From assembly GCA_030688135.1 (NCBI GenBank), contig JAUYIW010000022.1, positions 1-38,127 of the forward strand: 38,127 bases of DNA. Reading direction: 5' to 3'. This stretch comes from Candidatus Uhrbacteria bacterium. GTDB lineage: Bacteria > Patescibacteriota > Patescibacteriia > UBA9934. The translations under genes and the position numbers were made by a program. Below are positions 1 through 38,127 of the stretch, piece after piece. Each line of letters opens with the position of its first letter. The first letter of the stretch is position 1. The notes below the pieces were generated by a model that ran no database searches, was not told where the DNA came from, and worked only from the letters and a program-made list of their open reading frames with translations.

Positions 1-38
1 GATTAACTCTGATTAACTTAAACTTATCTTTTGGAGAG

Positions 39-86
39 ATCAAAAAACATGTTTTAGTCCGATCGGACTAAAACATGTTTTTTGAT
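39..86. repeat. 48-bp perfect palindrome (copy A of the TCCGATCGGA family), adjacent to the stop of the 89-625 CDS; may also act as a bidirectional terminator
   Basis: ATCAAAAAACATGTTTTAGTCCGATCGGACTAAAACATGTTTTTTGAT is its own reverse complement over all 48 nt. Confidence 0.95.
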
Positions 87-88
87 TC

Positions 89-625
89 CTAACGGATTGC
101 AAGTGCCCTGTACACAAGAATGTAATCCTCGGCCTTTATAAGTTTTATTAAATCACGTAACTGGAATATAACATCTCTTTCACCTTCCCAGACGCTTTTT
201 TGTATCATCCGAAAGTCAGATTTCTTAAGAAGTTCTCGAAAACTTGACCTGACTCGACGAATATCTTCAGGAACATCGAATACCACAATACAAACCTCGC
301 CCTCAGGTAACATCGCTTCGGTAGTGAATATCTCAGTCTTTAAAGCAGACTCGTATCCCGCATCGGTCAATCGATACAGTATTTTATTGCCCTCAAATTT
401 TAGCTCAATTAACTTTTGCTTCTCTAGCTCCCTTAACTTTCTACGTTCTCCTTGCTCCTCGAACCGCCTTCTATCGTGCGCTATCTCTGCTCTTGGGATA
501 GTTAAATATGGCCTGACTCTATAAGAGCGCATACCCGATTCAAAAATACTTCCCGCTGTGTCGGCTAGTGAAAGTAGGATTTTCTTAGTAGCGTTTGAGA
601 TGGGCTTCGCATTATGATCTTTCAT
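89..625 (-). CDS. PaaX C-terminal/Cas2-like domain protein, probable DNA-binding regulator
   Basis: 178 aa; N-terminal winged-helix-like region (RKLRELEKQKLIELKFEGNKILYRLTDAGYESAL) followed by a Cas2/PaaX-C-like ferredoxin-fold segment (EGEVCIVVFDVPEDIRRVRSSFRELLKKSDFRMIQKSVWEG). Confidence 0.75.
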   Translation of the reverse strand: MKDHNAKPISNATKKILLSLADTAGSIFESGMRSYRVRPYLTIPRAEIAHDRRRFEEQGERRKLRELEKQKLIELKFEGNKILYRLTDAGYESALKTEIFTTEAMLPEGEVCIVVFDVPEDIRRVRSSFRELLKKSDFRMIQKSVWEGERDVIFQLRDLIKLIKAEDYILVYRALAIR

Positions 626-653
626 AATGAACAGATTAATATATTTACAATTA

Positions 654-690
654 AGTATACATGATTTGATCCGATCGGACTAAAACATGT
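654..690 (-). promoter_or_regulatory. Promoter of the Cas2-like gene with an overlapping imperfect palindrome (copy B, 659-690)
   Basis: Minus-strand TATACT (654-659) as -10; ACATGATTTGATCCGATCGGACTAAAACATGT just upstream is an imperfect 32-bp palindrome sharing core and right arm with copy A. Confidence 0.6.
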
Positions 691-747
691 TCATTGCAAA
701 GATTGAAACTTTATTTCTTGGTCTGCTTTAAAAGAATGATTTTAAAC

Positions 748-795
748 AAATAAAAACCCTGCAGTAGATCGGCCGATGCCGATGCACTACAGGGC
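748..795 (-). terminator. Rho-independent terminator of the 829-1374 gene
   Basis: Reverse complement CCCTGTAGTGCATCGGCATCGGCCGATCTACTGCAGGG followed by TTTTTATTT. Confidence 0.8.
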
Positions 796-828
796 TACGC
801 CACGACGTAAATCGCGGAAGGTAGGGCG

Positions 829-1374
829 CTATGCGCCTGGGGTAAGTTCTCTGGTCTCTGTCAGTGTCTTTGAACTCTGATCCGGCGGGTTCCAGCCAAA
901 GCGAATCTTCAGAATCCGCATATGCATTTGCTGGGTAAAGATGAGACGCTCTTTCCTAGCGGCGCAGTCACTGCGAACGGCGTCAAGGTCAATGTCAAGC
1001 TCCTCATACACCAGTGCAGGAAGCTTGCCGTAAGGATCGTCCTCATTGAACAGAACACGCTCGATTACAAAAATTTCATTCGCATCTTCGAGCAATTCCT
1101 TCAATCCCTCTTGCTTCAAAAACTCAGCGTATGCGCGTCGCTCAGGATCTCGCCAACGTCTGATCATTGCGATTCCACTAACGACGATAAACAAGGCATT
1201 CATAGCCATGGCGGAAACAGCCAGATAGAAAGCTGTCGAATCCGACTCCCTAGAGGTCACGCAACCTAGGGTCAGCAAACCGAACACGGTAGCGCCAGAG
1301 ATGAACAGAAAGATTCCATTTCCCATGGTCGATCGACAACGAACATCATCCTCATTAAAGTACGTTATTTCCAT
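829..1374 (-). CDS. Hypothetical membrane protein with two predicted TM segments
   Basis: 181 aa; hydrophobic segments GIFLFISGATVFGLLTLGCV and AFYLAVSAMAMNALFIVVSGIAMI; promoter and terminator present. Confidence 0.75.
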   Translation of the reverse strand: MEITYFNEDDVRCRSTMGNGIFLFISGATVFGLLTLGCVTSRESDSTAFYLAVSAMAMNALFIVVSGIAMIRRWRDPERRAYAEFLKQEGLKELLEDANEIFVIERVLFNEDDPYGKLPALVYEELDIDLDAVRSDCAARKERLIFTQQMHMRILKIRFGWNPPDQSSKTLTETRELTPGA

Positions 1375-1415
1375 GGTCTCTCCCGATGTTATAGATCTAG
1401 TAAGACATTATCGCT

Positions 1416-1444
1416 TATGTGGCGAAAAGTCAACAATAAACTAG
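1416..1444 (-). promoter_or_regulatory. Sigma70-like promoter for the 829-1374 gene
   Basis: Reverse complement TTGACT-17 nt-TAATGT, upstream of an SD (GGGAGA) and ATG; coordinates approximate. Confidence 0.6.
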
Positions 1445-1574
1445 CCAAATTTATAGGGATTAGGTACAATGTTTTTGAAACTAAATATCAAGGTGGAAGA
1501 AGTGAAATAAGTGAATAAGTTAATTTATCAGCTTTTCACGTTTATCATTTTTTTCACCTTTATAACTTTGTAAT

Positions 1575-2036
1575 ATGGATCAGCATTATGTAAGCGACGA
1601 AGGACTCCAGACTTTAAAAGATGAGGTTGAGAATAGAAAAACAACCCTTCGACGCGAGATAGCGGAAAAAATCAGCATCGCGAAAGATCAAGGTGACCTT
1701 TCAGAGAATTTTGAATATCAAGATGCAAAAGATCAACAAGCAGAAAATGAAACCAGAATTCTGTATCTTGAAGAACTTATAAAAAGTGCGGTTGTAGTTG
1801 AGAGAAGGGAAGGCGAAAGCACGATTAACGTTGGATCAAAATTTATAGTCGAAACAGCAGATGGTGGAACAAAGGAATTTGAACTTGTGGGAGCAACAGA
1901 GACCGATCCTCTCTCAGGAAAAATTAGCAATGAATCACCGCTTGGAAATAAATTTATTGGATCGTCCATTGGTGACACTATCAAAATGGAAACGCCTGGT
2001 GGGGCAATGACGTATAAAATTATTTCAATCGAGTAA
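1575..2036 (+). CDS. greA: Transcription elongation factor GreA
   Basis: 153 aa; GreA coiled-coil (GDLSENFEYQDAKDQQ) and C-terminal domain (GATETDPLSGKISNESPLGNKFIG). Confidence 0.95.
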   Translation: MDQHYVSDEGLQTLKDEVENRKTTLRREIAEKISIAKDQGDLSENFEYQDAKDQQAENETRILYLEELIKSAVVVERREGESTINVGSKFIVETADGGTKEFELVGATETDPLSGKISNESPLGNKFIGSSIGDTIKMETPGGAMTYKIISIE

Positions 2037-2065
2037 ATGCAAGTTATAAGTTAAGAGACTAAATT

Positions 2066-3550
2066 ATGATCCCAGAGGAAATAGCAAGAAGAGAGCGGCT
2101 AAAATTAATTAGAGACGCTGGCATTGATCCATACCCTGCAGATTCGGGAAGAACACATTTAATACATGAGGTTCTTTTAAAATTTGATGATCTTGAAACT
2201 TCGGCTGATCCGGTCACTATAGCGGGACGAATGCGATCAAAACGAAAGCACGGTGGAGTTACATTTATAACACTCGAGGACGCAAGTGGCCGAATGCAGG
2301 TTGTTTTACATAGAGACTCTATTGGAGCTGAAGAATACCAAGCATTTCATGATCGCTCAGACGTTGGAGATTTTTTTGATTTTACAGGCCCTGTTTTTAA
2401 AACTCAAAAAGGAGAACAGTCAATAAATACAGTAAGCTACAAAATACTTACAAAAAGTCTATTGCCGTTGCCTGAAAAATGGCATGGCTTAACCGACACC
2501 GAAAAGCGCTACAGAAAGCGTTATCTTGATTTTATTGCCAATCCGGAAGCTATTGTTTTTGCAAAAGCCCGTGCGAATATGGTTCGAGCTATTCGAACAT
2601 TCTTGGAAGATGAAGGTTTTATGGAGGTTGAAACTCCAATTTTGCAGCCAATTCCGGGTGGAGCAAATGCAAAACCGTTTGTAACACATCACAATTCACT
2701 TCATGCTGATTTTTACCTTCGAATCGCACCGGAGCTTTACCTAAAACGATTGCTCGTTGGTGGATTTGAAAAAGTTTTCGAATTTGCAAGATGCTTCCGA
2801 AACGAAGGTATTAGCCCTCAGCATAATCCGGAATTTACTCAGGTTGAAACATATTGGGCATATGCCACCATCGAACAGCTCACCGATCACCTTGAGCGAA
2901 TGTTTGTGACTGCGCTAAAAGCTGTTACAGGCGGAAATAAGCTTATGATCGATGGCAAGGAATTTACAATCAATATTCCATTACCGCGTCACACTTTTCA
3001 TGATGTTGTACAAAAAGAAAGTGGTATAGATCTTGATAACTTTACAGATGAAGCCTCGCTTAGAACAGAAATATCAAACCGGAATATTAATACCAAGGAT
3101 GTTGTAGGATACGGAGATTTAATCGATCACCTATATAAAAAGCTTGTTCGACCAAAACTTATTGAACCGCAGTTTGTTATTGACTATCCGTCTGCAATGA
3201 AACCTCTCGCTAAACGAAGAGAAGGTGGCCAGTATAGCGCTAGCTCACAATTGCTTATAAATGGCTCAGAGGTTCTAAATAGTTTCAACGAGCTAAACGA
3301 TCCGCTCGAACAAGAAGAGCGATTCCAAGAACAGGATGCACTGCGAGAGCGTGGAAGCGACGAAGCTCAACACGCTGATTACGATTACGTTACAGCATTA
3401 AAGCACGGCATGCCTCCTGCGGCAGGCTATGGAATTGGGATCGATCGACTTGCAATGTTGCTCGCCGGAGTGCAAAATCTAAAAGAAGTAATTCTTTTCC
3501 CAACGCTAAAACCAGTTGAAGATGAAGAAACTAATGATGACTCCGAGTAA
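2066..3550 (+). CDS. lysS: Lysyl-tRNA synthetase, class II
   Basis: Class II motifs FMEVETPILQPIPGGANAKPF, RIAPELYLKRLLVGGFEKVFEFARCFRNEG, PPAAGYGIGIDRLAMLL. Confidence 0.97.
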   Translation: MIPEEIARRERLKLIRDAGIDPYPADSGRTHLIHEVLLKFDDLETSADPVTIAGRMRSKRKHGGVTFITLEDASGRMQVVLHRDSIGAEEYQAFHDRSDVGDFFDFTGPVFKTQKGEQSINTVSYKILTKSLLPLPEKWHGLTDTEKRYRKRYLDFIANPEAIVFAKARANMVRAIRTFLEDEGFMEVETPILQPIPGGANAKPFVTHHNSLHADFYLRIAPELYLKRLLVGGFEKVFEFARCFRNEGISPQHNPEFTQVETYWAYATIEQLTDHLERMFVTALKAVTGGNKLMIDGKEFTINIPLPRHTFHDVVQKESGIDLDNFTDEASLRTEISNRNINTKDVVGYGDLIDHLYKKLVRPKLIEPQFVIDYPSAMKPLAKRREGGQYSASSQLLINGSEVLNSFNELNDPLEQEERFQEQDALRERGSDEAQHADYDYVTALKHGMPPAAGYGIGIDRLAMLLAGVQNLKEVILFPTLKPVEDEETNDDSE

Positions 3551-3554
3551 TAAT

Positions 3555-3956
3555 ATGACGCGTGTTTTAGTATTTGGAACATTTGATCATTTGCACCCTG
3601 GGCATGAGCATTTTTTAAAAGCTGCACAGGCTCTTGGAGATGAATTGATAGCTTGCCTAAGTCCTGATAAGATCGTCTTAAAGTTAAAGGACAGGGAAGT
3701 CATGAATAGTTATTCAAAAAGGAAAAAAGCCTTGGAAAGCGCAGGATTCTGTGATAAAGCTGTACAAGGAGACTCGAGTCTTGGAGGATATCAAATTATT
3801 AAGAAAATCAAGCCTGATATTATAGCGCTAGGATACGATCAGAAGGCTTTAAAGGCCGATTTAAAGCGTTGGATGGCCGAAAACGAACAAAGTATCGTGC
3901 TGAAGACAATCAGTGCATATAAGCCCAAAATCTATAAATCAAGTCTATTAAAATAG
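3555..3956 (+). CDS. Cytidylyltransferase-family nucleotidyltransferase (TagD/RibF-like)
   Basis: VFGTFDHLHPGHEHFLKAA HxGH motif; the listed ORF starts upstream but ATG 3555 fits best. Confidence 0.85.
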   Translation: MTRVLVFGTFDHLHPGHEHFLKAAQALGDELIACLSPDKIVLKLKDREVMNSYSKRKKALESAGFCDKAVQGDSSLGGYQIIKKIKPDIIALGYDQKALKADLKRWMAENEQSIVLKTISAYKPKIYKSSLLK

Positions 3957-4014
3957 ACTACCGGGGCAACCACATTTTGTTACACCTACACGATCCGCAC
4001 CATATATAACACAT

Positions 4015-4143
4015 CTTGAATTACGAAACTCGATGAGATTTGCGTGAACGGGCTGTCGATCCCCGTGAACCCTACTAAAACGTAGGGAGAACGGGGGCGA
4101 CGGGCGCCCGTGAACGCAAAGATCGCAAGTTTCGTAATTCAAG
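4015..4143. repeat. 129-bp nested inverted repeat/large hairpin between the cytidylyltransferase gene and serS
   Basis: Outer arms CTTGAATTACGAAACT and AGTTTCGTAATTCAAG are perfect complements; inner complementary segments TTTGCGT/ACGCAAA, ACGGGC/GCCCGT, CCCCGT/ACGGGG, CCCTAC/GTAGGG. Confidence 0.9.
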
Positions 4144-4177
4144 GTAACACAAGACCTAAAACCTATTCCATCCAAAT

Positions 4178-5446
4178 ATGATTGACATCAAGTTGTTACG
4201 TGAAGACCCTAAATTCATAATTGACGCTGCAAAAGCCAAAAACGTCGAAGTTGACATCGACCGAATTTTAGAGCTCGACAGAAAAGTTAAGGCTCTTAAA
4301 TCTGAAATTGAAAGTATTGCTGCTCAAAAAAATGAGGCGTCCGGAAGTATTGCCTCTGCAGAAAAAGATGAAAAGAAAAAACTAATCGACGATATGACAG
4401 CGATTAGTAAAAAAGAGGAAGAGCTAAAAGCTAGCCTATCGCCACTTTCTGAAGAACTAGATGAACTACTTTTTAAAATTCCAAATCCATCAGCAAGCGA
4501 TGTTACAGTTGCAGTAAGTGAAGACGAAAATGAAGTTATTCGAACAGTAGGAGAACCTACAAAATTCAAGTTTACGCCAAAGGATCACATAGAGCTTGGA
4601 AAGCTACTCGATATTATCGATACCGAATCAGCGTCAAAGGCAAGCGCATCACGTTTTGTTTATTTGAAAGGCGACGCTGTAATGCTTCAATTCGCGCTAA
4701 TGCAATATGCGTTACAAACCGCCATGAAGCACGGCTTTGTCCCTGTTGTAGTGCCTCACCTAATAAACGCAAAGGCAATGCGAGCAATGGGATATCTTGA
4801 GCATGGCGGACACGATGAAATCTACTATCTTGCAAAAGATAACATGTACCTGATTGGAACGTCAGAACAGGCGCTTGGTCCTATGCATATCGATAAAACT
4901 ATCGACGCATCTGAACTACCGCTTCGATATATTGGATATTCGCCTTGCTACCGTCGCGAAGCAGGCTCGTACGGCAAAGACACAAAGGGAATAATACGGT
5001 TACATCAATTCGACAAAATGGAAATGTTTAGCGTAACTAAGCCTGAAAATTCTGATGCCGAGCATGAACTAATTCTAAGTATTGAAGAAGAACTTATGCA
5101 AGGACTTGGTATTCCGTATCAGGTGCTAAAAATGGTCTCGGGAGATTTGGGACTTCCTGCTGCACGAAAATATGACATTGAAGCATGGGTGCCTTCGCAA
5201 GAGAAATATCGAGAAACACATTCTTGCAGTACAACTACAGACTTCCAAGCTCGAAGACTGAATACAAAGTTTAAAGAAGGAAAGGAGAAGCCACAGTTTG
5301 TTCATATGTTGAATGGCACTGCGTTTGCAATCGGACGAACAATTGTAGCGATTTTAGAAAACTTTCAGCAAGAAGACGGTTCAGTTATCATTCCAGAAGT
5401 ACTACGTCCGTTTATGGGCAAGGACGTAATGACTCCTAAGGCGTAG
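4178..5446 (+). CDS. serS: Seryl-tRNA synthetase
   Basis: 422 aa; N-terminal coiled coil and class II motifs (YLIGTSEQALGPMH, RYIGYSPCYRREAGSYGKDTKGIIRLHQFDKME, NGTAFAIGRTIVAILENFQ). Confidence 0.97.
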   Translation: MIDIKLLREDPKFIIDAAKAKNVEVDIDRILELDRKVKALKSEIESIAAQKNEASGSIASAEKDEKKKLIDDMTAISKKEEELKASLSPLSEELDELLFKIPNPSASDVTVAVSEDENEVIRTVGEPTKFKFTPKDHIELGKLLDIIDTESASKASASRFVYLKGDAVMLQFALMQYALQTAMKHGFVPVVVPHLINAKAMRAMGYLEHGGHDEIYYLAKDNMYLIGTSEQALGPMHIDKTIDASELPLRYIGYSPCYRREAGSYGKDTKGIIRLHQFDKMEMFSVTKPENSDAEHELILSIEEELMQGLGIPYQVLKMVSGDLGLPAARKYDIEAWVPSQEKYRETHSCSTTTDFQARRLNTKFKEGKEKPQFVHMLNGTAFAIGRTIVAILENFQQEDGSVIIPEVLRPFMGKDVMTPKA

Positions 5447-5468
5447 CCCTTAAACATGAATTAAAAAC

Positions 5469-6611
5469 ATGGCTACTCCCGGCGAAAAAACTTGGGTAGA
5501 AATAAATAGCGCAGCGCTTCGATCAAATATTGAAGCGCTGCGTTCTATTCTAAATCCAGAGAGTAAATTTTGCGCTACCGTAAAAGCAAACGCATACGGG
5601 CACGATATTGAAACCATTGTACGACTAGCTAAGATCGAGGGTGTAGAGCATTTTGCAGTCGACTCGGTGGACGAAGCGATTACTGCGCGCAAAGTTGCAC
5701 CAGAAGCACAAATTTTTATTCTTGGCCATACAGTACCCGAACATTTCGAAGATATTGTTACTCACAATCTTATCCAAACAATCTACGACGAACAGTCCTT
5801 AAACCAACTTGCAGATATTGCAAGCCGAATGCAATCGAGAGCCTTGGCAAACATTAAAATTGAAACTGGTACAAATAGACAGGGAATTCGTGAATTTAAA
5901 CTTCCCGATCTTTTAAGAGCTGCGCGAAGGCATGAACGTTTTGTACAAATAGTTGGAGTATCTTCACATTTTTGCGACGCAGAGAACGTTGAAGATCAAA
6001 ATCTTTTAATGTCGCAACTAGCTAACTTTGACCGCGCGCTAAACACAATTCACGCAACTGATTTTAGTCCACCATATATTCATATTGCTTGCAGTGCAGC
6101 CGCAATGCTTGAGCCAAAATCACACTTCACAATGGCACGATACGGAATTGCGATGTATGGGCTATGGTCCTCAAAAGCACTTGAGAAAAAAATGAAAATT
6201 TCAGGAAAAGTTGACCTTTCGCCTATAATGTCACTTAAAACTAGAATCGCCCAAATTAAGGATATTCCAGCAGGGGATTATGTTGGATATTCAAGGTCTT
6301 TTAGATCTGATCGACCAATCAGAATTGCAGTCTTGCCAATTGGGTATTATGATGGTTTTAGAAGAGCGTACCAGGGTGCAGACGTGTTGATTCAAGGTCA
6401 GCGCTGCAAAAACATTGGAAATATTTGCATGAACATGTTTATGGTAGATGTTTCAAATGTACCACGAGTAAATCCTGGCGACACCGTAACCTTACTAGGT
6501 CGTGATGGTATGCATCAAATAACGGCCGATGAACTCGGGGACCGCACAGGAACGATCAACTACGAAGTCGTAACCGCAATTGGCGCGCACTTGCCAAGAA
6601 TTGTGATTTAG
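5469..6611 (+). CDS. alr: Alanine racemase
   Basis: PLP lysine motif VKANAYGHD; C-terminal MFMVDVSNVPRVNPGDTVTLLG. Confidence 0.95.
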   Translation: MATPGEKTWVEINSAALRSNIEALRSILNPESKFCATVKANAYGHDIETIVRLAKIEGVEHFAVDSVDEAITARKVAPEAQIFILGHTVPEHFEDIVTHNLIQTIYDEQSLNQLADIASRMQSRALANIKIETGTNRQGIREFKLPDLLRAARRHERFVQIVGVSSHFCDAENVEDQNLLMSQLANFDRALNTIHATDFSPPYIHIACSAAAMLEPKSHFTMARYGIAMYGLWSSKALEKKMKISGKVDLSPIMSLKTRIAQIKDIPAGDYVGYSRSFRSDRPIRIAVLPIGYYDGFRRAYQGADVLIQGQRCKNIGNICMNMFMVDVSNVPRVNPGDTVTLLGRDGMHQITADELGDRTGTINYEVVTAIGAHLPRIVI

Positions 6612-6634
6612 ACAAATATATTTAACCTTTCTCA

Positions 6635-6659
6635 ATCCGTACATCGGTAGGAACCTTGC
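6635..6659 (+). repeat. Intergenic repeat of the CTGTAnnnCGGTAGGWACC family
   Basis: ATCCGTACATCGGTAGGAACCTTGC; near-identical block at 19613-19640. Confidence 0.7.
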
Positions 6660-6664
6660 AATCT

Positions 6665-7513
6665 ATGAACCGCAGAAATTTTACTAAATCCCACCAAACA
6701 AAGGTGTATGAATCACGGCGTTTTGAGAACCCTTTCTTTCAAGACAAAAAAAGATTCAAATTTCCATGGAAAAAGATATTTGCAAGTATATTGGTATTGA
6801 TAACGCTGTCAGGATTTGTTTATTTTATATTTTATAGTCCGCTTTTTCGAATTAATTCGATTGCAATAACAGGGCTTACAACAATATCTACCGAAAGTGT
6901 TGAAGACGTTATAGAAAACACATTCCTTGAAAAACGCTTGCTAGTTCTTCCAAAAGATAACAGATTTATTTTTCAATCAGATGACCTTCACTCAGCGCTT
7001 CAAGACGCATTTGACTTTGCCGAACTAGACATAACGCAACATGGAAATGCAATAGAAATTTCACTCGAAGAACGAATAACTTCGATTTTATGGGTTTCAG
7101 GAGATCGCTATGTTATTGCTGATCTGGATGGAAATGTTATAGAAGATTTGGTAGCAAATGAAGAAGGTGTGATTGACTTACCTTCAGCGATTCCCAAGGT
7201 TTTTGACGCTAGTTTTAGTGAAATTGCCTTAGGTGATTATGTACTTGCGGAGTACATAATTCAAAACATTATTACGTTCGATTCAGGCGTACGAAAACTA
7301 AATTTTGAACCTGAAGGATACGAAATTGAAAGTCCGGAATTTACTTGGTTCACAGTTAAAACAACAAGTGGACTTGATTTAATGTTTGATGCAGGGAAGG
7401 GGACAGAAGTACAATTACTAGCGCTAGAAGTTACCTTGCGTGAACATAAGGATGACTTAGCCGAACTCGAATATATTGATCTACGTTTTGGCGATCATGT
7501 TTATGTGAAGTAA
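6665..7513 (+). CDS. ftsQ: FtsQ/DivIB-like cell division protein (POTRA domain)
   Basis: Single N-terminal TM, POTRA-like FRINSIAITGLTTISTESVEDVI; ORF opens at TTG 6656, ATG 6665 has an SD (AGGAA). Confidence 0.8.
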   Translation: MNRRNFTKSHQTKVYESRRFENPFFQDKKRFKFPWKKIFASILVLITLSGFVYFIFYSPLFRINSIAITGLTTISTESVEDVIENTFLEKRLLVLPKDNRFIFQSDDLHSALQDAFDFAELDITQHGNAIEISLEERITSILWVSGDRYVIADLDGNVIEDLVANEEGVIDLPSAIPKVFDASFSEIALGDYVLAEYIIQNIITFDSGVRKLNFEPEGYEIESPEFTWFTVKTTSGLDLMFDAGKGTEVQLLALEVTLREHKDDLAELEYIDLRFGDHVYVK

Positions 7514-7520
7514 ATTAACA

Positions 7521-7563
7521 AGGGACCTACCGATGTACAGATAGTTACCGATATACAGATTGA
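7521..7563 (-). repeat. Intergenic repeat of the CTGTAnnnCGGTAGGWACC family, reverse orientation
   Basis: Reverse complement CAATCTGTATATCGGTAACTATCTGTACATCGGTAGGTCCC closely matches 36005-36044. Confidence 0.8.
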
Positions 7564-7613
7564 GAAGAGATGAAAAGGAAATACTTCAGATTTCGCTTCT
7601 TGAATCACGATTC

Positions 7614-7642
7614 TTGACAAAGATATCAATTCTTGTTTAACT
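7614..7642 (+). promoter_or_regulatory. Sigma70-like promoter for the 7675-8550 gene
   Basis: TTGACA-17 nt-TTAACT; followed by SD GGAGG and ATG 7675. Confidence 0.65.
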
Positions 7643-7674
7643 TTAATATTGATCTTTCAAAAACGGAGGAAAAA

Positions 7675-8550
7675 ATGCTGACTGCCTTTGCGATGTCAAT
7701 AATATCCTTGAATCTTGGGCTTCTGCTTATAATCCAATCCATGAACGTGAAAAGTAAACTCGACTCTGAGGCGTTAATTCTATTTGGAAATTTTCTGTTC
7801 TTAATTGGAGTGCTAATTAGTTTTATTAGTGGACCGGGTTGGTCGCTTACGACACCGGTATTGGTTACTTGCATAGCAATTTGGCTACCGGTTTTGGCCA
7901 TAAAGGCATGCAGGAGATTCAAGCTTACTGAGCTCGTTAACCACCAATGTACATCATTGCTATATACGTCTAGATTGAAAAAAAGGTTGGTAATGCAGAG
8001 GCTTCAGGGCTACGGAACAAGATTCCAAAACTGGTACAGCACTCGCGAACAGGCAATTCTGCCACAAGCTAAATGGCGTGCTGAATATCTATGTAGCCTG
8101 ATCACCGGACCTGGATGGCTTACTGAGCGCGAGCACATCAATCAGATTGCGCACAGCAAGCTTCCAGAGCTACTCGAGCGTCGAAGGTCGCTTAAAGACA
8201 AGGGTCGTCGCGTAGGTGAAATAATCGCAAAGTACCGGTCCAAGGATATTGACGACTTTGCTCGACAACTCCTCGATAAAAGCATTGGGGACAAGCAAAC
8301 GCTGGAAACCCTACTTGCAGAAACTAAACAACAAATTCGAGATTGTGTAACATTCCTTGATCACATCGAGTCTGATTTGATCGTTGCAGTGGAGGAGGGG
8401 AGCGGCCTAGGAGAACTCAGAGAAAACTTTTATTCGCTTTCTGCCCGCATTGAAGCAAGCGAACAATCGCTAACAAAAGCGCACAAGGAAGTAAAAAATC
8501 TTCCAACTATAGTTGCACTGGCCAGAAGACGAGAAAAAGAGCCACGATAG
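7675..8550 (+). CDS. Hypothetical membrane protein with C-terminal coiled coil
   Basis: Two N-terminal hydrophobic segments then charged helical region; CGGAGGAAAAAATG supports the 7675 start over TTG 7633, which lies in the promoter. Confidence 0.75.
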   Translation: MLTAFAMSIISLNLGLLLIIQSMNVKSKLDSEALILFGNFLFLIGVLISFISGPGWSLTTPVLVTCIAIWLPVLAIKACRRFKLTELVNHQCTSLLYTSRLKKRLVMQRLQGYGTRFQNWYSTREQAILPQAKWRAEYLCSLITGPGWLTEREHINQIAHSKLPELLERRRSLKDKGRRVGEIIAKYRSKDIDDFARQLLDKSIGDKQTLETLLAETKQQIRDCVTFLDHIESDLIVAVEEGSGLGELRENFYSLSARIEASEQSLTKAHKEVKNLPTIVALARRREKEPR

Positions 8551-8558
8551 GAACTTAC

Positions 8559-8588
8559 ACCGCCGGTAACTGCCTGCGGTTTTTTTAT
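8559..8588 (+). terminator. Rho-independent terminator
   Basis: ACCGCCGGTAACTGCCTGCGGTTTTTTTATT. Confidence 0.75.
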
Positions 8589-8760
8589 TCAAATATTCTG
8601 TGCAGTAATGTTTTACGACACAAGTAGATTGGGGAGCACAGTGTGTGGCAGGGCTGTTTGTAAAATAGCTTATACTTTTAGCCATTTGCTCTTTGCTTTT
8701 GGCTAAATAGATAAGTAAAACGTGTTCAAACATTCAGTGGACTGGCAAACACAGCAAAAA

Positions 8761-8786
8761 GGTCGACAGGGCCGTAACGGACAAAG
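8761..8786 (+). repeat. Diverged fragment of the 31-kb repeat unit
   Basis: GGTCGACAGGGCCGTAACGGACAAAG vs reverse complement of 30953-30978 GGTCGACAGGGTCGCAACGAACAGAG: 22/26 identical. Confidence 0.7.
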
Positions 8787-9100
8787 TTGAACGCAAAACT
8801 ATACGTACCCCAGGTCACATGCGATAAAATGGAAGCGTCGCCAAATATACCTTTTACGACCCAAGAGGAATTCCGAACAGGATTGGGCATAAAGGTAACA
8901 TCAAAAATACATCAATTTAATAATAATTAGAGGTAATAATGCCTCTTTATATACAGATAAAAGACTTGTGAAAGATTTTCTATACTTCTTACTAGCTCCT
9001 CAATTTAGAGTTCCCATACCCTTAACCACATTCTTAATTCTAAATATTGTTAGTTGCACCTCCCCCATTTCCTACTCATAAATATACATGTGTCGTAAAA

Positions 9101-9454
9101 TGGTTAACACCCTGCTGCGTTAGGATCATACGCAATTTAGGTGGAAGATGCATAGAGGCCAAAGGTTAGCTCAACCGGTAAAAACAGCGAATCTCTTGCT
9201 TTCTACCATCTCGAACCCGACTTAACTTTCTGCTGTCGGGTGAGAGATCTTTCGAACCCCACCATCTCGAGGAGCTTGCGATCCACGACGAGAGATCTTT
9301 CGCGGTTCGCTGAGATCTCCGAAAGATTTCTCCTCGCGACCTACATACTCGTCGAAATGGTAACTTTCTACTTATTAAATGGATCAAACAAATCCTAACC
9401 TGGCAGATTAGATGACTCCTCCACCCAAATTGCGTATGATCCCTGCGTTAACCA
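9101..9454. mobile_element. MITE-like non-coding element bounded by imperfect inverted repeats
   Basis: GGATCATACGCAATTTAGGTGGA (9123-9145) and TCCACCCAAATTGCGTATGATCC (9420-9442) are inverted repeats with one mismatch, flanked by TGGTTAAC/GTTAACCA; interior has REP-like hairpins. Confidence 0.6.
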
Positions 9455-9564
9455 ACATCTTACAACTACGCTATTTTTATTCATAAAAGTCATCAGAAAA
9501 AAAAGTAACTCAATCACAAGTCACTTAATAACACTTGGATTCCACCTCAAGTCCCCTACCCTCA

Positions 9565-9610
9565 TTCACGAACTAAGAGATCCTTCGACTCGGCTAACGG
9601 CTTACTCGCT
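9565..9610. repeat. REP-like repeat (CATCCTGAGCGA...CGAAGGATCT family)
   Basis: GAGATCCTTCGACTCGGCTAACGGCTTACTCGCTCAGGATG. Confidence 0.65.
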
Positions 9611-9628
9611 CAGGATGTACAAAAAAGA

Positions 9629-10846
9629 TTAGTACCCAACAACATAGGCTTGCGGATCAACAGGTATTCCGTTTACGCGAACTTCAAAGTGCAAGTGCGG
9701 CCCGGTTGAAAATCCAGTATTTCCAGAGTATCCAATTACTTGGCCTCGTGAGACAAACTGATCAGCTGTAACCGAATAACTCGACAAATGAGCGTATAGC
9801 GTTGCCATTCCGCCCGAATGAATAACCATAACATAATTACCATATGAGCTTCCTTTACGAGCCCATGCGACGACGCCAGGCGCAGCCGAATAAACCGGAG
9901 TCCCTGTAGGAACAGCGGTATCCAGTCCTGAATGTTCAAATAAATGCCTAAACGGATACGTTGGATCGTGGAAAACTGCTGTAATTATACCTCCAGATAA
10001 TGGACGTGTAAGTAAAGAAGGATCACCAACTTGGTCTGACTCTGAAATACGCCTTTCAATATCGGCCTGTAGCTTTACTATCTGTGAAGTGATGTATTGC
10101 TGTTCCTGACGTAGCTCACTCATTAAAACCCTGTATTCGGCTTCAGAATCCTTAGTAATCGCCAGTAGAGCATCCTTTGCATTCTCCTGTTGCTCAAATC
10201 CGGCAAGTTTAATCTTTAACTCACCCTCGAGCTCCTCCAGTTGCACTAATCGCTTCGCCTGTTCCACGCGATTTTTTTCCAGATTTTCTTTTGACACCTT
10301 TGTTCCCTCAAGCGCATTATTTAAATCAGCACTTACATCTTCTAGTTGCTCAATTTCTGTAAATAACTCATTAAAATCTTCTGAGCCAAATAAGATTTCA
10401 ATCAACCCTAATTTATCGTTTAATTGCATTTCAAACAACATTTCTTCAATCATTATCTTTTGAGCTTCTAACTGCTTTTCTTCAAGTTTAATTTTTTCTT
10501 CTAAAATCTGCATCTCGATTTCTTGTCCTTCAATATCGGCCTGTGTCATTGCAACATCAAGCTGTGCAAGTTTCATTTGATTTTCAATAAGCGACAAATC
10601 GTTTCGCAGACTTGCGGACTCATTAGCGTAAAAATTTACTTTTTCCTGATACGAATCCATTTGTCCATTCAATGAATCCATCTGACTCTTCCTGGCATCA
10701 ACTTGACTTTGCAGATCTTCAATTGCAACACTGGTATCATCCACTGCCAAAGAGACGCTTGGTAAAATCAAAATAATAAACAAAACAATTAGCAATGCAT
10801 TTATAGTCCCTTTCCCTAGTTGAATAAAAGTGTTATTCATGTTCAT
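9629..10846 (-). CDS. Murein hydrolase activator-like secreted M23 peptidase with coiled coil
   Basis: N-terminal signal/TM, long coiled coil, C-terminal LytM/M23 motifs (HSGLDTAVPTGTPVYSAAPGVV, GNYVMVIHSGGMATLYAHLS, TGPHLHFEVRVNG). Confidence 0.9.
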   Translation of the reverse strand: MNMNNTFIQLGKGTINALLIVLFIILILPSVSLAVDDTSVAIEDLQSQVDARKSQMDSLNGQMDSYQEKVNFYANESASLRNDLSLIENQMKLAQLDVAMTQADIEGQEIEMQILEEKIKLEEKQLEAQKIMIEEMLFEMQLNDKLGLIEILFGSEDFNELFTEIEQLEDVSADLNNALEGTKVSKENLEKNRVEQAKRLVQLEELEGELKIKLAGFEQQENAKDALLAITKDSEAEYRVLMSELRQEQQYITSQIVKLQADIERRISESDQVGDPSLLTRPLSGGIITAVFHDPTYPFRHLFEHSGLDTAVPTGTPVYSAAPGVVAWARKGSSYGNYVMVIHSGGMATLYAHLSSYSVTADQFVSRGQVIGYSGNTGFSTGPHLHFEVRVNGIPVDPQAYVVGY

Positions 10847-10885
10847 GAAATCATTATAGCAGAAGCTTTCATTCTGAGGAACAGA

Positions 10886-12349
10886 TTATTTATTAAGCAT
10901 CCCGATCGCTTTATCTATACGTTGAAGCGCAGCCCCCTTCCCTAGCGCCCATAAAAACTCAAATGGACTGGCTGACTTTTCATGACCCGAAAGCGCAACG
11001 CGCATTGGCCAAAGAACATTTCCATTTTGAAGTTCATTTGCGTCAATGTATGCCCGTGCCTCTGCTTCAATTTTCTCAACCGACTCAATAGTAGCGTCAT
11101 CTAGTGCTTGAATAAAACCTCGTATGCCGTCAAGCTGGAGCTTTGCGTCAGCCGAGTCAGCTTTTTTCCAAACAAGCATAGAAGGATCATAAGCCGGCTC
11201 GATCAAATATGGATCAATTGCTTCCTGCAACTCATCTAGTCTATGCACACGCTCTCGTTCAACCACAAGCGCGCGACGTACTGGCTCACTCTCAACATCA
11301 GCTTGTACAAAACTACGTGCGGCCTCTGCAAGCTCATCAATCGACAACAAGCGCATATACTCCCGGTTCATCCAGTCAAGTTTTTCCATATTCATTACAG
11401 CTCCTGACTTATTGACCTTGCTCAAATCGAATAACTTTGTAAGTTCAGTACGAGTAAAAATTTCCTTATCTGCCGATGGATTAAACCCAAGCGTTCCAAC
11501 AAAGTTGATAAGAGCGTCAGGAAGATAACCACGCTTTACATAGTCTTCCACAGCAACATCACCCTGACGTTTTGAAAGTTTGGTTTTATCAGGGTTTAGC
11601 AAAAGTGGAACATGTGCGAATTTTGGAAGTTCAAATCCAAGCATCTTATACAAAATTACATGCTTTGGAGCTGACGGAAGCCACTCTTCACCACGAATAA
11701 TATGTGTTATTTGCATTAGAAAATCATCAACAACTACAGCAAGGTGGTAGGTTGGAAATCCATCTGATTTTAGAATTACCTGATCGTCAATTTCTTTATT
11801 GTTTATTTTGATTGTGCCTCGGATTAAATCAGTAAAAGTAGTCTCGCCCTCTGGCACCTTCATTCGAACTACATGAGCTTCTCCAGCATCAATTCGAGCC
11901 TTCACTTCGGCGTTATCCAGCTTACAACACGCACGGTCATACTTTGGGGTTTGTTTTATTGCTTGTTGAGCTTTGCGCATTTCGTCCAACCTTTCGCGAG
12001 TACAAAAACAATAATATGCATCACCTTGCAGAACTAACTGTTGAACGTAAGGCTTGTATATATCGAGTCGTGCAGACTGCGTATATGGACCAAAATCCCC
12101 TTTCTCATCAATTACGCCGTTCGAATCAATGAATGGACCTTCGTCATTTTCAATCCCAAAAACCGCAAGAGACTCTAGTAAATTTTCAACCGCACCCTCG
12201 ACTAACCGTTCGCGGTCGGTGTCTTCGATTCTAATAACAAATTTCCCTCCATTCTGACGAGTAAAGAAGTAATTAAAAAGCGCCGTATGAAGAGTTCCAA
12301 TATGAACAAAACCTGTTGGAGATGGAGCAATGCGAGTTCGGATTTGCAT
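10886..12349 (-). CDS. gltX: Glutamyl-tRNA synthetase
   Basis: RIAPSPTGFVHIGTLHTALFNYFF (HIGH) and KLSKRQGD (KMSKS-like). Confidence 0.96.
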   Translation of the reverse strand: MQIRTRIAPSPTGFVHIGTLHTALFNYFFTRQNGGKFVIRIEDTDRERLVEGAVENLLESLAVFGIENDEGPFIDSNGVIDEKGDFGPYTQSARLDIYKPYVQQLVLQGDAYYCFCTRERLDEMRKAQQAIKQTPKYDRACCKLDNAEVKARIDAGEAHVVRMKVPEGETTFTDLIRGTIKINNKEIDDQVILKSDGFPTYHLAVVVDDFLMQITHIIRGEEWLPSAPKHVILYKMLGFELPKFAHVPLLLNPDKTKLSKRQGDVAVEDYVKRGYLPDALINFVGTLGFNPSADKEIFTRTELTKLFDLSKVNKSGAVMNMEKLDWMNREYMRLLSIDELAEAARSFVQADVESEPVRRALVVERERVHRLDELQEAIDPYLIEPAYDPSMLVWKKADSADAKLQLDGIRGFIQALDDATIESVEKIEAEARAYIDANELQNGNVLWPMRVALSGHEKSASPFEFLWALGKGAALQRIDKAIGMLNK

Positions 12350-12392
12350 AGTACATTATTTATTATCAAGAAACTGAATTTATTGCTAGGTA

Positions 12393-12406
12393 CGAATGTT
12401 TATTGT
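12393..12406. repeat. CGAATGTTTATTGT motif upstream of gltX, shared with the 19.4-kb region
   Basis: Compare CGAATGTTTATTAT at 19394-19407 and AATGTTTATTGT at 19416-19427. Confidence 0.5.
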
Positions 12407-12497
12407 CTGGAAGTTCGAAAGTCTTAAAGTCGGAAAGTCAGTACTAAATACTGGGAACTTTCGGTTGATAACTCTGTTTGCTTGTGTGGCACATTTA

Positions 12498-12509
12498 GTC
12501 CGATCGGAC
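12498..12509. repeat. Copy C of the TCCGATCGGA palindrome (12-bp perfect core, one conserved arm)
   Basis: CATTTAGTCCGATCGGACACTTTTTG; core GTCCGATCGGAC perfect. Confidence 0.8.
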
Positions 12510-12538
12510 ACTTTTTGACACACTTGGTTAGATTAAAA

Positions 12539-13357
12539 TTAAGATCTGGAAAATAGCTGACGAACAACTTCCGGCAAAACGCTTCCGCAGGCGTTAATAA
12601 ATCGACCCTGCCTTACTGTATCTGTTGCAACAAGTATTGGAAACTTTACACTAGCTCTATAAATCCTACCAGCTCTTCTTGGTTCAATTATAACTCGCCA
12701 AAGCCACTCAAGTCCGGCTGACTGCATAGGCTTCGGTGCCCTAGGAAGTTTTCCAGCTATCATTTCAAGCGCTCCTCCAACACCGATTGCAATTCTGACA
12801 CTTGGCAAGCTACTCAAATACTGCGAAATAAACCTTTCCTGCTTTCCCTGCCCTAGCGCAACTGCCAAAACTGCTGGTCCTGAAAAACGAATTTGCTCGA
12901 GTACGCTCTGTGGCATGATCACCTTTCCATCTTCACTCATCCTTACAACCCCCGGATCAATCCCAACACAATTCAAACCAATATGATTTTTCATTAAAGC
13001 CTCTGATGCTAAATTTGCGCTTTCAAAACCTCCTCCTAACAAAACCATTGGCAAATTATGCTTATGACAAAGACTAGCTAACATTTGAAGCGAATCAACT
13101 CCTGTGTGTCTATGTAGTGACTCTGTCCCACCAAAAGCCCGATACGCATAGTTAAGGCCAACGCCATCAGGAATTGATAGATTACTTTGGTTAAGAAGAT
13201 TTTTAAATTCACGATCATCTTTACTTTTTAAAAGCATCTCAGGATTTGGAGTAAACACCATTTTTTGTTCATGGCCTGCTAACCACTGAATCAAAATTTG
13301 CTCGAGCTCTCTTCGAGTAAGGTTATCAAAATTTACATTGTAAATTGAAACTGACAT
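12539..13357 (-). CDS. WecG/TagA/CpsF family glycosyltransferase
   Basis: MVFTPNPEMLLKSKDDREFKNLLNQSNLSIPDGVGLNYAYR, LAVALGQGKQERFI, GVGGALEMIAGKLPRAPKPMQSAGLEWLWRVIIEPRR. Confidence 0.93.
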   Translation of the reverse strand: MSVSIYNVNFDNLTRRELEQILIQWLAGHEQKMVFTPNPEMLLKSKDDREFKNLLNQSNLSIPDGVGLNYAYRAFGGTESLHRHTGVDSLQMLASLCHKHNLPMVLLGGGFESANLASEALMKNHIGLNCVGIDPGVVRMSEDGKVIMPQSVLEQIRFSGPAVLAVALGQGKQERFISQYLSSLPSVRIAIGVGGALEMIAGKLPRAPKPMQSAGLEWLWRVIIEPRRAGRIYRASVKFPILVATDTVRQGRFINACGSVLPEVVRQLFSRS

Positions 13358-13358
13358 T

Positions 13359-13766
13359 TTAATGACGATAATAAACGAGTAACGCTATTACTCCACCTGT
13401 AAGATCGAAAAAGAAATCAGCCATGGTGTCGGTAAGTCCCATTTGCCTCAAAGGTTTTTCGCTCAAAAGTTGATCGAGTAAAAATTCATGAAACTCCCAG
13501 GCAACACTTATTAACGCAACAATCCCCAGAACAAAAAGAGGGACAAGCCACCATTTCAAGTGACGCACCATTCTGCCTTTGAATCTAATATCTTCAATGC
13601 CTTCGGTCCAAATTGCTAATCCTAGCGCCGCTGCTGCAAACCCTCCGCCAAAATGCATTGGAATGTCGTACCAATCAAAAAAACTATACAAATCAAATGC
13701 TATTCCAAGAGCGTGCAGAACAAGCACAACCATGATTAAGATAAAAGCTCTATTGTAAGTCATCAT
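13359..13766 (-). CDS. Small multi-pass membrane protein (VanZ/DUF2238-like)
   Basis: 135 aa, several TM segments; DIPMHFGGGFAAAALGLAIW and TDTMADFFFDLTGGVIALLVYY. Confidence 0.65.
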   Translation of the reverse strand: MMTYNRAFILIMVVLVLHALGIAFDLYSFFDWYDIPMHFGGGFAAAALGLAIWTEGIEDIRFKGRMVRHLKWWLVPLFVLGIVALISVAWEFHEFLLDQLLSEKPLRQMGLTDTMADFFFDLTGGVIALLVYYRH

Positions 13767-13809
13767 AATGCAATTTTAACAGAAATTAAGTATTTTTGGA
13801 ATACTTAGC

Positions 13810-13838
13810 TTGACAAAATCGCAAATTTGAACTAGGTT
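13810..13838 (+). promoter_or_regulatory. Sigma70-like promoter for the 13916 gene
   Basis: TTGACA-17 nt-TAGGTT; SD AGGAGG before ATG 13916. Confidence 0.5.
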
Positions 13839-13915
13839 GTAAGGTCTAGTTCCTTAGAAATCTGTAGGTTTTCCTGTGGATTTCGTAAACTCAAACTGAA
13901 AAAAAGGAGGACAGA

Positions 13916-15817
13916 ATGTCCAATTTCATCACGTTCGTATTCCTGCTGTTGGCCATAGGTTGCGAAGTCGAGGAAACCAAGGTCGGCGAGAAGTCTGACG
14001 AACCGATCCCTTGTGACGGAACGGCCACTAACTGGCCAGCCGAAGATATAATGCACGCGCTCTATGTTTACGAGGATGGTTCTGCATTCATGTGGAGCAT
14101 CTACAACGTAGTGCTCGATCGCAAGTCATCGAACTGCGTTCGTACCGACGGCGACTACAAAGGGCTTACAGTTCCATGGAGCTGTATTGAACCAGTTGCT
14201 GGCGAACTGTTCGCCGACGGCAAGTGCCCTGCACGCAAGTGCATGTTTAATGTTTCGAACTCTGGTCCTTGCCCCGAAGCATATCTCGAGGACACTGGAG
14301 AAACCGGTGAAATCGAAACTCAGCCCGAAGCAAAACCAAGGACAGTTCGAAAGAGCCGGCCTGCAAAGGCAAAGGCTCCGACGGTAGAGGAAAAAGACAA
14401 GCAGATCTCACAGCTGGCAGTCGTTCACAACGCTCAACTTGAGCTGATTATTGAATCCGAATCCGAATCCGGATACAAAGTCGAGATGGAGTTCATTGGC
14501 AAACCAGAGCCCGAGCCTGATCTCGAGCTTGAACCCATCGCTCAGCCGGTTATCGAGGATGTAGAAACTCCAAAACTGCAAGCGAGCGTCCCTGATGCCG
14601 CTCCTGACATCAATCAGGAACCTACGGTTCATATGACAGAGCCTGTCGTGCAACCTGCGTCAGTAGGGATAGACATCGCTCAACTCAAGAAGCATAAAAC
14701 TGATATCCCGATTGCCAAAATCGAGCAAACCGTGCCAGAAGATAAGAACCAAAAAAAGGTGCTTTCTGTAAATAGCGACGGGAGCACGACGGTTCAGTAC
14801 GTTGACCGCGAGCCGGCTAAGCCAGCAAAGCAGGTTACGAAACCTGAACTAGAGCTTGTAGTGGCAGATCTAGAACCTCCGAAATCAAGCGTTCAACCAC
14901 TCGGACCAGTAGAAATACAGGCCGAAGCCAATGCAATCCGCAAGGCAACGCGCGAACAGCTTGAAGACGGCGACCTGGCGCCAATTGGCGACACGTACCA
15001 AACAATGCGAGTCGTAACTAGCGTCGATTCGGAAGTCATGGTCGTTCTTCCACCTAGAGGATCTTTGGACTTTCCAGTCGAAGGGCCAGGTACAGTGCTC
15101 CTTGAGGCGAGAATTCTCTACGAAAGTAGCGCAAGCGAAACAACGGAGGGAATTATCATAGGAACACACAAGGGAGTGTACAGAAACTCTCTCGAGTTCC
15201 GCAAAGCGCAGGAAGCAAATGCGATTATTGAGGGTAGTACACAGGTGCCATCATTGACCGCGACTGGAAAATTCGAGGTCAGGGAGGACGACAAGTTCCT
15301 CAATCTGTTGAATCCTTCCGCCGAAGGACCATGCCTGATTCGCCTGCATCTCATCATGAGTACTCCACTCGAAGGTGCGGATAGAGGCCCGCAGTTCCGT
15401 ACACCGAACTACGCTCAAATGGAACCAGCGAAGGGAAAAATGATAGTTGCGCCAGAACCAAACTGGCAAGACGTGCAGAGTGGCATGCACAGAAGTCACG
15501 ACTACCTAGTCAAGCACGTTGATTCGCTCGTGCAAAACACACGGGCTGATCTGGACATGTGCTACCTGACAGGTATGACCGAGGCTCCTGGACTCGAAGG
15601 TCGTATTGTAGTGAAGATCGTACTAGATACTGAAGGCAACTCCGAAGTATCGATCCCCTACTCCAATATGGGTGGTTTGGTAGGTTTCCAAACCTGTCTT
15701 TCTTTCACGTTTGAGACAATAGATTATACGGATGCAAACGGTGTACCCTACGAGGACTTCGTTGCCTACGTACCGGTGGACTTTACCGCCGAGACGTCTC
15801 CGGGATTTTTCCGGTAG
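13916..15817 (+). CDS. Probable lipoprotein with Glu/Pro-rich central region and TonB/AgmX-like C-terminal segment
   Basis: N-terminal MSNFITFVFLLLAIGC lipobox-like; C-terminal MCYLTGMTEAPGLEGRIVVKIVLDTEGNSEVSIPYSNMGGLVGFQTCLSFTFE resembles the GxVxVxFxIxxxGxVxxxxxxxS...CV pattern. Confidence 0.7.
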   Translation: MSNFITFVFLLLAIGCEVEETKVGEKSDEPIPCDGTATNWPAEDIMHALYVYEDGSAFMWSIYNVVLDRKSSNCVRTDGDYKGLTVPWSCIEPVAGELFADGKCPARKCMFNVSNSGPCPEAYLEDTGETGEIETQPEAKPRTVRKSRPAKAKAPTVEEKDKQISQLAVVHNAQLELIIESESESGYKVEMEFIGKPEPEPDLELEPIAQPVIEDVETPKLQASVPDAAPDINQEPTVHMTEPVVQPASVGIDIAQLKKHKTDIPIAKIEQTVPEDKNQKKVLSVNSDGSTTVQYVDREPAKPAKQVTKPELELVVADLEPPKSSVQPLGPVEIQAEANAIRKATREQLEDGDLAPIGDTYQTMRVVTSVDSEVMVVLPPRGSLDFPVEGPGTVLLEARILYESSASETTEGIIIGTHKGVYRNSLEFRKAQEANAIIEGSTQVPSLTATGKFEVREDDKFLNLLNPSAEGPCLIRLHLIMSTPLEGADRGPQFRTPNYAQMEPAKGKMIVAPEPNWQDVQSGMHRSHDYLVKHVDSLVQNTRADLDMCYLTGMTEAPGLEGRIVVKIVLDTEGNSEVSIPYSNMGGLVGFQTCLSFTFETIDYTDANGVPYEDFVAYVPVDFTAETSPGFFR

Positions 15818-15832
15818 ACGCCGAAACAACTG

Positions 15833-15867
15833 CCCCCGCTTACGCAAGTACGCGGGGGTTTTTATTT
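15833..15867 (+). terminator. Rho-independent terminator
   Basis: CCCCCGCTTACGCAAGTACGCGGGGGTTTTTATTT. Confidence 0.9.
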
Positions 15868-16035
15868 GGTTTTAGGTGTTAGGTTATAGATGATTACTCT
15901 GATGAACAAAGATAGGTAGTCATGTAGGTACCCTATTCATCACGTCCGAATAGATTTCTCCACTCCTTTCTGTCGGTCGAAATGGTAGTTATCGTGTCTT
16001 CAGCCAATAGTCCCTAGTCCTTCTCCACAATAACC

Positions 16036-16064
16036 TTGACTAATCAAACTTAGCACTCTATAAT
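16036..16064 (+). promoter_or_regulatory. Sigma70-type promoter of clpB
   Basis: TTGACT-17 nt-TATAAT. Confidence 0.85.
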
Positions 16065-16076
16065 GTAGACTGCTAA
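16050..16076 (+). promoter_or_regulatory. CIRCE element (HrcA operator)
   Basis: TTAGCACTC-N9-GACTGCTAA versus consensus TTAGCACTC-N9-GAGTGCTAA, one mismatch; the -10 TATAAT lies in the spacer. Confidence 0.9.
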
Positions 16077-16147
16077 CTTGTAAGCTAGGTGTATTATAAT
16101 CGATGATATATTTGTAAAACAGGAGGAGCGTAGTAAGTCGTACCAAA

Positions 16148-18844
16148 ATGTACGGCGTCGAGCACCGCAGTGTTATACAAATAGATCGCGATTATAATAA
16201 CGAGCGTCGTATGATTCCAAATAACTTTACATCAAAATCACAGGAAGCCATCCAATTTGCACAAATGACTGCAAACGAAAATGGCCAACAAGGAGTTGAG
16301 CCAATACATCTTCTTTCAGCCCTTCTAGCTCAAGAAGACGGCATTGTCCTCACAATTTTTTCTAAAATGAATATCGATCTACCCGAACTACGCAGAAATG
16401 TAGATCACATACTCGACTTAATCCCAAAACAACCTACCGGTCCTCAAGGTGGCATTGGTCAAGTTTTACTCTCCCCTACCCTTGCTCGAGTTTTACAACT
16501 TGCAGGTAAAAAAGCAAAAGATTTTGGTGATGATTATATTTCTACCGAACATCTTCTTTTAGGACTTTTGGCTGAGAAAAATATTGGTCAACTATTACTT
16601 AAAAACAACATTACAGAAGAAGCAGTTCTGAATACTTTGAAGGATGTTCGTGGCAACCAAACAATTGATTCTGCTGATCCTGAAGCTAAATTTCAAGCTT
16701 TGGAAAAGTATAGTGTTAACCTTACTGAACGTGCTCGAAACGGAAAAATGGATCCTGTGATTGGACGAGATGAAGAAATTAGACGAGTAATGCAGGTGCT
16801 TGTTCGACGCAAGAAAAATAACCCCGTACTTGTTGGCGAGGCTGGTGTTGGAAAAACCGCTATTGCGGAAGGTCTTGCTCAACGAATTGCTTCAGGCGAT
16901 GTTCCAGAGATCCTAAAAGATCGTGAAATCGCATCGCTTGATCTTGGTGCACTTATTGCAGGAACTAAATTTAGAGGTGAATTTGAAGAACGCTTAAAAG
17001 CTGTTGTTAAAGAAATTGAAAAATCAGACGGAAAAATTATACTTTTTATTGATGAGTTACATACTCTCGTTGGTGCAGGTAAAGGTGATGAATCCCCAAT
17101 GGATGCGTCAAACCTATTAAAGCCTGCGCTAGCTCGGGGTGAAATGCGTGTAATTGGAGCTACAACAAACAAGGAGTATCAAAAATATATCGAGAAAGAT
17201 TCTGCACTTGAAAGACGCTTCCAACCAGTGATGGTTGAAGAGCCATCGGTAAGTGACACTATTGCAATTCTGCGTGGAATAAAAGAAAAATATGAAATTC
17301 ACCACGGAGTTCGGATTTCAGATGCCGCTATTGTTGCCGCTTCAGAACTGAGTGCACGCTACATTACTGACCGCAATCTACCAGACAAAGCGATCGATTT
17401 GATTGATGAAGCTTCGGCCGCACTTAGAATGCAAATTGATTCAATGCCAGAAGAACTCGATCGTTTGAAGCGCGAGGAAATGAAACTTGAAATTGAAAGG
17501 CAATCTCTTTTAAAAGAAAAAGATAAGAGCTCTAAAAATCGCCTAAAAGAAATTGAGAAAACATTAGGTGATCTTAAAGAGCGTTCAGGCGAATTAGAAA
17601 TACGTTGGAAAAATGAAAAAGATATTATTGCCAGAATCAGAAACATCACAAACGAAATCGATAAGCTTACAAATGAAGCAGATATTGAAGAGCGCAAAGG
17701 AGATCTACAAAAAGTTGCAGAGATTCGCTACGGTACAATTCCTGCTAAAAGAGATGAACTTAAAGCAGCTCAAAATGAACTTAAAAAGTTTCAGGCCGAA
17801 CGCGGACTACTAAAAGAAGTTATCACAGAAGAAGAAATCGCAACTGTTGTTTCGCGCTGGACTCACATTCCTCTTTCAAAAATGCTTGAAAGTGAAATGG
17901 CAAAACTCACAAACATGGAAGACAATCTTCGTGAGCGTGTTATTGGTCAAGAAGAAGCGATTAGCGCTGTAAGTAATGCTTTGCGACGCGCACGAGCTGG
18001 CATTGCGGAAGAAAAACGGCCTATTGGTTCGTTTATTTTCCTAGGCCCAACCGGTGTTGGAAAAACCGAACTTGCAAAAGCGCTTGCTGAATTTATGTTC
18101 AATGAAGAAGATGCGTTGGTGCGTGTGGATATGTCTGAATACATGGAAAAGCACGCTGTAAGTAAAATAATCGGCTCCCCTCCGGGCTATGTAGGATATG
18201 AAGAAGCAGGTCAACTTACAGAAACTATTCGAAGGCATCCTTACTCTGTTGTTCTTTTCGATGAAATTGAAAAGGCGCATCCCGATGTATTCAATATTCT
18301 TTTGCAGATCTTAGACGACGGTCACATTACCGATTCAAAAGGACGTAAAGTTAACTTTAAAAACACAGTAATCATAATGACTTCAAACATTGGTTCTGAC
18401 ACAATTCTAAACTCTGGAAAAACTAGCGACATTGGTTTCAATAGCATCGGTCAAGGCAATATTGAAGAAGGAACAAAGCGCAAGGTGTTAGAACACATGA
18501 AGGAACAATTTAGGCCTGAGTTTTTAAATCGAGTAGACGATGTAATTTTCTTCCATGCCTTAAATGAAGCAAATATTGCCGGCATTGTTGAACTTCAGCT
18601 TGGAGAAGTTTCTGAGCGACTAAAAGCTCAACGAGGAATAACGCTAAAGGTTACCGAAAATGCGCGTAAGTTCCTTGCAGAAAAGGGATTCGATCCTCAG
18701 TTTGGAGCAAGACCTCTTAAGCGCGTAATACAGAACTTGATTCTCGACCCGCTCGCGTTAAAAATTGTTAGTGGCGATGTACCCGAAGAAGCCAAAGTCA
18801 CAATTGATGTTCAAAAAGACGAAATACAGATCAAGGTGAAATAG
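16148..18844 (+). CDS. clpB: ATP-dependent chaperone ClpB (Hsp100)
   Basis: Two AAA+ modules: [18 protein letters not shown]...[15 protein letters not shown] and [19 protein letters not shown]...[15 protein letters not shown], with middle coiled coil. Start may be 16148 or 16211 ([14 protein letters not shown]). Confidence 0.95.
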
Positions 18845-18856
18845 GCCTCCCATTAC

Positions 18857-19015
18857 TATCTCGAACCTGTACACTGAACCATATTACCTGTACACACCTC
18901 ACCATCTCGACCGAGGCTGTTAATCGACGAGTGGAAAGATCTTTCCTAAAAGATTTCTCCTCGGACTTTAGTCCGGTCTCGTCACTAACGCTGACTGAAG
19001 TGAGCTAGGAAGAGA
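18857..19015. repeat. REP-like composite repeat with palindrome GGAAAGATCTTTCC
   Basis: ATCGACGAGTGGAAAGATCTTTCCTAAAAGATTTCTCCTCGG; shares AGATCTTTC...AAAGATTTCTCCTCG with 9280-9340. Confidence 0.65.
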
Positions 19016-19022
19016 GGGCGAC

Positions 19023-19047
19023 TTTATTTCTGCTTACCTTCCTCTTC
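19023..19047 (-). repeat. Duplicated 3' end of the DUF5654-like gene
   Basis: TTTATTTCTGCTTACCTTCCTCTTC vs TTTATTTCTGCTTACTCTCCTCTTC (19092-19116), 23/25 identical, 69 bp apart. Confidence 0.85.
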
Positions 19048-19054
19048 AAAAGGC

Positions 19055-19079
19055 CAACCCCAGGGGTTGATCTTTTTGT
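19055..19079. terminator. Hairpin terminator candidate
   Basis: CAACCCCAGGGGTTGATCTTTTT. Confidence 0.55.
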
Positions 19080-19092
19080 TAAGTGAGATAAT

Positions 19093-19368
19093 TTATTTCT
19101 GCTTACTCTCCTCTTCTGCTTTGAATAACTTCGTAACTACTATTGTGGCGATAATAACAAAAAGCGTTATGGCAAATGCGTAAACAAACTTGGCAATCAA
19201 CCCCTGATCATCTGCCGGGAACAAGAAATCAATCAATCCCTTAATTGCATCGTTCCAAGCAAGGCCTGCAACAAAACCAAGGCCTGCAAGAATATAAGTC
19301 GATACATTAGTTCGTACCGTCTTCTTGATTTCATCAGATCCGTTTTTTACGTGTTTGAATAGGGTCAT
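19093..19368 (-). CDS. DUF5654-like small membrane protein
   Basis: 91 aa, two TM; TYILAGLGFVAGLAWNDAIKGLIDFLFP. Confidence 0.8.
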   Translation of the reverse strand: MTLFKHVKNGSDEIKKTVRTNVSTYILAGLGFVAGLAWNDAIKGLIDFLFPADDQGLIAKFVYAFAITLFVIIATIVVTKLFKAEEESKQK

Positions 19369-19393
19369 AAGACTGGGGGTTTATTATGCATCA

Positions 19394-19530
19394 CGAATGT
19401 TTATTATCGATTAACAATGTTTATTGTAAAACGCAGATGTTTATTATAATATCACTCCAATAAAACGAGCCGACAGTCAATAACCAATCGCTTACCGCCA
19501 ATAAACGAAGTCGCCAGCAATAAACTCCAG
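19394..19530. repeat. Cluster of TGTTTATT / AATAAAC short repeats upstream of the DUF5654-like gene
   Basis: CGAATGTTTATTAT, CAATGTTTATTGT, AGATGTTTATTAT, then CCAATAAAA, GTCAATAA, GCCAATAAAC, AGCAATAAAC. Confidence 0.6.
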
Positions 19531-19560
19531 CCGTCAGAAAGTCATAAATTGACAATGAAG

Positions 19561-19605
19561 TTGTCATCCTGAGCGAACCGCAGTATTCAATTCCTCGCTC
19601 GGTAT
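19561..19605. repeat. REP-like repeat fragment
   Basis: GTCATCCTGAGCGAACCGCAG...TTCCTCGCTCGG. Confidence 0.5.
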
Positions 19606-19612
19606 ATTAGTA

Positions 19613-19646
19613 ACAATCTGTAGATCGGTAGGAACCTTGCGGTATT
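19613..19646 (+). repeat. Intergenic repeat of the CTGTAnnnCGGTAGGWACC family
   Basis: ACAATCTGTAGATCGGTAGGAACCTTGCGGTATT. Confidence 0.75.
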
Positions 19647-19650
19647 AAAG

Positions 19651-19980
19651 CTAACGATCGTCACCACTACCGCCAATTGTGCCTCGCTGAAGACGAGAGT
19701 ACAGCTTTTCAATGTTTAATTCTGCAATCTCATCAAGAGAAAGATTAAGCTCGGTGGCAAGTTGAGCAACATACCAAAGAACATCGCCAAGTTCTTTTGT
19801 AACTTCGGCGCGCTTCTCATCCGTAACTTCCCCACCATCATCGCGAATTGTTTTTTTAAGCTTATCGGCAACCTCACCGGCCTCACCACAAAGTCCCATA
19901 ACTACATATGGAAAATTATTGCCTAAGTTTGGGTAAAGCGCAGTCTTGCGCGACTTTTTTTGGTATTCTTCAAAATTCAT
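19651..19980 (-). CDS. MazG-like nucleotide pyrophosphohydrolase
   Basis: GLCGEAGEVADKLKKTI...KELGDVLWYVAQLATEL; start taken at ATG 19980. Confidence 0.92.
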   Translation of the reverse strand: MNFEEYQKKSRKTALYPNLGNNFPYVVMGLCGEAGEVADKLKKTIRDDGGEVTDEKRAEVTKELGDVLWYVAQLATELNLSLDEIAELNIEKLYSRLQRGTIGGSGDDR

Positions 19981-19981
19981 A

Positions 19982-20806
19982 TTAATGAAAATAGTTTCTT
20001 TGTGCTTTAGCAAAATCTATACCGGCTTTATTAGCTGCCACGCCCCATCCGTAAATTTCATCAATACGAGCTATTGCATCTTGTTGATCGGGTACATTGT
20101 TAAGTTTTTCTACTTCGTCTGAAGCAGTGTCATTATGTAATCCGATAACAAAATGAGCAGCTTCATGAGCTAATACTTCTGTATTAGCGGCAATGGCTAA
20201 ATTATAATTTACCAGTGCATTTGCCTCGTAATCGTCTGAGGAATTAATTGAAACCAATTCATCAATAGTGTAATCCTGTACCCAACGATTTTTCTCAAAA
20301 TCATCAAGTGAATAAGTAAATAAGTCTGTGTTAACATCAACAATAATACGGTTAGCTCGTTTATCAGCTTCTCCTGCTTGCGCATGATCACCTCTAGTTT
20401 GAACGCCACATTCTATATTAGCCGTGGCGACAACGTCTATCACGTCATTAGCTGAAACGGTTGCATCGGGCCATAATTCATTCATGGAATTTTGTACATC
20501 TTGAGGATGCTCTACCAACCAATTTACCATAGCTTCAATGTAGTCGCCTTCTGACTCTGTGCATTCTAAAATCTCATATTTATTACAACCGGTTAGAATT
20601 GAAAAAAGTAAGGCAGGAGCCATGGCCGATCCTATCTCTAAGGATTTTGACATTTTCGATGTAGCCTCCTTCATCTCTGGAATTTGATTATCTAATAGCG
20701 CTTTTGTCCACTTTAAAATAGAGCCAAAAAAAGCCTGGCTCACTTCCCTTTCTCGGGACTTTTCATTTTCAATTATAGGCCCTCTAAAACCTTCGCATGA
20801 TTTCAT
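19982..20806 (-). CDS. Putative zincin-like metalloprotease/lipoprotein
   Basis: HEAAHFVIGLHND (HExxH); internal MAPALLFSILTGCNK resembles a lipoprotein signal, so the true start may be internal. Confidence 0.55.
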   Translation of the reverse strand: MKSCEGFRGPIIENEKSREREVSQAFFGSILKWTKALLDNQIPEMKEATSKMSKSLEIGSAMAPALLFSILTGCNKYEILECTESEGDYIEAMVNWLVEHPQDVQNSMNELWPDATVSANDVIDVVATANIECGVQTRGDHAQAGEADKRANRIIVDVNTDLFTYSLDDFEKNRWVQDYTIDELVSINSSDDYEANALVNYNLAIAANTEVLAHEAAHFVIGLHNDTASDEVEKLNNVPDQQDAIARIDEIYGWGVAANKAGIDFAKAQRNYFH

Positions 20807-20895
20807 AATGTATATATTACCAGATAATTGAAGTTTTATAAAGCGATCTGAGACTTTACAATTAGAGTAATTTGATCTACAATCTTACACACTAT

Positions 20896-20972
20896 GGGCC
20901 CTTGGCGCAGTTGGCTAGCGCGCTTCCATGGCATGGAAGAGGTCACGGGTTCGAATCCCGTAGGGTCCACCA
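20896..20972 (+). tRNA. tRNA-Ala (anticodon GGC), CCA encoded
   Basis: Cloverleaf GGGCCCT...CTTCC ATGGCAT GGAAG...ACGGG TTCGAAT CCCGT AGGGTCC A CCA; G3:U70 pair. Confidence 0.95.
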
Positions 20973-21177
20973 TCAAACATCTCTCCTGAATGGAGGGATT
21001 TTTGTTTTGCGCGAAATGCGCTTCTTTACTGTATAAGTTGGCGGTTTTGTTGATCTGTATGCGGTTCGAACTTTAGGGAGACCATTTGGCTAGTTTGAGG
21101 AAGTTGAAAGATGAAAGTGGCTTAGACTGGAGAGAAAATACCTTTTGGTTTGTGGTTCGAACTAAACTTCAAATAAT

Positions 21178-21726
21178 CTATTTATAAAACAGTTCATGGT
21201 TGCGAAGCTCTTTCTTAATATCTAAATAATTTGGAAGGGCCTTCCCTACAAGTGCCCAGAATTTTCTTGAGTGATTGAATTCTTTCAAATGACACATTTC
21301 ATGTACGATAATGTAGTCTTGGTGTTTTTGTGGTAAAAATACTATTTTGTAATTCAAATTTAGATTTTGTTTACACGAGCAACTACCCCAACGAGTCTTT
21401 TGATTTTTAATGAAGATCTTATTGAAAGAAAAGCTATAGACTTTGTTATAAAATCTCACCCGTTCATGCACCAAAGCAAGCGCTTTATCTTTGTTTTCCA
21501 AATAATCCTTGTGTGAGAATGTGCGAATTGCATTACTATCAACACTATTGAAAAATTGAATTTTATCCCACACCCACTGTTTTTTATCAGTGAGAAATTT
21601 CTCAATCAGCGATTGCTGTATTCCAAAAGGACTTGTAATAACAACACTGCCATCACAATACACAGCAAGTCGTAGCCTTTTTGCTCTTTTACTTCTTTTG
21701 AGTTTATATGGGATTTCCTTTTCCAT
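21178..21726 (-). CDS. YgjP/M48-like metal-dependent hydrolase linked to the RM operon
   Basis: KTRWGSCSCKQNLNLNYKIVFLP...YIIVHEMCHLKEFNHSRKFW. Confidence 0.88.
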   Translation of the reverse strand: MEKEIPYKLKRSKRAKRLRLAVYCDGSVVITSPFGIQQSLIEKFLTDKKQWVWDKIQFFNSVDSNAIRTFSHKDYLENKDKALALVHERVRFYNKVYSFSFNKIFIKNQKTRWGSCSCKQNLNLNYKIVFLPQKHQDYIIVHEMCHLKEFNHSRKFWALVGKALPNYLDIKKELRNHELFYK

Positions 21727-21731
21727 AATAC

Positions 21732-24647
21732 CTAGAATTTTTTAGTGATGATGTCCACCAGTCGATTCAAGAATTTCGGGAAGTCTTTTACATTAAATCG
21801 ACCTTTATAATCCCGCAGAATCAGTTCTTGCAAGGTTTGTTTGATGTCTTTAACAAACACATCTCGCTTTGAGGATTCCTGCCATCCACTATCTAGATCA
21901 TCCTCGATACGGATTCGAAGTTCTTTAACAAATTCCTTAATTTCCTCATCTTTTCCACCATCAACAAATTCTTGTGAGATGACATAAAGGGCGTATTCTT
22001 TCAAATCAAGCCCCAAATCTTTCGCCTCATCGCCCTTTGTCTTGATATCGCTCATCAATTCTTCATAGCGACGAATTCGTTCTGCAAGGTCAATTTGATT
22101 TTGCTCAAACTCGCGACGAATAGCTGTTAGTCGTTCGCTAAACTTCTGATAGGCGGGATTTTCATCAAGATTGATTGATATCTCCTGTTTGAGCATCTTC
22201 TCAAGATTGAGCGCCTTTTCTTCTTCATCCATTCCTTTGAGTCGCTCAAGTGTGTATAAATCATTTACGCGAAGTTCGCGGAAATTTTTGGTGATTCCTT
22301 CATAGTCAATAATATTGCTCTTAGTAATGAGCTCACGGACTTTCTCTCCATATTCTTCAAGTAAGTATCTATCATCCTCACTTCGGAATTCTTTCAAAAA
22401 GGCCAGATAGAAACTGGTCACCCATTCAAATGGGCGAATGTATTGCTTCAAGAATGGATCAGGAGAGAGAAACTCAAACAAGCTCTTGAGTTTCATGTAT
22501 TTCTCAACAAAGTATTTCTGCTTGTCTTGATTATCAATAAAAATCTTCAAACATCGACGAAGATTATCCATAGATGGATCTTCAATATTTACTCCCGTAA
22601 ATACTTTCATTACATCACTCAAAACATCAGAGAATCTCGCTTTCACTCGTTCAATATCAATCATCGCAGAATCAACGACATCTTCGTCAAAATCAAGCGC
22701 ATCATAGAGGTTACGGGTAATTCCGTAGTAGTCAATAATTTTTCCTGCTTCCTTGTTTTTATAGACACGATTCGTACGTGCAATCGCTTGCAGGAGGTTA
22801 TGATCGCGGAGCGGTTTATCGAGATACATAACTTGCTCAATCGGTGCGTCAAAACCAGTAAGTAGCATGTCGCAAACCAAAAGGAATTTCAGGGATGATT
22901 TTGGGTCTTTGAATTTCTCAATGATTTGCTCTCGTTCACGCTTGCTCGTGTTATAGACTTTCAAATCATCTGCATCACTATTTGGGTCTCCGGGGGAATA
23001 CACTACAGCCGACCATTCGGCAGGCACGAGCTTATCTAAGAGTTTTTTGTAGGTCGCTACTGCTTCGCGGTCATACGCAACAACCTGCCCCTTAAAGCCG
23101 TTTGGCTCCACATAGAGCTTATAATGCTCCACGATGTCCCTTGCCACGGCTTCCATACGTTTTGGGAGCTTCACCAGCGCCGCTTTTTTGCCATACTTCT
23201 TGATGAGTTCAGTCTTTTGTTTATCAGGCAAATCGCCAGCAATTTCTTCAAACTGTTGGTCAAGTTTTTCTTCATCAATAGAAAACTTTGAAAGTCGTGC
23301 TTCATAGGTCACTGGAATTGTCGCGCCGTCATCAATAGCTTGCTGGATAGAGTAGTAGTCAAGATATCGCTTTCCGTCTCCCTCGTAGTTTCGGAAAGTG
23401 TTTGTGTGCGTCTTGTCTACTGGCGTTCCAGTAAATCCAAAGAAGAACGCCTTTTTGAATGCATTGCGCATATTGATGCCCGACACGCCTTCGTCGCCTC
23501 GGTGTGCTTCGTCAGAAAGAACGATCACATTTTCATCCAGATTTTTTACTTTGTCGCCAAGTTCAGAAAACTTTTGAATGGTCGTGATGAATATGCCTTT
23601 CTCTGGCGACTGTATTTTTTCCTCCAAATCTTTGCGGGAAGTGACGCGTACAATATTTTTTCCACCTGCATTGGTAAATGTCTCAAATATCTGGTCATCC
23701 AAGTCCACTCGATCAACCAAAATAAATACTTTCGGATTGGCGAGCTGTTTATTGAAACGCAGTTTCCACGCAGTGAAATACATGGTGAGCGTTTTGCCTG
23801 ACCCTTGTGTGTGCCAAATGAGCCCTTGTCGCTTCTCTTTGCTTACTACACGCTCCACAATTTTATTCGTTGCCCGCATCTGCTGGTAACGAGCAATTTT
23901 CTTCACCAATTTCTCATTTTCCTTTTCAAACAAAATAAAGTTTTGGACAATATCCAAGAAGTTTTTCTTTGAGAGAAGTGAGAAAAGGGTCATCTCAAGC
24001 TCGCCACCAAGCTCTTTCTCAATATCTTCGTCTCGCCACTGAAGAAAGTATTGTTTTGGTGCGCCCGTTGCTCCGTAGACGGTTTTGAGTCCGTCACTGG
24101 CAATATTGAAACAGTTTGGGATAAACAGCTTGCGAGCTACTTTTTCATATCGTTTGAGCTGGTCAATACCATTTTCAAAACTCACTCCCTCCGAAGCGGT
24201 AGGACTTTTTGCCTCAATATCCACAAGCGGAAGTCCGTTCACAAAAATCAAAATATCGGGACGGATATTTTCGGTATCTCCTTCAAAATAAAATTGATTG
24301 GTAACAACAAATTGATTATTTTCTGGATTACTAAAATCAAGTAGTTTATAGTCGTGCTTTTTCCCTGTAACGGAATTCTTGAGGTTGATACCGTCTCGTA
24401 GTACTTTCAGGAATTCTTCGTTATTATCAATCTTCCTGACTTCGCGAATTACATTCTTAATCTCGCTCTCGTTCGCAGTAGGATTGAGCGCAGAAATAGC
24501 ACTCTTCAAAAGCGGCGTGATAATGTATTCAGTCTCAAGTTCGCGATATTTCGCAAACTCTTCCGGCTTTATGTACTCAAAGCCAAGCTTATCCTTAATA
24601 AACTTGATGATATAATTTTCTACTGTAACTTGTTCGTTAAATTTCAT
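21732..24647 (-). CDS. hsdR: Type I restriction endonuclease subunit R
   Basis: 971 aa; nuclease PDILIFVNGLPLVDIEAKSP, Walker A IWHTQGSGKTLTM, DEAH VLSDEAHRGDEG, helicase motif VI QAIARTNRVYKNKEAG. Confidence 0.96.
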   Translation of the reverse strand: MKFNEQVTVENYIIKFIKDKLGFEYIKPEEFAKYRELETEYIITPLLKSAISALNPTANESEIKNVIREVRKIDNNEEFLKVLRDGINLKNSVTGKKHDYKLLDFSNPENNQFVVTNQFYFEGDTENIRPDILIFVNGLPLVDIEAKSPTASEGVSFENGIDQLKRYEKVARKLFIPNCFNIASDGLKTVYGATGAPKQYFLQWRDEDIEKELGGELEMTLFSLLSKKNFLDIVQNFILFEKENEKLVKKIARYQQMRATNKIVERVVSKEKRQGLIWHTQGSGKTLTMYFTAWKLRFNKQLANPKVFILVDRVDLDDQIFETFTNAGGKNIVRVTSRKDLEEKIQSPEKGIFITTIQKFSELGDKVKNLDENVIVLSDEAHRGDEGVSGINMRNAFKKAFFFGFTGTPVDKTHTNTFRNYEGDGKRYLDYYSIQQAIDDGATIPVTYEARLSKFSIDEEKLDQQFEEIAGDLPDKQKTELIKKYGKKAALVKLPKRMEAVARDIVEHYKLYVEPNGFKGQVVAYDREAVATYKKLLDKLVPAEWSAVVYSPGDPNSDADDLKVYNTSKREREQIIEKFKDPKSSLKFLLVCDMLLTGFDAPIEQVMYLDKPLRDHNLLQAIARTNRVYKNKEAGKIIDYYGITRNLYDALDFDEDVVDSAMIDIERVKARFSDVLSDVMKVFTGVNIEDPSMDNLRRCLKIFIDNQDKQKYFVEKYMKLKSLFEFLSPDPFLKQYIRPFEWVTSFYLAFLKEFRSEDDRYLLEEYGEKVRELITKSNIIDYEGITKNFRELRVNDLYTLERLKGMDEEEKALNLEKMLKQEISINLDENPAYQKFSERLTAIRREFEQNQIDLAERIRRYEELMSDIKTKGDEAKDLGLDLKEYALYVISQEFVDGGKDEEIKEFVKELRIRIEDDLDSGWQESSKRDVFVKDIKQTLQELILRDYKGRFNVKDFPKFLNRLVDIITKKF

Positions 24648-24649
24648 AA

Positions 24650-25492
24650 TTATTTATCCAGTTTGTCGGGTTTCTTCAGCCCCTTAGTTTCTTCGGACTT
24701 CAGCTTTCTCTCCACCTTTTTAATATCTTCCTCCGCGGGCAATCTTTCAGGCGTAATTCCACGACTCAACAGTGTCTTTCTCACACTTTGATTGTTTGTG
24801 ATGTGTTCTTCCGAAATAGACTGTTCAGATCGCAATCTTTTTTCTTTCGAATTAAAGATAGTGATCTCAGTCGCAAAATCTTTCGCTTTCAAAAGAATTG
24901 TCGGCTGAAAATCTGCGAGCGCGCGACTATCTGGTACTCCGAGCCTAGCTTTCATCTCTTGGGTGGTATAGCCAAATAACGCTTTATCTCCCTTGCTTCG
25001 AATCAATCCAAAATTTCTGTCGCTTCCTGTTTGCTCAAAGATAACACCTGAAAGCTTTTTCTCGGTCTCTGTCAATTTGTGTCGAGCTAGTAACCTTTCA
25101 GAGTCTTGAATGCGTTTCTCGATAACCTCGAACTTCCGCGTCTGTACCGCAAAGTAATTTTGTGCAAAAGCTATTTGTTCTTTTCGAGGATCACCGTTTT
25201 GGGCTATGAGGTAACAAGCATATCTAGTGAGCATGACATCCAGTATCTCTTTCTGAGCTCCTTTGGGCATTTGGATCGTTTTCCCAGCGTCGGCAAAATG
25301 ATCCGATACCTTGTGACCCGTGTTTTCACAGGCTATTTTGGCCTTTGAAATAACACCCAAAAAGTTGTCCCACTTGTCATAGCCAAGGAGTTGTTGCAAA
25401 TCACGAGCAAGCCAGAACTCTACGCCATTGTCTGTTTTATTGGCATATTGCTCAAAATTATTCGTTAACGATTGTATAATTTCTTTTTTCAT
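24650..25492 (-). CDS. dinD: DinD-like DNA damage-inducible protein
   Basis: FWLARDLQQLLGYDKWDNFLGVISKAKIACENTGHKVSDHF...LTRYACYLIAQNGDPRKEQIAFAQNYFAVQTRK. Confidence 0.88.
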   Translation of the reverse strand: MKKEIIQSLTNNFEQYANKTDNGVEFWLARDLQQLLGYDKWDNFLGVISKAKIACENTGHKVSDHFADAGKTIQMPKGAQKEILDVMLTRYACYLIAQNGDPRKEQIAFAQNYFAVQTRKFEVIEKRIQDSERLLARHKLTETEKKLSGVIFEQTGSDRNFGLIRSKGDKALFGYTTQEMKARLGVPDSRALADFQPTILLKAKDFATEITIFNSKEKRLRSEQSISEEHITNNQSVRKTLLSRGITPERLPAEEDIKKVERKLKSEETKGLKKPDKLDK

Positions 25493-25494
25493 AG

Positions 25495-25740
25495 TTATTT
25501 TTTCTTTTTTCCAACTCTAATAATCGGATCAAGATTATTTTTCTTTTTGCGATCAGGATTTGACTGTAGAAATTTTGCTTGTCCTTTTCTTTTTACAGTG
25601 TGGTAACCAGGCAAATTTCCTGCGTCGGCTTTTTTAATTAATTCCTTATTTTGTTTTTCAGTAAGATTCTTTAAATCTATAGAGCGAACATTTCTACCTG
25701 TCGATGTCTCTTTTATTGTTTTGTGTGTTTTATTTTTCAT
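25495..25740 (-). CDS. Small basic protein, unknown
   Basis: 81 aa, Lys/Arg-rich, adjacent and co-directional with dinD and hsdS. Confidence 0.6.
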   Translation of the reverse strand: MKNKTHKTIKETSTGRNVRSIDLKNLTEKQNKELIKKADAGNLPGYHTVKRKGQAKFLQSNPDRKKKNNLDPIIRVGKKKK

Positions 25741-25757
25741 AAGCGCTTTATTATTTG

Positions 25758-27038
25758 TTAATTTTTAACTCTCACCCTCCCACTCAATAAATCCTGCATC
25801 AGACCTTTTTTGAGGAGGGTAAGTTTTTCTTTTAATTTCTTATTGATCAAAATTTTCTCATTTACCGCTGATATTATATTGGCAATTTCTCTTTGTTCCG
25901 AAATTGGTATCAGTGGGATTTCTACTTGCTCAAGGCTCCCGACAGGAAGCTGTGGTTGAGCAGAGCCAGATCCCATACTTGAATACTTCGCCTCCATTTG
26001 CGGACTTGAAAAATATCTATATAAAAACACCGGGTCAAATTGATCTCCATGTCGCACTATAAGCATCCCAGAGTTAATACGGATATTATCAAAGGAAATT
26101 TTCTCATCGTAATATGCGACATTTCCAACAGTTCCTCTTGAAGTCAAAATAATATCTCCTCGCTCGAGCTTACCTTTTCGCAATGCTCGGTCTTTTTCTT
26201 GGGAGATAAAGCTTGCCTCATCAAAAATGAATCCGTTTTTGCTCACATTTTTAGCACTAAGAAACAGACAGAATCCTTCGGGTGAGAAATCTTCTTGTTT
26301 TGGATAATTCGTACCTCTGTCTCCATCAATTAACTTTATCGAGGAATTTCTTATGCTTACCACGTCCCACTCCTTAGGAATCTGTCCGATTTTTGTTTCC
26401 TTGAATTTTGTATGCCCAATCCCGCGAGTAAAAAGCTGTTGCATCAACCCGCGCTTGAGCTTTTCTGTCGCCTCAATCACTCCCTGCGTTTTCGCAATAT
26501 CCTCATCCACCGCCCCCAAAATCTCCGCAATTTTTTTCTGTTCTTTTTTTGATTTAGGAATGACAATTTCTAGATTTTTTATGTTACTTCCATACAAATG
26601 GACTATGGTTGTACCTTGCCCAAGTTTTCCGATTTCATTTTTTTTGTAATGAGTTAGATAGTATGCTAGGAAATTCGGATCATACGAATCAGCCTTTTTT
26701 CTCAAAATATTTATATCACCACCTAAAAGCACCGCATTTTCATTTAGTGCTGAGGCAATCGCGAGATCTCTAGCAACTGTTGTTGTAGATCCAGGAATAA
26801 GTATGTCACCATTGACTGAAGGAATACCCGCGTTTGAATTAGTCCTACTTTTTACATCTTCAATAACTTCGTCGTAAGTCGTAAATAGTTCCCCATACAG
26901 AACGCACTTATTTTTACCAGATGGGTCAATATCTTTTTTTGAGAGACCCTGTCCCTTCATGACATAGCAAATATCATCAACAAAAGTACTTTGCCATCCG
27001 TTCGGAATATTTTGTTGTGCTGTATTATTTTTTGTCAT
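25758..27038 (-). CDS. hsdS: Type I restriction specificity subunit S
   Basis: Two TRDs with conserved repeats (IPKSKKEQKKIAEILGAVDEDI...; IPLISEQREIANIISAVNEKI...LKKGLMQDLLSGRVRV). Confidence 0.95.
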   Translation of the reverse strand: MTKNNTAQQNIPNGWQSTFVDDICYVMKGQGLSKKDIDPSGKNKCVLYGELFTTYDEVIEDVKSRTNSNAGIPSVNGDILIPGSTTTVARDLAIASALNENAVLLGGDINILRKKADSYDPNFLAYYLTHYKKNEIGKLGQGTTIVHLYGSNIKNLEIVIPKSKKEQKKIAEILGAVDEDIAKTQGVIEATEKLKRGLMQQLFTRGIGHTKFKETKIGQIPKEWDVVSIRNSSIKLIDGDRGTNYPKQEDFSPEGFCLFLSAKNVSKNGFIFDEASFISQEKDRALRKGKLERGDIILTSRGTVGNVAYYDEKISFDNIRINSGMLIVRHGDQFDPVFLYRYFSSPQMEAKYSSMGSGSAQPQLPVGSLEQVEIPLIPISEQREIANIISAVNEKILINKKLKEKLTLLKKGLMQDLLSGRVRVKN

Positions 27039-27780
27039 GTTTTGGTTTATGTTTCGATAGATGTGGGTCGGAAAGCATCACCTCCTTGAGGCGATCATTT
27101 TCTGTCTTCAAAATTTTCATCTTTTCAAGAAAATCTTCTTGAAATTCAAAAATGTTGAAGTCTTTGTTTACGCCATAAAATAAATCTAGTGCACCCATTA
27201 CTAAGTTCGCTGTAGCCCAAAGATCGGTTTTAATATGGCGGTCTTCTGAGCAATCAAAAAATTGTGTTTTAAATTTACCATCAACAAGACCCGAAGATGT
27301 CCGGTGAGCGTCTACAATATTTGCATGTGATGATAGTGCGTTGGTTTGACCTTTGTATTGTTTCAAAGACGCACTTCCGTCAGGGTATTTCTCATCAAGC
27401 CATTTATACATTTTTTTCTTCAAGTCATCATTGGGGTTCATCATTCCGTCCTCATCAATCAATGCAAACTTCTCTTTGTCTTTTTCAGGATCATTTTTAC
27501 CAATCGCAAATGATCCCCAGGCGGCTGCTTCTGATGCAAACCTAAGGTTAAAATTTGTCTGTATGTGATGGAAACGAACTGCTGATAAAAAAGCTAGTAT
27601 AATATGCTTCTGAAATGAACTGAGAAAAAGTAAAAAGTAAAAACTATTCGGATCAACTTTTTTTATAAACGAGTGGGCAAAATCCACCGCATACTCTGCG
27701 TGCAGAAAAAACTCCTCATTCATTAACTTGGCATTTTGAACTAATTCGTTTTCAGATTTTGAAATTTCTGCGACATTCAT
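27025..27780 (-). CDS. Hypothetical protein embedded in the type I RM operon
   Basis: 251 aa, helical, overlaps the hsdS start by 14 nt. Confidence 0.75.
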   Translation of the reverse strand: MNVAEISKSENELVQNAKLMNEEFFLHAEYAVDFAHSFIKKVDPNSFYFLLFLSSFQKHIILAFLSAVRFHHIQTNFNLRFASEAAAWGSFAIGKNDPEKDKEKFALIDEDGMMNPNDDLKKKMYKWLDEKYPDGSASLKQYKGQTNALSSHANIVDAHRTSSGLVDGKFKTQFFDCSEDRHIKTDLWATANLVMGALDLFYGVNKDFNIFEFQEDFLEKMKILKTENDRLKEVMLSDPHLSKHKPKHDKK

Positions 27781-27783
27781 AAA

Positions 27784-29493
27784 TTAATATTTCAGTTCTT
27801 TTAGATACATCTCGACCTTTTTATCAATTGCTTCGCGATCTTTTTCAATTTCTTTCACCTCGCTCCACACGGTTTTTACATCCACCACCACCTCATCCTC
27901 AGCATTTTCTACATAGCGACGAACATTAAGATTGAATTCATTTTCCTCAAGCTCCTTAATATCTACGACACGAGCATATTTTTCAATATCTCGGTATTCC
28001 TTAAATGCTGATACCATTTTCTCGATGTCCTTCTTGCGAAGGCGGTTTTGATTTTTGCCTTCCTCATAGTCTTGCTCTGCATCAATGATGAGAATTTTGT
28101 TCTTATGAGCTTCTGGTTTGTTTTTGTTGAATATCACAATCGCCGCTGGAATACCTGTGCCGTAGAAAAGCTTTGCGGGGAGCGCGACGATGGCTTCAAT
28201 CAGGTCATTTTTGATAAGTTCTTCACGGATACGTCCCTCGGCACCACCACGGAAAAGTACGCCATGTGGAAGCACGATACCGGCGCGCCCGTTTTCATTC
28301 ATTGACTTCACCATATGAAGCACGAAAGCATAGTCGGCTTTTTTTGCTGGAGGCATTTCGTAGCCAGCCACTCGTCCGTATTTGTCAGATTTAAATATCT
28401 CGTATTCCCACTCCTTGATTGAGTACGGAGGATTTGCAACGCAAATATCGAACGTCTTAAGCGAACCGTCCGGGTTTAGAAATTTTGGATCGGCGAGTGT
28501 ATCTCCGCGCTGAATATCGGCGCTATCGAGCCCGTGGAGGAACATATTGATTTTTGCAATCGCGTATGTCCCGATATTGATTTCTTGCCCATAGAGATAG
28601 AGCGATCGAGCTTTCTTTTCTCCCGCTTCATTTTTGAGATAATGATACGCCTCCAATAAGAAGCCGCCTGAACCAACAGCCATGTCATAGATATGGTCTT
28701 TCTCGTGTGGTTTCAAAATGTTTATAATCACACGCTCAACTTCACGAGGGGTATAGAATTCTCCGCCTTTTTTGCCCGCATCCGCTGCGAACTGCTCAAT
28801 AAGATATTCGTATGCGTCCCCTAGGAGATCAGAACTTATATAAGTATCTCCGAAATTGTGTTGTGAGAAATGATTGATGAGACGCTGGAGCGTTTCGTTG
28901 GGAAATTTGTCTTTGTTAGCAAAATCTAAGTCGTCAAAAATCTTGTCCAGTTTTGGACTATTTGCGTTTGTGAGTTTATCAAAAATCTCATTGAGCTTTT
29001 GACCAATGCCACCAGCTTGTTTTTGGACTACTTCCCAGCGACAATCTTTTGGAACTTGAAAACGATGATTGTGATCTGCTCGTGCGACTTCTTCATCGTG
29101 ATATTCTTCAAGGAATTTTTTATATTCCTCATCCCAAGAATCACTTATGCGTTTATAAAAAAGAAGTCCGAAAATATATTTCTTATAATCCGAGCTATCA
29201 ATTTTTCCACGCAAGATGTCCGCACTTCTCCAAAGAAACTGCTTTAATTGAGTGAGATTCATTTTCCCTGCGTCGTCTGTAAGTGAGGCATTGAAACCTT
29301 TCATGATACTTTTGTCATTCGCAATTCGCTCGATGTCTTCGGGACGATATTTTCGATCGCCGCGAGGACCAACACGCAGAGGGGTGATGAGCCCCTTTTT
29401 CTCCCAATTACGAAGCGTGTCTTGGTGAATACCAAAAATGCTTGATACTTCGCTAATTGAAAGTAATGCCTTCTCGTTTAATGTTTTTTTCAT
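27784..29493 (-). CDS. hsdM: Type I methyltransferase subunit M with N-terminal MerR-type HTH
   Basis: ISEVSSIFGIHQDTLRNWEKKGLITPLRVGPRGDRKYRPEDIERI then HsdM motifs (GGEFYTPREVERVIINIL, YDMAVGSGGFLLEA, CVANPPYS). Confidence 0.96.
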   Translation of the reverse strand: MKKTLNEKALLSISEVSSIFGIHQDTLRNWEKKGLITPLRVGPRGDRKYRPEDIERIANDKSIMKGFNASLTDDAGKMNLTQLKQFLWRSADILRGKIDSSDYKKYIFGLLFYKRISDSWDEEYKKFLEEYHDEEVARADHNHRFQVPKDCRWEVVQKQAGGIGQKLNEIFDKLTNANSPKLDKIFDDLDFANKDKFPNETLQRLINHFSQHNFGDTYISSDLLGDAYEYLIEQFAADAGKKGGEFYTPREVERVIINILKPHEKDHIYDMAVGSGGFLLEAYHYLKNEAGEKKARSLYLYGQEINIGTYAIAKINMFLHGLDSADIQRGDTLADPKFLNPDGSLKTFDICVANPPYSIKEWEYEIFKSDKYGRVAGYEMPPAKKADYAFVLHMVKSMNENGRAGIVLPHGVLFRGGAEGRIREELIKNDLIEAIVALPAKLFYGTGIPAAIVIFNKNKPEAHKNKILIIDAEQDYEEGKNQNRLRKKDIEKMVSAFKEYRDIEKYARVVDIKELEENEFNLNVRRYVENAEDEVVVDVKTVWSEVKEIEKDREAIDKKVEMYLKELKY

Positions 29494-29494
29494 A

Positions 29495-29565
29495 TTTCAT
29501 AGGTTATCATAGGTGCTATACTCCTGTCAAGCTTTTTATGAAATATCATAGCTTTTCATAGGTTA
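29495..29565 (-). promoter_or_regulatory. hsdM promoter flanked by paired CATAG direct repeats
   Basis: TTTCATAGGTTA at 29495-29506 and 29554-29565; CATAG at 29498, 29508, 29547, 29557; -35 TTGACA on minus strand at 29525-29530. Confidence 0.6.
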
Positions 29566-29761
29566 CAACCGTGCCGTAGATTTTAACCTCCTCCACAAAC
29601 TCCTCCACCATAGCCGTATTATCCTTCAACCAAATATACCAAAATAAGAACAATTCTTCGGAAAGCCGCCAATGCACTCTCATCCACACGTCCATTTCCG
29701 AGTCCGAAACACTTGAAATTTGTTTAGAATCAGCCATTTCTTCTTCCGGCTGATGTTCCAA
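29546..29761 (-). CDS. Possible small ORF upstream of hsdM
   Basis: 71 aa open frame, possibly starting at an internal ATG (MADSKQISS...) after GGAAGAAGAA; overlaps the distal operator. Confidence 0.3.
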   Translation of the reverse strand: MEHQPEEEMADSKQISSVSDSEMDVWMRVHWRLSEELFLFWYIWLKDNTAMVEEFVEEVKIYGTVVTYEKL

Positions 29762-29838
29762 ATATTCCTATACAGTCATCCTTTTCTTTACCAACCCTTC
29801 GGTTTCCGGTTCCAATCGCGTTAATGACCCCCCACCAA

Positions 29839-29883
29839 AAACAAACTCCGCTCCATCTGAATCAGGTGAAGTGGAGTTTGTTT
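29839..29883. terminator. Bidirectional hairpin terminator candidate
   Basis: AAACAAACTCC...CATCTGAATCAGGTG...GGAGTTTGTTT. Confidence 0.65.
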
Positions 29884-30124
29884 ATCGGTATGTGTCTACG
29901 TATATTTACGTTCTAAAATAAGCCCAAACATATTAAAAATTCAACACAATTGCAACGATCGCGACAAATCTGTAAAACTTTTAATATCATTATGACTATA
30001 GATCAATCCTACGGGTTCAGAACGATTGACTTCTAGAATAGAAGATTTATTAAATATGTCCGTACTACCATAGAAATCATCTATCTAATAACAACCCTTC
30101 CCTCGCGTCTTCTTAAACCGCTAT

Positions 30125-30178
30125 AATTCAAAGCCCCCGCAGTGCAGATCAAGTCAGACTTGATTGCACCGCAGGGGC
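30125..30178 (-). terminator. Long terminator hairpin of the 30189 gene
   Basis: Reverse complement GCCCCTGCGGTGCAATCAAGTCTGACTTGATCTGCACTGCGGGGGC followed by TTTGAATT. Confidence 0.7.
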
Positions 30179-30188
30179 ACGCTTGACA

Positions 30189-30683
30189 TCACCCGTTGTT
30201 CACCTCGAGACGACCATTGCTCTCCCAGAAATCCCAGACTCCCTCGGACTCCCACGTGATGTAGGTAGTCTCGCCCTGGGTGTTTTCGTCCGTGAAGAGC
30301 GAGAGCTGGGGGCCGGAACCGTACACGATAAGCCCCGTGCACTCGGCGTCAAAATGCGAAGGCACGTCGTAGAAGATGAACTCGAACACTCCGTTGTCGA
30401 GAATAAAGGTCTCGGCCACCTGTTCCATCTCACCTTCGTTAGTTTCGAAGGTGCAGGTAACGGTCGCGTCGGAGTAGCCGCTATAGTAGGCGGCCCACTC
30501 GATGGTCATCGAATTGTCGGGCTCGGCGGAGCCGTATCCACCGCTGCCGTCTTCGTCGTACTCACCGCAGAAGACGACCTCCCCGCCTTCGTAGCAGACG
30601 CCGAGAGCTTCAGTTTCGCACCCGGTCAGGCCGAGGGTGAGGAACAGGCCGACGAGACTCATGAAGAAGTTGCTGAAACGCAT
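30189..30683 (-). CDS. Small acidic lipoprotein
   Basis: 164 aa; MRFSNFFMSLVGLFLTLGLTGCETE lipobox LTGC; AAAGGA SD. Confidence 0.8.
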   Translation of the reverse strand: MRFSNFFMSLVGLFLTLGLTGCETEALGVCYEGGEVVFCGEYDEDGSGGYGSAEPDNSMTIEWAAYYSGYSDATVTCTFETNEGEMEQVAETFILDNGVFEFIFYDVPSHFDAECTGLIVYGSGPQLSLFTDENTQGETTYITWESEGVWDFWESNGRLEVNNG

Positions 30684-30787
30684 GTTGCGTCCTTTGGGGC
30701 AAAGCCCCGGTTTATTTTTGAATTTTGCTAAGAACCATCACTGGCCAGAAACAATATTCTGATCAACGATAGTTCCAAAATGAACGA

Positions 30788-30837
30788 AAAAGGCAGGCTT
30801 TGGTAACTCAACTGAGAGGTACAAAAACCTGCCTTTG
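30788..30837. repeat. Inverted repeat/hairpin at the edge of the 31-kb repeat locus
   Basis: AAAGGCAGG...CCTGCCTTT with internal CTCAACTGAG. Confidence 0.7.
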
Positions 30838-30933
30838 TCAGCGAATCGATCTCCGAACAGACACATTGGTCTGTCCCTACACGAAAACTGACTTGTCCTT
30901 AACCCCCGGACTAGGGCTCTCTCCTGTAATTGG

Positions 30934-31045
30934 GAAGGTTCGTCTGGATGGACTCTGTTCGTTGCGACCCTGTCGACCTGCGGCCGCGTTCATCTGTCGG
31001 CTGAGGGTTCGTTCAGGCCTCGAGGGTTCATCCAACGGTTTGTTC
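30934..31045. repeat. 112-bp direct repeat, copy 1
   Basis: GAAGGTTCGTCTGGATGGACTCTGTTCGTTGCGACCC...; about 108/112 identical to 31108-31219. Confidence 0.9.
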
Positions 31046-31107
31046 GTTGGCCAACTGACGACTGGCTTTGGCCGTTCGTCTGGCGGACGTGGGTTCATTC
31101 GTGGTGC

Positions 31108-31219
31108 GAAGGTTCGTCTGGATGGACTCTGTTCGTTGCGACCCTGTCGACCTGCGGCCGCGTTCATCTGACGACTGAGGGTTCGTTCAGGCCTCGAAGG
31201 TTCATCAAACGGTTTGTTC
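31108..31219. repeat. 112-bp direct repeat, copy 2
   Basis: Same unit 174 bp downstream, four visible substitutions. Confidence 0.9.
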
Positions 31220-31383
31220 AAATAACATTCGCTACGGTGCCGGCATCCTAATTTACAAAATGTACTATACCACATTTTGGCACTTTTGTCAAGCCCTGGG
31301 GTTGATATTTTGGCTAAAATTAGCCACGCTTCCAAACCTAGCCAAATTTCAAAATCAATAATATGTGCTATAATAACAGCACT

Positions 31384-32790
31384 ATGAGAACTATAAAATT
31401 TCCAACTATAATCGTGGCAATAGCAATCGTAATAGTATCGGCATTAGTGAGTCCGAATCAGGCTTTTGCTTATGACCAAAACTATATTTTAAGTGACTGG
31501 GATTTAACCGATCCCTTTGCCCTTGATTTAAATCAAATCCAAAACTTTCTAGAACGTGGCTATTTAGCTGATTATAAAACCGAGGATTCAGAGGGCGACG
31601 TTCGCTATGCCGCGGACATTATTTGGAATGCAGCGCAAAACTACAATATTAGTCCTAAATTCCTTCTTGTTCTTCTTCAAAAAGAGCAAAGCCTAATCGA
31701 AGACGATAGCCCAACCGAAAAACAGCTTAGCTGGGCAACCGGCTACGCTGTATGCGACGATTGCTCAATGAGCGCCCCATCGATTCAACGCTGGAAAGGC
31801 TTTGGTAAACAAGTTAACTCTGCTGCAATGCAATTTAGCGAAGGATACCTAGCTGACATCGAGGCTACCGGCTCGACTCAGGGAAAGTACGGCCCTGGCA
31901 TTCCAGTTGAGATTGATGGCGAAATAATCGTACCGGCAAACGCAGCAACAGCTGCCATGTATGCTTACACTCCGCACATTCATGGAAATATAAACTTTTC
32001 TAGAATTTGGGAGCGCTGGTTTAGCATTCAATACCCTTCTGGAACTTTGCTCAAAATCGCAGGCGAATCCGGAGTCTATCTAATCGAGTACGGTTACAAA
32101 CGACCAATAGAAAGCTGGAGCGCGCTTCTTTCTAGGTTTAATCCTTCACTAATGATTGAAGTTGCTAAAAACTCTCTTGATCTATATCCAGACGGAAACC
32201 CAATAGCCTTCCCAAACTATTCCCTTTTGCAAGATGATGACGGCAATATTTACTTGCTCGTTGATGACTCATTACGCCACATCGACAGCATGGAAACTTT
32301 CCGCTACATTGGATTTGCAGAAGATGAAATTGTTAAAATCGAAAATGATGACTTAGCGTATTTTGAAAAAGGGCTTCCGCTTACAATGCTAAGTGCCGAC
32401 CCTGGCGAGCAACTTTTGCAACTATCTAGCAATGGTGCGATGTTTTATATAAAAGATGGTTATAGGCATGCCATCACCGACAAAGCAATTTTGACTGCTA
32501 GATTCCCTAACGCTTACTTGCAAAGTGTACAAGCAGTGGTAGTTGAGCAATACGCAGAAGGTCGTGCACTAACTCTACCTGACGGATATTTGATTAAATC
32601 TACCGATAGCCCCGCAGTGTACGTTATTAGCGAAGGCGAACGTAGATCTATTGGATCTGAAGAAATATTTCTTTCATATGGCTGGTCTTGGGATGATATT
32701 GTAGAACTTTCACCTTCTGCGCTTAACCTTCATCCTTTAGGACTCGCAATCGATAATCCACTTGATACTCTAATGCTCGCTACCGAATAA
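31384..32790 (+). CDS. Secreted protein: lysozyme/transglycosylase-like N-terminal domain plus four C-terminal repeats
   Basis: Signal peptide to SPNQAFA; ISPKFLLVLLQKEQSLIED...WATGYAVCDDCS; repeats (GTLLKIAGESGVYLIEYGYKRPIESW; YSLLQDDDGNIYLLVDDSLRHIDSM; EQLLQLSSNGAMFYIKDGYRHAITD; YLIKSTDSPAVYVISEGERRSIGSE). Confidence 0.75.
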   Translation: MRTIKFPTIIVAIAIVIVSALVSPNQAFAYDQNYILSDWDLTDPFALDLNQIQNFLERGYLADYKTEDSEGDVRYAADIIWNAAQNYNISPKFLLVLLQKEQSLIEDDSPTEKQLSWATGYAVCDDCSMSAPSIQRWKGFGKQVNSAAMQFSEGYLADIEATGSTQGKYGPGIPVEIDGEIIVPANAATAAMYAYTPHIHGNINFSRIWERWFSIQYPSGTLLKIAGESGVYLIEYGYKRPIESWSALLSRFNPSLMIEVAKNSLDLYPDGNPIAFPNYSLLQDDDGNIYLLVDDSLRHIDSMETFRYIGFAEDEIVKIENDDLAYFEKGLPLTMLSADPGEQLLQLSSNGAMFYIKDGYRHAITDKAILTARFPNAYLQSVQAVVVEQYAEGRALTLPDGYLIKSTDSPAVYVISEGERRSIGSEEIFLSYGWSWDDIVELSPSALNLHPLGLAIDNPLDTLMLATE

Positions 32791-32847
32791 CTTACCACCT
32801 ACAGACTACGAATCTTTTACAGGCGTACAGACTGAATTATGAGTTTC

Positions 32848-32890
32848 TCGATCTGTAAATCTGTAACGATCTGTAATCCGTAGGTAACCC
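32848..32890 (+). repeat. Intergenic repeat of the CTGTAnnnCGGTAGGWACC family, directly 5' of the 32899 CDS
   Basis: CGATCTGTAAATCTGTAACGATCTGTAATCCGTAGGTAACC. Confidence 0.75.
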
Positions 32891-32898
32891 CGCATACT

Positions 32899-33690
32899 AT
32901 GCTCGTTTTTGCAGCATTCACTCCACACTCACCGCTTCTCCTACCTTCCATTAATAAGACGCAAATGGATAAGGTGGAAAAGACTACTTCTGCCATGCAA
33001 GAATTGGCCGATGAACTTTACGCTTCGCATCCTGATGTTATAGTTCATATTTCTGAACATCCAACTATTTATCCAGATGCGTTTTCAATCAACCTAAGCG
33101 ACCCTTACAAGTTTGATCTTTCAAGTCTTGGTGATTTAGGCATTACACGTACCTTTAGACCAGACATAATGCTAATCGATAGACTGCAAAGATCTTTGCG
33201 TGCAGAATCACAACCTATTACTCTTACAACGGACTACGCACTACATTATGCTTCTGCGGTGCCATTACTGCTCCTAACAAAGGAATTGCCAAATGTGCAG
33301 CTTGTTCCAATTTCTTTTAGCGAGCTTCCTCCAAAGGATCATTTTCACTTTGGTCAGGCTTTGAAAGATATGATATTTGCAAGTGATAAACGCATTGCGG
33401 TAATAGCAAGCGGAGATATGTCGCACGCGCTAACAAGTAATGCTCCTGCAGATTTTCATAAAGACGGCCAAATTTATGATGATAAAATTCAAGAAATTAT
33501 TGCTCAAAGAAATTCTGCCGGACTGCTCAGCCTAAGCCCAGAAATAGTAGCGAACGCAAAAGAAACTTCTTACCTTCCTTTAGCAATTTTTTTTGGACTA
33601 CTGGACAAGGTTTCTATGACGCCACAAATATTAAGTTACGAGGCACCGTTTGGAGTTGGCTACCTTACCGTTAACTTTGTTCTGAAATAG
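32899..33690 (+). CDS. Class III extradiol dioxygenase (LigB/MEMO)-like protein
   Basis: MLVFAAFTPHSPLLLPSI; IAVIASGDMSHALT; FGVGYLTVNF. Confidence 0.8.
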   Translation: MLVFAAFTPHSPLLLPSINKTQMDKVEKTTSAMQELADELYASHPDVIVHISEHPTIYPDAFSINLSDPYKFDLSSLGDLGITRTFRPDIMLIDRLQRSLRAESQPITLTTDYALHYASAVPLLLLTKELPNVQLVPISFSELPPKDHFHFGQALKDMIFASDKRIAVIASGDMSHALTSNAPADFHKDGQIYDDKIQEIIAQRNSAGLLSLSPEIVANAKETSYLPLAIFFGLLDKVSMTPQILSYEAPFGVGYLTVNFVLK

Positions 33691-33706
33691 AATTATCAAA
33701 TTAGTC

Positions 33707-35515
33707 ATGTTTGCAGAAATATATCCAATACTACGTCTGCCCCGAGGCTTTGAGTACTTTGACTACTCCATCCCACAGTCAATGGTCGTGCACGCCGGAG
33801 ATATTGTAAAAATATCATTTCGTAACAGGCCAGTGCTCGGAGTAATACGAGCAACTAAAACGTCGAGCGATATAAAAAATATTGCACCAATTGAGGAGGT
33901 TGTCGCCTCTGCTTTTTTCACTTTGGGCGATATTTTGCGCTACGAAAATATTGCAAAATCTATAATTCAATCCCCTTCATCGATTATATTTTCTGCAATG
34001 TATGGATATAAAAAGAGAGAGTTTAGGTGGAGTCAAGAAAATTCAGTAAAGGCACCGCTGTCTGTTTCAAATCTAGTTGGTGAAGAGATTAAAAATGCAT
34101 TAAAAATGTTGAACACAAATAGTAACCTATTCGTGCAGACATCAATTGAAGGCCTGCTGTCACTTGCGACCATCCTGAACAAAAAATTTGAACATCAAAT
34201 TTTAGTATTAGTCGCTAGACCGGGAGACGTAATGCAAATCGAAAAGTTACTTGATTTTGGATTAAAGTCTGCTTATCTCCATGGGAAAGTAAGCGGAGCA
34301 CAAAGAGATTCAATAATTCAAGGTTGGCAAAATGGAAATATTAAAGTGCTCGTTGGAACAAAGCAGGCGTCACTCATTCCTGCAAAAAAACTCGATGCAA
34401 TCTTAATCGCAGAAGTTGATAGCGAAGACCATTCAAGCTGGGACAGAAACCCACGTTACGATGCAAGGCTTTCGGCAGAATTACTTGCTAAACAACATAA
34501 ATGTAAATTAATATTATCTGCTCCACTGCCACGTTTAAACGACTATATAAATAGCGACCGTAAGATTCTTTGGTCAGGCAATGCTGATTGCGATATAGTT
34601 TCGCATAAAGCAGAAGAGCAAAAAACTCAAATTCCATTGATATCTGACGACCTATATAAGGCCATATTCAACACTTTACAAAACGGCAAATCTGTGCTAC
34701 TCTCGTACAACCGTAAAGGATTTGCAAGGCGTTTACAGTGCAGCTCCTGCGGGCACATTCCATTCTGTGGAACATGCGGAGCGGTCCCAATTGTTCGTGA
34801 AAATGACCTTGCATGTCCGGTTTGCGAAGCCATAATGTGGATACCAAAGAAATGTCCATCATGTTCGGCTGTTAGACTATACGAAAAAGGAATTGGAAAT
34901 CAAAGATTAAAAACTAAGTTAAGTAAGGCTTTTCCAAACGCAAAATTGGAGATAATTGAAAAATCATCTAAACAATTCTATAGCACAGATAGGCTCGTAG
35001 AACCTTCAATAATCCTTGCTACCGAATATTATTTTAGACAGATCCATGGAATATTTAAAAGACCAAACTTTGGCCTTGTGGCAGAACTTGCTTTTGATCT
35101 TCATCTTTCAGACTCCCGCTATGATGCCTCAGAATATGCTGCACAGCGCTTGCATAGGCTAATGCGAATTGCAGAACAGCAAAAGGCTGAGTGCATTGTT
35201 CAAACCTGGCTACCCGATATTGTTAAAAAAATGCTTAGGTCTGAACGGTTTCTACATGACGAATTAGATATTCGGAAAACTTATAAATTACCGCCTATTC
35301 TTAATCGACTCACTATTAAACCTGCACCTACGGAGGGTCTAACACAAAATCTAGTTGATGTAGACATGCAAACTGTGGACGATAGTGCGGTAATTAGGTA
35401 TCCTGAAAGCCAAGTATTAAATCTGTACAATGTACTAAAAAATCTTCCAGTAAAATCAATAATCATTCCAGAACTTACTCGCTATGACGCTCAAATTAAT
35501 TCTAAAACATCCTAA
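33707..35515 (+). CDS. priA: PriA-like primosomal protein N', helicase motifs degenerate
   Basis: N-terminal PriA DNA-binding region, zinc cluster CSSCGHIPFCGTCG...CPVC...CPSC, but no GxGKT and a degenerate DEEH motif. Confidence 0.82.
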   Translation: MFAEIYPILRLPRGFEYFDYSIPQSMVVHAGDIVKISFRNRPVLGVIRATKTSSDIKNIAPIEEVVASAFFTLGDILRYENIAKSIIQSPSSIIFSAMYGYKKREFRWSQENSVKAPLSVSNLVGEEIKNALKMLNTNSNLFVQTSIEGLLSLATILNKKFEHQILVLVARPGDVMQIEKLLDFGLKSAYLHGKVSGAQRDSIIQGWQNGNIKVLVGTKQASLIPAKKLDAILIAEVDSEDHSSWDRNPRYDARLSAELLAKQHKCKLILSAPLPRLNDYINSDRKILWSGNADCDIVSHKAEEQKTQIPLISDDLYKAIFNTLQNGKSVLLSYNRKGFARRLQCSSCGHIPFCGTCGAVPIVRENDLACPVCEAIMWIPKKCPSCSAVRLYEKGIGNQRLKTKLSKAFPNAKLEIIEKSSKQFYSTDRLVEPSIILATEYYFRQIHGIFKRPNFGLVAELAFDLHLSDSRYDASEYAAQRLHRLMRIAEQQKAECIVQTWLPDIVKKMLRSERFLHDELDIRKTYKLPPILNRLTIKPAPTEGLTQNLVDVDMQTVDDSAVIRYPESQVLNLYNVLKNLPVKSIIIPELTRYDAQINSKTS

Positions 35516-35981
35516 TGACCAACTCCTGAAGGTCTCTGAACCGCTGAGTGATGAAGACATAAAGTCTGATTCAACGCAACGGTTGATTGATGATATGCTT
35601 CTAACTATGAATACCGAAAAAGGTATTGGTCTTGCTGCTCCACAGGTTGGAGTTCATAAAAGATTGTTTGTTCTCGATCTCGGAGATGGCCCTATAGTCT
35701 TGATTAATCCGAAAATTATTTCAAGATCTACAAGAATGATTGAAACCACAGAAGGCTGTCTTTCAATTCCTGGTGTTTGGGGTGTTGTTGCACGACACAA
35801 AAGCGTTAAGCTAAAAGCAAAAAATAGAAAAGGCGAACCTATTCGAGTTAAAGCTAGTGGCCTATTTTCTGTAGTTTGCCAACATGAAAATGATCACTTG
35901 GACGGCATTCTATTTATCGATCGTGCAGATAGAATTTTAGAGGGTGAAGAAATGTTGGAAGGTGCTGAAGCAATTATTTAA
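35484..35981 (+). CDS. def: Peptide deformylase
   Basis: GIGLAAPQVG, EGCLSIPG, QHENDHLDGILF. Confidence 0.96.
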   Translation: MTLKLILKHPNDQLLKVSEPLSDEDIKSDSTQRLIDDMLLTMNTEKGIGLAAPQVGVHKRLFVLDLGDGPIVLINPKIISRSTRMIETTEGCLSIPGVWGVVARHKSVKLKAKNRKGEPIRVKASGLFSVVCQHENDHLDGILFIDRADRILEGEEMLEGAEAII

Positions 35982-36004
35982 CAACGAAATCTACCAGTGT
36001 ACTA

Positions 36005-36044
36005 ATCTGTATATCTGTAACTATCTGTACGTCAGTAGGTACCT
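36005..36044 (+). repeat. Intergenic repeat of the CTGTAnnnCGGTAGGWACC family
   Basis: ATCTGTATATCTGTAACTATCTGTACGTCAGTAGGTACC, near-identical to reverse complement of 7521-7563. Confidence 0.8.
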
Positions 36045-36057
36045 GGTAAATCGAACT

Positions 36058-36174
36058 ATGAAGATCGTTTTCTTTGGCACACCGGAATTCTCAGTAAACT
36101 TCCTCGAGGCATCGCACATTTCCCCTATCCATCCTGAGGAGCTCAGCTTATCTGCGACGAAGGATCTTTCGTAA
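36058..36174 (+). pseudogene. Truncated duplicate of the fmt 5' end fused to a REP-like sequence (38-codon ORF)
   Basis: MKIVFFGTPEFSVNFLEASH vs fmt MKIVFFGTPEFSVNFLKALH; stop TAA ends 1 nt before the fmt ATG. Confidence 0.9.
36130..36172. repeat. REP-like repeat between the two fmt starts
   Basis: CATCCTGAGGAGCTCAGCTTATCTGCGACGAAGGATCTTTCG. Confidence 0.65.
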
Positions 36175-36175
36175 T

Positions 36176-37129
36176 ATGAAAATAGTATTTTTCGGTACAC
36201 CGGAATTTTCAGTAAACTTCCTCAAGGCATTGCACGCCGACGAGGATATTTTAGTATCTGCAGTTGTGTGTCAGCCTGACAAAGCCGTAGGACGAAAACA
36301 GATTTTGACTGCACCACCTACAAAAGTTTTTGCACTACAAAATAATATTGATGTTATCCAACCAGATGACTTACGTTCAAGCGTTCAAACTGTTCAAACG
36401 TTAAAATCAATTGGAGCCGATGCATTTATTGTAGTTGCATACGGCAAAATTATTCCTGACGAAATTTTACAAATACCCAGACTTCGCACATTAAACGTCC
36501 ATCCTTCCCTTTTGCCAAAGTATCGCGGACCTTCACCAATGCAAAGCGCAATTTCTGCTGGAGAAACCGAAACAGGTGTTTCAATAATGATACTAGACGC
36601 TAAAATGGATCATGGACCAATACTTGCTCAAGCAGTGATTAATCTTGAAGCCTCTGAAACCATTGAAACTCTTGAAACGAAAGTAGTAGATGTTGGCGCT
36701 CCGCTACTCATTGATGCATTAAAAAAATACGCAACCGGACAGCTCGAAGCCAAAGATCAGGATCACGATAAAGCAACGATTTGTAAATTACTATCGCGCG
36801 AAGATGGCGTGATTGATTGGAGAGAATCAGCCGAAGTAATTGAACGTAAAATTCGCGCCTACCAACCTTGGCCTGGAACTTCAACACTGTGGAACGATAA
36901 GTCGCTTAAAATTCATAGAGCGTGTATAGCCCGTGCTCATGATGAGTTGGAAGAAATTCCTCTCAATCTTAAACCCGGCCAAGTTAAAATCGTAAATCAT
37001 AAACTCTATATCGGCACAGGTAAAGAAGCGCTTGAAGTTCTCGAGCTTCAACTTGAAAGTAAACAAAAAATGAAATCAGAGGCCTTCGTAGCCGGCAATT
37101 CCGATATAAACGATATAATGCTCGATTAA
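36176..37129 (+). CDS. fmt: Methionyl-tRNA formyltransferase
   Basis: FFGTPEFSVNFL, NVHPSLLPKYRGPSPMQSAI, ITILD-like MILDAKMDHGPILAQ. Confidence 0.96.
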   Translation: MKIVFFGTPEFSVNFLKALHADEDILVSAVVCQPDKAVGRKQILTAPPTKVFALQNNIDVIQPDDLRSSVQTVQTLKSIGADAFIVVAYGKIIPDEILQIPRLRTLNVHPSLLPKYRGPSPMQSAISAGETETGVSIMILDAKMDHGPILAQAVINLEASETIETLETKVVDVGAPLLIDALKKYATGQLEAKDQDHDKATICKLLSREDGVIDWRESAEVIERKIRAYQPWPGTSTLWNDKSLKIHRACIARAHDELEEIPLNLKPGQVKIVNHKLYIGTGKEALEVLELQLESKQKMKSEAFVAGNSDINDIMLD

Positions 37130-37154
37130 GGAAATTCAATTCGCCTTACACTTC

Positions 37155-37196
37155 AAAATACATCTATTGGTCCGATCGGACCAATAGATGTATTTT
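37155..37196. repeat. 42-bp perfect palindrome (copy D of the TCCGATCGGA family)
   Basis: AAAATACATCTATTGGTCCGATCGGACCAATAGATGTATTTT. Confidence 0.95.
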
Positions 37197-37256
37197 AGTA
37201 TTTTCAATATTTCGCTAAAATTAGCATAAGAATACGGCTAGCTTAAATTTCACGAA

Positions 37257-37288
37257 ACATGTATTGGTCCGATCGGACTAAAACATGT
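37257..37288. repeat. Copy E of the TCCGATCGGA palindrome, with one arm from each sequence type
   Basis: ACATGTATTGGTCCGATCGGACTAAAACATGT. Confidence 0.9.
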
Positions 37289-37336
37289 TGATGCTAAATC
37301 AAGGTCAAAATACAAAATCCACTGCTTTTATATGTA

Positions 37337-37392
37337 TTTCACAACAATTATTTCACAACAATTAATTCACAACAATTAATTCACAACAATTA
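37337..37392. repeat. Four tandem 14-bp repeats [TA]TTCACAACAATTA
   Basis: TTTCACAACAATTA x2 then ATTCACAACAATTA x2, ending 3 bp before a -35 box. Confidence 0.95.
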
Positions 37393-37395
37393 ACG

Positions 37396-37424
37396 TTGAC
37401 AATACAGCATCAATGTGCTATTGT
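37396..37424 (+). promoter_or_regulatory. Sigma70-like promoter for the 37452 gene
   Basis: TTGACA-17 nt-TATTGT; SD AGGAG before ATG 37452. Confidence 0.75.
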
Positions 37425-37451
37425 TGCTGCTTGCTAACAAAGGAGTGAGAC

Positions 37452-37838
37452 ATGAAATCTTTGCAAGAAGGCTTGATTGGACTCGGTCTAGTGTCAGGCC
37501 AAGCTCGAGCCGAACATGCCGTGAAAAGCATGGAGGAAGATGATGCACTGAGCGCTCGAAATGGTAGAGCAGGAGCTAGCGCACTGTCACTCATTGACTG
37601 CAAAAACGTCCGAGAATTCCGCCACGTAGCAAAACGCCTCCTCCTTCGTCGCTCTGCGGGAATTAGGGAGCTTATAACTACCGCATACGAGCTTCCCGAT
37701 GACGCATCGCGGAAACGCCTAATATGGCAGCTCCAACAGGTCTCACGAGGCCTGATGATGATCGATGAAGAAAAAAGGGATCAATTTCTCAACCGTGCAC
37801 TACGCGGGTCAAACCCGATGTTTAACACGGACTTCTGA
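37452..37838 (+). CDS. Hypothetical helical protein
   Basis: 128 aa; own promoter, SD and terminator. Confidence 0.75.
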   Translation: MKSLQEGLIGLGLVSGQARAEHAVKSMEEDDALSARNGRAGASALSLIDCKNVREFRHVAKRLLLRRSAGIRELITTAYELPDDASRKRLIWQLQQVSRGLMMIDEEKRDQFLNRALRGSNPMFNTDF

Positions 37839-37855
37839 GCTCAATCGTGTCCGTA

Positions 37856-37888
37856 GCCGCCCTCTCAAAAGGAGGGCGGTTTCAATTT
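37856..37888 (+). terminator. Rho-independent terminator
   Basis: GCCGCCCTCTCAAAAGGAGGGCGGTTTCAATTT. Confidence 0.85.
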
Positions 37889-37890
37889 GA

Positions 37891-37923
37891 AAACCCACCC
37901 GCATAATACGGGTGGGAATTTTC
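37891..37923. terminator. Second hairpin terminator, bidirectional
   Basis: CCCACCCGCATAATACGGGTGGGAATTTT. Confidence 0.75.
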
Positions 37924-37950
37924 ATTAAACATCGTCTATAGAAATGTTAT

Positions 37951-38126
37951 TTATCTACAGACATCGCAGGGCTCATTTCTGCTATTGGTTTGAGTTTTTT
38001 TGATCGTGATTTTATTTCAGCTAATTTTAAAGTTAGTCCTTCAAAATCTAAAAATGGCAAAACAAACAACATTGTAATAAGGCCAATTGGATGATTCAGA
38101 TACGGTGAAAAAATATGCACAACAAA
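37951..38126 (-). CDS. C-terminal fragment of a membrane protein, 5' end outside the window
   Basis: Reverse-strand frame ...FVVHIFSPYLNHPIGLITMLFVLPFLDFEGLTLKLAEIKSRSKKLKPIAEMSPAMSVDK*. Confidence 0.6.
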
Positions 38127-38127
38127 C

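What the first reader, a model, noticed from the sequence alone, without database searches (positions are those of the whole stretch)
39..690. Cas2-like/PaaX-C-type gene bracketed by palindromes of a dispersed family
A 48-bp perfect palindrome (39-86) ends 3 bp from the stop of the 178-aa protein. A related imperfect palindrome (659-690) lies next to the -10 box of the same gene. The core TCCGATCGGA recurs at 12498-12509, 37155-37196 and 37257-37288. One reading is an autoregulated repressor with operators at distant loci. Another is a REP/RAYT-like partnership in which the Cas2-fold protein binds, processes or spreads the palindromes. PaaX proteins have a Cas2-like C-terminal domain (established), but no Cas1 or CRISPR array is visible here.
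Basis: partly seen in the sequence, partly recalled or inferred. Interest (0 to 1): 0.8.

Follow-up and report, generated by a model that had tools for sequence, protein, structure and literature searches.

The report
Palindrome-bracketed Cas2-fold genes that spread
In tiny uncultured bacteria (Patescibacteria), small genes for a Cas2/PaaX-like protein are bracketed by matching 38-base palindromes whose copies are also scattered through the genome, which looks like an unrecognised minimal mobile or REP-like element built on a protein fold not known for this role.

Summary
The 178-aa protein (89-625, - strand) is a winged-helix plus Cas2-like protein, resembling PaaX without its last domain. 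A profile search found relatives in 121 of 380 Patescibacteria genomes. Of 72 copies measured, 57 carry matching ~38-bp dyads around both gene ends, against 9 of 1163 control ORFs. Nearly all share a CGNNCG core. The arms are element-specific, alike at both ends, and self-complementary even where the base is free. The same palindromes, without the gene, lie between genes, mostly at 3' ends, singly or as doublets; near-identical copies sit in unrelated flanks, identity dropping to background just past 20 bp from the centre. In the window's family they occur in exactly the 7 of 23 genomes that have the protein; across the phylum 53 of 54 palindrome-bearing genomes have it. Gene-bearing units and one solo palindrome are absent from orthologous sites in congeners. 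Cas1 is absent from 18 of 19 carriers; Y1 transposases do not track the palindromes. Best reading: a REP/RAYT-like system built on a Cas2/PaaX-fold protein instead of an HUH transposase. Dispersal is strongly supported; catalysis by this protein is inferred.

The parts
39..86 (.). Downstream terminal palindrome (perfect, 24-bp arms, core CGATCG) of the gene-bearing unit
   Evidence: same sequence at the start of contig C73
89..625 (-). 178-aa winged-helix plus Cas2/PaaX-like protein gene
659..690 (.). Upstream terminal palindrome (imperfect, same arms as the downstream one, 31/36 identical in register)
12484..12523 (.). Solo, weak dyad GGCACATTTAGTCCGATCGGACACTTTTTGACACAC, arms resembling those of the C59 paralog
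37155..37196 (.). First palindrome of a gene-less doublet (perfect, 42 bp), 26 bp after the stop of fmt
37257..37288 (.). Second palindrome of the doublet (imperfect; right arm like that of the window's gene-bearing unit)

Best explanation
The gene and its two terminal palindromes are one unit (~0.65 kb) of a phylum-wide family in Patescibacteria that behaves like a REP/RAYT system or a minimal insertion sequence, but uses a winged-helix plus Cas2/PaaX-fold protein. Shown by computation: the bracket, the near-invariant CGNNCG core, dyad symmetry of the 19-bp arms with sharp ends, dispersal of near-identical ~40-bp palindromes and of doublets, co-occurrence with the protein, presence/absence of units and of a solo site at orthologous loci. 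Inferred mechanism: a dimer binds the dyad, the winged helices reading the distal half-sites (about 12-17 bp from the centre) and the Cas2-like pair lying over the core, where DNA, probably extruded as hairpin or cruciform, is cut and joined. This spreads palindromes in trans and more rarely the gene-bearing unit. Copies come to lie in intergenic space, mostly by gene 3' ends. The upstream palindrome probably also lets the protein repress its own gene.
For: Matching dyads around 57 of 72 relatives against 9 of 1163 control ORFs. Core CG at positions 2-3 in 98-100% of sites; pairing of arm positions 4-19 exceeds a shuffle across elements by z 3-11.5, then vanishes at 20-22 bp (for the model alignment, whose rows were selected for pairing). 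Sites in exactly the 7 of 23 family genomes with the protein and 53 of 54 in the phylum set, p = 1e-29. ~40 and ~18 sites with three genes each in G020 and G019. Identical palindromes in unrelated flanks, including those beside the gene, in G116 and G322, and four in G270; over 81 near-identical pairs identity is 81-100% to 19 bp and falls to 37% at 21 bp. Units missing from orthologous places in congeners; solo site g82:352437 is a 47-bp gap in g46. No Cas1 in 18 of 19 carriers; Y1_Tnp presence does not match site presence. D117, P119, E120, F138, S144 invariant in 57 relatives.
Against: No base-exact empty site or target duplication for a gene-bearing unit was obtained; congeners are ~75% identical in protein and intergenic DNA aligns poorly. 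Gene copies within a genome are mostly divergent, not fresh duplicates. PaaX relatives are regulators with no known nuclease activity, and the conserved Asp may be structural. One genome, G165, has sites without a detectable protein. Part of the co-occurrence is automatic because gene-flanking sites come with the gene, and the site model was built from gene-flanking sites. 68 of 121 protein-bearing genomes gave no site at the strict threshold, which I ascribe to imperfect dyads and strict filters but did not prove.
Confidence: 0.66

Rival explanations
1. A horizontally exchanged, autoregulated PaaX-like repressor. It binds a dyad over its promoter and a second dyad after its stop, perhaps by DNA looping; the dispersed palindromes are its regulon.
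For: Fold and best structural match are PaaX. The upstream dyad lies just before or over the start codon. Arm similarity correlates weakly with the N-terminal domain (partial r 0.10, p 0.001).
Against: Solo sites sit mainly at 3' ends, 14 convergent against 2 divergent gene pairs. A matching dyad after the stop in most copies, perfect symmetry in the non-conserved part of the arms, identical palindromes in unrelated flanks, and a clean presence/absence of a solo palindrome are not expected of operators.
Confidence: 0.2
2. RNA-level system: the hairpins flank the mRNA as terminators or processing sites, and the Cas2-like protein is a ribonuclease that cuts them, controlling its own message and those of genes with the hairpin at their 3' ends.
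For: Sites at 3' ends, stable hairpins, and relatives of Cas2 with RNase annotation in the PDB such as SSO8090.
Against: The centre CGNNCG is part of a continuous DNA dyad, and the site is symmetric to the centre. Transcript context differs between solo sites (some codirectional, two divergent). Winged-helix-like N-terminal part suggests duplex DNA binding.
Confidence: 0.08
3. The palindromes are ordinary REPs moved by a Y1 (RAYT/IS200-type) transposase in trans; the Cas2-like gene only sits among them.
For: 15 of 23 family genomes encode Y1_Tnp proteins, 8 matches in the window's genome.
Against: Y1_Tnp does not track the sites: G011 has sites and no Y1_Tnp; G001, G002, G005, G008 and G014-G018 have Y1_Tnp and no sites. 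The palindromes lack the GTAG tag of REPs (PMC8266576). A repeat beside a Y1_Tnp gene of this family (TTCAACCCTTAGGGTTG, G005:C10) is a different sequence.
Confidence: 0.03
4. A CRISPR-adaptation relic: Cas1-Cas2-like integration duplicated a palindromic repeat around a gene-sized insert.
For: Repeat-gene-repeat and repeat-60 bp-repeat layouts; Cas2-like domain.
Against: Cas1 (PF01867) is absent from 18 of 19 carriers including the window's genome, while 9 of 14 control genomes gave hits. The protein has an N-terminal DNA-binding part and is closest in fold to PaaX.
Confidence: 0.02

Closest known systems
REP/RAYT (TnpA-REP, 'REPtron') and REPINs (PMC2817692, PMC3116915, PMC8266576)
   Same: A small gene with palindromes beside it; cognate palindromes dispersed in intergenic DNA, singly or as doublets; several distinct protein/palindrome pairs in one genome; co-occurrence of protein and palindromes.
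   Different: Protein is winged-helix plus Cas2-like, no HUH/Y1 domain; sites are continuous ~38-bp dyads with a central CGNNCG and no GTAG tag on one side; the gene is bracketed at both ends in most copies; gene-bearing units show presence/absence, whereas RAYT genes are reported as non-mobile single copies.
PaaX transcriptional repressors (PaaX_M, PF20803; structure 8a39)
   Same: Winged-helix plus Cas2-like domain order; best fold match; PaaX_M over cut-off.
   Different: 178 aa, about the length of the first two domains only; far below the NCBIfam PaaX equivalog cut-off (23 against 264.6 bits); bracketed by dyads; not in a phenylacetate operon.
Cas2 (CRISPR adaptation)
   Same: Ferredoxin-like domain with the first-strand Asp motif; over the Pfam and NCBIfam Cas2 cut-offs.
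   Different: Extra DNA-binding domain, no Cas1 in 18 of 19 carriers, single gene between palindromes.
Insertion sequences and MITEs, notably IS200/IS605
   Same: Single gene, hairpin-forming ends, intergenic location, gene-less derivatives.
   Different: No known transposase domain; both ends carry the same dyad; no target duplication shown.

Membership tests
REP/RAYT (TnpA-REP) | HUH/Y1 tyrosine transposase (PF01797) | tested here: not met
   No Y1_Tnp match in the Pfam scan of the protein; fold is PaaX/Cas2; no conserved HUH or Tyr among conserved columns
REP/RAYT (TnpA-REP) | Palindrome preceded by conserved tetranucleotide such as GTAG on one side | tested here: not met
   Base use just outside the 19-bp arms is not conserved; the conserved part is the central CGNNCG
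REP/RAYT (TnpA-REP) | Cognate palindromes dispersed in the genome and beside the gene | tested here: met
REP/RAYT (TnpA-REP) | Protein processes single-stranded palindrome | not testable with these tools
   Needs biochemistry
PaaX repressor (equivalog TIGR02277) | Full-length PaaX over the curated cut-off | tested here: not met
   23.2 bits against 264.55
PaaX_M / Cas2-like domain (PF20803, PF09827) | Domain score over the curated cut-off | tested here: met
   40.2 against 24 and 32.3 against 23.8 bits
CRISPR-Cas adaptation Cas2 | Cas1 partner in the genome | tested here: not met
   0 of 1 in the window's genome; 1 of 19 carriers
Transposable element / insertion sequence | Presence/absence of the unit at orthologous loci | tested here: met
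   solo site
Transposable element / insertion sequence | Exact empty site or target duplication | tested here: inconclusive
   Congeners too divergent for base-exact joins
Transposable element / insertion sequence | Demonstrated transposase activity | not testable with these tools
   Needs a mobility assay

The most novel reading that the evidence does not exclude
A new class of mobile DNA: a ~0.6-kb, single-gene element whose Cas2/PaaX-fold protein is itself the recombinase or nuclease acting at the CGNNCG centre of ~38-bp hairpin-forming palindromes, spreading gene-less palindromes and doublets through Patescibacteria without Cas1 or any HUH enzyme.
Probability: 0.42. Interest if true: 0.93.

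Novelty: categorically new. Interest (0 to 1): 0.85.

Why it matters
If the protein moves the palindromes, it is a mobility enzyme built on the Cas2/PaaX fold that works without Cas1. That bears on how Cas2 came into CRISPR adaptation and on what its conserved Asp does. It would also be a widespread mobile or REP-like system (about a third of the sampled genomes encode the protein) in a phylum known for small genomes, and would explain genes that score as 'cas2' in genomes without Cas1. Even under the weaker regulator reading, a phylum-wide pairing of a variable DNA-binding protein with a self-complementary site is a ready natural experiment on DNA recognition. No paper in the held library joins PaaX with Cas2 or with the Candidate Phyla Radiation; most subscription papers and all bioRxiv preprints are outside that library.

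Tried and rejected
CRISPR/Cas1 partnership: rejected by the Cas1 search. Ordinary RAYT/REP: rejected because Y1_Tnp does not track the sites. Phage or plasmid origin: no relatives found in viral contigs, plasmids or phages, though the viral scan used one short peptide pattern. Terminator artefact: g82:133193 aligns with a GC-rich terminator in g46 and was dropped. Arm swapping at the core (hybrid palindromes in the window doublet and on C43) is suggestive of recombination at the core, but the arm types are similar enough that drift cannot be excluded, so it is not used as evidence. Base-exact empty sites and target duplications of gene-bearing units: sought in three congeneric comparisons, not obtained. 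Co-evolution of arms with the winged-helix domain: significant but weak. Direct insertion-burst evidence (near-identical gene copies in one genome): not found among compared units, which are at most ~79% identical in DNA.

Full report
WHAT IS IN THE WINDOW. 39-86 is a perfect 48-bp palindrome ending 2 bases from the stop of a 178-aa ORF on the - strand (89-625). 659-690 is an imperfect palindrome 34-65 bp before its ATG. 37155-37196 and 37257-37288 are a doublet 97 bp apart. TCCGATCGGA occurs five times against 0.05 expected, and at nine places in the 1.04-Mb genome with none for the reversed control.

THE PROTEIN. It matches PaaX_M (3.7e-10) and CRISPR_Cas2 (1.1e-7), both over cut-off, and NCBIfam cas2, but scores far below the PaaX equivalog cut-off. 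The AlphaFold2 model (mean pLDDT 78; C-terminal domain mostly above 90) has a winged-helix-like N-terminal part and a Cas2-like ferredoxin domain. Foldseek's best match is E. coli W PaaX (8a39), followed by Cas2 chains; E-values are 0.004-0.1, so these are structural leads rather than strong statistics. Across 57 relatives D117, P119, E120, F138 and S144 never vary, and R126 and R130 vary in at most two (the script numbers these residues four higher).

THE BRACKET IS GENERAL. The genome has two more paralogs, on C59 (44% identity) and C47 (32%), each bracketed by its own palindromes. In the same family 7 of 23 genomes have the protein. In the phylum 121 of 380 have it, often in several copies. 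Named relatives are mostly Candidatus Uhrbacteria, with other Patescibacteria. Of 72 relatives measured, 57 have matching dyads (at least 24 of 36 positions identical in register) around both gene ends, against 9 of 1163 control ORFs under the same search. Some exceptions are cut by contig ends or have another core; L070 has a CTATAG-centred palindrome at both ends. Centre-to-centre length is about 500-810 bp.

ANATOMY OF THE SITE. The dyad spans about 19 bp each side of the centre. CG at positions 2-3 is present in 98-100% of sites, giving CGNNCG. Arms differ between elements but agree between the two ends of one element. Arm positions 4-19 pair far above a shuffle across elements even where base use is nearly random, and pairing ends at about 20 bp. 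The symmetry itself, not only contacted bases, is therefore kept or regenerated; that points to a hairpin or cruciform step, or to copying of one arm from the other. Identity between near-identical dispersed copies is highest in the core and at 12-17 bp and lower at 8-11 bp. I read this as two contact zones, core and distal half-site; that is inference.

DISPERSED COPIES. A covariance model of the dyad finds sites in exactly the 7 family genomes that have the protein and in none of the 16 without. In the phylum set 53 of 54 site-bearing genomes have the protein (Fisher p = 1e-29). Part of this is automatic, because gene-flanking sites come with the gene and the model was built from them; the informative part is that gene-less genomes have no dispersed sites. 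The exception, G165, has sites but no detectable protein. G019 and G020 hold roughly 18 and 40 sites (both-strand matches halved) but three genes each. Many are perfect palindromes of 36 bp or more, alone or in groups spaced 36-123 bp. G116, G270 and G322 hold several identical palindromes in unrelated flanks; in G116 and G322 these include ones beside the gene. Over 81 near-identical pairs, identity is 81-100% out to 19 bp from the centre, then 64% at 20 bp, 37% at 21 bp and background by about 24 bp. Solo sites are intergenic and favour 3' ends: 14 between convergent and 2 between divergent genes (p = 0.004).

PRESENCE AND ABSENCE. In G232 a unit lies between the stop of a gene I read as rnhB and a tRNA gene I read as tRNA-Ser; congeners G310 and G318 have only a terminator there and G402 has another ORF. 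In the closed congeneric genomes g46 (G046) and g82 (G082), the g46 unit at 575.6 kb is missing from the orthologous junction in g82. The G003 unit is missing at the matching place in G001, G002, G004 and G005, where other sequence lies. Solo site g82:352437 appears as a 47-bp gap in the g46 alignment, directly after a stop codon. At one locus both genomes are occupied, but with different arms and with proteins only 57% identical between neighbours 87-94% identical, so arms change together at both ends, by descent or by re-insertion.

WHAT IT IS NOT. Cas1 is absent from 18 of 19 carriers. Y1 transposases exist in the family but do not track the sites, and the repeat seen beside a Y1 gene is unrelated in sequence. 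tblastn of the window protein finds nothing in plasmids or phages.

HOW IT PROBABLY WORKS. Shown: a conserved unit, symmetric sites, dispersal, co-occurrence, turnover. Inferred: a protein dimer recognises the dyad, with the winged helix on the arm and the Cas2-like pair over the core, and promotes cutting and joining there, so that palindromes, doublets and occasionally the gene-bearing unit are copied to new intergenic places. Direct catalysis by the Cas2-like domain is the least certain step. A regulatory role may coexist through the upstream site.

AGAINST WHAT IS KNOWN. It works like REP/RAYT and REPINs (PMC3116915, PMC8266576) but fails the defining tests of HUH protein and one-sided tag. 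It shares fold with PaaX and Cas2 but fails the membership test of each as a system. I found no description in the held literature. I therefore call it categorically new as a system, with the caveat that the enzymology is unproven.

Noticed in passing
window 6633-6659, 7514-7561, 19614-19640, 36004-36051: A second dispersed repeat family (CAATCCGTACATCGGTAGGAACCTTG and its reverse complement), intergenic; the genome has 8 Y1_Tnp matches, so this may be an ordinary RAYT-type REP.
   Followed up: no
window 36051-36117 and 36169-36235: The start of fmt is duplicated in tandem (67 bp, 84% identical), leaving a partial copy just upstream of the gene.
   Followed up: no
window 30931-31219: Two 115-bp copies, 96% identical, 174 bp apart, GC-rich and in an otherwise AT-rich region.
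   Followed up: no
window 37335-37390 and 19379-19447: Short tandem arrays with units of 14 bp (TATTTCACAACAAT) and 20 bp.
   Followed up: no
window 21178-29493: By reading the translations, a type I restriction-modification cluster (HsdR, HsdS, HsdM-like with an N-terminal MerR-like part) with extra genes between; not searched against families.
   Followed up: no
C73:1-80 (L017) and window 7-92: Contig C73 begins with the reverse complement of the window's left end, one base different in the palindrome, so it is probably the left neighbour; the assembly breaks at the palindrome. The element would then lie between convergent genes.
   Followed up: partly
G402:C5:216480-217480 (L177): The place of the G232 unit (after rnhB, before the tRNA) is taken by an ORF that looks like a LAGLIDADG homing endonuclease by eye; the spot may be an insertion hot spot.
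   Followed up: no
G005:C10:19080-19700 (L208), also G001, G003, G004: A separate REP-like palindrome TTCAACCCTTAGGGTTG..CTAAGGGTTGA dispersed in genus g2 and flanking a Y1_Tnp gene in G005: looks like a genuine RAYT/REP pair in Patescibacteria.
   Followed up: partly
G148:C1 (L157) 9297, 9430, 10016; G205:C10 (L149) 9401, 9576, 10241: Units with a third matching palindrome 133 or 175 bp upstream of the first, a short array-like arrangement of unknown origin.
   Followed up: partly
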